This document shows positions 1 to 64,000 of a DNA stretch of 64,000 nucleotides, piece by piece. Under the pieces are notes generated by a model. That model had not been told where the DNA came from and ran no database searches. It saw nothing but the letters and a program-made list of their open reading frames with translations. A program made the position numbers and the translations under genes. The stretch is from Haloterrigena sp. KLK7 (GTDB lineage Archaea; Halobacteriota; Halobacteria; Halobacteriales; Natrialbaceae), in NCBI RefSeq assembly GCF_037914945.1, contig NZ_CP149787.1:1240001-1304000 (forward strand), given 5' to 3'. Numbering within the stretch: position 1 is the first letter of the stretch; each line of letters begins with the position of its first letter.

Positions 1-1068
1 GCCGTCGGGCTGCTCGTCGCGGCCTTCGTCGGGTACAACATCGGTGGATCGACGACCGGACCGGCGTTCGGCCCCGCCGTCGGGGCCGGCGTAATCGGCA
101 AGGTCGTCGCGGCGGCGCTCATGTCCGTCTGTTTCTCCGCTGGCGCCCTGACCGTCGGCCCGGCGGTCGTCGAGACGCTCGCGGGCGATCTCCTCCGCGA
201 TCCGTCGGTGTTCACGCTTCGCTCGAGCGCCGCCGTCCTGCTGGTGATCGGCGGGGCGTTGTTCCTCGGCAACTACGCGGGCGTTCCCACCTCGACGTCG
301 ATGACCGCCGTCGGCGCGGTCGCCGCGCTGGGGTTCGCGGCCGGCGAACTCGACCGCGCGGTGCTGAGCGAGATCGTCACGTGGTGGCTCGTCGCGCCGG
401 TCGTCGGCTTCTGGGTCGCCGCCGTCGTCGGCCGGTACTGGTATCCCCGGCTGCTGGCGTGGCTCGCCCTCGAGGAGCGACAGCGGGACCGGCCGCTCGT
501 GCGACTGGTCTCGTCGGGGATCGTTCCGCGGTTCCGCGTCGCGGGGGTCGACGGGCGACGCGAGCTGTCGGGTTCGGTCGCCGTCGTCGCCGTCGGCTGT
601 CTGATGGCGTACGCCTCGGGGACGAGCAACATCGCCAACGCCGTCGCGCCGCTGTACGCGACCGGCGAACTGCGACTCGGCGCGCTGATCCTGCTCGGGT
701 CGGCCGCCGTCGCCGTCGGCGCGTTCACGATCGCCCGGCGGACCCTCCAGACGCTGGGCAACGACGTCACGGCGCTGCCGCTGCCGGCGGCGATCGTCGT
801 CGCCGTCATCAGTTCGGCCATCGTCGTCGGCCTCTCCGCGATCGGCATCCCCGCGAGTTTCGTCATCGTGGCGACGATGAGTATCGTCGGGCTGGGATGG
901 GGGCGGGCGTCCCGACAGACGCTCTCCGGCGCCGCCCGCGGCGGATCGTCGTCGCTGTTCGATCCCGCGACCACGGCCCGCGTGATCGCGATGCAAAACG
1001 TCGTCCCGATCGTCGCGACGGTCGGGGCGTTCGTGCTCTTCGAGTTCGTTCCGGTCTTCGGCGTCTGA
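1..1068 (+). CDS. Inorganic phosphate permease, PiT family (5' truncated by window edge)
   Basis: The reading frame is open from base 1, so the start lies outside the window; 355 C-terminal residues are present. The protein is almost entirely hydrophobic with many membrane segments. It has the two PiT signature regions: FLGNYAGVPTSTSM near 264-305 and GTSNIANAVAPL near 620-655, the repeated G-x-N-x-A-N type motif of sodium- or proton-coupled phosphate symporters. The internal duplication of the two halves is typical of the family. A universal stress gene follows on the same strand, a pairing often seen in haloarchaea. Substrate assignment to phosphate is by family only; sulfate permeases of the same superfamily are the alternative. 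Confidence 0.85.
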   Translation, partial: AVGLLVAAFVGYNIGGSTTGPAFGPAVGAGVIGKVVAAALMSVCFSAGALTVGPAVVETLAGDLLRDPSVFTLRSSAAVLLVIGGALFLGNYAGVPTSTSMTAVGAVAALGFAAGELDRAVLSEIVTWWLVAPVVGFWVAAVVGRYWYPRLLAWLALEERQRDRPLVRLVSSGIVPRFRVAGVDGRRELSGSVAVVAVGCLMAYASGTSNIANAVAPLYATGELRLGALILLGSAAVAVGAFTIARRTLQTLGNDVTALPLPAAIVVAVISSAIVVGLSAIGIPASFVIVATMSIVGLGWGRASRQTLSGAARGGSSSLFDPATTARVIAMQNVVPIVATVGAFVLFEFVPVFGV

Positions 1069-1131
1069 GTACGGTTCGATCGGGGTCGGCGTCCGAGACG
1101 ACCGTTGCGCGGTCGGGACCCAGCGGTCGGG

Positions 1132-1137
1132 TTTATG
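1132..1137 (+). promoter_or_regulatory. TATA-like box for the universal stress gene
   Basis: TTTATG lies 29 bases before the ATG at 1161 in otherwise GC-rich DNA, with no Shine-Dalgarno sequence in between. The spacing fits leaderless transcription, in which the RNA starts at or next to the ATG. Confidence 0.5.
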
Positions 1138-1160
1138 TCACCAGAGGCGCTATCCCAACT

Positions 1161-1577
1161 ATGAACGTCCTCGTCGCATACGACGGTTCCGCGCCCGCAC
1201 AGAAGGCAGTAGAATACGCGTTCGACGAGTACGCCGACGATGAGATCGTCCTCCTGCGCGTCGTCGAGTTCGCGGACGGCTACACGGAGGCGAGCATCAG
1301 GGCCATCCAGGACCTGCTCGACGACCGCGAAGAGGCGGCCGCCGCGAAACTGCGCGAGGACCTGATGGACCTCGTCGACACGAGCGGCGTCGACTTCCGG
1401 ATGGAGGTCGCCTCCGGCGATCCCGCTCGAGAGGTCGTCACGTACGCGGAAGAGAACGATATCGACCACATCCTCGTCGGCAGCCACGGTCGGAAGGGGG
1501 TCTCGCGAATCCTGCTGGGCAGCGTCGCCGAACGGATCGTTCGCCGCGCCCCGGTTTCGGTCACGCTCGTCCGGTGA
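1161..1577 (+). CDS. Universal stress protein, UspA family
   Basis: A 138-residue single Usp domain. It begins NVLVAYDGS, the first beta strand with the Asp of the nucleotide site, and ends with GSHGRKGVSRILLGS, matching the G-x2-G-x9-G-S/T ATP-binding motif of MJ0577-type Usp proteins. The ATG at 1161 is chosen because the domain starts there and a TATA-like box sits 29 bases upstream; the open frame extends further up but contains no domain sequence. Probably a cytoplasmic ATP-binding stress or regulatory protein, perhaps linked to the phosphate permease just upstream. The exact role cannot be read from sequence. Confidence 0.9.
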   Translation: MNVLVAYDGSAPAQKAVEYAFDEYADDEIVLLRVVEFADGYTEASIRAIQDLLDDREEAAAAKLREDLMDLVDTSGVDFRMEVASGDPAREVVTYAEENDIDHILVGSHGRKGVSRILLGSVAERIVRRAPVSVTLVR

Positions 1578-1595
1578 GCGCCACCTCTCGAGGGA

Positions 1596-2093
1596 CTAAA
1601 TGAGTTCGACGGGACCCTTCTGTCCCGCCGGCTGATACTCGCAGCGGTAGGTGTCCATCTCGGGGGTCGCCTCGAACGCGAGCGTCTCGCGCTCGCCCTC
1701 GACGTCGGTGCCGTCGGTCGAGTAGTCCTCGACGACCTCCCGGTTCTCGTCCCAGAACGCGAAGTTGTGGTGGATGCCGTCCTTGTTCTCCCACGTGACC
1801 TCGTACTCCCGGCCCTCGACGAGGACGAGCGTCGGGTTCTCGACGCCCTCGATGGCGGCCGGTTCGACGCCGAGCCAGCCCCCGACGTAGCCGTCGAACC
1901 GGAGCGCCTCGACGTCGCGCCACGCCGCGGGGTCGGTGTCGCCCTCGGCCGCCGTCGCCTGATCGAGTTCGGGTTCGGGCTCGTCGTCTGCGGACTCCTC
2001 GCTCCCGCCGAGACAGCCCGCGACGGAGACGGCCGCGGCCGCGCCGGCCACCGTCGACAGGACCGTCCGCCTGTCCGCGCTGTTCGGAGCCAT
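1596..2093 (-). CDS. Cupredoxin-like lipoprotein with altered copper site
   Basis: 165 residues. The N-terminus has a twin-arginine-like DRRTVL stretch, a hydrophobic core and a lipobox ending AGC at Cys27, so it is probably an exported lipid-anchored protein. An acidic linker (31-55) follows, then a plastocyanin/halocyanin-type beta domain. His109 (in HHNF) and Cys151 (in YRCEY) are where copper ligands would be. The position three after the Cys, normally His, is Gln154, and the downstream axial position is Gln158 (AGQKG). Copper binding is therefore doubtful, or the site is of an unusual type. It is convergent with the universal stress gene. Confidence 0.7.
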   Translation of the reverse strand: MAPNSADRRTVLSTVAGAAAAVSVAGCLGGSEESADDEPEPELDQATAAEGDTDPAAWRDVEALRFDGYVGGWLGVEPAAIEGVENPTLVLVEGREYEVTWENKDGIHHNFAFWDENREVVEDYSTDGTDVEGERETLAFEATPEMDTYRCEYQPAGQKGPVELI

Positions 2094-2210
2094 TAGCGAT
2101 CCTACGCCGTTGCGGGGGATAAGCGCCAGTCACGACGAGAATGAGTGTCTCTCGAGGCGGAACGTCGCAGAGAGCGGTGCCGACGCGAGGAGGTCTGTCG
2201 GCGTCGGACG

Positions 2211-2879
2211 TCAGTTCTCGACGAGCGCCGCGACCATCCCCGAGACGAACTCGAGTTCGTCCTCGTTGACGCCGTGGCCCATCCCCTCGTAGAGGCGTTT
2301 CGTCAGGTCGGCGCTCATCGACTCGAGGACGTCGGCCGTCTCGTGGACGCGCTCCGCGGGAATGTGGGGGTCGACGTCGCTGCAGCCGAGGAAGGCGGGG
2401 GTTCCCTCGAGATCGGCGTCGCCCTCGAGGTAGTCGTCGGGATCGACGGATTCGCCGATGAGGCCGCCGCTGAGGGCAGCGAGTCCGCCGTACCGTCGCG
2501 GGTTGCGAGCGACATACTCGCTGGCGAGACAGGCACCCTGCGAGAAGCCGACGAGCATGACGCGGTCGGTCGGGATCCCGGCGTCGTTGGCCTCGTCGAT
2601 CGCGTCGCTGATCGCCCGCAGACCGGACGACCGGCCGGGCTCGTTTCGCTCGACGGGCTCGAGGAAGGAGTTCGGATACCACGTCTTCCGGGCCGCCTGC
2701 GGTGCGAGGAAGGCGACGCCCTCCCGATGGACTTCGTCGGCCAATTGGATCATCCCCTGCGCGGTCGCGCCGCGGCCGTGGGTGAGCACCAGCGCGGCCT
2801 CGGCGTCCTCGAGGGCGGTGCCGCCCGTAACGAGCGGTTGTCCCTGATGGGGACCGTCCACGCGATCATCGGCGCTCAT
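2211..2879 (-). CDS. Alpha/beta hydrolase, phospholipase/carboxylesterase family (MhqD-like)
   Basis: 222 residues of the short carboxylesterase/dienelactone hydrolase fold. Visible features are the THGRGA oxyanion segment (33-39), nucleophile Ser113 in GFSQG, likely acid Asp170 in DPHIP, and His202 in GMGHG. It is the third gene of a leftward operon; its start overlaps the stop of the glyoxalase-type gene by 4 bases, implying translational coupling. In Bacillus the mhqO (dioxygenase) and mhqD (this hydrolase type) genes are adjacent and serve hydroquinone detoxification. The same arrangement here suggests, but does not prove, a similar role. Substrate unknown. Confidence 0.8.
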   Translation of the reverse strand: MSADDRVDGPHQGQPLVTGGTALEDAEAALVLTHGRGATAQGMIQLADEVHREGVAFLAPQAARKTWYPNSFLEPVERNEPGRSSGLRAISDAIDEANDAGIPTDRVMLVGFSQGACLASEYVARNPRRYGGLAALSGGLIGESVDPDDYLEGDADLEGTPAFLGCSDVDPHIPAERVHETADVLESMSADLTKRLYEGMGHGVNEDELEFVSGMVAALVEN

Positions 2880-3493
2880 TCGACACCACCGACGCCGGTG
2901 CTGGCCTCGGGCAGGTCGTGTTCGACGACCTCGAGACCGAGCGCCTCGATCGCGCCGCGGAGATGTTCGTCCTTGGCGTAGTCAGCGCCGTCGTCCTCGC
3001 GGAGCTCCTGGGCCTTGGCATAGATCTCGCCCTTGCGATCGGTAGGGATCTCGTACTTGTCCGCCGAGAGTTCGATCACGAGGCCGTTGTTGTCCGTGGT
3101 GTAGATCGAGTGGAAGATGCCCCGGTCGAAGACGTTGTACTGGTGCCCCGCGTCCTCGAGGGCCGCCATGATCTCCTCGTAGTCGTCGGGATCGACGCTG
3201 AAACAGAGGTGGTGGACGGCGCCGACGCCGCCCCGCTGGCCGTTGGCAGAGGGACGGTCGCCGACGAAGAACGTGAGGATCCGTCCGTCGCCGGTGTCGA
3301 AGAACAGGTGGGTCTGGGAGGGATCGTCGAGGTTGGGCTGTCGGAGCACGAGGGGCATCCCGAGGAGGTCGCGGTAGAACGCGATCGTGTCCTCCTCGTT
3401 GCTCCCCCAGACGGTGATGTGGTCGGTTCCCGTCGTGTGGACGGGGCTGTCGGGCAGTTCGGGCGTGACCGGATTCGGTGATTCCTGAGACAT
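2876..3493 (-). CDS. VOC-family glyoxalase/ring-cleaving dioxygenase (MhqO-like)
   Basis: 205 residues starting at MSQESP. It contains paired vicinal-oxygen-chelate half-modules: TDHITVW opens the first and VHHLCFSV the second, with GLVIELSAD supplying the usual C-terminal Glu. His and Glu residues in these motifs are the expected metal ligands. It is shorter than the roughly 300 residues of Bacillus MhqO. The ATG at 3493 is preferred because an upstream in-frame stretch is arginine-rich shadow sequence. It lies 14 bases after the oxidoreductase gene and overlaps the hydrolase gene. Extradiol-type dioxygenase and glyoxalase are both possible; the neighbourhood favours quinone or aromatic electrophile detoxification. 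Confidence 0.75.
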   Translation of the reverse strand: MSQESPNPVTPELPDSPVHTTGTDHITVWGSNEEDTIAFYRDLLGMPLVLRQPNLDDPSQTHLFFDTGDGRILTFFVGDRPSANGQRGGVGAVHHLCFSVDPDDYEEIMAALEDAGHQYNVFDRGIFHSIYTTDNNGLVIELSADKYEIPTDRKGEIYAKAQELREDDGADYAKDEHLRGAIEALGLEVVEHDLPEASTGVGGVE

Positions 3494-3507
3494 TGTGGTG
3501 GGTTCGA

Positions 3508-4128
3508 TTACTCCGCGACCAGTTCGCCGAAGACGCGCGAGGCGTCGTCGGGGACGTCGAAGTCGTGGTAGTGTTCCCCGCGTACGGCCGAGAGGATGTT
3601 GAGTGCTGCGGCGGCGCCGTCGCCGACGGCGATGGCGGCCTGCCACTCTTCGGGGCGGACCATCGCGCCCGTCGCGTAGGCGCCCTCGACGCTGGTCTCC
3701 ATCTCGACGCCGACGTCGACGGTGCCGTCCTCGGCGAAGTCGACGCCCAGTTCCTCCGCGAGGTCGCGGTTCGCGCCGGTTGCGAGGACCACGTAGTCGG
3801 CCTCGTAGCTCCCGTCCTCAGTCTCGACGGCGAAGCCGTCGCCGGACTCGGCGACCGCGGTCACTTCCTCGCCCTGTCGGCGGTCGGCGCCGAAGTCGTC
3901 GACCTGCTGGCGCGCGGTCGCCATGAACTCGCTGCCGCCGACGGAACCGATGCCGAGGTAGTTGAACAGGTGGGCCTTGTGCATCCACGTCTCGTCGGTG
4001 TCGAACACCGTCGTCTCGAGGCCGTTTTTCGCGGTGAACAGCGCGGCACTCAGGCCGGCGGCACCGCCGCCGACCACGATCACGGATGCGTTCCGTTCGT
4101 CTCCGTCCGAAGTCGTCTCGTCGCTCAT
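3508..4128 (-). CDS. Small FAD/NAD(P)-dependent oxidoreductase, thioredoxin-reductase-like
   Basis: 206 residues. A Rossmann FAD motif VIVVGGGAAGLSAA lies near residue 16, and VVLATGANRDL and GAYATGAM mark the second FAD-contact region typical of TrxR-like flavoproteins. It lacks the redox CxxC of true thioredoxin reductases and is shorter than the usual 300 or more residues, so the NADPH domain is reduced or missing. It is the first gene of the leftward three-gene operon, with a TATA-like box (ttcatac, 4154-4160 read leftward) and a perfect palindrome upstream. Possible roles are quinone or disulfide reduction; the electron donor is not evident. Confidence 0.75.
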   Translation of the reverse strand: MSDETTSDGDERNASVIVVGGGAAGLSAALFTAKNGLETTVFDTDETWMHKAHLFNYLGIGSVGGSEFMATARQQVDDFGADRRQGEEVTAVAESGDGFAVETEDGSYEADYVVLATGANRDLAEELGVDFAEDGTVDVGVEMETSVEGAYATGAMVRPEEWQAAIAVGDGAAAALNILSAVRGEHYHDFDVPDDASRVFGELVAE

Positions 4129-4131
4129 GTA

Positions 4132-4202
4132 GTTACAGAATGTTACCGCAGCCGTATGAACCCCGCAGAGACGCCGGGTCAACTACGTAACACGCGTGTT
4201 AC
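4132..4202 (-). promoter_or_regulatory. Promoter with palindromic operator GTAACACGCGTGTTAC
   Basis: 4187-4202 is a perfect 16-bp palindrome, GTAACACG/CGTGTTAC. The half-site GTTAC recurs twice more at 4132-4136 and 4142-4146, beside the start of the oxidoreductase gene. The leftward TATA-like box at 4154-4160 lies between the two clusters. This is the layout of an operator upstream of the basal promoter (activator-like) plus sites over the transcription start (repressor-like). No regulator gene is in the window. It may also serve the divergent glutamate-cysteine ligase gene. Confidence 0.6.
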
Positions 4203-4534
4203 CGGGACGGCAGTCGGTCGACGACCGGACGATCGTCTCGTACACGATAACGGAAAGCGTGCAGCTCTGCGCTCGACGTGTCTGATGAGGAGACAGACTG
4301 TTTCGGCGTACCGTCCGTATTTCCGTGAATAAAAGCCTGAACCCGATGATATCACCCTGGCGTACGCAGGCTCAACCGCTTCAGGCGAAACCGGGCAACA
4401 CTGACAGTACGGAAACGAATCACCCGACGCCGGCCCGCGATCGTCCCCCCGCGGCCGTCGGCGTCTCCAATCAGTCGTGGCCCGGTGACGGCTTGCTCGA
4501 GGGCCACCCGACATCGCAGCCCACGGAGACATCC
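4203..4534. other. Intergenic region upstream of glutamate-cysteine ligase
   Basis: About 330 bases without a convincing gene. A TATA-like GAATAAAAG lies at 4327-4335, about 200 bases before the ligase ATG, so that gene may have a long leader. A GGAG at 4524-4527, seven bases before the ATG, is a plausible ribosome binding site. Confidence 0.4.
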
Positions 4535-5626
4535 ATGAACACAAGCCTCGAGGTGGAATACTGGGTCATCGACGACGACGGCGACCTGGTTTCACCCGGA
4601 TCACTGCTCGACCACTCCGAACAGATTGATCCAGAGTTCGTCGAACCGATGCTCGAGATCAAGACGACGCCCTGCTCGTCGATGGCCGAGCTCCGCGAGG
4701 AGTTCCTCGGCCTCATCGAGGAGGTCGTCGACGCGGCCCGCGAACGGGACAAGCGACTCGTCCCGTTGGCGACGCCGCTGCACGCCGCCCCGTCGGAAAT
4801 CCCCTACCGCGATAAGCGGGGGACCGACCTCCAGCGGCGGATCGTCGGCCCGGCGTTCGACGACGCGAGAGTCTGTGCGGGCACGCACATACACTTCGAG
4901 CAATCGAACGTCGCCGACCAGTTGAACGCGCTGACGGCGATCGATCCCGCCTTCGCGCTCGTGAACAGTTCCTCGCACTACCGCGGCGAGCAGATCCTCG
5001 AGTGCGCCCGCCCGTTCCTCTACCGGCGCTCGTGTTACGAGCCCTGTCCCGACCAGGGACAGCTCTGGCCCTACGTCGACAGCGCCGCCGAGTGGGAACG
5101 GCGCCTCGAGGGCGCCTTCGAGACCTTCCGCGAGCGCGCGCTCGAGCGCGGCGTCGATTCGGCGGCGTTCGACGACGAGTTCGCCCCCTACGACGCGGTC
5201 TGGACGCCGGTCCGACTGCGGCGGGCGATGCCGACGGTGGAGTGGCGCTCGCCCGACGCGGCCCTGCCGAGTCAGGTGCTGCGCCTCGCCGAGACGGTCC
5301 GCTCGATCGTCAGCCGCGCCGACGCTCGAGGAACCGTGATCGGTGACGGCGACCCGACCGACACCCACGGCGACAACGAGGGCGCGGTGACGCTCCCGTC
5401 GTTCGACACCGTCGAGACCGTCACCGACGCCGCGATCCACGACGGCCTCGAGGGCGCGGGCGTCCGGAACTACCTGCGGAACCTCGGCTTCGAGCCGTCG
5501 GCGTACGATCCGCTCGCGAGCCGCCTCCCCGACTCGCGGCTCTCGAAACGCCGCGCGAAGAACCTGCGACTCGAGGCCGCGACGCAACTCGAGGCCGACC
5601 TCGAGCGGCGCCGCGTTCGGGCGTGA
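4535..5626 (+). CDS. gshA: Glutamate-cysteine ligase, GCS2 type
   Basis: 363 residues of the carboxylate-amine ligase family related to bacterial YbdK and GCS2. It opens with LEVEYWVID, the family's Glu-rich substrate/ATP segment, followed by EPMLEIKTTPC and GTHIHFEQ, where acidic and His residues coordinate Mg-ATP, and RRAMPTVEWRSPD. It would join glutamate and cysteine to gamma-glutamylcysteine, the main low-molecular thiol known from halobacteria. The ATG at 4535 is chosen because homology begins there and a GGAG precedes it; an open extension to 4325 looks noncoding. Divergent from the oxidoreductase/dioxygenase/esterase operon, which suits a shared electrophile-stress role. Confidence 0.82.
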   Translation: MNTSLEVEYWVIDDDGDLVSPGSLLDHSEQIDPEFVEPMLEIKTTPCSSMAELREEFLGLIEEVVDAARERDKRLVPLATPLHAAPSEIPYRDKRGTDLQRRIVGPAFDDARVCAGTHIHFEQSNVADQLNALTAIDPAFALVNSSSHYRGEQILECARPFLYRRSCYEPCPDQGQLWPYVDSAAEWERRLEGAFETFRERALERGVDSAAFDDEFAPYDAVWTPVRLRRAMPTVEWRSPDAALPSQVLRLAETVRSIVSRADARGTVIGDGDPTDTHGDNEGAVTLPSFDTVETVTDAAIHDGLEGAGVRNYLRNLGFEPSAYDPLASRLPDSRLSKRRAKNLRLEAATQLEADLERRRVRA

Positions 5627-5717
5627 TCTGGCCCGCGACCGCGGGAGGGAGAGTCACGATCGGCCCCGCGATTCGAATCGCGGACGCCGCTGGTGCCGGT
5701 GCGGTGCGTCCGGAGCG

Positions 5718-8700
5718 CTAGCGGCGATTTTTGTAGCGCCCGCGACCCGGTGCGTGGGCGCTGTTACCCGGTCCCTCGCCGCGGTGTCCCGACGGGTGAC
5801 CGCTGTTACCCGGTGCGTCGGCGTCCTCGTCGCTCGACGGCTCGTACGCGTCGAACAGCGGGTACGAGTCGTCGATCGCCGTCGTCTCGAGGACCGTCGG
5901 CTCGCCCCCGAGGTTGCGCTCGGGGTCGACGACCGCGTCCGCGTTGAACCGCAGGTCCGTCTGCAGTCGCGCGGCGACGGCGTTCAGGTGGCGCGTGTGC
6001 TCGGCGGACGCCGCGGCGCTCCCGAGCAGGACGACCGCGCCGCCGGCCGTCCGAACCCGACGGAGGGCGAGCAGTTCGCCGATCTCGAGGTCCCGCACGG
6101 GCGCACTGAGCAGGACGGCCCGCGGAACCTCGGCTTCCAGTTCGTCGAGGAGCGTTTCCGACAGGTCGTTGATCTGGCGGAGGCGAACGCCGACTCCCTC
6201 GAGGTACCGCTGGTAGTACATGCAGTCCTCGAGCGAGATCGAGCCGTCGGCGTTGAACTGGCCCTGGCCGCCGGCGACGAGCACGTCACCGTCGGCGTCC
6301 GAGAGATAGTCGATGAGATTCGTCAGGAACGGGAAGTTGCCGTAGCCGCTCGTATCGACGCCGAACGACTCGGTCTCCTCGTAGTCCTCGTGGACGAGGA
6401 GCCCGCCGACCAGCGCGACGCGCCGTCGCTCGTCGACGCCGACCAGGGGAACGTCAGCACCGTCGCCGTCGTACGCGACGCCGCCGCGCTCGAGTCGTTG
6501 CTCCGCGCTCGGCGACGCCGCGACCGGGACGCGGTCCGACTCGAGGCGGCCGCCGTTGCGCCCGCGAGCGCTGCGGATACTCCGCGGTGCGGGGACGAAC
6601 AACTCCTCGACGGACTCGTTGCGGATCTCCGGGAGCGCGTCGAAGTCGGCGGCCGACCAGATCCCGCGCCCCGCTGCGAGGGCGTCCTCCTCGAGCGCGG
6701 CGAAGTCGTCGTGAGCGGCGAAGCCCGAGGAGTAGACGCGGGCGTACCCTTCCTCGACGAGCTCGCGATTGTAGGTGGCCGAGAACGAACCGCGATCGAA
6801 GTCGGCCTCGAAGTCGTCGGGGTCGTAGTGGACGTAGCCCAGGAGCCGCCCGTAGTTGCCCCGCAACGGTTCGGCCTCGTCGAAGGTGACCGTCACGTGG
6901 CGGCCCTCGAGGCCGGACTCGTCGACCGCCGCGCCCTCCGGAGCCAGCCGCTCGAGAGCGAACTCGGCCGCCCGCTGGCCCCAGTCGTGCAAGTGGTCGC
7001 CGGCGTCGTCGGGGATCCCGAACCACTCCTCGGGAGCGGGCGCCGTCGGCGGCGTCTCGGCGGTGTCGACGCCGACGTTGCGCACCACCTCGCGGTAGCC
7101 GTACTCGGTGTCGAACTCGACCTCGACGGTGTCGCCGTCGAACACCCGGACGATCCGTCCGTCGTACTCGCCGTCGCGATCGAACTCGATGTCGACGCCG
7201 TCCCGACCGCCGAAGTAGTCGAACGCGGGCGAGAAGTCGGTCGCGAGCGGGACGTGCGCCGGCCCGGCGTTGTGGACCTCGTCCTCGACCTGCCCGCCGT
7301 TGAACCGGAAGGCGAGGTCGAGGCGTTCCGCGATCGCGTTCAGGTTCTCGGTCCGGTCGTTGCCGCCGAAATCGGACTGATCGAACAGGAAGACCGCGCC
7401 GCCGTCGGCGACGAACGACTCGAGAGCCTCGAGTTCCGACTCCCGGAACTCCCACTGGGGCGTGGTGATCACGAGGCCGTCGGCGTCCGCGAGGCCGACC
7501 GACTTCGTTTCGGGATCGAGATACGACTCGTCGAAGTCGGTCGTCGTGAAGACGTGACCGTCCCAGCCGGTCGACTCGTCCTCGACCTGATCGTCGTTGA
7601 ACCGGAATCCCAGATCGAGGCGCTCGGCGATCGCGTTCAGGTGGGCCGTCTCCGCGTGACCGCCGTAGTCCGCCTGGTCGTGGAGGAAGACGGCGCCGCC
7701 GTCGGCGACGAACGACTCGAGAGCCTCGAGTTCGGCCGCGGTGAACGGCTCGGCGGGGGTGGTGATCACGACCGCGTCGGCGTCCGCGGTGGCATCGCCG
7801 TCCGAACCGTCGGAGTCGCCCGCGAGGACCGTCAGTAGGTCGTCGGTCGACTCGACCGCGTACCCCTCGCTCTCGGCGTCGGAAATGAACGTCTCGAACC
7901 GCCCGGAGCCGTAGTACTGGTCGTGGCTCTCGTCCCAGTAGACCGTCTCGCCGTCGACGACGTCGTCCCAGACGCCCCGGAGGAACGCGGGGTTCTCGGC
8001 GTGATCGCTGTCGTCGTTGACCAGCGGCGCGCCGAGACCGACCACGCGATCGTCGCGGGTGATCAGCGGAATCCGCTCGTCGTCGGCGTAGTGGTAGGGG
8101 TCCGCGTCGGCCCGATCGACGTTCGTCGCCGTCGGTTCGGCCCGCGCGAGCACCTCGAGGCCGTCGTCGGCCGCCACGCGGTCGTCGGTCAGCGCGTCTC
8201 CGGCGGGCGACACCTGACTCGCCGTCGAGTAGAACTCGAGGGACGTCCCGTCGGTCTCGAACTCCTCGAGCGCCCGCAGGTCGTAGCCGTTGTCCTCGGC
8301 GTAGCGCCGGAAAACGGTGTGACTCTCGAGGTCCCAGTACTGCTCGTGGCTCTCGTCCCAGAGGACCGTGCTGTCTGTCCCCACGAGTTCGTCCCAGACC
8401 TCGAGCATGAACTCCTCGTTACCGACGTCGAAGCCGCCGCGCTCGTCGCTCAGAAAGGCCGCGCTGCCGATTCCCATCACGGTCCCGTCCTGGGTGATCA
8501 GCGGAATCCGCGCGTCCTCGTAGGAGACGACGTCGGACTCGTCGGTGCCGTCGTTCGTGATCAGTACGGCGGCGTCCTCGGAGGCCCACGCGACGACGCG
8601 GCTCTCGTCGGTCAGTTCGTCGTACTCGGCGCTGACCTGTGAGGCCGTCGAGTAGAGGGAGAGGGCCTCGAGGCCCTCGCTCGAGTCCGAGTTCGGCTCA

Positions 8701-8816
8701 GTGGGACGAGCGCTCGACGAACTCGAGAGGGCGAACGCCCCCGTCGCAGTGCCGAGCAGCGAGACGAACGATCGGCGGTCCAGACGACGCGCGTGGCCGG
8801 TCGGAAGGGAGACCAT
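5718..8816 (-). CDS. Secreted multidomain nuclease: repeated modules flanking a thermonuclease (SNase) domain
   Basis: 1032 residues with a Tat signal (RRSFVSLLG, residues 15-23). Two copies of a module opening with YSTASQVS lie near residues 50-190 and 195-330. Two copies of a GATase-like module, with ITTP...ELEALESFVADGGAVFL and HLNAIAERLDL-type motifs, lie at about 349-425 and 447-525. An SNase domain spans about 545-720 and keeps its key residues: VFDGDTV, the Arg and Glu of VVRNVGVDTAETP, and YGRLLGYV. A diverged third GATase-like copy lies near 895-960, followed by a Gly/His/Arg-rich basic tail. It probably degrades nucleic acid outside the cell; the repeats may bind ligand or surface. 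Confidence 0.75.
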   Translation of the reverse strand: MVSLPTGHARRLDRRSFVSLLGTATGAFALSSSSSARPTEPNSDSSEGLEALSLYSTASQVSAEYDELTDESRVVAWASEDAAVLITNDGTDESDVVSYEDARIPLITQDGTVMGIGSAAFLSDERGGFDVGNEEFMLEVWDELVGTDSTVLWDESHEQYWDLESHTVFRRYAEDNGYDLRALEEFETDGTSLEFYSTASQVSPAGDALTDDRVAADDGLEVLARAEPTATNVDRADADPYHYADDERIPLITRDDRVVGLGAPLVNDDSDHAENPAFLRGVWDDVVDGETVYWDESHDQYYGSGRFETFISDAESEGYAVESTDDLLTVLAGDSDGSDGDATADADAVVITTPAEPFTAAELEALESFVADGGAVFLHDQADYGGHAETAHLNAIAERLDLGFRFNDDQVEDESTGWDGHVFTTTDFDESYLDPETKSVGLADADGLVITTPQWEFRESELEALESFVADGGAVFLFDQSDFGGNDRTENLNAIAERLDLAFRFNGGQVEDEVHNAGPAHVPLATDFSPAFDYFGGRDGVDIEFDRDGEYDGRIVRVFDGDTVEVEFDTEYGYREVVRNVGVDTAETPPTAPAPEEWFGIPDDAGDHLHDWGQRAAEFALERLAPEGAAVDESGLEGRHVTVTFDEAEPLRGNYGRLLGYVHYDPDDFEADFDRGSFSATYNRELVEEGYARVYSSGFAAHDDFAALEEDALAAGRGIWSAADFDALPEIRNESVEELFVPAPRSIRSARGRNGGRLESDRVPVAASPSAEQRLERGGVAYDGDGADVPLVGVDERRRVALVGGLLVHEDYEETESFGVDTSGYGNFPFLTNLIDYLSDADGDVLVAGGQGQFNADGSISLEDCMYYQRYLEGVGVRLRQINDLSETLLDELEAEVPRAVLLSAPVRDLEIGELLALRRVRTAGGAVVLLGSAAASAEHTRHLNAVAARLQTDLRFNADAVVDPERNLGGEPTVLETTAIDDSYPLFDAYEPSSDEDADAPGNSGHPSGHRGEGPGNSAHAPGRGRYKNRR

Positions 8817-9024
8817 GATGAGTCGTTTCCCATTCGATAGATGAACGTTCGTAATAGCGGTACGTTCCGGTATGTGAGATGGATACGCAACCGGAGCCGC
8901 TGGCCGTCTCCGAAGGCGTGTCGTCGAGACGGTCGCTCGAGCAGTCGGTCGCTCCCCGCACCGTTCTCACTCGAGAGACACACAGCGTATCGAGTCCCGA
9001 CGGATTCCGACGACGCAGCGAGAA

Positions 9025-10269
9025 TCAGTGCAGGCGGTCGAGCCACCGCTGGCCGGTCCGGAGATCGGTCGGCACCTCGTCGCCGAACGCACAGCGGGTG
9101 CGGTCGGTCTCGCAGGGGTTGCCCGTCGCGACCTCGATCTCGGGGGAGCCGCCCTCGAAGACGGCCGTGCTCGCGGTCGTCAGCTGCCCGAAGGCGTGCG
9201 GTTCGTCCGTCTCCGGCTCGGGGTGGCGACAGATCGAGTCGTCGCCAGGCCCGTTCGCGTGGTCCCGCGCGATCGTCCAGAGGTCGTCCCGATCGAGGCG
9301 GTCCTCGTCCTCGAGCAACTCGAGGGCGCGCCGTCGACGTTTCGTCGAACTCTCGGCTTCGGTCGACTCCGAGCGGACGAAGTGGTTCGTCCGGGTGACG
9401 ACGGGCTCGTCGTCGACGAAGATCCGCTCGGTCGCGGGATCGACCTCGAGCAGGACGTCGTCGGTGTCGTCGGCCAGGAACAGCGTCTGGCCCATCAGGC
9501 GGCGCGTGGGACGGGACTCGAGGAATTCCCGGGCCTCGTCGACGGTCGCGCACTCCTCCAAGAGCATCCGGATGACGGTCCCGTTTCGCAGTTGCGTCTC
9601 GGGAGAGACGTCCGCTCCCTCGCCCTCGCAGTCGATATACGTGTTCGCGGCGACCAGCCCCTGATCGTTGACGCCCTTGAACATCGAGACCGTCCCGCAG
9701 GTGTCGATCGTCAGGATCCCGTGGTAGTCGTCGATCGGCGGCTGCTCGACGATCGATTTCGGCCGCGCCCCTCGGCCCGCGATGTCCCGGTTCTTGAGCA
9801 CCAGCGGGCCGCCGGTCGCGGTGCTGGGGCCCGCGTCGGTCGTCGATTCGGGATCGACTCGCGAGGGCGCGACGAGCGCGTTCGTACACCCCTCCCCCGT
9901 TCCCGTCGCCGTTCCCGCGCCCAACGGGTTCTTCTCGGAGCGGCCCTCGCCGTCGGCCAGTTCCTCGCAGAGTTCCGAGTACGCGAAGACGTACGCCTCG
10001 TAGACGTCGGGGTCGACGTCGAACACATCGGCCATCGCCTCGTAGGCCCGCCGGTGGCGGTCAGGCAGGCTCTCTCGACTGCGGCGGGCGTACTCGAGCA
10101 GCGGTTCGAGGTCGACTCCCTGCTCGTCGACGATCGACTCGAGTTCGTCGATCGCCCACTCGACGGCCTCGCGTTCGGTCTCGGCGCGGCGCCGAGCGTG
10201 GTCTGCGAAGGAGTCGACGCCGGCGATCGAGTCGTCGTACGCAATGGTGTCGACGGCCGTATCGTCCAT
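9025..10269 (-). CDS. C45-family Ntn hydrolase (acyl-CoA:6-aminopenicillanate acyltransferase-like)
   Basis: 414 residues. Cys128 in GEGCTNALV is the expected N-terminal nucleophile exposed by autoproteolysis in peptidase family C45. LKNRDI, DTCGTVSMFKGVNDQGLV and NTYIDC match later family motifs. The N-terminal pro-region of about 127 residues is mainly helical and acidic, and a short Ser/Thr/Pro-rich insert follows the nucleophile. No signal peptide is seen, so it is likely cytoplasmic. Members cleave or transfer amide-linked acyl groups; the substrate is unknown and penicillin chemistry should not be assumed. The ATG at 10269 begins the conserved acidic N-terminus. Confidence 0.72.
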   Translation of the reverse strand: MDDTAVDTIAYDDSIAGVDSFADHARRRAETEREAVEWAIDELESIVDEQGVDLEPLLEYARRSRESLPDRHRRAYEAMADVFDVDPDVYEAYVFAYSELCEELADGEGRSEKNPLGAGTATGTGEGCTNALVAPSRVDPESTTDAGPSTATGGPLVLKNRDIAGRGARPKSIVEQPPIDDYHGILTIDTCGTVSMFKGVNDQGLVAANTYIDCEGEGADVSPETQLRNGTVIRMLLEECATVDEAREFLESRPTRRLMGQTLFLADDTDDVLLEVDPATERIFVDDEPVVTRTNHFVRSESTEAESSTKRRRRALELLEDEDRLDRDDLWTIARDHANGPGDDSICRHPEPETDEPHAFGQLTTASTAVFEGGSPEIEVATGNPCETDRTRCAFGDEVPTDLRTGQRWLDRLH

Positions 10270-10707
10270 ATGAGGAAGAGGGGGCTCGAGGGGGTTGTAT
10301 CGCCGGCCTGAATTAGTACACGGCAAGAGTGTGCACCCACCGCGAGCGAACGAAGTGAGCGAGCGGGCCGACGAGCGACCAAGACGCGGCGCGAAGTGTC
10401 TTTCGTCATCAAGCGAGAGCTTCGCTCTCGCGGACCTCGCGAATCTCCGATTCGCTCAGTCACGGACGACGCTACACGTCTTCCGAACGACAGCGCAAAA
10501 GTTCGGTATAAGGGTGTACGCGTGTCGGCAGCGGGGATGGCGATCGTCGCGCGTGGCGATGATCGAATTGTGTTCCCCCCGATCCCCACTGTGATGCCGT
10601 CGACCGGCACTGCCGACGTTCTATTTAACGTTAGTGGCCGGCATTAGTGTATCGGAAACATTCAACTGTTCTTGCACGTAGCGATTGATCACCTGAGTCC
10701 CCCACTA
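10270..10707. other. Intergenic region with a strong hairpin
   Basis: No gene is supported here. 10413-10431 is a perfect hairpin, GCGAGAGC-TTC-GCTCTCGC, next to a GCGAACGAAGTGAGCGAG tract (10341-10370), a low-complexity sequence that recurs in other gaps of this window. The hairpin could end a transcript or be a relic of repeat expansion. Nothing else stands out. Confidence 0.4.
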
Positions 10708-11117
10708 ATGCGAAGCCGACGCCGCCTGCTGACGATGGTCGCTCTCGTCGGTACCGCCGGTTGTCTCGAACCGCCGGTGACCGGGTCGCCGCCGTCCCGT
10801 CCGCGGGCAGTTTCGAGTTCGCCTTCCGAACGGTCGACGGTGCCGAACTGGTCCGGATCACGGCGACGAACGTCAGCGGTGATCCGTCGGGTCTCAGGGT
10901 TCGGATCGGCGATACGGTCGCCTACACCGACGGGGGATATGGCGAGTCGTACACCGCCAGCCGCGAGTACGTCGACGAGTGGGACGACGGGATCGACTCG
11001 AGCGACGGTCTCGAGTTGACGACCGGTGACGCGCTCCCCGAAAACGAGCGGCTAGTTATCGAGGTCGAACGCGACGAGAGCGACGAGTACGTCACCATCG
11101 GGGAGACACGGATTTGA
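10708..11117 (+). pseudogene. Pilin-like lipoprotein gene broken by a frameshift
   Basis: The frame from the ATG at 10708 encodes a lipoprotein signal, MRSRRRLLTMVALVGTAGC, with the lipobox Cys at 10762-10764, then runs into Pro/Ser/Arg shadow sequence. A different frame, open from a TTG at 10761 to 11117, encodes a beta-rich acidic domain (PSAGSFEFAF through ERLVIEVE). This resembles the mature part of archaeal type IV pilin-like proteins. Signal and mature domain abut but are out of phase, so a small indel lies between about 10765 and 10800. A sequencing error is possible. A functional start at the internal TTG is less likely because it would lack the signal. Confidence 0.55.
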
Positions 11118-11211
11118 CAGCCTTCGCTCGGTCTCAGTCTCGAATCAGCGTCCGGTAAATCACCCTCGGCATAGTCTAGCTGTCGCTCACGGATCGGTCG
11201 CGACAGCAAGC

Positions 11212-11399
11212 GGGCGGGAGGGGATTTGAACCACGGGGAGAGCAAAGCTCTCATCTCGTTCAAATCCACGTGTTGGTTCACTCATCGCTCCGCGACTCGT
11301 TGCACGGGCGCGATGGGATTTGAACCACGGTCGGAGCAAAGCTCCTCCCTGATTCCAATCCCACGTGCCGGTTCGCTCGTCACTTCGTTCCTCGCTGTA
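11212..11399 (-). repeat. Two tandem tRNA-tail relics (about 94 bp each)
   Basis: Units at 11212-11305 and 11306-11399 each begin with a copy of the last part of the adjacent tRNA-Arg. The second unit shares GGGCGCGATGGGATTTGAAC (11306-11325) exactly with the tRNA, then loses one C. Each unit also has an inner hairpin (GAGAGC-AAA-GCTCTC at 11238-11252; GGAGC-AAA-GCTCC in the second) and an inverted copy of the T-arm (GGATTTGAAC...GTTCAAATCC in the first). They lie on the 3' side of the tRNA, where integrating elements leave attachment-site copies, but no integrase is nearby. Confidence 0.65.
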
Positions 11400-11474
11400 C
11401 GGGCGCGATGGGATTTGAACCCACGACCGTCGGATTAGAAGTCCGACGCTCTTTCCGGACTGAGCTACGCGCCC
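11400..11474 (-). tRNA. tRNA-Arg (anticodon UCU)
   Basis: Read leftward from 11474. The acceptor GGGCGCG pairs with CGCGCCC, the D stem GCTC/GAGC encloses AGTCCGGAAA, the anticodon stem TCGGA/TCCGA encloses CTTCTAA with anticodon TCT, and the T stem GTGGG/CCCAT encloses TTCAAAT. All four arms close. The discriminator base is G and no CCA is encoded. There is no intron. It reads AGA and AGG codons. Confidence 0.93.
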
Positions 11475-11679
11475 TCGAGTAGGAGTCCATGTCGGATCGG
11501 TATAAGCGGTGTGGATTTCCCACAGCTACCCGTGGAACCGATACAGCGAGGTCACGACGGGCGGCCGATTGACCAGCCGGATCGCTACCGGGAGACCGAC
11601 CTCACGAGGTCAGTGTCGTCCGAGGCGACCGCGAAAAAGCCGTGCGACGTCGACCGTCTCCCGTTCCCGACGGCGAGTG

Positions 11680-12066
11680 CTAGGAGCCGGCGGTGCCCTC
11701 CGCGTCCGAACCGTTGTCCTCGGTACTATCGTCGTCGAGAAACGGATTGTCCGATTCGGTCTCGCCGTCGGTGGACTCGTTTTCGGCGTCCTCGGAGTCG
11801 TTCTCGTCCGCGCCCGGGCCGGACAGTTCGTCCTCGGTGTCGGAGTCGTTCCCGCCCGCGCCCGGTTCGGCGCTGCCGTTCTCGCCAGCGCCGGGCTCGT
11901 CGCCCGTCTCGTTCTCCCCGGGCTCGCTCTCGTTGCCGGGATCGCCGTCGCCGCCGTCGGATTCGTTCCCCTCGGACCCTCCGTCGCTGCAGCCGGCGAG
12001 CGCGGCGATCGAACCGACACCGACTACCTTCGCGAACCGTCGTCGGTCGAGTTTCGAAGCTGTCAT
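11680..12066 (-). CDS. Low-complexity acidic Tat lipoprotein
   Basis: 128 residues. The N-terminus DRRRFAKVVGVGS followed by ALAGC gives a twin-arginine signal with a lipobox (Cys near 26). The rest is almost only Gly, Ser, Asn, Asp and Glu, with degenerate repeats of GNES, PGENE and GAGEN type. No fold or function can be assigned. It could be a surface spacer or the anchor remnant of a longer protein. A leftward TATA-like box at 12097-12105 lies about 31-39 bases before the ATG, supporting expression. Confidence 0.6.
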   Translation of the reverse strand: MTASKLDRRRFAKVVGVGSIAALAGCSDGGSEGNESDGGDGDPGNESEPGENETGDEPGAGENGSAEPGAGGNDSDTEDELSGPGADENDSEDAENESTDGETESDNPFLDDDSTEDNGSDAEGTAGS

Positions 12067-12441
12067 AGCGTGCAGTCGGCGGCGACGATCGACCACTAAA
12101 TAATAGCGACAGTCGGTTCCGATTGTTAGTCCGGATTCGGTCGAATTATCCGACGTAAACTCGAGCCGAGCGAACGGTTGTGCGCGTCGCCGTCGTTCCG
12201 TTCCACACAAGCGGGAAGGGTGCGAGCGCTACGCGACGGCTAAGCGTTCGGTCGCGAGCGCCGGCTCGAGGGCGACGATTCGCTCCGGAGTGGGCCGCGT
12301 CGCACTCCGCGATCGAGTCGGGAACCCGAGTCCTACTGACGTTTCGCTGGCTGCAACCCGACCGTTTCGTCCGCCGCAAGCGCGCTCGAGTCGAGCGACG
12401 AACAACAGCGCTTATACACGTCTCGCCGGTACGATCCGTCG
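12067..12441. other. Divergent promoter region
   Basis: It separates the acidic lipoprotein gene from the UPF0200 gene. A leftward TATA-like TATTATTTA is at 12097-12105 and a rightward CTTATACA at 12411-12418, about 30 bases before the ATG at 12442. No gene is supported in the roughly 300 bases between. Confidence 0.5.
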
Positions 12442-13068
12442 ATGCACGTCATCGGAACGGTGGGACTGCCCGGCAGCGGGAAGGGCGAGGCCGCGACCGT
12501 CGCGCGCGAACACGGCATCCCGGTGGTGACGATGGGCGACGTCGTCCGCCAGGAGACGGCCGACCGGGGGCTCGACCCGACGAAGGATCACGGCAAGGTC
12601 GCGCAGGCGCTGCGCGACGAGAACGGGCCGACCGCGATCGCCGAGCGGTCGCTGCCGATGATCGAGGACCGCCTCGAGGACCACGACACCGTCCTCGTGG
12701 ACGGCATCCGATCGGACACGGAAGTGGACATCTTCGAAGAGCGGTTCGGCGAGGCGTTCACGCTGGTCAGCATCGAGGCCCCCTTCGAGGTCCGGGCCGA
12801 GCGGATCGACGCCCGCGGCCGGGACGCCAGCGAGGACGACGGCGGCGAGGGGCTGGCCGCCCGCGACGAGCGCGAGCGCGGCTTCGGGATGGACGACGCG
12901 ATGGACCGCGCCGACGTCGTCGTCGAGAACACCGACTCCCTCGAGGCGTTCCACGAGCGCATCGAGGCGATCATCCGCGAGGGCGGCGCGGCGACCGACG
13001 GTGACGACGGCGAACCGGAATCGGAACCGGAACCGACACCAGACTCCGTCTCGAATACCGATCCATGA
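12442..13068 (+). CDS. UPF0200-type nucleotide kinase-like P-loop protein
   Basis: 208 residues. It begins with the P-loop GLPGSGKGE (about 7-15), then TMGDVVRQE, where adenylate- and dephospho-CoA-kinase-like proteins carry the substrate helix, VLVDGIRSDTEV (Walker B-like) and a lid-like DARGRD segment. The C-terminal 30 or so residues are an acidic Pro/Glu tail. It is a member of the archaeal UPF0200 family, whose substrate is not established. Its last codons overlap the start of the UPF0201 gene by 4 bases, so the two are co-translated and may work together. Confidence 0.8.
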   Translation: MHVIGTVGLPGSGKGEAATVAREHGIPVVTMGDVVRQETADRGLDPTKDHGKVAQALRDENGPTAIAERSLPMIEDRLEDHDTVLVDGIRSDTEVDIFEERFGEAFTLVSIEAPFEVRAERIDARGRDASEDDGGEGLAARDERERGFGMDDAMDRADVVVENTDSLEAFHERIEAIIREGGAATDGDDGEPESEPEPTPDSVSNTDP

Positions 13069-13478
13069 CCGACATCTATCGCGTCGACATCGAGATCACG
13101 GCGCCGATCTACGACACCGAAGTCACGAGTCGGGTCGTCGACGCCGTCGCGAACATCTTTCCCAACGCCGACATAGCGGAGGAGTTCGGCGAAGTCAGGG
13201 GCGAAGCGCACGCGATGGACCACTTCTCGGACCTGCTCCACCGCCAGGAGATCCTCGACACCGCCCGCGGAGAGTTCTTCGCGAACCGCGAGGACGAGAC
13301 GTTCACCTTCGCGCTGAAGAAGCAGGCGGCCTTCGAGGATCGGATCAACTTCTCCGTGGGCGAGCCGGACGAACTCGGCGAGATCGCCGTTCGGGTGCGG
13401 GTCGAAGAGCCGACGCTCGAGGAGTACGTCGACCACATCGCACCGCCGACCGAGGACGGCCGACCGGTCGACGCCTGA
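13065..13478 (+). CDS. UPF0201 family protein (putative RNA-binding)
   Basis: 137 residues, acidic. It opens YRVDIEITAPIYDTEV and continues with a regular alpha/beta pattern (AVANIFPNAD, GEVRGEAHAM, FTFALKKQAAF). This is the archaeal UPF0201 family, which has a fold related to ribosomal-type RNA-binding domains. It overlaps the UPF0200 kinase-like gene by ATGA. The two families are neighbours in many haloarchaea, which suggests a shared but undefined role, possibly linking nucleotides and RNA. Confidence 0.75.
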   Translation: MTDIYRVDIEITAPIYDTEVTSRVVDAVANIFPNADIAEEFGEVRGEAHAMDHFSDLLHRQEILDTARGEFFANREDETFTFALKKQAAFEDRINFSVGEPDELGEIAVRVRVEEPTLEEYVDHIAPPTEDGRPVDA

Positions 13479-13675
13479 GCGCGCTCGACGGAACTCGTCG
13501 CCTCGGATCCGCTCGTCGTGTCCCACCCACCGCGTCTCCCCCTCGCAGCCCTCCCTTCGCTCCGTCCCCGCGACCGTCGGCTATCGTCTCGAGTCGGCGA
13601 ACCCGTTTCCGCACTGCTCGCAGCGAGCGAACGACGGGCGGGGAGTGAAAGGCCACCGACACGTACACCGAGGGG

Positions 13676-14623
13676 ATGCACGACACGATCACCGTCTCGG
13701 AGATCATGGTCACCGACGTCGTCACCGCCACGCCGGACACCACCGCCTCCCGCGCCGCGACGCTGCTGCGCGACGAGGGCGTCAGTTCTGTCGTCGTCGT
13801 TCGCGACGGCGCGCCGATCGGCATCGTGACCGAAGGCGACTTCCTCACGCACCTCTGCGAGCGCACCGATCTCGGCAGCGTCGAACTGACCGACGTGCTG
13901 TCTGCGCCCCTCGAGACGATCTCCCCCGAGACGACGATCATCGACGCCGTCGGCGTCCTGCAGGAGAACGGGCTCGAGCACCTCCCGGTCGTCGAGCGCG
14001 AAGCGGGCGATAGCGACGCTCACGGTGACCTCGTCGGTATCCTCACCACGACGGAGCTCAGCTACTACGTCCCCCACCTCGCCCATCGGACGGGCGGCCT
14101 CGAGGCCGAGCGCCCGCGACAACGAGTTCGGACCGACACGCAGTACGAGCGCGACGACTGGACGTTCGAGTACCGCGCCGAGAACGAGTCGACCGTCGAC
14201 GTCGGCGACGTCGCTCGGTTCTCGAAGGTGCTCTCGGAGAGCGACGTCGAGGCGTTCGCCGAGATCAGCGGCGATACGAACCGCCTGCACCTCGACGCGG
14301 CCTACGCGGCCGAGACCAGATTCGGCGAGCGGATCGTCCACGGCGTCCTCGCAAACGGGCTGATCAGCGCCGCGCTCGCCCGCCTGCCGGGGCTGACGAT
14401 CTACCTCTCACAGGAGAGCAGCTTCCTCGCGCCGGTGCCGATCGACGACCGAGTGACGGCCGTCTGCGAGGTCGTCGACGACCTGGGCCGCTCGAAGTAC
14501 CGGATCGAGACGACCGTCACCGACGGCGACGACACGACCGTGCTCGAGGGCGACGCCGTCGTCCTCATCGACGAACTCCCGCCCGAGGCGACGGCCGAGG
14601 ACGAACAAGTGACCGTCGATTGA
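13676..14623 (+). CDS. CBS-pair / MaoC-like hydratase fusion
   Basis: 315 residues. Residues 1-130 form two CBS motifs (VSEIMVTDVVTATPDTT...IGIVTEGDFL and LTDVLSAPLETISPETT...LVGILTTTEL), a typical adenosyl-nucleotide sensor pair. Residues about 180-300 form a hot-dog MaoC/R-hydratase domain. Its motif runs FAEISGDTNRLHLDAAYA then FGERIVHGVLANGL, with catalytic Asp and His in place. The hydratase would act on a 2-enoyl thioester or similar substrate, perhaps gated by AMP/ATP or SAM binding to CBS. It stands alone between a UPF0201 gene and a convergent lipoprotein gene. Confidence 0.85.
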   Translation: MHDTITVSEIMVTDVVTATPDTTASRAATLLRDEGVSSVVVVRDGAPIGIVTEGDFLTHLCERTDLGSVELTDVLSAPLETISPETTIIDAVGVLQENGLEHLPVVEREAGDSDAHGDLVGILTTTELSYYVPHLAHRTGGLEAERPRQRVRTDTQYERDDWTFEYRAENESTVDVGDVARFSKVLSESDVEAFAEISGDTNRLHLDAAYAAETRFGERIVHGVLANGLISAALARLPGLTIYLSQESSFLAPVPIDDRVTAVCEVVDDLGRSKYRIETTVTDGDDTTVLEGDAVVLIDELPPEATAEDEQVTVD

Positions 14624-14710
14624 GGCCGGAGACGGTATCGCCGACGCCACCGACGACACCGAACTGAGACCGCTGACTCGAGTCGGTTGCGGACCGCCGA
14701 TCCGTGTCGG

Positions 14711-15712
14711 TTACGTACAGTCGCCGGCCGCGTCGACCGATTGCTCGCCCGTTTCCTTGTGGTTCTGAGCCGCAATGCGGTCGCCGTCGGCCGCGGCGAT
14801 CGCCCACTCCTCGAAGGCCGCCGCGGCGTCGGTGAGGTGCTCGCTCTGGCAGATCGCTGTTTCGACGTGCTCTGCGATCCCGCTCGGCGGCTCCTCGTCC
14901 TCCTCGAAGGTCGTCGTCGCCGTCTCGAAGGCCGACTCGGCGGTACCGAAGGCGGTCTCCGCCTCCCCGAAGTCCCTGTTCTCCATGTGGTCGCGGCCCG
15001 CCTGCAGGCGCTCGTAGCCGTCGAGCAGCGACTCGAGCCCGTCGCCGAGCGTCGCGAGCGACGCGGTCGCGTCGCCCAGCGTCGCGACGCCGTCCGCGAG
15101 TTCGGCGGGGTCGATCCGGACCAGTCGCTCGAACGCCTCGTCGAACGATTCGACGTCGGCGGCCGCCTCCGCGTGGTTCGTCTCGGCGGCCGCGAACTCG
15201 TTCGTTCGCTCGTCGATCGTCGCGGACGCCTCCTCGAGGTCGTCGTCCGCGTCGCCACCGTCGCCCTCGGCGTCGTCGCCGCCGATCGCCCCGAAGACGC
15301 TCTCGAGGTCCTCCTCGAGCGTCTCGTCGGTGACCGTCTCGGTCACGTCGACCAGTCGCTCGAGGACGGCCGCGTACGTCCGCAGGAGTTCGATTTCGGA
15401 CTCGCGGTCGTCGTCCAGTTCGTCCGCCGCCGTCTCGAGGTGTTCCCGGGCGCTCTCGATCCGTTCGGTCGGGACCGAAGCGTCGAACTCGACGTCGGTG
15501 GGGTCCTCGACGTCGTCCGCGGCGAACAGGGCGAGGGCGGCCTCGTTCAGTTCGCCGACGGCGCGGTCGAGTTCGCGGTCGCCGGTCCGATCGGCGACCG
15601 CGACGGAGTCGCCGTTCGAATCGGTACCGGGGAGATCATCGAGACAGCCGGCCATCGCGGCCAGCGTGGCGAGGGGGACGCCAGTGCGCGTGAGATACTG
15701 CCGACGGTTCAT
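14711..15712 (-). CDS. Helical acidic Tat lipoprotein, function unknown
   Basis: 333 residues. The signal NRRQYLTRTGVPLATLAAMAGC has a lipobox Cys near position 23. The mature part is strongly acidic and predicted helical throughout (AREHLETAADELDDD, YERLQAGRDHMENRDF, AESAFETATTTFEEDE), with heptad-like spacing suggestive of a helical-repeat or coiled bundle. An Asp/Gly-rich linker lies near 150. The segment around DHMENRDFGEAETAF loosely resembles a TPR helix pair. No enzymatic motif is seen. Probably an envelope-anchored scaffold protein. Confidence 0.65.
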   Translation of the reverse strand: MNRRQYLTRTGVPLATLAAMAGCLDDLPGTDSNGDSVAVADRTGDRELDRAVGELNEAALALFAADDVEDPTDVEFDASVPTERIESAREHLETAADELDDDRESEIELLRTYAAVLERLVDVTETVTDETLEEDLESVFGAIGGDDAEGDGGDADDDLEEASATIDERTNEFAAAETNHAEAAADVESFDEAFERLVRIDPAELADGVATLGDATASLATLGDGLESLLDGYERLQAGRDHMENRDFGEAETAFGTAESAFETATTTFEEDEEPPSGIAEHVETAICQSEHLTDAAAAFEEWAIAAADGDRIAAQNHKETGEQSVDAAGDCT

Positions 15713-15839
15713 CGACTCGAGGATACGTCTAGAGGAACATGAACGTAGTGGCAGCCGACAATACGTGTCTCGAGTCCGAAACGAACGGGCTCGAGGGGAG
15801 AATCGATCGGCGGTGAGTCGAGTGAGGGTCGCGTCGCGA

Positions 15840-17234
15840 TCAGCCGAACGGCCCCATACCGCCCATGCCACCGCCGCCACCGCCGCCGCCCTGCTGCATC
15901 TGTTTCATCATGCGCTGCATCTCCTGTTCGGAGCCCATGCCCTGGAACTGCTTGATCGTCTTCTCCATCATCTTGTACTGCTGGAGCAGTTCCCGGACCT
16001 CGTCCTCGCTGGTACCCGAGCCGCGGGCGATGCGTTCGATCTGGCTGGCGCCGATGGCCTTCGGGTACTCCTTCTCGGCCTCGGTCATCGAGTCCATGAT
16101 GACCGAGAACGTGCGCATCCGTTCCTGGGTGACGTCCATCGCGTCGTCGGGCAACTGGTCCTTGATCCCGCCGCCGAAGCCGGGGATCATGTCCATCACC
16201 TGATCCAGCGGCCCCATGTTGTTCATCGCCTCCATCTGCTTTTGCATGTCGTGGAGGGTGAACGAGCCCTGGAGCATGTCCTCGGGGTCCCAGTCGTCCT
16301 CCTCCATCTCGGTCTGCTCCATGGCGCGCTCGACGCGTTCCGCGAGCTGGCCGAGGTCGCCCATGCCGAGCAGCCGTGAAATGAAGCCGTCGGGCTCGAA
16401 GCGCTCGATGTCCTGGACCTCCTCGCCGGTCCCGAGGAAGGCGATCGAGGAGTCGGTCTGGTCGACCGCCGTCAGCGCGCCGCCACCCTTCGCGGTCCCG
16501 TCGATCTTCGTGATGACGACGCCGTCGATCCCGATCGACTCGTCGAACTGCTGGGCCTGGTCCTTGGCTCCCTGCCCGATCGCCGCGTCCAGCACGAGCA
16601 GCGACGTGTCGGGATCCGCGACGTCCTCGATCTCCTCGATCTCGTCGATCAACTCGTCCTCGAGCGCGTGGCGACCCGCCGTGTCGACGATGTGGACGTC
16701 GGCCTCGCTGGTCTCCGCTAAGCCCTTGCGGGCGATCTCGACCGGATCGTCGTTGTCCGGGTTCCCGTAGAAGTCGACCTCCGCGCGCTCGGTCATCTCC
16801 TTGGCCTGCTCGTAGGCGCCGGGACGGAAGGTGTCGGTCTGGATCACGGCGGGGCGAAGCCCCTTCGTCGAGAACCACCAGGCCATCTTCGCCGCGGAGG
16901 TCGTCTTCCCGGAACCCTGCAGCCCGGCCAGGAGAATGGTCTGTTCCTCGAGGGGCAACTCCGTCGAGTCACCGATGAGGGCGACCAGTTCCTCGTAGAC
17001 GATGCGGAGGACGAAGTCCCGCGCCGGCGTGCCGGCCGGGGGCTCCTCCTCGAGGGCTCGCTCCTTGATGTTGTCCGACAGCTCCATCACGAGCGAGACG
17101 TCGACGTCGGCGGAGAGCAAGGAGCGCTGGATCTCCTTGACGATCTCCTCGATGTCCTCCTCGCTGATGCGTGACTTCCCGCGGAGCTTATCTAAGGTTC
17201 CCCGCAGAGAACTCCCGAGATCGTCGAGTACCAT
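15840..17234 (-). CDS. srp54: Signal recognition particle GTPase SRP54
   Basis: 464 residues. The N domain is followed by the G domain with [13 protein letters not shown] (P-loop), [10 protein letters not shown] and [19 protein letters not shown] leads into the Met-rich M domain that binds 7S RNA and signal sequences. The C-terminus ends in a Met/Gly-rich tail. It binds ribosome-nascent chains and, with the receptor FtsY (encoded at 37735-39363 in this window), targets membrane and secreted proteins. Full length for an archaeal SRP54. Confidence 0.97.
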
Positions 17235-17396
17235 TTGCTCAGTCTACGGGGCGATGGCGTTAAAGGCTTTTTCTACTCTCCACACCGCGCACGGAATATC
17301 GAGAACCGGTTACCGGGTCCGTTCTCGAATATCCGGCTCGTCGACAATCGATGCGGTGTCCGCTCGAGGAGGCGCCGACCGTCGCGGCGTCGATGC

Positions 17397-17404
17397 GTAT
17401 TTCA
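17397..17404 (+). promoter_or_regulatory. TATA-like box for the HicB-like gene
   Basis: GTATTTCA lies about 25-32 bases before the ATG at 17429, the spacing of a leaderless haloarchaeal promoter. Confidence 0.45.
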
Positions 17405-17428
17405 CTCGAGGGCCGCGAAGTCGGTCGT

Positions 17429-17665
17429 ATGAGCGAAGACGGCGACGAAGACGACGCGATCGCTGACCCCAGCAACTACGAGGCGCTCGAGGACGCCGAC
17501 GTCACGATGCGCGAAACCGAACACGGCCTCCACATCGCCGACGACGAGGTCACCGGGGTCTCGAGCCAGGGCCAGACTCCCGACGAGGCCCTGCGAAACC
17601 TCGCGGAGGCCGTCCGATCCTACCGGGAGGCGACGGACGACGACACGGGCGACGACTGGCTGTGA
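17429..17665 (+). CDS. HicB-like antitoxin-domain protein (solitary)
   Basis: 78 residues, acidic. The core VTMRETEHGLHIADDEVTG followed by SSQGQTPDEALRNLAEAV matches the HicB-like partial RNase-H fold, in which a beta hairpin and a helix form the antitoxin core. No HicA toxin gene is visible on either side: 17235-17428 and 17666-17800 contain nothing suitable. It may be a regulator or an orphan antitoxin. The ATG at 17429 is supported by the TATA-like box 25-32 bases upstream. Confidence 0.75.
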   Translation: MSEDGDEDDAIADPSNYEALEDADVTMRETEHGLHIADDEVTGVSSQGQTPDEALRNLAEAVRSYREATDDDTGDDWL

Positions 17666-17800
17666 GCGCGCCAGTGCCACCGAATCCAGCAACGACGGCG
17701 ATAGCGCCGGCGATGCGAACCGGTATGCGAGTAGACAGATTCTTTCGATAGTCACACCAGAGTAACTATTCGTTCCAGCGGTGAACTGGAACACTGTCGC

Positions 17801-18322
17801 ATGGACGAGACACGATCCGATTCGTCACGGCGAAGCGACTCGACGACCGACTCGGCGATGGCTCGACGCCGCGTGCTTCGGGGCGGAACCGGGCTCGCGG
17901 CGACGGCCCTCGGCATCGCGACGCTCGGGGGTCAGGCCGCCGCGCACTTCCCGGCGGACCTCGAGATCGACGTCAAACCGGGCACCGATCGAGCGCCGAT
18001 CAATCCGAACAGTTGCGGCGTGATCCCGGTCGTCGTCCGACAGACCGACGAGTTCGATCCGACGAGCGAAGTCGTCCGATATCGGTTCGGCGCACCCGAC
18101 GTCGTAGCGGACGGCGGCGGTGCACGACCGATGCACGACGGTCACGCGATCGACATGAACGGCGACGGGCGGGACGATCTCCTGTTGCTGTTCCCGGCCA
18201 ACGACGCCGGGTTCGACGGCGACGAATCGGCCGCCCGACTCGAGTGGGAACGGAGCGAGGACGGAGCGCACGGACTCGCGGGGACGGCGCCGATCAGAAT
18301 CGTCGGTCGACGCGGACGGTAA
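17801..18322 (+). CDS. Tat-secreted protein with an IDVKPG-type domain
   Basis: 173 residues. ARRRVLRGGTGLAATALG and a following hydrophobic stretch form a twin-arginine signal, ending near AAAHFP (about residue 50). The mature domain reads IDVKPGTDRAPINPNSCG, VRYRFGAPDVV, HDGHAIDMNGDGRDDLLLLF. This is the recurrent secreted domain with the IDIKPG / INPNS / DVNGDG hallmarks, whose Asp-rich loop resembles calcium-binding dockerin or FG-GAP loops. Function unknown; probably extracellular and possibly calcium-binding. Confidence 0.7.
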   Translation: MDETRSDSSRRSDSTTDSAMARRRVLRGGTGLAATALGIATLGGQAAAHFPADLEIDVKPGTDRAPINPNSCGVIPVVVRQTDEFDPTSEVVRYRFGAPDVVADGGGARPMHDGHAIDMNGDGRDDLLLLFPANDAGFDGDESAARLEWERSEDGAHGLAGTAPIRIVGRRGR

Positions 18323-18353
18323 CGACGCTGCGGCGACGACCGCCACCGGGCTC

Positions 18354-18360
18354 GTTTTTC
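18354..18360 (+). terminator. T-rich terminator candidate
   Basis: A run of five T (18355-18359) follows a GC-rich stretch 33 bases after the stop of the IDVKPG-domain gene, in the gap between two convergent genes. Archaeal terminators are often just U-runs; no strong hairpin is seen. Confidence 0.35.
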
Positions 18361-18432
18361 TTCCGGCCGCACCCGTCGCGCGTCGTGTCAGTTCGACTGG
18401 AGCGAAAGCGTTCGCTCGCGGACCGGCGTCGA

Positions 18433-19752
18433 TCAGTGTGCGACGACGACGAGCGCCGTACAGACGGCCATGAACGCGACGTGGGGAACGAACGCGCGAT
18501 AGGCCAGACGCCTCGAGTCGGCCATCGTCGCGGCGACCTGCCAGGCGATCAGCCCGCTCCAGGCGACGGCGAGCCAGAGCCAGTCGGCGACGAAGAACGC
18601 GTCCCAGGCCGAAACGAGCGCCGGCTCCGCGCCCGCGGGGAGGTCAAGCGGGATGCCCAACCCGTTCGCGAACGCGTTCAGGCTCTCGCCGCCGTCCTCG
18701 AGCAGGCCCCCGATAACGTGGGCGCCCAGCGAGTACATGATTCCCAGCGGCGCGTACGCGAGCCCGAACTTCGTGAACGACTCGGTCCAGTCGAGGCCGC
18801 CCCAGTCGCTCGCGAGCCGATTGACGGCCGTGAATCCGAGCAGCGTCGCCGCGATGCTCGTCAGATACGCCACCGTGGGCGTGAGCAGCCCCGGGAGTCC
18901 CCCGACCAGCGCCGTCGACTCGACGGCGTCACCGAGGACGTGATCGATCGGGAAGACGGCCCAGATGACCAGCGCGACGATCGCCTCGTCGACCAGCGGG
19001 ATGCGCTCGGTGACGATCTTCGACCCCGGCCACCGAAAGCGAAGGTCCACGTCTTCGTCCGGTCGTTCGGTCGTACACTTCATGCAGACCGTACACCGGC
19101 GGTCCGTGCTCAGGTACTCGCTCCGGTACTCGAGGGTCGCACACTGGACGCCGGTCTCGCTCCGCTGGGCGATCTCGAGCGGCGAGAGCTTCGACGTGAC
19201 GCTCATCACCCCAGTCGCGGGACAGACGTACCGACAGAACGCCTGTCGCCGATAGACGAGGCTGACCGCGACGGCGACGCCGAGGATCGCGAGCCAGTAG
19301 TACGGAATCAGACGCGGCGTGTAGGCGACGCCGACCTTGTACATCGGCCACCGGGCCAGCGCGAACGTCACCGCGGTCAGCGACAGGACCGACAGCGGCA
19401 GCCCGTAGACGACCCACTTCCGGTGGGAGTACATCGGGAAGTGTCGCTGCAGTCCGAACCGCTGGGTGAGCCTGACGATCGCGCCGAGCGGACAGAAGAA
19501 ACACCAGATCCGACCCAGGAACAGCAGGCTGAGGATCATCGCCGGCGACCACCACAGGTCGAAGAAGGCCACGGCTCCGAAGTTCGCGCTCGAGTCCGTC
19601 GGGCCGACCGCGGCCCGATAGATCGCGTACACGAAGAGCGCGGCGGTGAGTAGATTGACCGCCGGCTGGACGTACTCGTTCGTGAACAGGAATCGGACGA
19701 CCCGATTCCGGGTGATCGTGATTCCATCGCTCGACTCGGTCTCTGTCGCCAT
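18433..19752 (-). CDS. Membrane 4Fe-4S polyferredoxin (NapH/NosR/CcoG-like)
   Basis: 439 residues with about eight membrane segments. Three cysteine clusters are visible: WCFFCPLGA (about 85), CRYVCPATG (about 174) and CTVCMKC (about 223). CxxCP next to a membrane span is the hallmark of NapH/NosR/FixG-type electron-transfer proteins. It likely passes electrons between the quinone pool or cytoplasmic donors and a periplasmic or membrane acceptor. No nitrate, nitrous-oxide or cytochrome oxidase genes are next to it, so the pathway is undefined. It is divergent from the disulfide oxidoreductase gene. Confidence 0.8.
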   Translation of the reverse strand: MATETESSDGITITRNRVVRFLFTNEYVQPAVNLLTAALFVYAIYRAAVGPTDSSANFGAVAFFDLWWSPAMILSLLFLGRIWCFFCPLGAIVRLTQRFGLQRHFPMYSHRKWVVYGLPLSVLSLTAVTFALARWPMYKVGVAYTPRLIPYYWLAILGVAVAVSLVYRRQAFCRYVCPATGVMSVTSKLSPLEIAQRSETGVQCATLEYRSEYLSTDRRCTVCMKCTTERPDEDVDLRFRWPGSKIVTERIPLVDEAIVALVIWAVFPIDHVLGDAVESTALVGGLPGLLTPTVAYLTSIAATLLGFTAVNRLASDWGGLDWTESFTKFGLAYAPLGIMYSLGAHVIGGLLEDGGESLNAFANGLGIPLDLPAGAEPALVSAWDAFFVADWLWLAVAWSGLIAWQVAATMADSRRLAYRAFVPHVAFMAVCTALVVVAH

Positions 19753-19922
19753 AATCGCTCGTCCGGCCGATAGCGAGGTTAATTATCTTGTTTAGTAGAC
19801 GAAATAAGATCGCGGCGATGTGCCGCAGCCGTTATGTTCGGCGATATCGTGTCAATTCGCATCGATTGCGGGATCGCGCCGAGACCGTCCCGCGGACGAG
19901 ATCCCTCGAGTCGCAGGCTCCG

Positions 19923-19929
19923 GTTTTAC
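19923..19929 (+). promoter_or_regulatory. TATA-like box for the disulfide oxidoreductase gene
   Basis: GTTTTAC lies 26-32 bases before the ATG at 19955, fitting a leaderless transcript and supporting that start over upstream in-frame codons. Confidence 0.45.
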
Positions 19930-19954
19930 GCGCGCAGCCGTGGTCGGCTCGCGT

Positions 19955-21409
19955 ATGGACGAGTACGACGTAGTCGTGATCGGCGGCGGATCGGGGAGTC
20001 AGGTCGCGACGGCGGCCGCCGAGCGAGGTCTCGAGGCGGCCGTGATCGAGCGCGGCCCGCTCGGCGGCGCCTGTATCACGCGGGGCTGTGTTCCCTCGAA
20101 GGCGCTCATCCACCGGGCCGATATCGCCGAGACGGTCCGCCGCGCCGGGGAGTTCGGCGTCGGTGCCGCGCTCGAGGGCGTCGACTACGGCGAGATCACG
20201 GCGGCGATCCACGAGACGGTCTACGAGAAGGCGGATCGACAGCGGGCGAGTCTGGAGGACGCCGAGAACGTCGCGCTCTACCGCGGCGAGGGCCGGTTCG
20301 TCGACGAGCGGACGCTCGCGGTTGACCTGAACGACGGGGACGAGGTCGAACTTCGGGGCGACAGCGTCGTCATCGCGGTCGGCAGCCGGCCGTTGGTGCC
20401 GCCGATCGACGGCCTCGAGGACGTCGATTTCCTCACGAGCGACGACGCGCTCTTCCTGGACGAGAGACCGGATTCGCTGGTCGTCGTCGGCGGGGGCTAC
20501 ATCGGCGCCGAACTGGGCTACTTCTTCGCCGCAGTAGGGACGGACGTCTCGATCGTCGGGCGCAGCGAGCGACTCGTCCCCCGGGAGGACGACGCGGTCA
20601 GCGAGGTCGTGACGGAGTCGCTCGAGCGCTACTGCGACGTCTACGCCGGCTACGAGGCGGCCGAAGTCGCGGAGAACGACGCGGGCGTCGTCGTGACCGC
20701 CGAACCGAGCGAGGGCGGAGACGACGGCGGTGGCGAGAGCGGTTCCGGAGACGGCGTCGAGCTCGAGGCCGACGACCTGCTGCTCGCGACGGGTCGTCGT
20801 CCGAACACGGACACCCTCGATCTCGAGGCGACCGGCGTCGAGACCGACGACGGCGAGTACGTCGCGGTCGACGACCGCCTCGAGACGACCTGCGACGACG
20901 TCTGGGCGCTCGGCGATATCGTCGGCGAGCAGCCGTTCAAACACGCGGCGGACTACGAGGCGAAGACGGTTTCGGCGAACCTCCTCGAAGGCGCCGGCGA
21001 GGCGGTCGATTACACTGCGATGCCCCACGCCGTCTTCACCGAGCCGCAGGTCGCCGGCGTGGGACGGACGGAGGGCGAACTCGAGGACGCGGATCGAGAG
21101 TACGAGTCAGCGACGGTCCCCTTCGACGCCGCGCCGCTGGGGATGATCATGGACGCCGACGACGGCTTCGTGAAGGTGCTCGCAGCACCGGACGGTGAGA
21201 TTCTGGGCTGTCACATCGTCGGCCCGCAGGCCTCGACGCTGATCCAGGAGGTCGTCACTGCGATGGACAGCGGCGGCGGGACCGTCGACGACGTCGCCGA
21301 GCCCGTCCACGTTCATCCGGCGTTGTCGGAGGCAGTTTACGCCGCGTTCGACGAACTGTCCTCGAGCGAGTTCTCGACGGCGCCGGACTGGCGGGACGTG
21401 GGCGACTGA
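19955..21409 (+). CDS. Class I pyridine-nucleotide disulfide oxidoreductase (dihydrolipoamide dehydrogenase/mercuric reductase-like)
   Basis: 484 residues. The FAD motif VVVIGGGSGSQVA is followed by the redox-active GGACITRGCVPSK (CxxxxC), an NAD motif VVVGGGYIGAELGYF, ALGDIVG (second FAD contact), and the C-terminal HVHPALSEAVY carrying the His-Glu dyad of the partner active site. There are no N-terminal heavy-metal domain and no C-terminal Cys pair, so it is not a full MerA. A short Gly/Ser/Glu-rich insert lies near residue 255. It does not sit with lipoate-dependent dehydrogenase genes, so the disulfide substrate is unknown; bis-gamma-glutamylcystine is an attractive candidate. Confidence 0.82.
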   Translation: MDEYDVVVIGGGSGSQVATAAAERGLEAAVIERGPLGGACITRGCVPSKALIHRADIAETVRRAGEFGVGAALEGVDYGEITAAIHETVYEKADRQRASLEDAENVALYRGEGRFVDERTLAVDLNDGDEVELRGDSVVIAVGSRPLVPPIDGLEDVDFLTSDDALFLDERPDSLVVVGGGYIGAELGYFFAAVGTDVSIVGRSERLVPREDDAVSEVVTESLERYCDVYAGYEAAEVAENDAGVVVTAEPSEGGDDGGGESGSGDGVELEADDLLLATGRRPNTDTLDLEATGVETDDGEYVAVDDRLETTCDDVWALGDIVGEQPFKHAADYEAKTVSANLLEGAGEAVDYTAMPHAVFTEPQVAGVGRTEGELEDADREYESATVPFDAAPLGMIMDADDGFVKVLAAPDGEILGCHIVGPQASTLIQEVVTAMDSGGGTVDDVAEPVHVHPALSEAVYAAFDELSSSEFSTAPDWRDVGD

Positions 21410-21459
21410 GGTGACGAGCAGACCGACAGCGACCGAAGAAGCGGCTCGAGGGTCCGCGA

Positions 21460-22272
21460 CTACCAGTTCCAGGGACCGTGGTCGGGATCGATCTCGCGGT
21501 GGCGGCGGTCGATCGAGTCGATGGTGTCGATGTCTTCCGCGTCCAGTTCGAGGTCCAGCGCCTCGAGGTTCTGAATCATGTGGTCGCGGCTGCTGGCCTT
21601 CGGAATCGTGGCGACGTTGTCGTGGCTGAGCAACCACGCGAGCGAGACCTGCGCCGGCGTCGCGTCGTGTTTCTCGGCGACCTGCTGGATCTCGGGGACG
21701 TCGAACACCTCGCCCTTGGCCAGCGGCGAGTAGGCGACGAGCCAGTGGTCGTGTTCCTGCGCGTACGCGACCAGCTCCTCCTGTGGGAGCAGGGGGTGCA
21801 TCTCGACCTGGTGGGCGAACAGCGGGGCGTCGAGGACCTCGCGGGCCTCGTCGAGCAGTTCCGGCGTGAAGTTAGAGAGACCGACGTGACGCGTCTTGCC
21901 CGCCTCGTAGGCGTCGTCGTACGCCGGCAGGATCTCGTCGTGGTCGTAGATCCCCGACGGCCAGTGGACGTAGAGGAGGTCGACGAAATCGACGCCGAGT
22001 CGCTCGAGACAGCCGTCGATCGCGTCGGGCACGGCGTCCGGATCGGACGGCACGTCGTGGTGGACGGTCTTCGTCGAGAGGAAGACGTCCTCGCGGTCGA
22101 CGTCGGCGGAACGCAGTCCGTCGCCGACGAACCGCTCGTTCTCGTACACCTGCGCCGTGTCGACGTGTCGATAGCCGACCTCGAGGGCCGTCCGGACGTT
22201 CTCGGTCCACTGTTCCCGGTCGTCGTCGGAGTACGTCCCGAGACCGATCCGCGGAAGGGAATCGCGAGCCAT
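21460..22272 (-). CDS. Aldo/keto reductase
   Basis: 270 residues, the usual length of prokaryotic AKR enzymes. RIGLGTYSDDD opens the TIM barrel. YRHVDTAQVYENE carries catalytic Asp and Tyr, LSTKTV the catalytic Lys, and LLYVHWP the catalytic His. VGLSNF and IPKASSRDHMIQN form the NADPH site. It reduces aldehydes or ketones with NADPH in the cytoplasm; sequence alone does not give the substrate. It is convergent with the disulfide oxidoreductase gene. Confidence 0.92.
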   Translation of the reverse strand: MARDSLPRIGLGTYSDDDREQWTENVRTALEVGYRHVDTAQVYENERFVGDGLRSADVDREDVFLSTKTVHHDVPSDPDAVPDAIDGCLERLGVDFVDLLYVHWPSGIYDHDEILPAYDDAYEAGKTRHVGLSNFTPELLDEAREVLDAPLFAHQVEMHPLLPQEELVAYAQEHDHWLVAYSPLAKGEVFDVPEIQQVAEKHDATPAQVSLAWLLSHDNVATIPKASSRDHMIQNLEALDLELDAEDIDTIDSIDRRHREIDPDHGPWNW

Positions 22273-22384
22273 GGCTGCGGTGTACTCGAGGGCGTCGGTT
22301 TACCCTTCTGCTTTGTTCCTCGTTCGCCCGGTCCGTCCGGACGCCTGCGAGCGGAGAGCCGGCGGGCACGTCGCGCGCTCGGCG

Positions 22385-24253
22385 TCAGACGACCGCGTGC
22401 TGTTCGTCGATGAAGGAGTGATACCACGCGACGTAGGTGAGGATCATCCAGAGCGTTCGACCGACGGACTCCTCGCCGCTGCGGTGTGCCTCGCGCAGCG
22501 ACAGGGCCCGGTCCGCGTCGACGTACGGCGTCTGTCGGAGTTTCTCCCGGGTGAACCAGGTCTCGATCGAATCGTGCTCCTCCTCGAACCAGTCCTCGAC
22601 GGGCGGGCGCATCCCCATCTTCTCGCGCTCGAGGATCGGGTCGGGCAGGAGGTCGCTGACGGCGGTCTTGAGCACCCGTTTGACGTCGTCGTCGGTGACC
22701 TTGAGCTCGGCCGGCAGCGAGTGGGCGAACTCGACCAGCTCTTTCGAGAGGAAGGGGACGCGAAGCTCGAGCGACTGGGCCATGCTCATGTGGTCGGCCT
22801 TGTAGAGGTGGTAGTCCGGCAGCGTGTAGCCCGTCTCGTAGGTCGACATGTGCTGCTCTAAGGCCGGGTCCGCGACCTCCGTAGTGACCTCGCCGACGTT
22901 CGCTCGCAGGCCGGACGTCGTGGCGGACTCCCCCGTCCGGAGGAACTCGTCCGGTTCGGGTCGGAAGGTCGTGAAGCCACAGACGTGATTGAGCAGCATC
23001 TCCTCGTTGTTCTTCAGGCCGGAGAAGTACCGGAGGTGCTTGTTCCCGACCGGCGCCACCTGCGCGACGGCGTCGGCGACGTCGTGGGTGAACGCCGGCA
23101 TGAAGTCGACCTTGCGCTTGTGTTCGGGGACGTGCTGGTACCAGGGGTATCCCGCGAACAGTTCGTCGGCGCCCTCGCCGGCCAGCGCGACCTTGACGTC
23201 CCGACTGGCCCGCTCGGAGAGGGCGTACATCGGCAGCATCTGCAGGTGGCCCGTCGGCTCGCCGAGGTACTGCATCATCTCGCCGAACAGGTCCATCGAC
23301 GAGAGGTCGATGTCGACCTCGTGGTGGTCGGTGCCGAAGTGGTCCGCGACGAGCCGCGCCTCGTCGCTCTCGTCGAGGTTCTCGTCGGCGAAGGAGACGG
23401 AGTAGGTCTTGAGCGGGTCGTCCTTGAGTTGGGAGGCGATCCCGGTGACGGCGGAGGAGTCCAGTCCGCCCGAGAGGAACGCCCCGACCGGCACGTCCGC
23501 CATCATCCGCTTCTCGACGGAGCGTTCGAGCAGGGTCCGCAGCCGGTCGGCCGCCGCCGCCATCGTCGTCGTTCTGGTCCCGGTCTCGAGGTCGAGCAGG
23601 TCCCAGTACTTCCGCGTCTCGACGCCGTCGGCGCTGATCGTCACCGACTGCCCCGGCTCGACCTTCCAGACGTCCTCCAGCAGGGTCTGGGGGGCCGGCG
23701 TGTACTCGAGCGAGAAGTGGTTGTAGACGGCCGCGGGATCGATCGTCCGGTCGACGCCGCCGATCAGCAGCGCCGGGAGCTCGCTCCCCCAGACGTAGCC
23801 CCGGTCGGTCGTCCCGAAGTACAGCGGTTTGATGCCGAACCGGTCGCGGACGAGGAAGACGGTCTCGGCCTCGCGGTCCCAGATGGAGAACGCGAACATG
23901 CCCTCGAGGTGAGAGACCATCTCCTCGCCGTATTCCTCCCAGAGGTGGACCAGCACTTCGGTGTCGCACTCGCTCTCGAACCGGTGACCCTCGCGGGAGA
24001 GTCGGTCGCGTAACTCGCCGTGGTTGTAGATCTCACCGTTGAAGACCACGCCGACCGTCTCGTCCTCGTTCCACTTCGGCTGGGACCCGCCCTCGAGGTC
24101 GACGATCGAGAGGCGGCGCGCACCCATCATGAGTCCCGCGTCGCGATCGAGGTACGACCCCTCCTCGTCGGGGCCGCGGTGTTCGATCCAGTCGAGCATC
24201 GACGAGAGCGTCTCGTCGTGGGTCCACCCGTACGCACCAACGATACCGCACAT
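22385..24253 (-). CDS. asnB: Asparagine synthase (glutamine-hydrolysing)
   Basis: 622 residues. The mature N-terminus begins with Cys2 in MCGIVGAYGW, the glutaminase nucleophile. GEIYNHGELR and YGEEMVSHLEG belong to the same Ntn domain. The synthetase domain has the pyrophosphate loop LSGGLDSSAV and GEGADELFAGYPWY. It converts aspartate, glutamine and ATP to asparagine. Haloarchaea often carry several AsnB-like proteins, some acting on other substrates or on cell-surface glycans, so the precise acceptor is not certain. It stands as a single gene. Confidence 0.92.
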   Translation of the reverse strand: MCGIVGAYGWTHDETLSSMLDWIEHRGPDEEGSYLDRDAGLMMGARRLSIVDLEGGSQPKWNEDETVGVVFNGEIYNHGELRDRLSREGHRFESECDTEVLVHLWEEYGEEMVSHLEGMFAFSIWDREAETVFLVRDRFGIKPLYFGTTDRGYVWGSELPALLIGGVDRTIDPAAVYNHFSLEYTPAPQTLLEDVWKVEPGQSVTISADGVETRKYWDLLDLETGTRTTTMAAAADRLRTLLERSVEKRMMADVPVGAFLSGGLDSSAVTGIASQLKDDPLKTYSVSFADENLDESDEARLVADHFGTDHHEVDIDLSSMDLFGEMMQYLGEPTGHLQMLPMYALSERASRDVKVALAGEGADELFAGYPWYQHVPEHKRKVDFMPAFTHDVADAVAQVAPVGNKHLRYFSGLKNNEEMLLNHVCGFTTFRPEPDEFLRTGESATTSGLRANVGEVTTEVADPALEQHMSTYETGYTLPDYHLYKADHMSMAQSLELRVPFLSKELVEFAHSLPAELKVTDDDVKRVLKTAVSDLLPDPILEREKMGMRPPVEDWFEEEHDSIETWFTREKLRQTPYVDADRALSLREAHRSGEESVGRTLWMILTYVAWYHSFIDEQHAVV

Positions 24254-24770
24254 GGACTACCAACCGGGAATATCGGTCCTTGTAATAGAGGCCTTGCAGC
24301 CCGGTAATTATCCCATTACCGTTGGAAGAGTTACAGCAATCGGGATCGGAAAGGAATCGTGACGGTCGGGCGATCCGGGGAGGGCGGTGCCAGTTCTCCG
24401 GTCAGGCGCCAACGCAGTGGAAGCGAACGGATGCGCAGTGATCGCCTAGCGAGTACTGTCGCTCAGCGTGTCTCATTCGAACCGCGAGACGAACGGGACC
24501 GCGACGATCGGATTCGACCCGGTGACTCGAGGGACGGCGTTAGTTGCCGGCTTCACCGTCTCGAACGCCCCGTTCGCGCCGCTCACTCGGCCTCGCCGCG
24601 CTCCCCGTTCCGCCTCGAGGCTTCGTTCGCGCCGCTCACTCAGCCTCGCCTGTTCCGCGGTTCGCCTGACGGCTCACCGCTCCACATCGAGGTCTCGTTC
24701 ACTCCGTTCACTCGACCTCGCCGCTCTCCGCGGGTCGGCTACGCCTCCCCGCTCCGTCTCGAGGTTTCGC
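24254..24770. repeat. Tandem degenerate repeat, 72-bp period, in the gap before a sulfurtransferase gene
   Basis: Four diverged copies of a GAGGYYTCG...CCTCGCC block start near 24562, 24617, 24689 and 24761. The last two steps are exactly 72 bases and the first about 55. Each block has short inverted arms (GAGGT...ACCTC) around a GCGAACGAAGTGAGCG-like core. The final copy runs across the stop codon of the sulfurtransferase gene, so its last ten or so residues are written by the repeat. 24254-24550 holds the asnB promoter side and no visible gene. Confidence 0.65.
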
Positions 24771-25577
24771 TCACTTCGTTCGCTCAACCTCGCCGCTCTC
24801 TACCGCCCCATCGTTCGCCACCCACTCCGTCAGGCTCCCCTCGTAGAAGGCGACGTCCTCGTAGCCCAGCGCCCGGAGCACGACGTAGGTGTGGCTGATC
24901 CGTCGCGCGGTGTTACAATAGAGGACGATCTCTCGATCGGGCGTGATACCGTGCTCGGCCAGCAGCTCCTCGAGTTCGTCCGCGGGCTTCAGTCGCCGCG
25001 TCTCGTCGTCGACGACCTCGCGCCAGTCGAACCGGACCGCGCCCGGCAGGCGGGCCTCCTCGAACTCGTGGGCCTCGCGCGTGTCGACGAACAGCGCGCC
25101 GCGCTCGAGGGCCGCTTCGACGGCGGCGTAGTCGACCAGCGGGCTCTCCTCGGGCGCCAGCGGGTCGGGGTCGTACTCGGTCGGCTCGACGTCGGGGGTC
25201 TCGCTCGAGGTCTCGTACTCGCGGTTCCAGGCGCTGTAGTCGCCGTCGAGCAGGCGCACGTCGTCGTGGCCGTACTCGAGGGCGGTGAGCACGAACCGGG
25301 CGGCGAAGACGCCGTGGGTGTCGTCGTAGGCGACGATCGTGTCCTCGGGCGCGATGCCGGCCTCGGAGCACAGGTCGGCGAAGGCGTCGGCGCCGGGGAG
25401 GGTCCCCCGATCGACGTCGCTCTCGTCGCGGTAGCTGTCGAACGGGATATTGAGGGCACCGGGAATGTGGCCGATGCCGTCGTACTCCCAGGCGTCCCTG
25501 ACGTCGACGACGCGTACCTGCGGGTCCTCTCGGTGCGTTGCGAGCCAATCGGGCGTGACGACGACGGAATCGTTCAT
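24771..25577 (-). CDS. Thiosulfate/3-mercaptopyruvate sulfurtransferase (two-domain rhodanese)
   Basis: 268 residues with tandem rhodanese domains. The first, inactive domain has VVDVRDAWEYDGIGHIPGA; the second has FVDTREAHEFEEARLPGA and the active-site loop YCNTARRIS with Cys near 222. The C-terminus (GAVESGEVERTK) is encoded by the last copy of a tandem DNA repeat. Cytoplasmic; it transfers sulfane sulfur to cyanide or other thiophilic acceptors. It is divergent from a second rhodanese at 25859-26722, and the two share a 281-base promoter region. Confidence 0.92.
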   Translation of the reverse strand: MNDSVVVTPDWLATHREDPQVRVVDVRDAWEYDGIGHIPGALNIPFDSYRDESDVDRGTLPGADAFADLCSEAGIAPEDTIVAYDDTHGVFAARFVLTALEYGHDDVRLLDGDYSAWNREYETSSETPDVEPTEYDPDPLAPEESPLVDYAAVEAALERGALFVDTREAHEFEEARLPGAVRFDWREVVDDETRRLKPADELEELLAEHGITPDREIVLYCNTARRISHTYVVLRALGYEDVAFYEGSLTEWVANDGAVESGEVERTK

Positions 25578-25858
25578 TAATCGGGCTATACGAGCGGAGC
25601 TCCGAGAACGCACCGGTTTGGACCCGAACGAACGGGTACCGGGACAGTGGCAACTATTGCTGGTGTCAGTCGTCGGAACGTATCGCTGAACTGGTCTATC
25701 AGCCGGAAATACCACGTTTCAGCTTCTTTCGGGGCCTGTGAGCGGAGACAAACCGGTCGGGGAGCGGAAGATGTGGCAAGTATTTCCGCCAGGGTCGATC
25801 GGTGTCCGAATTGACCGGTTAAGCAGTCCCTTTGTGTGTCGGCGTCGTAGGAACGCGT

Positions 25859-26722
25859 ATGGCAAACGACTACGCCAACGACGTACTCGTCACGGCCGAC
25901 TGGGTCGAGGAGCGCCTCGACGAGTTCCAGGACGACGACTCCGACCTCCGACTGGTCGAAGTCGACGTCGACACGGAAGCCTACGAGGAGGAGCACGCCC
26001 CCGGTGCGATCGGGTTCAACTGGGAGACCCAACTGCAGGACCAGACCACCCGCGACATCCTCTCGAAGGAGGACTTCGAGGAGCTGCTGGGCAGTCACGG
26101 CATCAGCGAGGACGACACGGTCGTCCTCTACGGTGACAACTCCAACTGGTTCGCCGCCTACACCTACTGGCAGTTCAAGTACTACGGACACGACGAGGTC
26201 TATCTCCTCGACGGTGGCCGCGAGTACTGGCTCGAGAACGACTACCCGACCACGGACGAGGAGCCCGACTTCTCGGAAACCGAGTACGACGCCGCCGGTC
26301 CGCGCGAGAGCATCCGCGCCTACCGCGAAGACGTCGAGAACGCGATCGAGCGCGGCGTTCCGCTCGTCGACGTTCGCTCGCCCGAGGAGTTCTCCGGCGA
26401 AGTCCTCGCGCCCCCGGGACTCCAGGAGACCGCCCAGCGCGGCGGCCACATCCCCGGCGCGAAGAACATCTCGTGGGCCGCCGTGACCAACGACGACGGC
26501 ACCTTCAAGACGCGTGACGAGCTCGAGGAGCTCTACGCCGACGAGGGCATCGACGGCGACGAGACGACCGTCGCCTACTGCCGCATCGGCGAGCGCTCCT
26601 CCGTCGCCTGGTTCGCCCTGCACGAACTGCTCGGCTACGACGACACCGTCAACTACGACGGCTCGTGGACCGAGTGGGGCAACCTGGTCAACGCGCCCAT
26701 CGAGAAGGGCAGCGCTGAGTAA
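25859..26722 (+). CDS. Two-domain rhodanese (sulfurtransferase)
   Basis: 287 residues. It begins MANDYANDVLVTADWVEE and has LRLVEVDVDTEAYEEEHAPGA and VPLVDVRSPEEFSGE as the two rhodanese motifs. The active loop is AYCRIGERSS with Cys near 241. The Arg and Ser residues after the Cys resemble thiosulfate-type rather than mercaptopyruvate-type loops. The ATG at 25859 is chosen because it starts the conserved N-terminus. It is divergent from the paralogous sulfurtransferase; the active loops differ (CRIGERS versus CNTARRI), suggesting different donors or acceptors. Confidence 0.92.
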   Translation: MANDYANDVLVTADWVEERLDEFQDDDSDLRLVEVDVDTEAYEEEHAPGAIGFNWETQLQDQTTRDILSKEDFEELLGSHGISEDDTVVLYGDNSNWFAAYTYWQFKYYGHDEVYLLDGGREYWLENDYPTTDEEPDFSETEYDAAGPRESIRAYREDVENAIERGVPLVDVRSPEEFSGEVLAPPGLQETAQRGGHIPGAKNISWAAVTNDDGTFKTRDELEELYADEGIDGDETTVAYCRIGERSSVAWFALHELLGYDDTVNYDGSWTEWGNLVNAPIEKGSAE

Positions 26723-26734
26723 GTAGTTTCAGAC

Positions 26735-26749
26735 AGCCGTTTTTTCGGA
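26735..26749 (+). terminator. U-rich terminator after the rightward rhodanese
   Basis: A short GCCG/CGG stem brackets six T (26740-26745), starting 13 bases after the stop codon at 26722. This is the clearest T-run terminator candidate in the window. Confidence 0.5.
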
Positions 26750-26829
26750 CGCTACGTCGCGAGTAGCGACTGCGGTATCACCACTGATCGCCGAGGAGTG
26801 ACGCGAAAACCGCCGTTTCGAGCGTCCGA

Positions 26830-27276
26830 CTACTTCGCGAAGACGCTGTCGGCCGTCGCCGCACCGACGATGCTGAACACCGAGCCGACGCTGACGGCCT
26901 TGAACGTGTCCCACGCGACGTCGGCCGTCGTCGGAGGGCCCCCGAGGAACGTGGCGGGCGCGTTGAACAGGAGCGCGAGGATCGCCACTGAACCGAACGA
27001 GACGAGCAACAGCGAAATGAAACGGATCGGAACGCCGGCGACCTCCTGCTCGGTGTCCGGATCGCGGGTCGTGTCGGCCGTATAGAGGGCGCCGTAGCCG
27101 ATCGCGGAGACGACGCCGACCGTCAACACTGCCTGCAGCGCACTCATGCTGACCGCGAGGTCCCAGACCTCCTGGGTCACGACGAACGGTCCGGCGAGCA
27201 GGAAGCCACCAACGGTTTGTTGTGCCGAGTCGGCCACCCGGAACTGGCGGGGGCGTCGCGGCCGTCGGATTCTCAT
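26830..27276 (-). CDS. Small integral membrane protein, DUF2391-like
   Basis: 148 residues with four hydrophobic segments: GFLLAGPFVVTQEVWDL, AVLTVGVVSAIGYGALY, ISLLLVSFGSVAILALLF and VGSVFSIVGAATADSVF. The N-terminus is Arg-rich (RIRRPRRPRQF), placing it in the cytoplasm by the positive-inside rule. The FLLAGPFVVTQEVW region is reminiscent of the DUF2391 membrane family; this is recognition, not a search result. Function unknown. It is divergent from the ferritin-like gene. Confidence 0.65.
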   Translation of the reverse strand: MRIRRPRRPRQFRVADSAQQTVGGFLLAGPFVVTQEVWDLAVSMSALQAVLTVGVVSAIGYGALYTADTTRDPDTEQEVAGVPIRFISLLLVSFGSVAILALLFNAPATFLGGPPTTADVAWDTFKAVSVGSVFSIVGAATADSVFAK

Positions 27277-27491
27277 GCACCCCTGTTTCTAATCCGCCGT
27301 GAAATACCGACCGATCGGTACTCCGGACGGATAGCCTCTCGAATCCCTCGGCGTCAGGGTCGGTCGTCCGCGGAACTGTGGCCGGATCGGTCACGCGATG
27401 AGAGGTCGCGATGCGTGTTATCACTCACCACTCGTCGGGCCGCGGACGCTATCGCGACAGACCTAACTCGAGGCCGATTGAAAGAGCCGGT

Positions 27492-28127
27492 ATGGCCGAT
27501 TCCGAGGCGTTTATCGAAGCCGTTGAGGAGAACAACCAGACCGCGCTCTCCCGACTCGGGTCCTCGAAGTCGCTGTACGCCGACACCGACGGCGACATCG
27601 ACACCGAACCCGTCCTCCGGGCGACCGCCGACGCCGAACACGCCGCCTGGCAGACGTTCCTCGAGTGGGCCGAGAGCGAGGACCACGAGGCCGCTCGCGA
27701 GGCCTTCGAGGCGACCGCCGACGAGGAGGAGGGCCACTACGAGACCGTCCTCGACCACCTCGGGGACGACGAGTACGAGCCGCGGGAGGTGCCCGCGCTC
27801 CACGAGTACCTGCGCGGCCTCGAGTCGACCGTCGAGCGCGTCGGCGCCTTCGTCGGCCGGATCCTCGCGAGCCAGCGTTCGAAAGACCAGGTCGTCGGCT
27901 ACTTCGTCGGCGACGCCGACCCCCAGACCGCGAGCGTCTTCCGCGAGTTCGGCGACGATCTGGACGAGCAGCTCGAGCGCGCCGCGGAACTCCTCGAGGA
28001 CGTCTGCGAGGACGAAGACGACCGCGAGCGCGCCCACGAGGCCGCCGACGGCGCGATCCAGGCCGCCTACGACGAGTACGTCGAGAGCCTCGAGGCGATG
28101 GGCGCGAATCCCAAGCCCGTCTGCTGA
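27492..28127 (+). CDS. Rubrerythrin/ferritin-like protein
   Basis: 211 residues, strongly acidic and all-helical. ATADAEHAAWQTFLEWAES carries an ExxH pair, ATADEEEGHYETVLDHL a second, and two further helices lie in the C-terminal half. This spacing fits a ferritin-like four-helix bundle with a di-iron site, as in haloarchaeal rubrerythrin-family proteins. The rubredoxin-type CxxC domain of true rubrerythrin is missing; the only Cys residues are near the C-terminus. The likely role is iron handling or peroxide defence in the cytoplasm. Confidence 0.75.
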   Translation: MADSEAFIEAVEENNQTALSRLGSSKSLYADTDGDIDTEPVLRATADAEHAAWQTFLEWAESEDHEAAREAFEATADEEEGHYETVLDHLGDDEYEPREVPALHEYLRGLESTVERVGAFVGRILASQRSKDQVVGYFVGDADPQTASVFREFGDDLDEQLERAAELLEDVCEDEDDRERAHEAADGAIQAAYDEYVESLEAMGANPKPVC

Positions 28128-28198
28128 TCGCGGCCGGACGCTGATCGTGGCCGAGTACTGACCGCAAAACGAGTGATTCGGCGCCGTTCCGAGTGCGT

Positions 28199-28471
28199 TC
28201 AGACGCCTTCGACCGTCTCCCGGAACGCCCGGACCGACTCGAGGGCGTCGTCTACCAGGTCGGCGACATCGCCGCCTTCTTCGTCGGCGATATCGGTGAG
28301 GATGTGCTCGTGACGGGCCAGTTTCCCGTGGTCGGGCCCGCGCTCGGCCTCGGCGAGGTCGGCGAACTGGTCTGCCTGGTTCTCGAGGCGCTCGCGCGTC
28401 TCGTCGTCGGACGCGGCGTCCGCGGCCTCCCGGAGCGTCGCTGCTGCGTCTTCGAGGTTCTCTCGTGCCAT
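28199..28471 (-). CDS. Small acidic helical protein, haloarchaeal conserved type
   Basis: 90 residues: MARENLEDAAATLREAADAA, LENQADQFADLAEAERG, GKLARHEHILTDIADEEG, ALESVRAFRETVE. It looks like a three- or four-helix bundle with no signal and no Cys. The even heptad pattern and codon usage support a real gene. It resembles small uncharacterised haloarchaeal proteins; function unknown. It lies between a ferritin-like gene (convergent) and thiM. Confidence 0.65.
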   Translation of the reverse strand: MARENLEDAAATLREAADAASDDETRERLENQADQFADLAEAERGPDHGKLARHEHILTDIADEEGGDVADLVDDALESVRAFRETVEGV

Positions 28472-28561
28472 ACGCTGACGTTCACCCGGGGCGGTTAAAA
28501 CGGTTTCATTCGCTCCCGGCAACTGGAACGTCTCGAAATAGCGGGTGAGGGTCGACCCCCG

Positions 28562-29401
28562 TCAATCGACGCGCTCGATCCGACTCTCGAGGTCCGATTC
28601 GACCGCGGTCTCCGGATCGAAGCCGGCGACGGCGTCGTGGAAGTTCGTCCGGAAGCTGGCCGGCCCCTCGTGGGGCATCTCGGCCGCGCGCTCGCCGGCG
28701 AGACCGAAGGCGAGCGCGCCGTGGACGGCGGCCGTCGTCGAGTCGTCGACGGCGCCGCGGAAGGCCGCGAGCGTGGCGCCGAGCATACAGCCGGTGCCGA
28801 CGACCTCGGAGAGCCGTTCGTGACCCGCCGAGAGGCGAATCGCCCCGTCGCCGGTCGCGACGACGTCCTCGACGCCGCTGGCGACGACCGTCGCGCCCGT
28901 CGATTCCGCCAGCGACCGCGCGGCGTCCTCGATCTCGTCGTACTCGCCGACCGACTCGACGCCCTTCACTTCGGCCTCGACGCCCGCGAGCGCGCTGATC
29001 TCGCCGTAGTTGCCCTTGATGATCGAGAAGTCGACGTCCTCGAGCAGCGCCTCGGCGACCGCCTCCCGCGTGGGCGTCGCGCCGACGCCGACGGGATCGA
29101 GGACGACGGGGATGTCCCGCTCGGCGGCGGTCTCGCCGGCCTCGTGCATGGCCTCGACTTTTCCCTCGGGAACCTGTCCGGTGTTGAACAGGATCGCGGC
29201 GGCGCCGGCGGCCATCTCGCCGGCGTCGCCCGGCGAGTCGGCCATCACCGGGAGCGCGTCCCAGTGGAGCGTGAGGTTGGCCACGTCGTTCATGGTGACT
29301 TCGTTGGTCAGGTGCTGGACCAGCGGCGACTGTCGGCCGATCGCGCGCAGCGAGTCGGCGAGCTCGTCCCCGGTGATACCATCGGGTAATGAGTCAGTCA
29401 T
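28562..29401 (-). CDS. thiM: Hydroxyethylthiazole kinase
   Basis: 279 residues of the ribokinase-like ThiM family. HLTNEVTMNDVANLTL, NTGQVPEGKVEAM, LDPVGVGATPTR, IIKGNYGEISAL and GTGCMLGATLAAF mark the substrate site and the anion hole with the catalytic Cys. It phosphorylates 4-methyl-5-(2-hydroxyethyl)thiazole for thiamine salvage. Its start overlaps the end of thiE by 8 bases. The ATG at 29401 is used rather than the GTG just before it. Confidence 0.95.
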   Translation of the reverse strand: MTDSLPDGITGDELADSLRAIGRQSPLVQHLTNEVTMNDVANLTLHWDALPVMADSPGDAGEMAAGAAAILFNTGQVPEGKVEAMHEAGETAAERDIPVVLDPVGVGATPTREAVAEALLEDVDFSIIKGNYGEISALAGVEAEVKGVESVGEYDEIEDAARSLAESTGATVVASGVEDVVATGDGAIRLSAGHERLSEVVGTGCMLGATLAAFRGAVDDSTTAAVHGALAFGLAGERAAEMPHEGPASFRTNFHDAVAGFDPETAVESDLESRIERVD

Positions 29402-30062
29402 CACGATCCCGTCCGTTCCGCATCGACTTCGCAGTTTCGACCGCGTCGGACAGCGCTTCGGTCGTGGCCCGCGGATCGTCGGCCGCAGTGATCTCGGAGA
29501 TGACGGCCACGCCGGTCGCGCCGGCCTCGACGACCGGGCCCGCGTTGTCGGCCGTGATCCCGCCGATGCCGACGACCGGGATCGAGACCGCGTCGACGAT
29601 CTCGGCGATCCGCTCCGGGCCGACCCCGTCCTTGTACCGCTCGACGTCCTTCGACGTGGTGGCGTAGACGGTACCGACGCCGAGATAGTCCGCGCCCGCG
29701 GCCTCGGCCTCGAGGGCCTCCTCGACCGTCGCCGTCGAGCAGCCGACGACCGCCTCGGGACCGAGCAGCTCCCGCGCGACGCCGACCGGGAGGTCCGACT
29801 GACCGACGTGGACGCCGTCGGCGTCGATCGCCTCGGCGACGTCGACGCGGTCGTTGACGATCAGATCGACACCCGCCTCGGCGGTCAGTTCGCGCAACTC
29901 GAGGCCGAGTTCGTACCGCCAGCGGGCGTCGGTCTCCTTCTCGCGCAGTTGGACGACGTCGACGCCCCCGTCGATCGCCGCGCGGACGACGTCGACCGTC
30001 GAGCGGTCTCCGGAGATCGACTGCTGGGTGACGAGATAGGTACCGTACTCCGATGGATCCAT
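29394..30062 (-). CDS. thiE: Thiamine phosphate synthase
   Basis: 222 residues. VVQLREKETDAR binds pyrimidine pyrophosphate, LIVNDRVDVAEAIDADGVHVGQSDLP is the classic ThiE core, and GCSTATVEEAL and VVGIGGITADN complete the TIM barrel. It couples the HMP and thiazole phosphate moieties. With thiM it forms a two-gene salvage operon with overlapping reading frames. No TPP riboswitch was recognised upstream. Confidence 0.95.
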   Translation of the reverse strand: MDPSEYGTYLVTQQSISGDRSTVDVVRAAIDGGVDVVQLREKETDARWRYELGLELRELTAEAGVDLIVNDRVDVAEAIDADGVHVGQSDLPVGVARELLGPEAVVGCSTATVEEALEAEAAGADYLGVGTVYATTSKDVERYKDGVGPERIAEIVDAVSIPVVGIGGITADNAGPVVEAGATGVAVISEITAADDPRATTEALSDAVETAKSMRNGRDRDD

Positions 30063-30150
30063 GGGAGGAACTGGCGGGGCTAGGCCACTAATCGACTGTG
30101 GTTCCGCGCACGGGCGTTCGGACCGTGCGATTACGATCCGCGGCCGATCT

Positions 30151-30762
30151 TCAGGACTCGAGGCGATCCACGCCCGTCCGAACCAGCGCGTCCCAGTCGG
30201 CCTCGTCCAGCCGATCCCGGAGCGCGGGCAGCGGCGTGATCGGTTCGGGCTCGGCCGTCTTCTCGGCGATCGACCGGCGCCACCAGGCGACGTCGTGCCA
30301 CTCGCCCTCGGTGTGACCGATCGCCGGGAAGTCGACGCAGCGCTCGAACCCCATTCGCTCGTGGAACCGCTCGGTCTCGGGGTTGGGGACCGTCGTCACG
30401 GCGTAGGCGTCGCGAACGCCCTGTCGCTCGAGGACGGCGAACAGCGACTCGTAGAGCGCGCGGCCGACGCCCGACCGGCGGGCGTCCGCGGCGACGTAGA
30501 TCGAGAGTTCGACCGTCCACTGGTACGCCCGGCGCTCGCGAAGCCGGCTCGCGTAGGCGTAGCCGACGACCTCGCCACCGACCTCGCAGACGAGCCACGG
30601 ATACGTCTCGAGGGTCGATGCGATTCGATCGGCCGTTTCGTCGTCGGTCGGCGGCGCCTCCTCGAACGTGACCGCCGTCGACTCGCAGAAGGGGGCGTAG
30701 ATGTCGCGGACCGCGGCGGCGTCCGCCGGAGTCGCGACTCGAATCCGCGCGTCGGCTGTCAT
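30151..30762 (-). CDS. GNAT N-acetyltransferase, phosphinothricin-acetyltransferase-like
   Basis: 203 residues. IRVATPADAAAVRDIYAPF starts the GNAT fold, with VGYAYASRLRERRAYQWTVELSIYV and the acetyl-CoA loop RRSGVGRALYESLF. This order, with TVTFEE near the N-terminus and HERMGFERCVDFPAIG near the C-terminus, fits the Pat/Bar-like group that acetylates small amines such as methionine sulfoximine. A TATA-like ACTTATCTC lies about 30 bases upstream of the ATG. A copy of the dispersed repeat lies 83 bases upstream in the same orientation. Confidence 0.85.
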   Translation of the reverse strand: MTADARIRVATPADAAAVRDIYAPFCESTAVTFEEAPPTDDETADRIASTLETYPWLVCEVGGEVVGYAYASRLRERRAYQWTVELSIYVAADARRSGVGRALYESLFAVLERQGVRDAYAVTTVPNPETERFHERMGFERCVDFPAIGHTEGEWHDVAWWRRSIAEKTAEPEPITPLPALRDRLDEADWDALVRTGVDRLES

Positions 30763-30844
30763 ACGGGCGTGTCTTTCCGACTCGAGAGATAAGTCCCCCG
30801 AAACCGACGGCGCCGAGACCCGGGGCTGGTCGATCGAGTTCCTC

Positions 30845-31137
30845 GAGAACGACGTCTTCCCGTCGTATCTCTACCTTGTGACCAGAAGCACTTAAAGAAA
30901 TCTGCGTTCGACACACGGGACTGCCGAGAGATTCAGCTGTGGCTACTCGAGAGTGAGATCCGGAGAACGACGCTTTCCCGTCGTAGCTTTACCTTGTGAC
31001 GAGAGCCACGTAAAGACCGTCCGCGTTCGCCGCGTCGAATCCTCGAGCGAAAGACAGTGGCGACTACTCGAAATTGTAACCCGGAGAACGGCGTCCTCCC
31101 GTCATAGCTCTACCTTGTGACCAGAAGCACTTAACGG
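30845..31137 (-). repeat. Three tandem copies of a dispersed repeat (118-121 bp period)
   Basis: Copies start at 30845, 30963 and 31084. Each shares a 38-base core containing CTACCTTGTGACCAGAAGCA (exact in copies 1 and 3; copy 2 has four changes) and ending in CTTAA or GTAAA. Read leftward, the core starts TTTAAGTG (TATA-like) and about 30 bases later gives a small hairpin, ACGAC-GGGAA...-GTCGT. The flanks between copies are also similar, so the whole 120-bp unit was duplicated. A fourth copy sits at 33124-33174. The rest of 30763-31293 holds no convincing gene. Confidence 0.7.
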
Positions 31138-31293
31138 ACGAACGGAGTTGTGGCACCGGCAAGAGTAGCCCGTGCACCGACCGTAACGCCCATACCGAGC
31201 ACTGAGAGTATCACAGCCGTGATGCAGGGAACGACTGCAAAGGTGACGAGTCCCTCGAGCAGACCGCCTCGCGGAGAGGGTGAGCGCTGACCG

Positions 31294-32253
31294 ATGGCCG
31301 ATCTGATCGGCATCTTCGCCTCGGCGATCGGGCCGATCGTCGCGATCGCGGGGATCGGCTACGCCCTGGCGACCGTCAAGGAGATCGATCCGGAGCCGTT
31401 GAACACGGCCGTCGTCTACGTGCTGGCGCCCGCGCTAGTGTTTCACAGCCTCGCCGTCACGGAACTCGCCGCGGCGACGCTCGCGCGAGTGACGGTCGGG
31501 ATCCTCGTTTTCACCGCGTCGATGTGGGGGATCGCCGAGCTGATCGGCCGCGCCACCGGCGAGCGCGAACCGGCGTTGAGCGCCCTGGTCCTCGTCGCGA
31601 TCTTCACCAACTCGGGGAACCTCGGCATCCCCGTCTCCGACTTCGCGTTCGGCGACGTCGGCCGCCAGACGGCCGTCCTCTTCCTCTCGGTCCAGTCGGT
31701 GCTGATGTACACCCTCGGCGTCTACATCGCCTCCCGGAGCAGCGGCTCCGCCGGCCTCGAGGGCGTGCGCCGCGTGTTCTACGTTCCGCTGGCCTACGCC
31801 GTCGTCGCCGCGCTGGTCGCCCGGGCGCTGGATCTGGTCCCGCCAGCGGACACGGCGGCGATGGAGACGCTGCAACTCGTCGGCGACGCCTCGATCCCGC
31901 TGATGTTGCTCATCCTGGGGATCCAACTCGCGCGCACCGACACCGCCTCGGCGGTCTCCCGCGCCTGGTCCGCGACGGCCCTCAAGATGGCCGTCGCGCC
32001 GCTGGTCGGCCTCGGGATCGCGTTCCTGATCGGCTTCGAGAACGCCACCGTCGCGCGCGTGTTCGTCCTCGAGACCGCGATGCCGGCCGCGGTGACACCG
32101 CTGATCCTCGTTATCGAGTTCGCCGGGAGCGCCCGCTCCGAGGGCGTGCTCGTCTCGGAGTACGTCTCGACCTGCGTCTTCCTGACGACGCTGCTGGCGA
32201 TCCCGGTGCTCACCGTTCTGATCGCGATCCTGCGGTCCGGCGTCGTGATCTGA
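31294..32253 (+). CDS. AEC-family transporter (auxin efflux carrier fold)
   Basis: 319 residues with about ten membrane segments arranged as two inverted five-helix halves. LAPALVFHSLAV in the first half and ASIPLMLLILGIQLA and AMPAAVTPLILV in the second are characteristic of AEC carriers, with broken helices around Pro residues. TNSGNLGIPVSDFAFG is the family's central motif. Substrate unknown, possibly an organic anion or malonate-like acid. It lies just after the three-copy repeat array. Confidence 0.88.
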   Translation: MADLIGIFASAIGPIVAIAGIGYALATVKEIDPEPLNTAVVYVLAPALVFHSLAVTELAAATLARVTVGILVFTASMWGIAELIGRATGEREPALSALVLVAIFTNSGNLGIPVSDFAFGDVGRQTAVLFLSVQSVLMYTLGVYIASRSSGSAGLEGVRRVFYVPLAYAVVAALVARALDLVPPADTAAMETLQLVGDASIPLMLLILGIQLARTDTASAVSRAWSATALKMAVAPLVGLGIAFLIGFENATVARVFVLETAMPAAVTPLILVIEFAGSARSEGVLVSEYVSTCVFLTTLLAIPVLTVLIAILRSGVVI

Positions 32254-32280
32254 CGGAAACCGACGGGCTACCGTGTCACC

Positions 32281-32991
32281 TCAGGTGCTCGACCGGTCGC
32301 GAACGCGGCGAACGTACTGCGACCCGCCGAACGCGACGAGGGTGGCGACGAAGATCAGTACGGCGTCGACCGCGGCCCCGCTCGCGACGAGCGCGACGAC
32401 GCCGACGCCGATCGCGATCGCGAACGCCACCGTCCGTTGATCGGTCGAGCGGGCCGTCAGCCCGTTCGCGACGACCAGAAACGACAGCCCGACGGCGACG
32501 CCGGCGACGACGTCGACGAGATAGTGGACGCCAAGCGCGACCCTCGAGGCGCAAACGAGCGAGACGACGGTCGCAGCGCCGAGGGCCCGCTGGCGAGCGG
32601 TACCGATCGAGAGCCGCCAGGCGAGGCTACCGTAGACGACCGTCGTCAGGACGGCGTGTCCGCTCGGGAACCCGTAGCCGTCGGCGGTCCCCGTCGCCTC
32701 GTACAGCGACCGGGCCAGTGGCCCCAGCGACTCGAGGGCCACGAGCGGCTGACCAGGGCGGGGCAGGGCGAACGCGTATTTCAGGGCGGTCACCAGCGAG
32801 AAGCCGGCCAGCATCAGCCCGACGAGGACGGCGGCGTCCTCGCGGTCGTTCGGTCGAAGCCAGTAGACGAGCCCCACGAGGAGGGCCAGAAACCAGACGT
32901 CCCCCAGCTGGGTCAGCAGCGCGACGAGCAGCGCTGCCCAGTCTGGGAGCGCGTCCTGAACCGCCGGCAGTACACCGATACCCCTGGACAT
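32281..32991 (-). CDS. PAP2-type phosphatase, membrane bound
   Basis: 236 residues with about six membrane segments. The three phosphatase motifs are present: KYAFALPRP (KxxxxxxRP), GFPSGHAV (PSGH), and SRVALGVHYLVDVVAG (SRxxxxxHxxxD). Members dephosphorylate lipid phosphates such as polyprenyl or phosphatidate derivatives on the outer face of the membrane. It is convergent with the AEC gene. A single copy of the dispersed repeat lies about 135 bases upstream in the same orientation. Confidence 0.9.
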   Translation of the reverse strand: MSRGIGVLPAVQDALPDWAALLVALLTQLGDVWFLALLVGLVYWLRPNDREDAAVLVGLMLAGFSLVTALKYAFALPRPGQPLVALESLGPLARSLYEATGTADGYGFPSGHAVLTTVVYGSLAWRLSIGTARQRALGAATVVSLVCASRVALGVHYLVDVVAGVAVGLSFLVVANGLTARSTDQRTVAFAIAIGVGVVALVASGAAVDAVLIFVATLVAFGGSQYVRRVRDRSST

Positions 32992-33123
32992 GCGAACCGC
33001 TACGCCGACGGATCACTAATCGGTGTCGGCTGGACGGCGACCCGTGGCCCGCCGCGCCCGTCGGCCGAGCGACGGCGACGCCACTCGGAAGAAAACTCGA
33101 TCGTCCTCGAGAATCCGAACGAG

Positions 33124-33174
33124 GACGACTTCCCGTCATAGCTCTACCTTGTGACCAGAGGCACTTAAAGAAAC
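33124..33174 (-). repeat. Fourth copy of the dispersed repeat
   Basis: It matches the core of the array at 30845-31137, with CTACCTTGTGACCAGAGGCA in place of ...AGAAGCA, and the upstream TCCTCGAGAA flank is also shared with copy 1. Read leftward it keeps the TATA-like TTTAAGTG and the GACGGGAAGTC hairpin. It lies between the PAP2 gene and the F420 flavoprotein gene. Confidence 0.65.
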
Positions 33175-33295
33175 GTCGGCGGTCGATCACGAGCAGCAGG
33201 TCAGCAGGTGACGAACCGCCAGAACGAATCGACGACGGAGACAGTCGACGAGAAGACGCGCTCGAACGACGGCAATCGAATCCGGACCGACCGAT

Positions 33296-34993
33296 CTAGT
33301 GGCCCTGATCGTGCGGGTTCAGCGCGGTGCCGTAGTTCTCGGCGTGGTCGGTGTAGTCGATGAACCGCGGCGCGTCGGGGTCGAAGGGACGCTCGAGGCT
33401 CTCGAAGGCCTTCTTCTTGTCCCAGCCCTGGAGCTTGCCGACCGCCGAGCGGTCCTCGAGGTCGTGGTAGTCGAGTTTCGGCTCGGTCATGTCCCAGGCC
33501 TTCATCCCCTGTTCGGTCCGGATGATGACGCTGGAGTACTCGTCCGAGGAGCCGACGGAGCCGACGGTGATGTCCGAACAGAAGCCGGTGAAGTCCGCAC
33601 ACTCGTCACAGCCCTTTAGCGCGGCGTCGTGGAAGTTCTCGATGTCCTCCTCGACGATCATCTCGCCGTCGTGGTCGTAGACCATCATCTTCCCGTTGAG
33701 GACGTCCATCTTGCCGATTTCCGACGGCGAGATGCCTCGCTTCTCCTCTAACTGCTCGCCCATGAGGCTGTGGTAGTTGAAGTTCTTCGTACACATCAGC
33801 GCGATCGTGTAGTCGACCGCGCGGATGCCCTCGTTTTGCTTCTGGTAGTCCCACTCGAAGTCCTGCAGGGCGCGGATGCCCTCGATCTCACACGGCGTGC
33901 CGACGATGGCCAGCGAGAGGTCGTCCCAGTCCTTGTCGGGAAGCTTGTGCTCCCACTGTTTCAGGTCGAGGTTGCCGAGCGCCAGCGTCTGGTTGTAGAC
34001 GGTGCCGGCGTTCTCGATGAGTTCCTCGGTGGTCGTCGCGAGGAAGCTCTCGGCCTTCCACTCTTCCTCTTCGCTCTCGGTGGCGACGAGCGCGCCGTCG
34101 ATCTCGCCCTCCTCGAGCAGCGTCGCGAGGACGCCCGTGACGACGCCGCCGTCCTGGGCGTTGTCGGTCCAGTCGTCCTCGACCTTCGCGGAGAACTCCG
34201 TGATCGGGTCGCCGGCGCCCTTGACGTTGTCTTCGCCGCCGGTGATCTTCCACTGGCGCTCGTACCGGAGGCCGCCGCGGGGACAGAAGTCCCAACAGAG
34301 CGAACAGCCGGTACACATCTTGACCAGCTTCGGGAGGTCGTCCTCGCCGACGCCGATCGAGTCCGAGGGACAGGCGGCGACGCAGGTCCCACACTGGATA
34401 CACCGTCCTTCGTCGATGACGGCCTCGTCCAGTTCCATGAACCAGGTCTTCTCGTCGGGCGTCTCGATGTCGTTCATCTGCGACCGGATCGAGTACTCCG
34501 GCGTCTCGAGGTCGACGCCGTCCGGAATCCCGACGCGGGTATCAGGTGCGTCGTCGTAGACGTCCTGACTGACGTCCTGTGCGGGCTCGGTGAACTCGAG
34601 CTCGCCGAGTTCGCCCATCTCGTCGACGTTGGCGGCGCCCGCCCCGTCGGTGGCGACGCGCTTGTCGTCGGCCGAGCCTGCGGACGCGGCCGATTCGGTC
34701 GTCTTCTCGCCGCAGGTGCAGGTGTCGGGCGAGCAGCCGTCTCCGTCGGCGGCACCGCCATCGGTGGCGATGGCACCGTCTCGAGCGTGCTCGGTTCCCT
34801 CTCGAGACCGCGGCGCGGCACCGCCGCTCTCGGGGAACATCACGGCCTCGTCGTCGTCCGTGTTCGACTCGGGGACGGTCGGGAAGACGCGCTCCGAGGA
34901 CTCGCTTCGCTCGTCCTCGCGGCTCGCGTGTCGCTCCGCTCCCGCTCGCTTCTTCGAGGACTCGCTTCGCTCGTCCTCGCCGTTAGTCCCCAT
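33296..34993 (-). CDS. F420H2 dehydrogenase/hydrogenase beta-subunit-type flavoprotein (FrhB/FqoF-like)
   Basis: 565 residues. Residues 1-170 are a low-complexity acidic extension, including an 8-residue EDERSESS repeat and a Cys-rich CSPDTCTCG. Two 4Fe-4S motifs follow: CIQCGTCVAACP near 197 and CTGCSLCWDFCP near 226. Then comes the FrhB region, with VGTPCEIEGIRALQ and C-terminal KGCDECADFTGFCSDITVGSVGS. The ferredoxin-then-FrhB order is that of FqoF/FpoF, which oxidise reduced coenzyme F420. The ATG at 34993 is preceded by GAGGTG at 6-base spacing and overlaps the reductase gene by 11 bases. It is likely the electron donor to that reductase. Confidence 0.82.
   Translation of the reverse strand: MGTNGEDERSESSKKRAGAERHASREDERSESSERVFPTVPESNTDDDEAVMFPESGGAAPRSREGTEHARDGAIATDGGAADGDGCSPDTCTCGEKTTESAASAGSADDKRVATDGAGAANVDEMGELGELEFTEPAQDVSQDVYDDAPDTRVGIPDGVDLETPEYSIRSQMNDIETPDEKTWFMELDEAVIDEGRCIQCGTCVAACPSDSIGVGEDDLPKLVKMCTGCSLCWDFCPRGGLRYERQWKITGGEDNVKGAGDPITEFSAKVEDDWTDNAQDGGVVTGVLATLLEEGEIDGALVATESEEEEWKAESFLATTTEELIENAGTVYNQTLALGNLDLKQWEHKLPDKDWDDLSLAIVGTPCEIEGIRALQDFEWDYQKQNEGIRAVDYTIALMCTKNFNYHSLMGEQLEEKRGISPSEIGKMDVLNGKMMVYDHDGEMIVEEDIENFHDAALKGCDECADFTGFCSDITVGSVGSSDEYSSVIIRTEQGMKAWDMTEPKLDYHDLEDRSAVGKLQGWDKKKAFESLERPFDPDAPRFIDYTDHAENYGTALNPHDQGH
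34895..34979. repeat. In-frame 60-bp direct repeat with inverted arms
   Basis: CGAGGAC-N11-GTCCTCG occurs at 34895-34919 and again at 34955-34979, exactly 60 bases apart. It lies in the coding region of the F420 flavoprotein and encodes EDERSESS twice without disturbing the frame. The same GAACGAAGTGAGCG-related composition appears in intergenic repeats of this window. Confidence 0.6.
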
Positions 34994-36683
34994 GGGCAAC
35001 ACCTCGTGCGACCGGCGCGTCGGCCCCTTGCATGATCTGTCGGAGCCGCTCGTTGTCGACGCGGCGGGTCCACTCGTAGAACTTCTCGCCGTCGTCGCGA
35101 CCCTCGCTGTAGGCCTCGAACAGCTGCTCGAGCGCCGGGATCACGGCGTGGGCGGGCACGGCGTTCTCGACCCAGTCTAAGAACTCGTTGTCGGCGCCGA
35201 GCGAGCCGCCGAGTCCGAAGTCCATGCCTTCGACGATGTTGTCGCCCTCGGCGTTGGTGCTGTTCTCGTCGTCGAGTTTGACCGTCTCGCCGCGGAAACC
35301 GATGTCCGCGATCTGGGGCTGGGCGCAGGAGGCCGAGCAGCCGGACATGTGCATCCGAATGGCCTCGATGTCGTCGGGCACGTCGATGCGTTCGTCGAGT
35401 TCGCGGGCCCAGCGCTTGGTGCGCTTCTTCGTCTCGATGATGGCGTAGTTACAGAACTCGTTGCCCGTACAGCCGACCGCGCCGCGGGAGAACGGCCCCG
35501 GATCGGGGCTGTACTCCTGGGCGAACGGCTCCGCGAGGAGATCGTCGACGTTCTCGTCGGGGATGTGGGTGATGAGGAAGTTCTGGTCGGTCGCGAGGCG
35601 GACGGAGGCGTCCTCGGTCCCGTACTTCTTCGCGGCGCGGGCCGCCGCGGCGAACTCGTCGCCGCCCATGCGGCCGGCGATCACGTTGAAGCCGACGTAG
35701 TTGAGTCCGTCCTGTTTCTGCTCGTGGACGCCGACGTGGTCGCCCTGGTAGCCGACGGTCAGGTTCTCGCCGCCGGTGGGCAGGTCGATCGTACAGCGGT
35801 CGCGGACGGCCTCCTCGAACTTCTCGGGACCCATTTGCTCGACGAGGTAGCGCATGCGGCAGACGCCGCGGTTGTTGCGATCGCCGAGTTCCTTGAACGT
35901 CTGGGCGACGGCGCGGCAGAACTCCACGGCGTCCTCGGGTCGGATGAAGGCGTCGAGTTCCGAACTCATCCGCGGGCCGTCGGAGAGGCCGCCGCCGACG
36001 CGGGCGTGGAAGCCGTAGAGGTGTTCGCCGTCGATCTCTTTCTTCGCGGGGACGAGTCCGACGTCGTTGATCTGGGACTGCGCGCAGTCGTGGGCGCAGC
36101 CGGTGATCGTGATCTTGAACTTCCGCGGGAGGTTGGCGTACTCGCGGTTGTTGGTGAAGTAGTCGGAGACGGCGTCGATGACCGGTTGCGCGTTGAAACA
36201 CTCGTGGTCGTCGAGCCCGGCGGCGGGGCAGCCCAGTACGTTCCGGGCCGAGTCGCCACAGCCCTGGACCGTCGTCAGGCCGACCTCGTCGTACCGTTCC
36301 CACATCTCCGGGACGTCCTCGACGCGGATCCAGTGTTTCTGGATGTCCTGGCGCGTCGTGATGTCGAGGTAGGCGTCGCCCCAGAGCTCGTTCTGCTCTT
36401 CGCCGCCGTACTCCTCGGGAGCGACGGCGTAGTCCTCGGTGACCTCGCCGATCACTTCGGCCTGTTCGGGCGTGAGCTTGCCGCCCGGCACCTTGGTCCG
36501 GATCATGAAGTAGCCCTCCTGCTTCTGGGCGTACATGCCGGCCCACTTCAGACGCTCCCACTCGCCGCCGCCGGCGCGCTCTTCGATCTCCTCGAAGGAA
36601 AGCTCCTCGTCGGCGTAGTCGTAGACGTCGTCGATGACGTCGAGCGGGTGCTTGTTCTGTTTGTACTGTTCCGTCGTGTTCAT
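34983..36683 (-). CDS. Siroheme nitrite/sulfite reductase
   Basis: 566 residues with the two-fold nitrite/sulfite reductase repeat. GCGDSARNVLGCP (about 143) is in the first half. The siroheme/4Fe-4S ligands are CTGNEFC (about 404) and MSGCSASC (about 449), giving C-x5-C...C-x3-C. CTGNEFC and the ETK that follows resemble ferredoxin-nitrite reductases and mycobacterial SirA, so nitrite and sulfite are both possible. No nitrate reductase or nitrate transporter gene is beside it, which leans toward sulfite. The ATG at 36683 has GAGGTG six bases upstream; a GTG nine bases earlier is less likely. It is first in an operon with the F420 flavoprotein. Confidence 0.85.
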   Translation of the reverse strand: MNTTEQYKQNKHPLDVIDDVYDYADEELSFEEIEERAGGGEWERLKWAGMYAQKQEGYFMIRTKVPGGKLTPEQAEVIGEVTEDYAVAPEEYGGEEQNELWGDAYLDITTRQDIQKHWIRVEDVPEMWERYDEVGLTTVQGCGDSARNVLGCPAAGLDDHECFNAQPVIDAVSDYFTNNREYANLPRKFKITITGCAHDCAQSQINDVGLVPAKKEIDGEHLYGFHARVGGGLSDGPRMSSELDAFIRPEDAVEFCRAVAQTFKELGDRNNRGVCRMRYLVEQMGPEKFEEAVRDRCTIDLPTGGENLTVGYQGDHVGVHEQKQDGLNYVGFNVIAGRMGGDEFAAAARAAKKYGTEDASVRLATDQNFLITHIPDENVDDLLAEPFAQEYSPDPGPFSRGAVGCTGNEFCNYAIIETKKRTKRWARELDERIDVPDDIEAIRMHMSGCSASCAQPQIADIGFRGETVKLDDENSTNAEGDNIVEGMDFGLGGSLGADNEFLDWVENAVPAHAVIPALEQLFEAYSEGRDDGEKFYEWTRRVDNERLRQIMQGADAPVARGVAHGD

Positions 36684-37019
36684 GCGAAACACCTCGTTCG
36701 CGCGAGTTCGAAAGCGCTTGCGGTTTCGTTCTTCATAGAGACCACCACTGGCGAGCGCTGCCAGTAGCCGGCGTAGTCACGGTATTTTGAGAGACCATCG
36801 TTTAGCGGGTAGTAACAGCCTAACCCTATACCACCCTGCAAAGGGGCGAATCATGACGAGGGTCGTCCGAACAAGAAAATATTGCCTCCTTCGGAACCCG
36901 TCGCACCCACCGCGGGCGAGAGACCACCGCCGAGCGGGCGGAAACGGGGACAGATCAGCCCGATCGAGCGAACCGCGTCATCGATACCAGCAATAGTCTC
37001 CGGTAGGAGAGCGACTGCG
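36684..37019 (-). promoter_or_regulatory. Promoter region of the reductase operon with inverted repeat
   Basis: 336 bases without a gene. 36747-36765 is ACTGGCGAGCGCTGCCAGT, a near-palindrome with six-base arms, 64-82 bases before the ATG. Read leftward, TCAAAATA near 36784-36791 could be the TATA element, placing the inverted repeat over the transcription start, where a repressor would act. The remaining bases toward 37019 show nothing I can name. Confidence 0.45.
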
Positions 37020-37598
37020 TTACTTGAAACAGGCGACGGGCTCGCCCGCGTTCCGCGGATCGGGATCGAACGACGGACCGTCGGCGAACCCGCTGTAGCG
37101 GGCCCGGAGGACGATGTGTTCGTCGACGTAGTACGTGACGCGGACGGATCGCTCGGATTCCGCTGGATTCCCTCGCGTCTCGGTCGTCAGATCGTAGACG
37201 AGCGAGACCAGTTTCGCGTCGCGGTCCGACTCCGTGTCGACCGGTTTCGTTTCTCCCTCCTCGAATTGGAAGTCGAATCCGTCGGCTTCCGATCCGTACT
37301 CCTCGAGGAAGGCGTTCCGTCGATACGCCGCTTCGAACTCGCGGACGTACTCGTCGGCCGACTCGAGCAGCGGGTTCGGCGGCGTCGGATACAGCGCCGG
37401 GTCGAGGGCGTCGTCGCGGGAGGGCTCCATCGGCTCGGGCCGATCGACGTCGTCGCAGTCGAACGTGTCCGCAGAGACGATACCGGAATCGAGCGACTCC
37501 TCGGACTCCGTGAGGTTACCTTGGAAACAGCCTGCAACCCCCAGAGACAGCCCCACCATCGACGTGAGAAGGGCACGGCGGGAACGAGGTTTGCGCAT
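37020..37598 (-). CDS. Lipoprotein of unknown function
   Basis: 192 residues. MRKPRSRRALLTSMVGLSLGVAGC gives a signal with lipobox (Cys24). The mature part is acidic, with an alpha/beta C-terminal half (RVTYYVDEHIVLRARYSG) and two further Cys residues (FDCDD, VACFK) that could form a disulfide outside the cell. No known family recognised. It is followed leftward by an AT-rich gap and ftsY. Confidence 0.6.
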   Translation of the reverse strand: MRKPRSRRALLTSMVGLSLGVAGCFQGNLTESEESLDSGIVSADTFDCDDVDRPEPMEPSRDDALDPALYPTPPNPLLESADEYVREFEAAYRRNAFLEEYGSEADGFDFQFEEGETKPVDTESDRDAKLVSLVYDLTTETRGNPAESERSVRVTYYVDEHIVLRARYSGFADGPSFDPDPRNAGEPVACFK

Positions 37599-37734
37599 AC
37601 AGTGATGTCAAACAGATATTATATGTATGTTTCGTATTCGATTTCGAGTAGTAATCGATTGTATCAAACGGTCGAATCGGTGAGCGCAGGCTCAAGAGAG
37701 GAACCGGAATGGGCGACGGAAACGCGTCCGAACG

Positions 37735-39363
37735 CTATTCGTCGTCCTCGAGCAGTCGATCGACCATCTCCTCGGGGTCGAACGGCTCGAGGTCGTCGTA
37801 GCCCTGACCGACACCGAGGAAGAGGATCGGCTTCCCGGTGACGTGAGCGATCGAGATCGCCGCGCCGCCGTTGGAGTCGGCGTCGGCTTTCGTCAGGATC
37901 GCCCCGTCGATCTCGGCGGCCTCGTTGAACTCGCGGGCCCGGTTGACGGCGTCCTGTCCCGCCACCGCCTCGTCGACGAACAGCGTCATGTCGGGGTCGA
38001 CGACGCGATCGATCTTCTCGAGTTGGTCCATCAGGCCCTCGTTGGTGTGGAGCCGACCCGCGGTGTCACCGAGCACGACGTCGATGTCGTTGGCCTCGGC
38101 GTACTCGACGCCGTCGTAGAGCACGGCGGCGGGGTCGCCGCCCTGTTCGTGCGTGATGAGCTTCGTGTCGAGCGCCTCGGCGTGTTGCTCGATCTGCTCG
38201 TTGGCCCCGGCGCGGTAGGTGTCGCCGTTGGCCATCACCGTCGAGTAGCCGCGCTCCTCGAAGTACTGGCTCATCTTGGCGATCGACGTCGTCTTCCCGA
38301 CGCCGTTGACGCCGGTGAAGACGATGGTGACCGGCTTGTCCGCGACGGCGATGCGCTCGTCGAAGTCGAACTGGCCGACGCTGATCACGTCGTAGATCGC
38401 GTCGCGCAGCGCCTCCTCGATCACGTCACCCGTCGAGGTCGTGAACGATCGGGTCTCCCCGATCAGGTCGTCGCGCAGGTTGTCGAGGATTTCCTCGGTG
38501 ACGCCCATCTCCACGTCGCTCGAGAGCAACGCCATCTCGAGTTCGTGCAGGGGCCCCTCGAGGTCCTCCTCCTCGATGACGAACTTGCCCTTGACGAGCG
38601 ATCGGGCCTTGGTGCCGAACCCGGTCGAGCGTTCGTCTTCGGTCTCGTCGTCGTCGTCGGCGGCGGCGTCGGCTTCCGCCTCGAGCGGCTCGTCGTCGCC
38701 CGCGTCGGCCGTCTCGGCACCGGCGGTCGGCTCGGCGACGTCGGCCGGTTCGTCCTCGACGGCGTCCGTCTGCTCGTCCTCCTCCTCGTCCTCGCTGCCC
38801 CGTTTGATGATTCCCTTGAGGTCGAGTCCGGACGACTCCTCCTCGTCTTCGTCTTCGGATTCGGACGCGGTCTCGGTCTCAGTCTCGGGTTCTGCCTCGG
38901 TCTCCGGTCCGACCTCGGGCTCGGGCTCGATTTCGGACTCAGTCCCGAGTTCGGGCTCAGATTCGGATTCGGGTTCGGGTGCCGGCTCCGCGGCCGACCG
39001 GTCGTTCGTCGACGCCGCGTCGGCCGCCGACGCGGACTCCGACTCGGCGTCGGCCTCCGATTCGGCACTGGCCGCCGCCGTCTCGGTCGGCGCCGCCGGC
39101 TCGGCCTCGAGTTCGCTCTCGGGCTCGTCGACCGGTTCACCGGTGGTATCAGGAGCGTCCGGAGTCGCCGCGTCGCCCTCGCCGGCCGCGGCCGCGTCGG
39201 CCGTGTCGACCGCCGACTCGGACTCGGACTCGGCTTCGGCCTCGAGGTCCTCGCCTTCTGCCTCCTCGAGCTCGTCCTCGTCGACTTCCTCGACGTTCTC
39301 TTCGGCGGCTTCTTCGGCGTCTTTCCGGAAGCTCCCGAGTTTCTCCTTCAGGTTGTCAAACAT
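37735..39363 (-). CDS. ftsY: SRP receptor GTPase FtsY
   Basis: 542 residues. Residues 1-250 form a long, highly acidic A domain of Glu/Ala/Ser repeats (many EAESESE-like runs), longer than in most archaea, which probably mediates membrane contact. The NG domain follows, with GVNGVGKTTSIAKM (P-loop), DTAGRLHTNEG, TKADADSNGG and FLGVGQGYDDL. It receives the SRP54-ribosome complex at the membrane. It lies 21 bases after pfdA in the conserved rpl31e-eif6-rpl18a-pfdA-ftsY order. Confidence 0.97.
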   Translation of the reverse strand: MFDNLKEKLGSFRKDAEEAAEENVEEVDEDELEEAEGEDLEAEAESESESAVDTADAAAAGEGDAATPDAPDTTGEPVDEPESELEAEPAAPTETAAASAESEADAESESASAADAASTNDRSAAEPAPEPESESEPELGTESEIEPEPEVGPETEAEPETETETASESEDEDEEESSGLDLKGIIKRGSEDEEEDEQTDAVEDEPADVAEPTAGAETADAGDDEPLEAEADAAADDDDETEDERSTGFGTKARSLVKGKFVIEEEDLEGPLHELEMALLSSDVEMGVTEEILDNLRDDLIGETRSFTTSTGDVIEEALRDAIYDVISVGQFDFDERIAVADKPVTIVFTGVNGVGKTTSIAKMSQYFEERGYSTVMANGDTYRAGANEQIEQHAEALDTKLITHEQGGDPAAVLYDGVEYAEANDIDVVLGDTAGRLHTNEGLMDQLEKIDRVVDPDMTLFVDEAVAGQDAVNRAREFNEAAEIDGAILTKADADSNGGAAISIAHVTGKPILFLGVGQGYDDLEPFDPEEMVDRLLEDDE

Positions 39364-39384
39364 GGTGGGAAAGGGGTCCCGTCG

Positions 39385-39834
39385 TTACTCGTCGGGCTGT
39401 TGGCCCTGGCCCATCTGCTGCATCTGCTGTTGCATCGCCTGCTGTTGAAGCTGCTGGGCCTGCTGCTCGAGTTCCTCGCTCTCGGTCTCGAGCTCGGCGA
39501 TCTCGCTGTTGATCTCGTCGATTCGGTCGTCGAGGTTCTCCTTCTTGCTCTCGAGGGCGTCGACGGCGTCGTCCTCCTCGAGTTCCGCGGCGTAGTCGGC
39601 GCCGAGTTCGACGATCACTTCGTCGATGTCCTCGATGGTGGCACGGAGGTAGGCCCCGCCGCCGATGGGCACCTGCACCGTCGACTCGGTGTCCAGCGTG
39701 TCGAGGGCCTCGATGGCCTCGTCGGTCTCGCTCTTCTGTTGCTGGACGGCCTCGACGCTCTCCTCGAGTGCCTCGATCTGTTCTTCGATCTCCTGTAGCT
39801 CCTGTGACAGCTGCTGTAGTTGTTGCTGACTCAT
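39385..39834 (-). CDS. pfdA: Prefoldin alpha subunit
   Basis: 149 residues. Coiled-coil helices at both ends (QQLQQLSQELQEIEEQIEAL and LDDRIDEINSEIAELETES) enclose a beta hairpin core, TVQVPIGGGAYLRATIED. This is the alpha-class prefoldin layout, a hexameric jellyfish chaperone that hands unfolded proteins to the thermosome. A Met/Gln-rich tail follows. The ATG at 39834 overlaps the last codon of rpl18a by 4 bases. Confidence 0.95.
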   Translation of the reverse strand: MSQQQLQQLSQELQEIEEQIEALEESVEAVQQQKSETDEAIEALDTLDTESTVQVPIGGGAYLRATIEDIDEVIVELGADYAAELEEDDAVDALESKKENLDDRIDEINSEIAELETESEELEQQAQQLQQQAMQQQMQQMGQGQQPDE

Positions 39835-40001
39835 TGTTGGTCCTCGAGTTCGATCTGCATCCGCTTTGGTCCGCATCGACTCTCGAGTCGAGAGAGAACG
39901 CGTTCGCGACCGACGCTCTCGTTTTCGGTCACAGCCGCGGTTTCGGACGCCGCGAAACCGTCGGAATCGGCAACCCGGCCGGTGACCGTAAACCGACTCA
40001 T
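39831..40001 (-). CDS. rpl18a: Ribosomal protein L18Ae (LX)
   Basis: 56 residues. MSRFTVTGRVADSDGF, TAAVTENESVGRERVLSRL and CGPKRMQIELE match the short archaeal LX protein of the large ribosomal subunit (about 57 residues). The gene is easily missed because a longer shadow frame surrounds it, but position and overlap with pfdA (ATGA) fit the conserved archaeal order. Confidence 0.9.
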   Translation of the reverse strand: MSRFTVTGRVADSDGFAASETAAVTENESVGRERVLSRLESRCGPKRMQIELEDQQ

Positions 40002-40134
40002 GGCTATGACTCCGGCAGGCAGTCGGAAGAATGTTCCTTTCCTTCGGAGCCGACGCCCCTTCGCGGCGGCCGTCGCAGCGAGCGGCCGGTCGTCGGTGCC
40101 AAACGGTTTTGCGGACGACGCCGTACGGGCGCCT

Positions 40135-40446
40135 ATGAGTGAACTCGAGCCCGACGACCTCTTGCCCAGCGAGCGAATGCAGTCCCAGGCCCTCGAGGGG
40201 GACGTCACCCAGATCCACCGCGGCCATCAGTACGCCGAGGCGGGCGATACGTTCACCATCGACGGAACGACGTTCGAAGTGACCGACGTGACCGAGCGCC
40301 GGCTGGGCGATCTGACCGACGAAGACGCCCGAGCCGAGGGGATGGACGACCTCGAGGGGTATCGACGCATGCTCGAGCGCGCCCACGACGACTTCGAGTG
40401 GGACGACGACAGCGAGGTCGTTCGCCACCGCTTCGAACGGCAGTAG
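40135..40446 (+). CDS. ASCH-domain protein
   Basis: 103 residues. SELEPDDLLPSERMQSQALEG, TQIHRGHQYAEAGDTFTIDG and FEVTDVTERRLGDLTDEDARAEG fit the small ASCH (PUA-like) fold, with the conserved GHQYAEAGD turn. ASCH proteins are thought to bind RNA or modified nucleosides. The ATG at 40135 has a TATA-like CGGTTTTG about 24-31 bases upstream (40104-40111). It is divergent from rpl18a. Confidence 0.8.
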   Translation: MSELEPDDLLPSERMQSQALEGDVTQIHRGHQYAEAGDTFTIDGTTFEVTDVTERRLGDLTDEDARAEGMDDLEGYRRMLERAHDDFEWDDDSEVVRHRFERQ

Positions 40447-40449
40447 CCG

Positions 40450-40677
40450 CTACGCGACGCGTTCCCGGCCGAAGATCCCTTTCAGTACGGCAGTCGTGAC
40501 GACGAACGCCGTCGCGAACACGACGCCCTGACGGAATCCCTCACCGATCGGTTCCGCACCGAGGGCGGCATAGCAGACGCGAGCGACGACCGGAGCGAGG
40601 AACAGCAGTCCGTAGTACAGGAGTCGATGCCGTTCCAGATACGCTTCGAACCGCCGGTACCGATTCCGGACCGACAT
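40450..40677 (-). CDS. Small two-span membrane protein
   Basis: 75 residues: an Arg-rich N-terminus (MSVRNRYRRFEAYLERH), span LLYYGLLFLAPVVARVCYAAL and span GVVFATAFVVTTAVLKGIF. It looks like an alpha-helical hairpin protein with both ends in the cytoplasm. No family recognised; it lies between the ASCH gene and eif6. Confidence 0.55.
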   Translation of the reverse strand: MSVRNRYRRFEAYLERHRLLYYGLLFLAPVVARVCYAALGAEPIGEGFRQGVVFATAFVVTTAVLKGIFGRERVA

Positions 40678-40780
40678 TCTGTGCTCGAGGCGACGACCGA
40701 GCGCAGCAAAAGTATTTCTCCACCAACGAATCCGGGCGGAAACGAACAGTCGTCCTGAGAACCGTCGGCCGAACGACCGA

Positions 40781-41446
40781 TCAGTCCAGATAACCGAGGG
40801 CGTCCTCGATCCGGCCCAGTTCCGGACCCGTCGTGTCCTCGCCGACGACGTAGCCGCTCTCGTTGGCGATCAGTCCCGAGCCGACCAGCGGCGCGCCGTA
40901 GTTGACGGTGCCGACGTCGGCCCGGACGTCCAGCGTCTCCTCTAAGACGTCCAGTTCCTCGTCGGTCGCCTTCGGGTGACAGAGCACCCCGGAGTTCGTC
41001 GCGACCGCGGCGGTGCCGACCGTCCGGACGCCCGCGAGGTCGCCGCGTTCGACGGGGACCTCGAGAGTGTCCTCGACGATCTGGACCGTCTCCCGCGGGA
41101 GGTCGGGGTGGACGTACGCGCCGGAGTCGTTGGCGAGCACGACGTTACCCGCGGCGTTGATGTTCCCCGGCAGTTCCGCGACGGGGAGATCGACCGCCTC
41201 CTCGAGGGCCTCGCGCTCGTACTCGAGGACTCGGGAACTGACGAGCAGCCCGTTCTCGTTACCCGTCGCTAGGGCGCCGACCGTCGAGGAGCCGCCGACG
41301 GTCGTCTGGATCGCGGGCACCTCGAGTTCGTCGGTCAGGTCGGCGACGACGTCGTCGTCGACGTCCGGGCGAACGAGCACGCACGAGTCGGTCGCGCGGG
41401 CGAAGACGCCGACGTACGCCGACCCGGCGAAGGCGAGGCGTTGCAA
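40781..41446 (-). CDS. eif6: Translation initiation factor aIF6
   Basis: 221 residues made of five near-identical repeats ([90 protein letters not shown]), the pentein propeller of eIF6. It binds the large subunit and blocks early subunit joining. The start is a TTG at 41446, two bases after the rpl31e stop, so it is translated by coupling or by reinitiation. Confidence 0.95.
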
Positions 41447-41448
41447 GT

Positions 41449-41727
41449 TTAGTCGGCGACCTCGGCCTCGACGACGGCCTCACCCTCTTCGTCGAAGCGG
41501 GCCGCGCGGACGCGCAGCTTTCGCGGCGGGTTGGAGCGGCCGTTCGACCAGACTTCCTCGTTGATCGAGGGGTCCAGGCGGATGGCGTCCTCGTCGACCG
41601 CGAAGTGTTTCGCGAGGTGTTCGCGGATCAGTCGCATCGCGTAGTCGGCGGCCTCGTGGTTGGCCCCCTTCTTGACGTCGCGCAGCGGAACGGTTACGAC
41701 GCGTTCCTCGAAATCACTTGCACTCAT
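41449..41727 (-). CDS. rpl31e: Ribosomal protein L31e
   Basis: 92 residues. [49 protein letters not shown] and [15 protein letters not shown] are the L31e signature segments. It follows rpl39e by 2 bases and is followed closely by eif6. Cytoplasmic, large subunit. Confidence 0.97.
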
Positions 41728-41729
41728 CG

Positions 41730-41882
41730 TTACTCGTCGGTGTCGTTACGCCGCCAGTTGCGTCGCTTGGGGTTTCGCTGGACTTCCATGTCCGTCTTCA
41801 TCATGACCCAGGCCGGAACGCGGCTGTTCTGGTTCTCGAGTTTGGCAAGTCGCTTCTTCTTGCCCTTCGATTTCTTACCCAT
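41730..41882 (-). CDS. rpl39e: Ribosomal protein L39e
   Basis: 50 residues, [20 protein letters not shown]...[13 protein letters not shown], the short basic L39e that lines the exit tunnel of the large subunit. Too short for many gene finders. It is the first gene of the leftward rpl39e-rpl31e-eif6 unit. Confidence 0.95.
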
Positions 41883-41959
41883 AGTAGCCGGACGTAGCCC
41901 ACGCTGGCTTAAAATCTTGTCCATCTTCGCGACGGAGCCGTCGACGGCGTCGCTGCCGG

Positions 41960-42928
41960 CTACGGGCCCGCAGTCCGCTCGAGATAGCGCGTCACGCCCT
42001 CGAGCGTCGCCTCGCTCAGATCGGTCGTGTACGTCCAGTTCTCGACGCCTTCGGTTCCGCCGTGGCGGTGGAACGCCGAGTGGTCGTAGCAGCCGGTACC
42101 GTGGAATCGGGTGCCGGCGCCGATCTCCTCCCGACCGGCGTAGGCGGACGCCATCGGGGAGATGCGCAGCGTCTCGTCGTCGACCCGGACCGCTTCTCCG
42201 AGGTCGTGATCGCACGGAGAGCCCCCGACCGCCTCGACCACGTCGGCCGAGAGGAACGTGTGCAGCGTCTCGTGGATCGCCATGTTCCGCGTGACGTCCC
42301 GGGAGTCCCAGCGCTCGCTCGCGCCGACGTTCGCCACCGTCAGCGCGTCGCCGGAGGTCCCGTCGGCGTCGTCGCCGACGTGCGCGTTCGGCGACAGCGT
42401 CCCGCCGTAGCCGACCCGATAGTTCAGCGGCTCCCAACACAGGAGGAGGTGACAGGTCGATCCCGTCAGCGCGTCGCGCTCCCGCAGCCGGCGGTGGAAC
42501 CCGTCGAGGACCGCCTCGAAGGACGGAACGACGACGTCGGACGGGCGCTGCACCGCCGAGCGCGCGAGCCGAACCGACCCGCCGCGCTCGACGCGGAGAT
42601 CGGGGGACTCGAGTCGCGAGCGCTCGCGGGCGTAGTCGCGGACCTGCTCGAGGGCGTCATCGACGGCCCCCAGCGCGTCCCGCAGCGCCGGCGGCCAGCC
42701 GTCCGAACCGGCGACGGCGCTTCGCAGTCGGATCCGCAACGGAAGCGATCCGGAATAGACGCGAACCTGCACCGATGTGTCGCCAGTAGCGTCAGCCATC
42801 GGTCGCGCGTCTGCTCGGGACCACGAGACGGCGGCCGCACCGCCGACGGCGGCCAGCACCTCTCGACGCGAGACGACGCGCCCGCTCTCGGCCGCGTCGG
42901 CGAGTCGAGTCGGCAGTGACGGTGTCAC
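41960..42928 (-). CDS. Tat-exported HExxH metallopeptidase-like protein
   Basis: 322 residues from a GTG start. [17 protein letters not shown] (20-36) is a twin-arginine signal. The central motif [13 protein letters not shown] contains HExxH, followed by CDHDLGE, a likely third ligand region, and [14 protein letters not shown] near the C-terminus. This is the layout of a secreted zincin, but none of the named families fits exactly. It is divergent from nothing close; thpR lies upstream on the same strand. Substrate unknown. Confidence 0.65.
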
Positions 42929-43035
42929 GAGCGATCGACGGCGGGCTCGGCCATCGTGTGCGGTCGCTACGCGAGGGATCGGTATCGATGTCGACCCTGC
43001 ATTCGCCGAACCGTCGTCGCCGCCGTCACGGCCGA

Positions 43036-43593
43036 CTACTCGAGGGAGAACGACTCGACCGTCGAGTACACCGGGCCCGAATCGGTGAGGGTGCTCTCGG
43101 TCAGACGAACCTCGTCGACCGTCGTCTCGCCGATCGTCGGGTCGCGCTCGCGGACGAGTTCCTGGACGCGGTCCTTGCCGCCGGCGTGTTCCATTCGCGC
43201 GAGCGTGACGTGGGGCGTGAAGTCGTGGGACTCCGCCTCGAACCCCATCGCCGTCGTTCGCTCCTCGATGGCCTCGTGGAGGCGCGTGAGTTCCTCGCCG
43301 CCGGTCTCGGTCCCGAACCAGACCACGCTGATGTAGTCGAGGCTCGGGAAGACGCCGAGTCCGCCGTAGCGGACCGGAACGGGATCGACGTCGGCGTCCG
43401 CGACCGCGGCCTCGAGCTCCCGCTCGAGGGTCGGTAGCCGATCCTCGGTGACCTCGCCGAGGAACTTCAGCGTGATGTGGGCCTGTTCGGGGTCAGTGAA
43501 GTTCAGCCCGCTCGCGTCCTCGAACTCGGCTTGCAGGTCGGCGACCGGCTCCGCGAGGTCGTCGGGCAGGTCGACGCTGACGAACAGTCGCAT
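43036..43593 (-). CDS. thpR: RNA 2',3'-cyclic phosphodiesterase
   Basis: 185 residues of the 2H phosphoesterase superfamily. The two His-x-Thr motifs are present: AHITLKFLGEV (about 39) and PHVTLARM (about 126). RLFVSVDLPD starts the fold. It hydrolyses 2',3'-cyclic phosphate ends of RNA, with possible RNA-ligase-like roles, and is close to the usual length of 180-190. Confidence 0.92.
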   Translation of the reverse strand: MRLFVSVDLPDDLAEPVADLQAEFEDASGLNFTDPEQAHITLKFLGEVTEDRLPTLERELEAAVADADVDPVPVRYGGLGVFPSLDYISVVWFGTETGGEELTRLHEAIEERTTAMGFEAESHDFTPHVTLARMEHAGGKDRVQELVRERDPTIGETTVDEVRLTESTLTDSGPVYSTVESFSLE

Positions 43594-43642
43594 ATCGGGC
43601 GTCCGGTCGGCAAGCTATTGAATCGTGCGCCAGGCGGCCGCG

Positions 43643-43673
43643 GCGTCGGCGCGGCGATCGTCGCCGCCGACGC
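43643..43673 (-). terminator. Strong stem-loop between lipoprotein gene and thpR
   Basis: GCGTCGG at 43643-43649 pairs with CCGACGC at 43667-43673, with an inner CGGCGA/TCGCCG stem. It lies just downstream of the lipoprotein stop on the minus strand. No T-run follows, so it may stabilise or end that message rather than be a classical terminator. Confidence 0.4.
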
Positions 43674-43720
43674 GGACGAAAGCAGAGTGCACAGCTATTC
43701 AGTCGACGGTCCGGGACCGA

Positions 43721-44494
43721 TCACTCGAACTCGTCCTCGAGGTCGCTGAAGTCCTCGATGACGTGGTAGCTGATCAGGTCGGCCGGCCCGTCCTGTGCGA
43801 TACCGATCACGAGGCTCTGCTCGTCGGTGTTGTCGACCGACACCGTGTCGGTCTTGCTCGGTCCGCTCTGGGACGGATCGTCGGTCTCGTTCTCGCCGTC
43901 GGTCTCGTTCCCATCAGTTTCGTTTCCACCGGTTTCGTTCCCGTCAGTCTCGCCGTCAGCGTCCTCGACGACCGTCGATTCGTCCTCGGACACGTTGGCG
44001 CCGTCGGACTCGTTCGCCAACGTCTCGTCGGCCGTCGATTCGGACTCGTTCGTCTCGTTACCGGCGTCGGACTCGCTCGAGCCGTCGTTCGTCTCCTCCT
44101 CGAGGGGGTCGTCGAGCGCGACCGTGACCTCGTAGTCGCCGGTGCCGGTCCAGACGTCGTCGTATTGGACCGTCGCCTCGGTGTTCTCGTCGGACTCGTC
44201 GTCCTCGGGCGGGGCCTCGAGATCGAACGTCTCCTCGAGGACGGTCTCGTCGTCGGGGTCGACGACCTCGATCGTCCCGCTGACCGACTGATCGGCGCCG
44301 TTGAAGACGTTCACCTCCTGCAGCGCCATGTCGGCGAGGAAGTCGGCGACCGCCGAACAGCCGGCGAGCGAGACCAGCGCCGTCGCGCTCCCGGCGGCGA
44401 CGAACGTGCGCCGGGAGAGGAGGCGATCGGTTCGGGAGCGGTCCGTCGACGCGGAGGGCGTCGCTGTCGATCGGGGGCGGTTTGGCGGGGACAT
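43721..44494 (-). CDS. Tat lipoprotein with Asn/Glu/Thr-rich linker
   Basis: 257 residues. SRRTFVAAGSATALVSLAGC is a twin-arginine signal with lipobox. Residues 45-120 look like a small beta domain (NVFNGADQSVSGTIEVVDPDDETVLEE is its recognisable run, in part). Residues about 130-220 are acidic low complexity with repeated NETDG and NETGG units. A short C-terminal domain follows (SLVIGIAQDGPADLISYHV). Similar two-part lipoproteins are common in haloarchaea. Function unknown. The upstream inverted repeat at 44499-44518 lies immediately before the start. Confidence 0.6.
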   Translation of the reverse strand: MSPPNRPRSTATPSASTDRSRTDRLLSRRTFVAAGSATALVSLAGCSAVADFLADMALQEVNVFNGADQSVSGTIEVVDPDDETVLEETFDLEAPPEDDESDENTEATVQYDDVWTGTGDYEVTVALDDPLEEETNDGSSESDAGNETNESESTADETLANESDGANVSEDESTVVEDADGETDGNETGGNETDGNETDGENETDDPSQSGPSKTDTVSVDNTDEQSLVIGIAQDGPADLISYHVIEDFSDLEDEFE

Positions 44495-44498
44495 GCCA

Positions 44499-44518
44499 CC
44501 TAACACTAATCGGTTAGG
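44499..44518. promoter_or_regulatory. CCTAAC/GTTAGG inverted repeat at a lipoprotein start
   Basis: CCTAAC at 44499-44504 and GTTAGG at 44513-44518 face each other across 8 bases, touching the lipoprotein ATG (44494). The arms face the opposite way to the TTAGG...CCTAA operators of the siderophore operon, so it is probably not the same regulator. Confidence 0.35.
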
Positions 44519-44594
44519 TTACAAAAATTTTCGTATTGACACATTATGGTCGCGACTGCAGTCGCGGTCGGATACCCCCTCAATCGCCCGACGG

Positions 44595-45401
44595 TCAGAG
44601 GTCGGTGTTCCTGAAGCGGAGATAGCCGATCGCGACGGGACCGAGGATCCAGCCCGCCAGAACGAGCAGTGCGGTCCAGGAGTTGACGACCGACGGCGCC
44701 TCCGCGGCGAGGTGGGCATGCGTGGAATCGAACTCGAAGCGCACGGCGACGAGGTGTCGGTACGCTTCGCTCGGCGACGCCAACTGGAGGGCCACCGCCC
44801 AGTCGGGGATCGGCGAAGGGGTGTTGAAGCGGAACAGAACCGCCACGATCGTATCCACCAGCCAGATCCAGGCCCGATCGAGCGCGACGTAGAGGCCGAT
44901 CGCCCTGACGAGAACCTGTCGATCGGTCGCGAAGCTCATCGAGCAGGCGAGCGCGATCGACACGAACGCGACGCCGTACAGCGCGGTGGCGCCGACGAAG
45001 CCCAGATACGACAGCGGCGCGGCGGACTCGTACTGCGTGAGAGCGACCGCGCCGACGACGACGAGCCCGGCGACCAGCGGGAGTCCGAGCACGAGCGAGC
45101 GACCGACGAGTTTCCCGGCGACGAAGTCCCGCCGGGACTGTGGGAGCGACAGCGCGAGGACGAGGCTCCCCGATTCGCGCTCGTAGAGAACGGCCTTGTA
45201 GCCCAGCACGATGCCCACCAGCGGCACGAGTCCGTAGACGGTCGCGAACGTCGTCTCGACGAACGCGGCGAACGCTCCGGAGTCCGGACCGAAGACCGCG
45301 CTCCTGAGGACGAGCAGTCCCGCGAGCGCCGCGAGGGCCCAGATCGTCCGCGAGCGGATCGAGTCTCGGACGTCCTTCCGCGCGGTCGGCCGCCAGTTCA
45401 T
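44595..45401 (-). CDS. ABC-2 type transporter permease
   Basis: 268 residues with six membrane segments. GYKAVLYERESGSLVLALSLP is the ABC-2 coupling region, followed by SRRDFVAGKLVGRSL. It ends VAIGYLRFRNTDL. It is closely related to the permease at 45496-46320 (both share GKLVGRSL and the GYLRFRNTDL end), so the two are duplicates and may form the heterodimeric membrane part of one exporter, last in the leftward operon. Confidence 0.85.
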   Translation of the reverse strand: MNWRPTARKDVRDSIRSRTIWALAALAGLLVLRSAVFGPDSGAFAAFVETTFATVYGLVPLVGIVLGYKAVLYERESGSLVLALSLPQSRRDFVAGKLVGRSLVLGLPLVAGLVVVGAVALTQYESAAPLSYLGFVGATALYGVAFVSIALACSMSFATDRQVLVRAIGLYVALDRAWIWLVDTIVAVLFRFNTPSPIPDWAVALQLASPSEAYRHLVAVRFEFDSTHAHLAAEAPSVVNSWTALLVLAGWILGPVAIGYLRFRNTDL

Positions 45402-45495
45402 CCGCGATCACCGCCGCTTGCGGGCGCTCGAGGGAGTGGCCCGCTGCCGGAGAGCGTTCGGAGGGTCGTACTACCGTTGGAGGGTGCTCGATCGA

Positions 45496-46320
45496 TCATA
45501 GGTCCGTGTTTCGAAACCGCAGGTAGCCGAACGCGATCGGAACGACGGTCCAGGCGAGGAACAGCGCGAGCGCGAGCCACTCGCTCAAGTACCAGGCGTT
45601 CGATCCGGCGTAGGCGCCGGCGCTCCCGTCGACGAAGAACCCGGTCAACAGCCGATCGTACAGCGTCACCGGATTCAGGCCGAACAGGAACAGTACCGCG
45701 TCGGGCAACTCGCCGTCGACGAGTCCGATCGCCTCGAGGCCGTACCGCAGGGCCGACCGAGCGGCGCCCCAGACGGGGACGAACAGCCCGTACGCGCCGA
45801 AGGCACCGACGGTCGCGAGGTGCTTCGATCGCGTGAGCATCGACATCGCGGTCGCGATCCCGGTGAAGATCCAGCCGTAGAGGACGGTCAGCGCGATAAA
45901 GGCCAGATACCAGCCCGACGAGAGCGAGCCGAAGGGGTAGACGACGAGCGCGCCGGCGACGGTCAGGGCGGCGACGAGCGTCGTCGCGAACGCGAGCGAG
46001 CGGCCGACGAGTTTTCCGAGCACGAGGTCCCGACGGCTGTAGGGCAACGACAACAGCAGCGTCAACTGCCCCGACGTCCGCTCGGTGACGATGGCGCCGT
46101 AGCCGAGAAAGACACCGATCAGCGGCAGGAGGTAATCGACGCTCCCGGTCAGGAAGCCGAATCCGACGAACGCCTTCGTCGTGAACGGCTCGCTGCCCAG
46201 GACCGGGTACAGGTACCCGCTCAGGACGCAGGCGCCGGCGAGCGCCCACAGCAACCACCGGATCGCTCGGGAGTCGCCGGTCGCCGCATACTCCCGGCGA
46301 GCGATCGTCGTCCACGACAT
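45496..46320 (-). CDS. ABC-2 type transporter permease
   Basis: 274 residues, six membrane segments. FLGYGAIVTERTSGQLTLLLSLP is the ABC-2 coupling region and GKLVGRSL follows. The ATG overlaps the stop of the ATPase gene (ATGA), so translation is coupled. Partner of the permease at 44595-45401. Confidence 0.85.
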   Translation of the reverse strand: MSWTTIARREYAATGDSRAIRWLLWALAGACVLSGYLYPVLGSEPFTTKAFVGFGFLTGSVDYLLPLIGVFLGYGAIVTERTSGQLTLLLSLPYSRRDLVLGKLVGRSLAFATTLVAALTVAGALVVYPFGSLSSGWYLAFIALTVLYGWIFTGIATAMSMLTRSKHLATVGAFGAYGLFVPVWGAARSALRYGLEAIGLVDGELPDAVLFLFGLNPVTLYDRLLTGFFVDGSAGAYAGSNAWYLSEWLALALFLAWTVVPIAFGYLRFRNTDL

Positions 46321-47236
46321 CAGCTCGCTCCGCTCGTGTACTCGACGAACATCTCCTCGAGCGACGCCTCCTCGGTCCGGAAGTTCTCGACGTCGACTCC
46401 GGACTCGTTGAGCGCGACCAGCACGTCCATCTTGGCGTCGTTCGAACAGGTCACCTCGACCCGGTCGGCCTCCGGGTTCGGCCAGGCGCGCTCGACGCCC
46501 GCGAGGGATTCGACCGCCTCGAGGTCGCTCTCGTCGACGCGGTCGACCGTGATCAACAGCTTCGTCGCACCGCCGACCGACCGGCGCAGCCCCTCGATCG
46601 TGTCCGTCGCGACGAGTTCGCCGTCGTAGAGGATGCCGACGCGGTCACAGACCGCCTCGACCTGTTCCAAGATGTGACTCGAGAAGAAGACGGTCGCGCC
46701 GCGCTCGCGTTCCTCCCGGATGACGGTGCGGATCTGCTTGATCCCGTGCGGGTCGAGACCGCTGGTGGGCTCGTCGAGGACGAGCAGGTCCGGTTCGCCG
46801 ACCAACGCCATGCCGAGGACGAGCCGCTGAGCCATCCCCTTCGAGTAGCCGCCGGCCCGTTGGTCGGCCGCGTCGCGGATGCCGACCCGATCGAGAACGG
46901 CCATCGGTTCGACGTCGGCGTCTTTCGCCTCGATCGCGTACTCGACGTGCTGGCGGCCGGTCAGTCGGTCGTAGACGGTGTACCCGTCCGGGAGGACGCC
47001 CATACGGGACTTGGCCGCGACGGACTCCGCCTGGCAGTCGTGCCCGAAGATCGCCGCCCGACCGGTGTCCGGCTGAGCGAAGTCGAGGAAGACGTTAATC
47101 AGCGTCGACTTCCCCGCGCACCGTTGGGGCCGAGGAAGCCGAAGATCTCGCCCTCGTCGACCGTCAGATCGACGCGATCGAGCGCCGTCACGGTCCCGTA
47201 CCGCTTCGAGACGTTCTCGACCGTTATTGCAGCCAT
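46320..47236 (-). pseudogene. ABC exporter ATPase, frameshifted inside the P-loop
   Basis: From the ATG at 47236 the frame gives [14 protein letters not shown]...[12 protein letters not shown], the start of an ABC-2 ATPase. After codon GCG there are two extra bases (within GCGCGC at 47115-47119, plus strand CCGCGC). The frame then changes and continues as GKSTLINVF..., SKGMAQRLVLGMAL (signature), LLVLDEPTSGLDP and SSHILEQVEA. The total length of 917 bases is 3n+2, matching a 2-base insertion. The break is exactly in GPNGAGKST. Either the gene is inactive, the frame is recoded, or the read is wrong. The C-terminal 300 residues otherwise look intact. Confidence 0.75.
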
Positions 47237-47322
47237 ATATTGTTAGTAGTATAACTATTTTATAGCTCTTTATATTCGGTGAATTCGACGGTAATATATC
47301 GGCCACTCCCGAGGTCGCAGCC

Positions 47323-47328
47323 CTTAAC
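47323..47328 (+). promoter_or_regulatory. TATA-like box for the TPR gene
   Basis: CTTAAC lies 25-30 bases before the ATG at 47353, the leaderless spacing. The adjacent 47237-47290 stretch, upstream of the divergent ATPase gene, is unusually AT-rich, with CTATAAAATAG palindromic sequence. Confidence 0.45.
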
Positions 47329-47352
47329 AGTCGTCACCGCTAGTTTCCGACA

Positions 47353-48243
47353 ATGACTGACCGAGAAGGCGATCGCGAGGGCGATCACCGATTCTCCGAC
47401 GGCGACGGATTCGACGACGCCTACGAGGAGTTCGATCTGGACCCGCCGGAACTGGCCGTCGATCCGGGAAAGGTCGACCCCGTCGACTCGCGGGTCGTCA
47501 CCGACACGCTCGACGACCAGAACATCGCCAAGGACGACGTCGACGCCGAGGAGTTGCTCGACGTCGGCCTGAACTACATGCAGATCAACCGCTACGAGCA
47601 GGCCACCGACGCCTTCGAGCGGACCGCCCAGTTCGCCGAGGACGAGCGCGTAGAGCAGGAGGCGTGGGTGAACAAGGGCGTCGCCCACGCCGAACTCGAG
47701 GAGTACGACGCGGCGATCGGTGCCCACCGCGAGGCCATCAACATCGACGACTCGAGCGAGCACGCGGCGACCGCGGAGACGAATCTCGCGTACGCGCTCT
47801 GGGAGTTCGGCGAGACCTCGCAGGCGCTGGACCACGCCGAGCGCGCCGTCGAGATCGACGACCGGTTCGCCGAGGGGTGGTACAACCGCGCGTTCTTCCT
47901 CTCCGAGCGCGGACTGGCCGAGGAGGCGCTGCACTGCATCGACAACGCGATTCGACTGGGCATGCGCAACTCGAAGATCTTAGAGGAAAAGGCCGAGATC
48001 CTCGAGGAGTTGGGCGAGTACGACGAGGCCGAGGAGATCGCCGACGAGGCCATCGAGATGCGCGAGCGCGCCGAACAGCGCGTGATGGAGGAGCGCAGGG
48101 AGATGCAAGGCGAGTCCCTCGGCGACCCCCGATCTCAGTCTCAGTCCCAGCCCCAGCGCCGGCAGGGCCGACAGGACGGGTTCGACATGGCCGACCCCGG
48201 TCAGGCGTCCGACCGCGACGAGGAAGACTGGCGGCTCGAGTAA
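47353..48243 (+). CDS. TPR-repeat protein
   Basis: 296 residues. An acidic N-terminus is followed by tetratricopeptide-like helix pairs: LLDVGLNYMQINRYEQATDAFE, AWVNKGVAHAELEEYDAAIGAH, TNLAYALWEFGETSQALDHAE, AFFLSERGLAEEALHCIDNAI and KAEILEELGEYDEAEEIADEA. The C-terminus is a Gln/Ser/Pro-rich tail. A protein-protein interaction adaptor in the cytoplasm. It ends 3 bases before the DUF424 gene. Confidence 0.85.
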   Translation: MTDREGDREGDHRFSDGDGFDDAYEEFDLDPPELAVDPGKVDPVDSRVVTDTLDDQNIAKDDVDAEELLDVGLNYMQINRYEQATDAFERTAQFAEDERVEQEAWVNKGVAHAELEEYDAAIGAHREAINIDDSSEHAATAETNLAYALWEFGETSQALDHAERAVEIDDRFAEGWYNRAFFLSERGLAEEALHCIDNAIRLGMRNSKILEEKAEILEELGEYDEAEEIADEAIEMRERAEQRVMEERREMQGESLGDPRSQSQSQPQRRQGRQDGFDMADPGQASDRDEEDWRLE

Positions 48244-48246
48244 CGA

Positions 48247-48546
48247 ATGCTCGTCAACGAACGGGAGACACAGGAGGGATTGCTCGTCGCGGTCTGCGAC
48301 GAGGACGTCCTCGGGGAGACCTTCGAGAGCGACGAGATCTCGCTGACCGTCACCGAGGAGTTCTACGGCGGCGAGACCGCCGACGAGAGCGCCGTCGTCG
48401 ACAGCCTCTCGCGGGCGGCCGTCGCCAACATCGTCGGCACGCGCGCCGTCGAACTCGCCATCGAGGAGGGGTTTATCGACGAGGCGAACGTCCTCGAGGT
48501 CGGAACGACGCTCCACGCCCAGTTACTGCGCATGCAGCGGTTCTGA
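48247..48546 (+). CDS. DUF424 domain protein
   Basis: 99 residues. RETQEGLLVAVCDEDVLGETFE, ISLTVTEEFYGGE and AVANIVGTRAVELAIEEGFIDE fit the archaeal DUF424 family (about 95 residues), proposed to have an RNA- or translation-related role. It probably shares a transcript with the TPR gene just upstream. Confidence 0.8.
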   Translation: MLVNERETQEGLLVAVCDEDVLGETFESDEISLTVTEEFYGGETADESAVVDSLSRAAVANIVGTRAVELAIEEGFIDEANVLEVGTTLHAQLLRMQRF

Positions 48547-49006
48547 CGGTCTCGAGGCCTCCGTGGACGTTGCGAGGCGTCGACCGTGTCGGCGGTATCG
48601 AGGGGACGACTCGTTCGCGCCGATCGTCTCGCGTTCGACGACCGGCCGGGACGAATACGTCCGTTCCGAGCCGACTACCGGGTGAATTCTTCCCGGGAGG
48701 ATGGTATCCACACACCGCCATAATAAGTTAGACAACATTACCAAAACAGTTTGGAGACACCGATATGCCGATCGGTCGAGAACACGGAAATGGCAGGGCG
48801 GGATACTGGACGATCTGAGCGCACCCCTGCCGAGGCACCCACCCACCCACCTACCCACCACTCCCACCGACCACCGCTTCCACCACTCCGTCCACTATCC
48901 ACCGTTTCCCGCTTTCCGTTTTTCACACCGCGTCTGGCGTCCGAGACGACGGCTTCGAGTGCCTCGACCGAAGGAGTGTTTTGTCTGGGGACCCTCCGGA
49001 GAGACA
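48547..49006. other. Intergenic region upstream of sufS with a G-quadruplex motif
   Basis: 460 bases without a gene. An AT-rich block near 48718-48755 may hold promoter elements. 48838-48856 is CCCACCCACCCACCTACCC; its complement, GGGTAGGTGGGTGGGTGGG, has four G-triplets separated by 1-5 bases and could form a G-quadruplex on the minus strand. A longer C-rich tract of CCACC-like units follows to about 48905. Confidence 0.5.
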
Positions 49007-50251
49007 ATGAGTCAACAGAACCTCGAGTCGCTCGACGTCGGAGCGATTCGCGACGAGTTCCCCATCCTCGAGCGCGAGTTCGACGGCCAGCAGGTCGTCT
49101 ACCTCGACAACGCGGCGACGACCCAGACCCCCGATTCGGTCGTCGACGCGATGAGCGACTACTACCGCGAGTCCAACGCGAACATCCACCGAGGGATCCA
49201 CCACCTCAGTCAGGAGGCCTCCATCATGTACGAGGAGGCCCACGACCGCGTCGCCGAGTTCATCAACGCCGAGGGCCGCGAGGAGGTCATCTTCACGAAG
49301 AACACGACCGAGGGCGAGAACCTGATCGCCTACGCGTGGGGCCTGAACGAGCTCGGCCCCGGCGACGAGATCGTCCTCACGGAGATGGAACACCACGCCT
49401 CGCTGGTCACGTGGCAACAGATCGGCAAGCGCACCGGCGCCGACGTGAAGTACATCCGGATCGACGAGGACCAGCGCCTCGACATGGATCACGCCCGCGA
49501 GCTCATCACCGACGACACCGCCATCGTCTCGGCGGTCCACGTCTCGAACACGCTGGGCACGGTCAACCCCGTCGCCGAACTGACCGACCTCGCCCACGAG
49601 CACGACGCGCTCTCCTTTATCGACGGCGCGCAGGCGGTCCCCAACCGTCCCGTCGACGTCGCCGAGATCGACGCCGACTTCTACGCCTTCTCGGGCCACA
49701 AGATGGCCGGCCCTACCGGGATCGGCGTCCTCTACGGGAAACAGCACCTGCTCGAGGCGATGGAGCCCTACCTCTACGGCGGCGGCATGATCCGGAAGGT
49801 CACCTTCGAGGACTCCACCTGGGGCGACCTCCCCTGGAAGTTCGAACCCGGGACGCCCCAGATCGCCGAAGCCGTCGGCCTCGAGGCCGCCATCGACTGG
49901 CTCGAGGACATCGGGATGGAACGGATCCAGGCCCACGAGGAGGAGATCGCTCGCTACGCCTACGAGCAACTCGAGGGCGAGGAGGACGTCGAGATCTACG
50001 GCCCCGAACCGGGTCCCGACCGCGGCGGACTGGTCAGCTTCAACGTCGAGGGCGTCCACGCCCACGACCTCGCCTCGATCATGAACGACCACACCATCGC
50101 CGTCCGCGCGGGCGACCACTGTACCCAGCCGCTCCACGACAAGCTGGGCGTGCCGGCCTCGACTCGAGCGTCGTTCTACGTCTACAACACGCGCGAAGAG
50201 GTCGACAAGCTGGTCGCAGCGCTCGAGGACGCGCGCGAGCTGTTCGCGTAA
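49007..50251 (+). CDS. sufS: Cysteine desulfurase SufS
   Basis: 414 residues. YLDNAATTQTPDSVVDAM and NIHRGIHHLSQEAS are SufS-type; FYAFSGHKMAGPTGIGVLYG carries the PLP Lys; RAGDHCTQPLH carries the sulfur-accepting Cys. It takes sulfur from cysteine for iron-sulfur cluster building. Its likely partner scaffold SufU lies 2.9 kb downstream (53162-53581), separated by unrelated genes. The ATG at 49007 is chosen because the conserved N-terminus starts there. Confidence 0.95.
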   Translation: MSQQNLESLDVGAIRDEFPILEREFDGQQVVYLDNAATTQTPDSVVDAMSDYYRESNANIHRGIHHLSQEASIMYEEAHDRVAEFINAEGREEVIFTKNTTEGENLIAYAWGLNELGPGDEIVLTEMEHHASLVTWQQIGKRTGADVKYIRIDEDQRLDMDHARELITDDTAIVSAVHVSNTLGTVNPVAELTDLAHEHDALSFIDGAQAVPNRPVDVAEIDADFYAFSGHKMAGPTGIGVLYGKQHLLEAMEPYLYGGGMIRKVTFEDSTWGDLPWKFEPGTPQIAEAVGLEAAIDWLEDIGMERIQAHEEEIARYAYEQLEGEEDVEIYGPEPGPDRGGLVSFNVEGVHAHDLASIMNDHTIAVRAGDHCTQPLHDKLGVPASTRASFYVYNTREEVDKLVAALEDARELFA

Positions 50252-50596
50252 ACGACTGCTGACTGCGGGACGGTTTCGCGGGTTCTTCGCTCCCGTCCGT
50301 TCGAATCCGACGAACTGCGTCGCGGACACGATTCTACGACTCGAACCGGATAGCGGCAGCGGCGGAAACCAGTCCACGTGCAGTGGCGCGCGCTGTGCCG
50401 CGGTGAACTGCTGTGAACCGCGGCACGAACCCGTGCGAGGGATGAGCGAGTGAGCCCGCGAACGAGCGAATCGGCTGGGGAGGGCGTGGCAACTCCCTGG
50501 TGCCACGATGGGCAGAGCGCTCGAGAAAACCACCGATACGCTAAACGGAATCCGGACTCGCGAAGCTATTACTCGATTCAAACCATTGGCAGGAAC
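50252..50596. other. Intergenic region with a hairpin downstream of sufS
   Basis: 345 bases without a gene. TGCCGCGGT at 50396-50404 pairs with ACCGCGGCA at 50417-50425 across a 12-base loop, a possible 3' end or stability element of sufS. A GAGCGAGTGAGCCC-like low-complexity stretch follows near 50440. Confidence 0.4.
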
Positions 50597-51040
50597 ATGT
50601 CCGGGGCGCCCCTCACGCTTCAACGGGCCGACGAGAGCGCACTCGAGGACATCGAAACCCTGCTCGCCGAGAACGACCTCCCCTCGGCGGACGTCCGAAC
50701 GTCATCCGCGCGGTTCTACGTCGCCTACGACGGGGACGACCGGATCGGCATCGGGGGCCTCGAGCGCTACGGCACCGACGGACTGCTTCGGTCGGTCGTC
50801 GTCGAGCGCTCGGCGCGCGGGAAGGGGTACGGAACGACGCTCTGTGACGCGCTGGAACGGCGAGCTCGAATCGACGGTCTCGAGACGCTGTACCTGCTCA
50901 CGACGACCGCCGCCGGGTTCTTCGCCGGTCGCGGCTACGAGGAACTCGAGCGAAGCGACGCACCGGCCGCGATTCGAAGGACGTCCGAGTTCAGGGAACT
51001 CTGCCCCGCGTCGGCCACGTGTATGCGGAAATCCCTCTGA
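50597..51040 (+). CDS. arsN2: Arsenic-resistance N-acetyltransferase ArsN2-like
   Basis: 147 residues of the GNAT family. RSVVVERSARGKGYGTTLCD contains the acetyl-CoA loop. LYLLTTTAAGFFAGRGYEEL and the conserved end AIRRTSEFRELCPASATCM match the ArsN2 group, which acetylates and inactivates organoarsenical or similar amines. No other ars gene is nearby. The ATG at 50597 fits the fold start; an upstream in-frame stretch is not similar. Confidence 0.8.
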   Translation: MSGAPLTLQRADESALEDIETLLAENDLPSADVRTSSARFYVAYDGDDRIGIGGLERYGTDGLLRSVVVERSARGKGYGTTLCDALERRARIDGLETLYLLTTTAAGFFAGRGYEELERSDAPAAIRRTSEFRELCPASATCMRKSL

Positions 51041-51178
51041 GATCGGTCTCGATAGGACTGGCAGTCGTCTATGACGGAACGGGCTAGCGCTCCACTGACA
51101 GGAACCCGTTCAGCGAGTCGGGTCGTTCTCGTGGCTGACGGGTAACACTTACTTATGAGGCGTGAATAGCTATGAATA

Positions 51179-51481
51179 ATGAATAAGTCTGAATCCTCGA
51201 CGGACTCTGAAAAAGAGATCGTTTCGGTCTCCAAGCACGGTCAGGCGACGATTCCGAAGCGATTCCGGGAAAAACTCGGCATCGACGCCCCGGGGAAAGC
51301 ACTGTTCCGCGAGACTGAAGACGGCGAGGTCATCGTCGAACAGGTCCGATCCGCGAGCGAAATGCAGGGCTTCGCTGCACGAAGTGAGGCGTCGACCGAC
51401 ACCCCCGCTACCGAACTTCTTCGAGAGAAACGGGCTCAGGATACGTCCGCTCGAGACGAGCGGTTTTCGTCGGAGCAATGA
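51179..51481 (+). CDS. AbrB/MazE-type antitoxin (VapB-like)
   Basis: 100 residues. EIVSVSKHGQATIPKRFREKLGI is the swapped-hairpin AbrB DNA-binding core. The C-terminal half is a flexible acidic tail, as expected of an antitoxin that wraps its toxin. The start of the PIN gene overlaps it by 4 bases (ATGA). A TATA-like TTACTTAT lies near 51149-51156. It probably represses its own promoter, together with the PIN toxin. Confidence 0.85.
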   Translation: MNKSESSTDSEKEIVSVSKHGQATIPKRFREKLGIDAPGKALFRETEDGEVIVEQVRSASEMQGFAARSEASTDTPATELLREKRAQDTSARDERFSSEQ

Positions 51482-51900
51482 CGACGGTCCCCGATCGCAT
51501 CGTCTTCGACGCCGAACCGTTGGTCGCACACGCCGCTGACGAACCGGGCGCGTCGGCTGTCGCGGAATTCCTCGACGCAGTCGGTATCGAAGATGCCGAC
51601 GGCTACAGCAGTCGGGTGAACCTCTCCGAAGTCCGGTATATCCTCGCTCGCAAGTATGACCGCGACGTCGCCGACGAGTATCTCGAGTGGCTGTTCGACC
51701 TCGGACTCGAACCGGTCGACGTCGAACCGGTCTGGATCGACGCGTCCGAACACGTTCTCGAGTACAATCCCGCACTCGGCGACTCGTTCGCGTTAGCGAC
51801 CGCAGCGCACGTCGATGCGACGCTGCTGGTGGGTAGCGACGACGATTACGACGAGATCACCGACGCGCCGATCGAGCGCTTTCGCGACGGATCGGTCTAG
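51478..51900 (+). CDS. PIN-domain toxin (VapC-like)
   Basis: 140 residues. DRIVFDAEPLVAHAADEPG carries the first acidic residue, VNLSEVRYILARKYD a conserved Glu, LGDSFALATAAHVDATLLVGSDDDYD the later Asp cluster. This is the four-acid PIN RNase active site. It overlaps the antitoxin gene. Expected to cut tRNA or other RNA when free of antitoxin; target not readable from sequence. Confidence 0.87.
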   Translation: MTTVPDRIVFDAEPLVAHAADEPGASAVAEFLDAVGIEDADGYSSRVNLSEVRYILARKYDRDVADEYLEWLFDLGLEPVDVEPVWIDASEHVLEYNPALGDSFALATAAHVDATLLVGSDDDYDEITDAPIERFRDGSV

Positions 51901-51957
51901 AGTCCGAAGGAAGACTGGTAACGTACATCTGAGCGTCCGTCACCTGCGAACGGAGCG

Positions 51958-51965
51958 CTTATTCG
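51958..51965 (+). promoter_or_regulatory. TATA-like box for the HD hydrolase gene
   Basis: CTTATTCG lies 24-31 bases before the ATG at 51989, the leaderless spacing. Confidence 0.4.
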
Positions 51966-51988
51966 ATCGGTACCGAAACACGACGGCC

Positions 51989-52624
51989 ATGCTCGAGGCA
52001 GTCCGCACCCGCGCTCGCAGCTACTTCGAGGGCGCCCCGCCGGCTCACGACTGGCACCACGTTCAGCGCGTCGAGACGCTCGCGGAGACGCTGCTCGACC
52101 GGTACCCGACCGACGAAATCGACGGCCAGGTCGTCACACTCGCCGTCTATCTCCACGATATCGGCCGGGAGAAGGAGGCCAGCGGCGAGATCGACGACCA
52201 CGCGACGTGGGGCGCCGAAGAGGCGGGTCGCATCCTCGAGGACGGCGGCGCCGACCCGGCGACCATCGACGCCGTCGCACACTGCGTGCGCGCCCACCGC
52301 TATTCGAACGAAATCGAGCCAGAGACCCTCGAGGCCGAGATCGTCAGCGACGCGGACGACCTCGACGCGCTCGGGGCGGTCGGGATCGCTCGCACCTTCG
52401 CCCACGGCGGCGCGCTGGGCGAGCCGATCCACGATCCCGCGATACCGGTCGCCGACGACGAGACGACCGCCGGGGCCACGCAGTACAATCACCTCTCTAA
52501 GAAGCTCCTCAAGCTGCCCGAGCGCATGTACACCGACGTCGGCCGGGAGCTCGCGACCGATCGCGCCGAGTTCGTTCGCGACTACGTCGCGCAGTTCGAC
52601 GCGGAACTGACCGGCGAGCGCTGA
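51989..52624 (+). CDS. HD-domain phosphohydrolase
   Basis: 211 residues. HDWHHVQRVETLAETLL gives the first His, VYLHDIGRE the HD pair, and DADDLDALGAVGIAR the distal Asp, together forming the metal site of HD hydrolases. It is similar in size to the YedJ/PD-type family that acts on nucleotides. Substrate not determined. It follows the VapBC-like pair on the same strand with its own TATA-like box. Confidence 0.85.
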   Translation: MLEAVRTRARSYFEGAPPAHDWHHVQRVETLAETLLDRYPTDEIDGQVVTLAVYLHDIGREKEASGEIDDHATWGAEEAGRILEDGGADPATIDAVAHCVRAHRYSNEIEPETLEAEIVSDADDLDALGAVGIARTFAHGGALGEPIHDPAIPVADDETTAGATQYNHLSKKLLKLPERMYTDVGRELATDRAEFVRDYVAQFDAELTGER

Positions 52625-52727
52625 GTCAGACGGACCGTCCCTCGAGCCGTCAGTTCGGGAACAACAAGAAACTCGCGTAGGGTTTTTGAGGATCGCACCG
52701 GTACTAGGCGGTGCCGAGGTGAGAACG

Positions 52728-52976
52728 ATGCAAGAGAGTACGATCGGTCGCCCCCGACGGGATCCGTTCGAGACCCTGGTCGACGTTCTCGCCGAGGCCA
52801 GCCGGTACGACCTCCTGCTGGGGATCGTGCCGGTCGTGTTCACGGTTGCACTGGTCGCGGCACACGTTCTGCGCCTGCCGGTAGTGCACGCGATGTTCGT
52901 CGCGGCGACTATCGGCGCGCTCGTGATCGTCGATGCCTGCTACCTCAATCCCCCCGTCGACCAGGGATCGCCGTAG
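52728..52976 (+). CDS. Small membrane protein, unknown
   Basis: 82 residues with two hydrophobic segments: YDLLLGIVPVVFTVALVAAHVL and AMFVAATIGALVIVDACYL. The ATG at 52728 has GAGGTGAG about 7 bases upstream, a good ribosome binding site. No family recognised. Confidence 0.55.
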   Translation: MQESTIGRPRRDPFETLVDVLAEASRYDLLLGIVPVVFTVALVAAHVLRLPVVHAMFVAATIGALVIVDACYLNPPVDQGSP

Positions 52977-53127
52977 CGGTATCGACCATCAACCGTTTCC
53001 GCGGTCGATGGGGCGTTCGTCGAGGGCGGACTGCACCGACTCCAGCGACGCGTCCGCCGATCGGTGTCCGTCCGCGATCGCGGTACAGACCACCTCTCGA
53101 TACCGGAGCGCCGTCGGCCCCGGAACC

Positions 53128-53135
53128 CTTTTACA
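53128..53135 (+). promoter_or_regulatory. TATA-like box for sufU
   Basis: CTTTTACA lies 27-34 bases before the ATG at 53162, giving a leaderless or nearly leaderless transcript. Confidence 0.5.
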
Positions 53136-53161
53136 ACTCTCGCGTCTATTCAGGGATAACA

Positions 53162-53581
53162 ATGGGACTGGGCTCGGATATGTACCGACAGCAGATCCTC
53201 GACCACTACAAGAACCCCCGGAACTACGGGGAGCTCGAGGATCCGACGTTCACCCACGTCGGCGAGAACCCGATGTGTGGCGACGAGATTCGCATGGACG
53301 TCAAGCTCGACGACGACGAAGAGACGATCGAACACGTCGCGTTCAAGGGCGACGGCTGTGCGATCAGCCAGGCCTCCGCGAGCATGCTCTCGAAGGAGCT
53401 TCGAGGGAAGACCCTCGAGGAGCTCCAGGAGATGGACCGCGACGACGTCGTCAACATGCTCGGGGTCGACATCTCGCCGATGCGGATCAAGTGTGCCGTT
53501 CTGGCGGAAAAGGTCGCCCAGGACGGCGCGGAGATCTATCAGGGCGAACTCGACGTCGAGAAGACGACGACCGAGGACTGA
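53162..53581 (+). CDS. sufU: Iron-sulfur cluster scaffold/sulfur transfer protein SufU
   Basis: 139 residues. MYRQQILDHYKNPRNYGEL starts the IscU/SufU fold. Three conserved Cys are present (NPMCGDE, GDGCAISQAS, RIKCAVL), the residues that hold zinc or a nascent cluster. SufU forms in Gram-positive bacteria accept sulfur from SufS. It is separated from sufS by about 2.9 kb here. It lies 192 bases before the end of the siderophore operon. Confidence 0.93.
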   Translation: MGLGSDMYRQQILDHYKNPRNYGELEDPTFTHVGENPMCGDEIRMDVKLDDDEETIEHVAFKGDGCAISQASASMLSKELRGKTLEELQEMDRDDVVNMLGVDISPMRIKCAVLAEKVAQDGAEIYQGELDVEKTTTED

Positions 53582-53590
53582 GACCCACCT

Positions 53591-53595
53591 TTTTC
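53591..53595 (+). terminator. T-run after sufU
   Basis: Five T at 53591-53595 start 10 bases after the sufU stop, in the convergent gap before iucC. Short U-run type terminator; no hairpin evident. Confidence 0.35.
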
Positions 53596-53773
53596 CGCTC
53601 GGACTCGCTCGCTTCGCTTACGGATCGGTTCACTCCCCGATCGCGTACTTGCGGCGCTACGCGCCGCACACCACTCGTCCAGCATTCCCTGCTAAGCCGG
53701 AGTCCGCGCCTCGATACCGTGTAACTCGTCCGGGTCGAATACGCAGCCGATGAGCGGCGCGTTCGGCGTCAGG

Positions 53774-55615
53774 TCACCGCTCGGGGTCGACTTCGGCCAG
53801 CGGGTTCGGCACGGTGCCGTGCTCGATCGCGTGGGGCCGCTCGGTGAGGTCGCCGTAGCCGAAGTCGACGATCCGGTTGCGATTCAGCGTCAGCTTCGGG
53901 AACGTCGGCTCGAGCAGGTCGAACAGCTCGAACCGGTCCTCGAGCTCGGGGAACCGCTCGTGGTAGTCCTCGATCGCAGCCCGGACCTGCCCCCAGAACC
54001 GTTCCTCCGAGTAGTCGTGATGGTGGGCGAGCAGGTCCGCGAGGTACCGGTAGACGCCGACGAACAGCCCGTAGACGACGAACAGGCGCAGTTCTTCCGG
54101 CGGCACGGACAGCAGGACCTCCTCGAGGTCGTCGGGCAGATCCCGGAGCTCCTCGAGGGGCGCCTCGGCGACGTTGACGTCGTCGACGAAGTCCTTGACG
54201 GCGAGCCGGGACGGCCGATCGTCCTCGAGGACGAGGATCGTGTTCTCCCCGTGGGGCGAGAACGCGGTTCCGTACCGGTAGAGGTAGTGTAGCAGCGGCG
54301 GGAGCATCGTGGCGAACAGCTCCTCGAGCCACTCGTCGAGTTCGAGGTCGGAGCGGGCGACCAGCTTCGAGAGCACGGGTTCGCCGTCCTCGACGTGCAG
54401 CAGCGACGAGAGGGTCATCGCGCGCTCGCCGTCGTCGATCAGGTCCGTGACGCTCTCGCGCCAGACGGTCCCCAGCAGTTCGTTGTACTGGTAGGCCGGG
54501 GCCTCGAGCGCGTCGAACGTCGGGTGATCGAAGTTCACGCCCGCGATTTCGCCGGGCAGGACGACCTCGCACTCGTCGCGCAGGAACGGGTCGGAGTCGC
54601 GAACGTCCTTCACGTACTCCGTGACCAGCGGCGCGGCTTCGGTCCGTTCGCCGGGGAGCCCGCGCCAGACGAGCGTGTTGATGATCTGCATCGGGAGCTT
54701 CACGTTGTGCTTGGTCGGCTCGTCGGCGTTGACGAACGTCCGGATCGACTGCATGGGCAGATATTCGTCCGGCCCGTCGCCCAGCGGCACGATCTCGTCC
54801 GTCGCGAGCTGTTTGCCGAACAGCGGGACGATGGCGTTCTCCCACTGCCAGTCGTGGACCGGCAGAAAGAGGTAGTCGTCGGGGTCGAGCCCGCGGTCCT
54901 CGAGTTCCTCGCGGAACCGCCCGTAGCGGCTCCCGAGTTCCGACTCGAGCAGCGACTCGTGATCGAGCCCCTCGACGCTGACGAACTCGGCCGCCTCGCG
55001 CGAGACGGCACACCACGAGAGGCGGATCGGCTCGGCGCGCTCGGGCGCGTAGTCGCGGTAGTCGTCGTACCCCCAGCCGACCCGGCCCTTGTTGAACGTG
55101 AGCCACGGGTGGCCGGTCATCTCGCCTTCGATCTCGGCGTAGGACATGTCGAGGACCGACTCGTCGGTCTGTCCGTCCTCGGCGTCGATGTGGGCGTCCG
55201 CGAGCAGCGTGTTCGTGTACTCGCGGACGAGGTGGCTGGCCGTGATCGAGTCCATGTCGATCGTCGGCTCGAGGTCGGCGACGAACTGGAGCGGGTCGTC
55301 GGCGGGCTCGAACCCGTCGCCGGCGTCGCGCTCGATCGAATCGACGCGAACGCTGACGGAGTCCCAGAACCGCTCGACGGCGGCGAAGCGGTAGCGGGTC
55401 CCCTCGAGATGGATCTCGTAGGTGGTCCACTCGCCCGCTGAAGCGTCGTCGACCGCTTCGGGCTCGATGAGGTCCTCGTAGGTGAATTCCCGCAGGATTT
55501 TCGCGAGCAACTCCTGCCCGACGTCGGTCCAGCGGTCTTCGGTCAGCACGTCGTCCAGCGTGTCGATTCCGTCGAGTCCGTACTCCGTCTCGGTGTCGTG
55601 TCGTGGGTTCTGCAT
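53774..55615 (-). CDS. iucC: NIS siderophore synthetase, IucC-like (second condensation)
   Basis: 613 residues of the IucA/IucC family. GHPWLTFNKGRVGWGYDDY, the ATP-contacting LPVHDWQWEN, RTFVNADEPTKHNVKLPMQI and HGENTILV are typical of NIS synthetases that join a citrate carboxyl to an amine. As the last gene of the operon it corresponds to RhbF of the rhizobactin 1021 pathway and likely adds the second hydroxamate arm. A 3-base gap separates it from iucD. Confidence 0.9.
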   Translation of the reverse strand: MQNPRHDTETEYGLDGIDTLDDVLTEDRWTDVGQELLAKILREFTYEDLIEPEAVDDASAGEWTTYEIHLEGTRYRFAAVERFWDSVSVRVDSIERDAGDGFEPADDPLQFVADLEPTIDMDSITASHLVREYTNTLLADAHIDAEDGQTDESVLDMSYAEIEGEMTGHPWLTFNKGRVGWGYDDYRDYAPERAEPIRLSWCAVSREAAEFVSVEGLDHESLLESELGSRYGRFREELEDRGLDPDDYLFLPVHDWQWENAIVPLFGKQLATDEIVPLGDGPDEYLPMQSIRTFVNADEPTKHNVKLPMQIINTLVWRGLPGERTEAAPLVTEYVKDVRDSDPFLRDECEVVLPGEIAGVNFDHPTFDALEAPAYQYNELLGTVWRESVTDLIDDGERAMTLSSLLHVEDGEPVLSKLVARSDLELDEWLEELFATMLPPLLHYLYRYGTAFSPHGENTILVLEDDRPSRLAVKDFVDDVNVAEAPLEELRDLPDDLEEVLLSVPPEELRLFVVYGLFVGVYRYLADLLAHHHDYSEERFWGQVRAAIEDYHERFPELEDRFELFDLLEPTFPKLTLNRNRIVDFGYGDLTERPHAIEHGTVPNPLAEVDPER

Positions 55616-55618
55616 GAA

Positions 55619-57190
55619 TTACTCCGTGTCGAGTGACGGCGATCGCGGCGCGTCGGTGCGAACCGGCGCGTGGTCGGCGAACTGTTCGACGTCGAAATCC
55701 TGGAAGACGGTGTCCCGATCGATCGGGTACACCTCGCGGCCGGCGAGCCGATCGATAATGACCGCGTTCCGGTAACAGCCCAGCCCGAGGTCCGGCGTTC
55801 CGACGCCGTGCGTGTGCATCTCGGCGTTCTGGACGAATATCCGGCCGCCGGCATCGTCCGCCCCGCCGAGTTCCCCCTCGAGCCGGTAGTCCTCGCTCAC
55901 GCGGAACCGGCCTCGGTCGTCGAACGCGATCCGGTCGGCGATCGGCTCGAGGAACGTCGGCGTCGGCCGCTGGTAGCCCGTTCCGAAGATCACGGCGTCG
56001 GTCTCGAGGGCGAACCGATGGTCCTGCTGGCGCTGTTCGCACTCGAGCCAGTAGCTGCCCTCGAGGCGCTCGATATCGAGCACTTCGGTCGTCGCGAGCA
56101 TGCCGAAGTCGGGGTCGCGGTCGCCGATCGAGCGCTCGTAGAGGGTGTCGTAGATCCGCTCGCTGGTCTCGGGATCGATCCCCTTGTACAGCAGGTCCTG
56201 CTCGGGCAGCAGGTCGTCCTTTCGCGACTGCGGCAGGTCGTAGAAGTACTCCGTGTACTCGGGCGTGAAGTGCTGGAGCCCGAGCTTCGAGTACTCCATC
56301 GGGAAGAAGCCGTCCGAGCGAGTCAGCCAGTCGAGTCGGAACTCGCGGGCGGACTGGCGCTCGAGCAGGTCGAGGACGACCTCGGCGGCGCTCTGTCCGG
56401 AGCCGACGACGGTGATCGAGTCGGCCTCGAGGACGTCCGCGCGGCGCTCGAGGTAGTCGGCGGTGTGGAACAGCGGGGCGTCCCCGCCGGCGTGGTCGCG
56501 GGCGAACTCCGGCAGCGCGGGCCGGGAGCCGACGCCCATGACGAGGTCGTCGGCCCGGTAGCGGTAGCGCTGGCCCGTCTCGGGGGCGACGGCCTCGACG
56601 ACGAACGTCCCGCCGTCGGCCGCGTCGGCACCGTCCCGTCCGGCACCCGCGTCCGCGGCCTCGTACTCGACGCTCGTCACCTCCCGGCCGAACCGCGTCG
56701 TCGGCACCGTCTCGGCGACCCAGCGCAGGTAGTCGTCGTACTCGCGGCGGGGAATCTGGAACGTCTCGTAGAAGTAGAACTCGTAGATGCGATCCCGCTC
56801 GCGGACGTAGTTGAGGAAGCTGTAGGGGTTGGTGGGATCGGCCATCGTCACCAGGTCCGCGAGGAACGGCACCTCGAGCGTGACGCCCTCGATCAGCATC
56901 CCCTCGTGCCAGGCGAACTCGGGTTCGCGCTCGAGGAAGAGCGCCTCGAGGTCGGGGTCGGGGTCGGCGTCTGCACCGTCCAGCAGCGCCGCGAGTCCGA
57001 GGTTGAACGGCCCGAGGCCGACGCCGAGGACGTCGTAGCGGCCGCGGTCGATGACGGTGTCGGAGACGTCGTCGCCGACGACGGTGTCGCTGTCGTCGCC
57101 GCCGACGGTATCGGGAGCGTCACCGTCGGCAGTGGTCGCATCGCCATCGGGGCTGTCGGTAACGGGGATGGAGACGTCGTCCTCAGTCAT
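55619..57190 (-). CDS. iucD: Diamine N-hydroxylase, IucD-like flavoprotein monooxygenase
   Basis: 523 residues. FAD motif VLGVGLGPFNLGLAALLDG, NADPH motif VVGSGQSAAEVVLDLLE, and C-terminal IFGTGYQRPTP. The N-terminal ~40 residues are a low-complexity Asp/Thr extension (repeated DTV units). This class hydroxylates a terminal amine of lysine, ornithine or a diamine; in this operon the likely substrate is 1,3-diaminopropane (or its derivative), as for RhbE. It overlaps iucB by 8 bases. Confidence 0.9.
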   Translation of the reverse strand: MTEDDVSIPVTDSPDGDATTADGDAPDTVGGDDSDTVVGDDVSDTVIDRGRYDVLGVGLGPFNLGLAALLDGADADPDPDLEALFLEREPEFAWHEGMLIEGVTLEVPFLADLVTMADPTNPYSFLNYVRERDRIYEFYFYETFQIPRREYDDYLRWVAETVPTTRFGREVTSVEYEAADAGAGRDGADAADGGTFVVEAVAPETGQRYRYRADDLVMGVGSRPALPEFARDHAGGDAPLFHTADYLERRADVLEADSITVVGSGQSAAEVVLDLLERQSAREFRLDWLTRSDGFFPMEYSKLGLQHFTPEYTEYFYDLPQSRKDDLLPEQDLLYKGIDPETSERIYDTLYERSIGDRDPDFGMLATTEVLDIERLEGSYWLECEQRQQDHRFALETDAVIFGTGYQRPTPTFLEPIADRIAFDDRGRFRVSEDYRLEGELGGADDAGGRIFVQNAEMHTHGVGTPDLGLGCYRNAVIIDRLAGREVYPIDRDTVFQDFDVEQFADHAPVRTDAPRSPSLDTE

Positions 57191-57854
57191 CGTCGCTCAC
57201 CTCGGGCGGTCGCGCGTCCGCACCCTCCGCGGTCGCAGTCGGCGGCCAGACCTCGCGTTCGAACCGCTCGCGGGGACAGACGATGAGTGTCGCCGTCTTC
57301 TCCTCCTCGGGGAACTCGAACTGACGCCGGCGTTCACAGCCACAGCGTTCGGCGACCGTCAGGACCGCCTCGTTGCGGGCGTCGGGCTCCCCGACGACCC
57401 GATCGGTCTCGGGGTGGCTGAACTGGAGGGCCATCATCGCCCGGAACAGCGGCGTCGCGTAGCCCTCGCCGAGGTACTCCGGCGGGCCGATCAAGACGTG
57501 CAACCCCTGATCGGCCGGCTCGGCGTCGTAGTACGCCGCCAGGTCGTCCTCGGCGGCCCAGTAGCGCTCCCAGTAGCTCATCGGCACGTGATCGAGACAG
57601 CCGATGTACAGCGTCTGGTGGTCGTCCGCGAGCTTCTCCCGGAGCGTCTCGCGGAACTCCGGCAGCGGTTCGTCGAGATCCCAGTAGGGCTTGACGTGGT
57701 CCGAGCCCAGCCACGCGTGCAGCCGGCCGAGGTCGCGCTCGAGCGAGACCCGCCGGAACCCGATGTGGCGGTCGATCGTCTCGTCGTAGTACTCGAAGTC
57801 GTACTCCGAGACGACCGTCGCGTGCGGGCCGCGAGTCGGTTCTCGCGCCGTCAT
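57183..57854 (-). CDS. iucB: Siderophore N-acetyltransferase, IucB-like
   Basis: 223 residues. HIGFRRVSLERDLGRLHAWL, HVKPYWDLDEPLPEF, RYWAAEDDLAAYYDAEPADQG and YLGEGYATPLFRAMM are IucB/RhbD-type GNAT sequence with the acetyl-CoA loop in the last. It acetylates the N-hydroxy amine to form the hydroxamate iron ligand. Overlaps iucA by 4 bases and iucD by 8, so all are translated together. Confidence 0.88.
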   Translation of the reverse strand: MTAREPTRGPHATVVSEYDFEYYDETIDRHIGFRRVSLERDLGRLHAWLGSDHVKPYWDLDEPLPEFRETLREKLADDHQTLYIGCLDHVPMSYWERYWAAEDDLAAYYDAEPADQGLHVLIGPPEYLGEGYATPLFRAMMALQFSHPETDRVVGEPDARNEAVLTVAERCGCERRRQFEFPEEEKTATLIVCPRERFEREVWPPTATAEGADARPPEVSDDD

Positions 57855-59788
57855 CGGCCCACCTCCGGCTCCGGCGCGTCCGGCGAGTCGACCGCGTCGG
57901 CGGACTCGTCTTCCGGCGGGTCGACGAGCGGGTTCCGCACGTCGGCGTAGACCGACTGCTCGTCGAGCGACGGCGCCTCGAGTTCGTCCAGGCCGCGAAA
58001 GCGGGTCAGCAGGTTCGCCTTGCGAGGCACCGTTTCGGACTCGAGCAGCGGGTCGAGGATCGACGTCCCGGGACGGTCGAACTCCCGGAGCGACTCGAGT
58101 TCCTCGCGGAGAACGGCGAGCAGCCGCCCTTCGTCGACCAGTCCCGCGGTCCCGAAGGCGTTGATCACGCCGAGGGCGTTGTTGAGCACGACGTAGTAGC
58201 GGATCCGCTCGTCGGCGACCGCGTCGGGGCAGACGCTGCCGGCCCGCTCGCCGATTCCCGGAGCGATCGCCTCGATCCGGTCGTAGGCGTTCTCGGGGAA
58301 GTAGTACCCCTGATTGTCTCGATAGCGGAACTCGTCGGGGTAGCCGGCCTCGTCCAGCGAGAGGACGCTGTTCTGCTGGTGGGCCTCGAGGCCGAGCCCC
58401 CGCTCGAGGTAGAGCCACAGCAGCGGCCGCACCGAGATCTCGAGGTAGCGGCGGAACCACTCCTCGCTGACGGCGGCGGCGTCGCGGCCCTCGCGCTCGG
58501 CGATCGAGGCGACGATGCGACCGAGGCGGGAGCGGCCGTCCCCGATCGCGTCCTGACAGAGCGCGACGACGGGCGTCGCCCGGCGGGCGTCCTCGCCCCG
58601 GAAGGGGTTCTCCCGGAGGACGACCTCGAAGCCCGATTCGTCGTCCTCGACGCCCAGCGCGTCCGGATCGATCGTCAGGTAGGCCGGGTCCCGGACCACG
58701 TCGAAGTCGGGGAACCGATCCGACAGATCGTCGCCGAGCTCGGTCGCCAGCAGGTCCGAGATCGCGACCCCGCGCTCGAGCTCCGGCCGCTTGTTCGTCC
58801 GCAGCGAGTTGGTGATCTCGACGGCGAGCGATCCCTTGACCATGAACGGCGAGTCGGGCGCGTACAGCGTCCGCACGGATGTCGTCGGGTAGAACTCCCG
58901 TCCCAGTTCACCCAGCGACTCGAGTTTCCCCGCCGAGACGAGGTCCTGCACTTCGGGCCGCTCGAACAGCCGCTCGGCCTGCCACGGGTGGACGGGCAGG
59001 AGCACGTCGTCGTCCGCGAGAGACTCGCGGACCGACTCCGGAACGGCCGGATCGTCGCGTAGCGTCTCGCGAACCCACGATGCGGCGGAGCCGTCGCGAG
59101 CCGACTCGCTCTCGACGATCGAGGGGTCGGCTCGAACGTAGTGCAGCGGGAACGAGCCCTCGAGTTCCGGAGCGTAGCGCTCGGCGTCGCGCTCCATCCC
59201 CCGGCGGCTCTTCGGCGTCGGATGCTGGAGATGGCCGAAGACCAGCGACTGCTCGGCCTCGCGGAAGGTGAAGTCCGTTCCGTACAGGACGTCCGCGTCG
59301 CCCGCGCGGGCGTCGACGTACCGCTCGACGTTCCGACAGGAGCGAACGACCCGCTCGACGAGGTCGTCGCGGTTCGGGTCGGCGCCGCGCGCGAGTTCGA
59401 GTTCCTTCGTCGCGAGCGTCGCGAGCGTGGCGTAGTCGAGTTCGACCGGCTCGCCGGCGGCCTCGAGGTCGGTGCCGTCCGGATCGACCGTGCCCGCGCC
59501 GGCTCCGGCGCGGTAGTACGCGGGCAGATCGAACAGGTGGCGACCCGTCGGAGACCGATACTCGACGGGGACGAAGCAGTCGATCCCCTGATTCGGCAGC
59601 GAGAACCGCAGGACGAGCCCGCTCGCCGGTGAGCGGTCGATCGGCGCGTCCGCGGCGGGGACGAACTCGCCGGTCCCGGTCTCGTGGCAGTAGCAGTTCA
59701 GGAAGCTGTGCAGCGTGGCGTCGCGCGCGACTCGCGTCGCGTCGACGACGCGCTCGTCGGTCGTGGGTGTCGTCTGTCGTGGAGTCAT
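57851..59788 (-). CDS. iucA: NIS siderophore synthetase, IucA-like (first condensation)
   Basis: 645 residues. SFLNCYCHETGTG, HPTPKSRRGM, LLPVHPWQAERLF, FMVKGSLAVEITNSLRTNKRPE and AHQQNSVLSL are IucA/RhbC-type residues for ATP, citrate and amine. It likely couples citrate to the first N-hydroxy-N-acetyl-diamine. Overlaps bdb and iucB by 4 bases each. Confidence 0.9.
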   Translation of the reverse strand: MTPRQTTPTTDERVVDATRVARDATLHSFLNCYCHETGTGEFVPAADAPIDRSPASGLVLRFSLPNQGIDCFVPVEYRSPTGRHLFDLPAYYRAGAGAGTVDPDGTDLEAAGEPVELDYATLATLATKELELARGADPNRDDLVERVVRSCRNVERYVDARAGDADVLYGTDFTFREAEQSLVFGHLQHPTPKSRRGMERDAERYAPELEGSFPLHYVRADPSIVESESARDGSAASWVRETLRDDPAVPESVRESLADDDVLLPVHPWQAERLFERPEVQDLVSAGKLESLGELGREFYPTTSVRTLYAPDSPFMVKGSLAVEITNSLRTNKRPELERGVAISDLLATELGDDLSDRFPDFDVVRDPAYLTIDPDALGVEDDESGFEVVLRENPFRGEDARRATPVVALCQDAIGDGRSRLGRIVASIAEREGRDAAAVSEEWFRRYLEISVRPLLWLYLERGLGLEAHQQNSVLSLDEAGYPDEFRYRDNQGYYFPENAYDRIEAIAPGIGERAGSVCPDAVADERIRYYVVLNNALGVINAFGTAGLVDEGRLLAVLREELESLREFDRPGTSILDPLLESETVPRKANLLTRFRGLDELEAPSLDEQSVYADVRNPLVDPPEDESADAVDSPDAPEPEVGR

Positions 59789-61362
59789 GCGGAATCGATC
59801 ACCTCTCGGTCGGCTTCGAGCGCCTCGCCGCGGTCGACGACCGCCTCGAGGACGTCGCGGAGGTCCGAGAGCGTCGTTCGCGGGTTCAGGAGCGTGAGCT
59901 TCAGCGCGGCGGTGCCGTCGACCTCGGTGCGGGCGAGGACGGCCTCGCCGTCGGCCAGCAGTTCGTCGCGGATCGCCCGGTTCACGCGGTCGACGGCGGC
60001 GGTGGGAAGAGAGTCGGAGCCGCTGTCCGGCCGATACCGGAAGACCACCGCGCTCAGTTCGGGGTCACAGCACAGCTCCAGCGCCGGTTCGGCCCGGATC
60101 TCGGCGGCGACCGCGTCGGCCAGCTCGCAGACGTACTCGACGCAGTCGGCTACGCCGGTCCGGCCGAGGGCGTTGAACGTCACGAACGGCTTCAGCGCGT
60201 CGAACCGGCGGGTGGTCCGGGTCGACTTCGAGACGAGGTTCGGCACCCCGGCGGCGTCGTCGCGCTCGGGGTTGAGGTAGGCCGCGTTGCGCTCGAGGTG
60301 TCGGTAGCGATCGCCGTCGCGGAGCAGGAAGGCCCCGCAGCCGATCGGCTGGTAGAACAGCTTGTGGAAGTCGACGGCGATGGAGTCGGCGCGATCGATC
60401 CCCTCGAGTTTCGGCCGGAGCCGGTCGCTGATGGCGCACGCCCCGCCGTAGGCGGCGTCGACGTGGAGCCACAGGTCGCGCTCGGCGGCGCGGTCCGCCA
60501 GCGCCTCGAGCGGGTCGATACTGCCGAAGTCGGTCGTCCCGGCCGTGCCGACGATCGCGAACGGGTGGCGACCGTCGGCCTCGAGGCGCTCGAGCGTCTC
60601 GTCTAGTGCCTCGAGGTCGATCCGACGGCGGTCGTCGGTCGGGACCGTGACGACCGCGTCCTCGCCGAGCCCGAGGTGGTGGGCGGCCTGCTCGGCGGTG
60701 AAGTGGGCGGCGTCCGAGCAGAGGAGGCGGAGGTCGGACGCCGCTTCGGGTCCGATCCCCGCCGCCTGCACGTCGCGGTCGAACTGCCGCTCGCAGTACC
60801 GATCGCGAGCCAACAGCAGCCCGAGGAAGTTCGACTCCGTGCCGCCGCCCGTGAAGACGCCGTCGGCGCCGGTCGGATAGCCGAACAGGTCACAGCACGC
60901 GTCGACGACCCGCTCCTCGAGCACGGAGGCCGCGGGCGCCTGGTCGAACGAGTCCATCGACTGGTTCGTTCCCGACAGCAACAGCTCCGCGGCCAGCGCC
61001 GGGACCGTCGGCGGACAGTGGAGGTGGGCGACACAGCCCGGATCGTGGACGCGGACGGAGTCCGCGAGCACCTCGTCGGCGACCGTCTCGAGGGCGTCCT
61101 CGATCGACGACCCGTCGTCGGGGACGACCTGGAGGGCGGCGATCCGCTCGCGGAGCGTCCCGTGGTCGGTTCCGGCGTATGGGCCCTCGGCCGTCGCGAA
61201 CGACTCGAGGAGGACGTCCCGCGCCCGCTCGATCGCGTCCCGGTACGCGGCGTTGCCGTCCGACCCGCCGAGGAAGGCGGTCGCGGCCGTCGCCGGTGGC
61301 GTCGGGTCGGTCTCGTCGACGCGGGACTGATCCCGGCCGACCGCACTGCGCTGGCCCGTCAC
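59785..61362 (-). CDS. bdb: L-2,4-diaminobutyrate decarboxylase
   Basis: 525 residues, PLP fold type I group II decarboxylase. VAHLHCPPTVPALAAELL, GVFTGGGTESNFLGLLLARD, HVDAAYGGACAI and the PLP Lys in DFHKLFYQP are all present. It makes 1,3-diaminopropane from 2,4-diaminobutyrate, the product of the aminotransferase upstream. The start is a GTG overlapping the dat stop (GTGA). Confidence 0.92.
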   Translation of the reverse strand: MTGQRSAVGRDQSRVDETDPTPPATAATAFLGGSDGNAAYRDAIERARDVLLESFATAEGPYAGTDHGTLRERIAALQVVPDDGSSIEDALETVADEVLADSVRVHDPGCVAHLHCPPTVPALAAELLLSGTNQSMDSFDQAPAASVLEERVVDACCDLFGYPTGADGVFTGGGTESNFLGLLLARDRYCERQFDRDVQAAGIGPEAASDLRLLCSDAAHFTAEQAAHHLGLGEDAVVTVPTDDRRRIDLEALDETLERLEADGRHPFAIVGTAGTTDFGSIDPLEALADRAAERDLWLHVDAAYGGACAISDRLRPKLEGIDRADSIAVDFHKLFYQPIGCGAFLLRDGDRYRHLERNAAYLNPERDDAAGVPNLVSKSTRTTRRFDALKPFVTFNALGRTGVADCVEYVCELADAVAAEIRAEPALELCCDPELSAVVFRYRPDSGSDSLPTAAVDRVNRAIRDELLADGEAVLARTEVDGTAALKLTLLNPRTTLSDLRDVLEAVVDRGEALEADREVIDSA

Positions 61363-62732
61363 GTCGTCACCTCCGCGGGCGCGCGGTCGTCGGCGACGAC
61401 CGCACGCACGCTCTCGTGAACGATCTCGCCGACGGCGTCGATCTGCGATTTCGAGATCGTCAGCGGGGGCAGGAACCGGACGACGCTACTGTGTCGGCCG
61501 CCGGTCTCGACGATCAGTCCGCGGTCGAACGCTTCCGACTGGACCGCCGACGCGAGGTCGCCGTCGGCGGGGTAGTGGCCCAGCGAGTCGGGCTCCCCGT
61601 CGGGATCGACGAGTTCCATCCCGAGCATGAGCCCGCGCCCGCGGACGTCGCCGACGACGTCGAAGGTCGCGGCCGTCTCCTCGAGGTGGCCTCGCAGCCG
61701 GTCGCCCATCTCGGCGGCGCGATCGTCGAGGTCGTTCTCGAGGACGTGCTCGATGGTGGCGACGCCGGCGGCCATCCCGAGCTGGTTGCCCCGGAACGTG
61801 CCGGCGTGGGCGCCGGGCTCCCAGACGTCGAGCGACTCGTCGTAGACGACGACCGAGAGGGGGAGGCCGCCGCCGACGGCCTTCGAGAGGGTCATCACGT
61901 CGGGGACGACGTCGGCGTGCTCGACCGCGTACAGTTCGCCCGTGCGTCCGAGCCCGGTCTGAATCTCGTCGACGATCAGCGGGATATCGCGCTCGCGGGT
62001 GACGCGGCGCATCTCCCGGAGCCACTCGGCGGGCGCCGGCACCGCGCCGCCCTCGCCCTGCACGGGCTCGACGATCATCCCCGCGGGATCGACGATCCCG
62101 CTGTCGGGGTTCGAGAGCGTGCGCTCGACGTACTCGGCGCTCGTCCGCCAGCAGTCCTCGCCGCCCAGCCCGAACGGGCAGCGGTAGGCGTGAGGATAGG
62201 GGAGGTGATGAACGTCCGGCATCAGCCCCGGAATCGGCTCCTTCGCCGCCGTGTCTCCCATCAGGCTGAGCGCGCCGTTGGTCATCCCGTGATACCCGCC
62301 CTGGAACGCCAGCATCGATCGGTTGCCCGTGGCCGTCTTGACGAGTTTCATCGCGGCCTCGACGGCGTCCGTCCCCGCCGGACTACAGAACTGGACCTTC
62401 GCGTTCGCGGCGAACTCGTCGGGGAGGCTCTCGAGCAGTCGGTCGACGAACCGCTCTTTCACCGGCGTCGTCAGGTCGAGCGTGTGGACCGCCCGGTCGC
62501 GCTCGAGCAGCTCCTCCATCCGCTCGACGACTGCGGGGTGGTTGTGCCCGAGCGCGAGCGTTCCCGCCCCCGCGAGACAGTCGACGTACTCGTTCCCGTC
62601 GACGTCCTCGAGGACGGCGCCCTCGGCGCGGTCGATCGCGAGCGGCAGCGACCGCGGATAGGTTCGCGCGTTCGACTCCCGGCGGGCCTGCTGTGCGAGG
62701 AGGCCCTCCGCGTCGGGGTCGTCGCCGATCAC
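61359..62732 (-). CDS. dat: Diaminobutyrate-2-oxoglutarate aminotransferase
   Basis: 457 residues of class III PLP aminotransferases. FCSPAGTDAVEAAMKLVKTATG, AFQGGYHGMTNGALSLMG, IVEPVQGEGG, LIVDEIQTGLGRTG and the PLP Lys in LSKAVGGGLPLS fit the ectoine/diaminobutyrate group. First gene of the operon; it forms 2,4-diaminobutyrate from aspartate semialdehyde. The start is a GTG at 62732 with GAGGTG seven bases upstream. Ectoine synthesis is unlikely because ectA/ectC are absent. Confidence 0.92.
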   Translation of the reverse strand: MIGDDPDAEGLLAQQARRESNARTYPRSLPLAIDRAEGAVLEDVDGNEYVDCLAGAGTLALGHNHPAVVERMEELLERDRAVHTLDLTTPVKERFVDRLLESLPDEFAANAKVQFCSPAGTDAVEAAMKLVKTATGNRSMLAFQGGYHGMTNGALSLMGDTAAKEPIPGLMPDVHHLPYPHAYRCPFGLGGEDCWRTSAEYVERTLSNPDSGIVDPAGMIVEPVQGEGGAVPAPAEWLREMRRVTRERDIPLIVDEIQTGLGRTGELYAVEHADVVPDVMTLSKAVGGGLPLSVVVYDESLDVWEPGAHAGTFRGNQLGMAAGVATIEHVLENDLDDRAAEMGDRLRGHLEETAATFDVVGDVRGRGLMLGMELVDPDGEPDSLGHYPADGDLASAVQSEAFDRGLIVETGGRHSSVVRFLPPLTISKSQIDAVGEIVHESVRAVVADDRAPAEVTT

Positions 62733-62804
62733 GGCCCTGCACCTCGCGTTGCCGGTCGGTTTCCGATTCGATCCGGTTGATATTTCAGGACTGCCATACG
62801 ACCT

Positions 62805-62854
62805 TTAGGCCAACCTAAACCGATAAAAGCGCTCCGGTTTTTAGGTCAACCTAA
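62805..62854 (-). promoter_or_regulatory. Siderophore operon promoter with two DtxR-type operators
   Basis: TTAGGCCAACCTAA (62805-62818) and TTAGGTCAACCTAA (62841-62854) are near-identical palindromes with 36-base spacing. Between them, read leftward, is CTTTTATCG (62821-62829), a TATA-like box; a repressor bound at both would cage it. This is the half-site TTAGG...CCTAA known for metal-dependent DtxR/IdeR proteins, and haloarchaea encode such iron regulators (Idr, SirR). The expected regulation is repression by Fe. A leader of about 60 bases precedes the GTG of dat. Confidence 0.8.
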
Positions 62855-63160
62855 AATATATGCCGGATGCGCTGAATAGCCAGATATCCGACGGTAGACG
62901 GTCTCAGAAGAGCCCAGTGACACGGCGAGGCGGCGAACACATTCTCCAGTTCACAAGAATGGCGGGGTGGACGGAGCAGGATCGAGGGTAGCAGCGGATC
63001 GATACGGCGCATCATCCCGATCGCACTCTAGAGGTGGTCACAGAATAGTCGATGGTCGAATTTCGCAGCCGACGTCGACCGCGACGGCGACGAGACGATC
63101 AGCGTCTCGCTCGAGTCGCCCGAGTGATCCGGTCGAAAAAATCGAACCGCAGCGCGCGCG
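62855..63160. other. Gap between radA and the siderophore operon
   Basis: About 300 bases. 63067-63126 reads as AADVDRDGDETISVSLESPE then a stop, without a start codon, and looks like a relic end of a lost gene. Otherwise nothing is supported. Confidence 0.35.
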
Positions 63161-64000
63161 TTACTCCGGCTTCAGCCCTTCGTCCTGAACGCGCATAACG
63201 GCCTCGCCGTCGGCGAGGTTCGGCGCGTCGACCAGGCGAACGATCCGTTTGTCGCCCTTGGACTTGCGGAGGTAGATCCGGAACGTGGACTTGTGGCCGA
63301 GGATGTTGCCACCGATCGGCTGGGTCGGGTCGCCGAAGAACGAATCGGGGTTCGAGGCGACCTGATTAGTGACGATGACGGCGCAGTTGTAGAGGTTGCC
63401 GACCTTGTCTAAGTCGTGGAGGTGTTTGTTGAGCTTCTGCTGTCGGTCCGCGAGTTCGCCACGGCCGACGTACTCGGCGCGGAAGTGGGCGGTCAGCGAG
63501 TCGACGCAGAGCAGGCGGACGGGGTACTCCGAGTCCTCGTGCTCGCCCGCGAGTTCCTTGGCCTTCTCGGCCAGCAGCATCTGGTGGTTGGAGTTGAACG
63601 CCTTCGCGACGTGGATCTTGTCGAGGACGTCCTCGACGAGTTCGTCGACGGCGGCCTCGTCGGCGGCCGAACCCTCGATCTCGCGGTCCTCGAGCGTCGC
63701 GTTGATGGCCTCGTCGGGCAGGCCGCGGACCATGTCGTCGATCCGCTCGGGACGGAACGTGTCCTCGCTGTCCACGAAGATCGCACAGCCGTGGAGGCCG
63801 CCGACTTCCTTGGGAAGCTGGACGTTGACGGCCATCTGGTGGGTGACCTGGGACTTGCCGGCGCCGAACTCGCCGTATACTTCGGTGATCGACTGGGTCT
63901 CGATCCCGCCGCCGAGCAGGTCGTCAACCTCGTCGATGTGCCAGCTCAGTTTTCCGATCTCGTTTCGTCGCTCGAGGACGGTCGACCCGGTCTCGAAGCC
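63161..64000 (-). CDS. radA: DNA repair and recombination protein RadA (3' part; start outside the window)
   Basis: The C-terminal 279 residues lie in the window and the frame is open to base 64000. [16 protein letters not shown] is the Walker [29 protein letters not shown] the Walker B and loop L1 side, [11 protein letters not shown] and [24 protein letters not shown] the conserved RadA/Rad51 L2 region. It forms filaments on single-stranded DNA for strand exchange. No intein is seen in this part. Confidence 0.97.

Follow-up and report, generated by a model that had tools for sequence, protein, structure and literature searches.

In methanogens, F420-dependent sulfite reductase (Fsr; structures 7np8, 7npa and 9tn7) combines in one chain an F420H2-oxidase module, made up of a two-cluster ferredoxin and an FrhB flavoprotein domain, with a siroheme reductase whose Dsr-like domain has a single repeat and carries a two-cluster ferredoxin as an insert. 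Its cluster 1 is held beside the FAD by unusual PC..C..CxxC ligands (PMC10229431). The free-standing flavoproteins FpoF and FqoF have the same two-ferredoxin plus FrhB architecture and are associated with a complex-I-like operon. Plant nitrite reductase and the NirA protein of M. tuberculosis (2akj, 1zj8) are ferredoxin-dependent enzymes with a two-repeat fold and the siroheme-cluster motif.

For haloarchaea, a putative F420H2-dependent assimilatory-type sulfite reductase, aFsr, was predicted in 2012 by Susanti and Mukhopadhyay (PMC3448663), with an aSir-type alpha subunit and a free-standing, Fsr-N-type beta subunit encoded by linked genes. The same paper raises the possibility that the fused Fsr arose after a complex of separate subunits, and Haloterrigena turkmenica is abbreviated in the legend of its beta tree. 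The beta subunit reappears in an alignment of 2022 (PMC9295563). No assay or knockout of aFsr was found in the literature searched, with subscription journals mostly outside it. According to a review of 2021, only one F420-dependent reaction had been reported in halophilic archaea, and the importance of the cofactor in these organisms was called enigmatic (PMC8305020).

Here we describe a gene pair of this kind from Haloterrigena sp. KLK7, located in a stretch of 64,000 nucleotides (the window), which the initial annotation had read as an Fsr split into two genes. The two-gene F420-linked arrangement is already known as the 2012 prediction aFsr, which the pair resembles in its aSir-type alpha, its free-standing Fsr-N-type beta and the linkage of the genes, and no sequence feature of the pair contradicts membership. 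The features described below that do not appear in the accessible part of PMC3448663 are the overlap of 8 or 11 bases, the exact co-occurrence of the genes, the K-x-K residues, the cysteine-containing extension of beta and a second, rhodanese-fused pair.

Gene layout and subunit architecture

Both genes lie on the minus strand, with alpha read from 36683 to 34983 and beta from 34993 to 33296 (Table 1). The reading frames agree with the earlier description of two separate genes, the reductase followed by the flavoprotein, and the 11-base overlap given there is present: alpha and beta share 34983-34993 because the beta ATG sits within alpha. All four cysteine motifs named at that time (CIQCGTC, CTGCSLC, CTGNEFC and GCSASC) were likewise found. 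A programmed frameshift leading to a fused protein was considered as an explanation of the overlap; the separate start of beta and its ribosome-binding-like site led to the rejection of this reading.

Table 1. Features of the alpha-beta gene pair, in positions of the window
Feature	Position	Strand	Evidence
aFsr-alpha: siroheme-[4Fe-4S] sulfite/nitrite reductase, two-repeat aSir/NiR type, 566 aa	34983..36683	-	NIR_SIR x2 (E 5e-53), PDB best matches
K188-F-K190, predicted substrate residues of alpha, Lys in place of plant nitrite reductase Asn226	36114..36122	-	alignment
Siroheme-[4Fe-4S] ligands of alpha, C405-x5-C411 ... C449-x3-C453	35325..35471	-	each of the four conserved without exception in an alignment of 24 sequences
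Shine-Dalgarno-like GAGGTG within the alpha C-terminus, 6 nt ahead of the beta ATG	35000..35005	-	
11-base overlap of the alpha and beta coding frames, beta in the +1 frame	34983..34993	-	
aFsr-beta: two [4Fe-4S] ferredoxin clusters and FrhB flavoprotein domain, 565 aa	33296..34993	-	FrhB_FdhB_C E 6e-35, PDB best matches
N-terminal extension of beta, about 190 aa, with conserved islands xPxVP, C-x4-C-x-C and SIRSQMNDIETPDEKTWFMELDEAVI	34424..34993	-	alignments
C87-x4-C92-x-C94 in the beta extension	34712..34735	-	
Two [4Fe-4S] ferredoxin motifs of beta, C198..C237	34283..34402	-	
FrhB core of beta, PC368-x32-C401-x60-C462-x2-C465, equivalent of Fsr cluster 1	33482..34192	-	ligand pattern as in Fsr (PMC10229431)

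In alpha, Pfam recognizes NIR_SIR twice together with NIR_SIR_ferr half-domains and gives no Fer4 match, so that there is no inserted two-cluster ferredoxin. Among solved structures the nitrite reductases of spinach and tobacco are the top matches (E about 1e-82), M. tuberculosis NirA is found with an E value of 2e-70, and Fsr is far weaker with 37 bits. None of the NCBIfam equivalog cut-offs is reached by alpha, which comes nearest to that of the ferredoxin-nitrite reductase PRK09566.1 (391 vs 594 bits). By domain content and structural matches alpha is a two-repeat plant-NiR/aSir-type enzyme and not a split-off C-terminal half of Fsr. It differs from the ferredoxin-dependent NirA and plant nitrite reductase in having a dedicated flavoprotein partner encoded beside it.

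Beta contains Fer4, FrhB_FdhB_N and FrhB_FdhB_C. Fsr, in its N-terminal half, is the best PDB match (9tn7, E 1e-39; 7np8, E 5e-39), followed by other solved beta subunits of the F420 family, and the assignment as a flavoprotein of the FqoF/FpoF/Fsr-N type made previously is supported by these domains and matches. Beta retains the PC..C..CxxC ligands of Fsr cluster 1, with a spacing of 32/60 compared with 40/54 in Fsr, and the NCBIfam model F420_dehyd_FpoF scores 122 bits against a cut-off of 475. In its sequence matches beta is nearest to the F420H2-oxidase half of Fsr; it shares its free-standing architecture with FpoF and FqoF, from which it differs in being paired with a siroheme reductase. 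AlphaFold models of the single subunits, based on 23-24 haloarchaeal alignment rows, were of low quality, with a mean pLDDT of 57.2 for alpha and 44.5 for beta.

Because alpha is a two-repeat aSir/NiR enzyme without the insert, the architectures of Fsr and the pair have only the F420H2-oxidase half in common, and the label of a split Fsr is not supported. With the oxidase module shared and the reductase class different, the label is fair for the possible function and wrong for the ancestry. Moreover, Fsr is one chain whereas the pair is encoded as two chains in separate frames, and the long additional N-terminus of beta is absent from Fsr.

Pairing of the genes across Halobacteria

A sample of 391 Halobacteria genomes was searched for FrhB_FdhB_C and for the window reductase, and the positions of the matches were compared. 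FrhB_FdhB_C is present in 129 of these genomes. Window-type alpha occurs in 121, and in all of them (121/121 genes) an FrhB gene follows directly downstream on the same strand. Co-occurrence in haloarchaeal genomes had been proposed earlier as a check, and the linkage proves to be obligate, the opposite of genes separated in most relatives. Among the 150 FrhB matches listed, three (L045, L063 and L119) are without an adjoining reductase; the G141 FrhB match, for which the reductase match ranks under those listed, was left out of this tally. A siroheme reductase lies immediately upstream of 97 FrhB genes in the 100 loci examined, and both genes are present in all 52 loci from named genomes.

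The coding frames overlap by 11 bases (55 pairs) or 8 bases (29 pairs), which is the same relative frame, in 84 of 87 sequenced pairs, and the overlap is kept among pairs whose alpha identity ranges over 71-98% and whose genomic settings differ. In 78 of the 84 pairs GGAG, GAGG or GGTG is found at most 20 nt upstream of the beta start; the GAGGTG-like ribosome-binding sequence is encoded by the last alpha codons (RGVAHGD in many loci). The linkage of alpha and beta together with a conserved overlap that embeds such a site argues for translational coupling of the two subunits. A chance arrangement is excluded by the same order and strand in 121/121 genomes and the overlap in 84/87 pairs. No third gene is linked in all loci, the only recurrent neighbor being ftsY/prefoldin upstream in about half of them, and no sulfur gene is a conserved neighbor of the pair among the compared loci.

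Proposed reaction, substrate and rival readings

A soluble two-subunit F420H2:sulfite oxidoreductase, i.e. aFsr, is the best explanation of the pair and probably the right one. We infer that alpha and beta form a complex for which F420H2 is the likely electron donor, with sulfur assimilation or sulfite detoxification as its physiological role. The F420 ligase CofE is encoded in this genome. In Haloferax volcanii, which served as a control, the genome gave a match to the F420 ligase family but none to FrhB. A hydride from F420H2 would be transferred to the FAD of beta, from where single electrons would pass to the [4Fe-4S] cluster of the FrhB domain and on to the two clusters of the ferredoxin domain. 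This ferredoxin domain would dock directly on alpha at the site used by external ferredoxin in plant aSir, the conservation of which is described in PMC10229431, whereas in Fsr the last electron step runs via the inserted ferredoxin of the partner chain. The siroheme-[4Fe-4S] centre of alpha, fed by beta, would then reduce sulfite to sulfide with six electrons, and the overlapping, translationally coupled genes would hold the alpha/beta ratio.

In plant nitrite reductase the substrate is surrounded by Arg, Arg, Lys and Asn, and in Fsr this Asn is replaced by Lys463 (PMC13381448). The tetrad of alpha is R62, R147, K188 and K190, thus R-R-K-K as in Fsr. K-x-K is found in every FrhB-partnered alpha whose motif was readable, and K-x-N in this genome's separate reductase near a molybdopterin NasA-type oxidoreductase and likewise in nas-type relatives. 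The closest relatives of alpha outside the haloarchaea, from the same phylum, have K-x-K; two such non-haloarchaeal relatives have an ATP sulfurylase as neighbor, accompanied in one case by PAPS reductase. A free-standing K-x-K enzyme of the sir type is absent in 58 of the 121 genomes with the pair compared with 58 of the 270 without it, a Fisher comparison that ignores shared ancestry and is descriptive only; it is retained beside the pair in the other 63. In one genus (g2), 18 of 19 genomes with the pair are without the free-standing enzyme, and the three genomes without the pair (3/3) have it. Residues, nas-linked paralogue, relatives and the partial replacement of the sir-type enzyme together favor sulfite.

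Nitrite, which the initial annotation had kept as a possible substrate, is thereby narrowed to a possible side substrate: the sulfite-type residues and the separate nas-linked Asn reductase speak against it as the main one, while side use is plausible, given that nitrite is also reduced by Fsr enzymes carrying this Lys. No PF01747 ATP sulfurylase was detected in this genome and its PAPS-reductase matches are weak only, and sulfite detoxification is therefore as possible as assimilation. Candidate sources of sulfite are sulfate, sulfonates or the outside of the cell.

The rival readings change either the donor, the substrate or the partnership. The same complex could draw on reduced ferredoxin or another carrier via beta, with FrhB as a flavin/iron-sulfur relay without use of F420. 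Members of the FrhB family do not always use F420, as the plant chlorophyll reductase HCAR takes ferredoxin as donor, and membership in this family is by itself no proof of F420 use. The small amount of F420 detected in non-methanogenic archaea, halophiles included (PMC8305020), points the same way. We nevertheless regard this reading as unlikely, because the nearest solved relatives of beta are the F420-linked Fsr and FrhB enzymes and CofE is encoded in the genome. Furthermore, other haloarchaeal siroheme reductases occur without beta, and a ferredoxin-only route would therefore have no need of it. Slightly less probable still is a nitrite reductase dependent on F420H2, with a role in assimilating nitrogen or detoxifying nitrite. 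This reading can appeal to plant nitrite reductases as the closest PDB homologues of alpha by sequence, and to two enzymes that reduce nitrite with F420H2, the ANME FsrII and the M. infernus Fsr (PMC9295563, PMC13381448), but it is at odds with R-R-K-K, with the K-x-N reductase beside the NasA-type protein in the same genome, with the partial replacement of the free-standing K-x-K type and with the K-x-K relatives in sulfate-assimilation clusters.

It is improbable that alpha and beta are co-expressed and act separately, with beta reducing another acceptor and, for example, a halobacterial ferredoxin feeding alpha. Beta copies without alpha do exist, and one of them adjoins an FAD_binding_2 flavoprotein, which suggests that beta may serve other partners. 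Against separate action stand the 121/121 linkage, an overlap that persists over the whole range of alpha identity and surroundings, the lack of any other neighbor common to all loci, and the same pairing in a second, rhodanese-fused lineage.

With the two-subunit F420H2:sulfite oxidoreductase as the preferred reading, the pair is a concrete and widespread candidate consumer of F420H2 (121/391 genomes), 14 years after the prediction, and it makes the haloarchaeal role of F420 testable. If the reading is true, it would be a second evolutionary route by which an F420H2 oxidase was joined to a siroheme reductase, with an aSir-type instead of a Dsr-type partner. The present analysis adds quantitative support and several testable features to the aFsr prediction, which is strengthened by them and not proven.

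Second FrhB pair and the N-terminal extension of beta

Besides beta, this genome has just one FrhB gene, which sits directly after the gene of a different siroheme reductase. This second FrhB-paired reductase has 810 residues with two rhodanese domains in front, and its beta paralogue 418 residues. In the tree both FrhB-linked reductase types form one clade with 100/100 support, apart from the nas-cluster and free-standing types. Rhodanese-NirA fusions in Halobacteria have been noted earlier, the accessible part of that report making no mention of an FrhB neighbor (PMC11237513).

The N-terminal extension of beta is missing from Fsr, FpoF and the 418-aa paralogue. Its xPxVP island is found in 76 of 84 paired beta proteins, another conserved island is SIRSxMNDIETPDEKTWFMELDEAVI, and a C-x2-6-C-x-C motif is present in 72 of 84, nine being without cysteine there. 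The possibility that this N-terminus is an artefact of start-site choice was examined, and the conserved islands across 84 pairs argue for its translation. On the simplest reading the extension takes part in contacting alpha, probably as a tether, and the cysteines in it may have a structural, a metal-binding or a functional role. It is conceivable, and in our view very improbable, that haloarchaea have two F420H2:sulfite oxidoreductase lineages, in the window type of which the flexible Cys arm would not only tether but also dock on the siroheme subunit and take or relay the sulfide or persulfide product, a DsrC-like function residing in the donor subunit itself. Of the beta proteins without a reductase, L045 and L063 fall inside or close to the window clade and have lost the extension, and in L119 it is shortened.

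Siroheme reductases elsewhere in the genome and phylum

The genome of strain KLK7 encodes further siroheme reductases outside the alpha-beta pair. In the nas cluster the reductase carries the nitrite-type residue (K-x-N) and is accompanied by a molybdopterin oxidoreductase of the NasA type. Another is fused at its N-terminus to two rhodanese domains, which precede the reductase part, and a 418-aa FrhB gene begins directly past its stop codon. A rhodanese-like protein is also encoded in the window, about 8 kb off the pair, with no evidence that it is connected to the latter.

Non-haloarchaeal relatives of alpha (loci L238 and L239) possess K-x-K and adjoin a PHO4-family permease and ATP sulfurylase, with PAPS reductase also present at L239; FrhB is absent from both neighbourhoods, which represent a cluster for sulfate assimilation in a different lineage within the phylum.

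Coordinates of the related loci
Feature	Fetched locus or window	Genome
nas cluster, KLK7, separate from pair	L013:8331-14128	
Second FrhB-linked siroheme reductase and FrhB gene, KLK7	L011:7402-11091	G000:C1:2267901-2271590
Rhodanese-like protein	window:24771-25715	
FrhB flavoprotein, window lineage, and neighbours	L045:6801-9886	
Lone beta duplicate, shortened N-terminus	L119:5826-7241	
Alpha apparently in fragments, beta intact		G390:C1:1045306-1046406
Alpha apparently in fragments, beta intact		G318:C1:3520405-3521343

Incomplete pairs

The FrhB flavoprotein at L045 lacks the N-terminal extension and a reductase; its neighbours are a fumarate-reductase-like flavoprotein (FAD_binding_2), an SDR and a regulator of the IclR type, and an integrase-like gene lies close by. 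This set is possibly a different F420-linked dehydrogenase module. The apparent fragmentation of alpha in genomes G390 and G318 may reflect assembly errors or decay. The lone beta duplicate lies on a second contig; its genome contains the complete pair as well.
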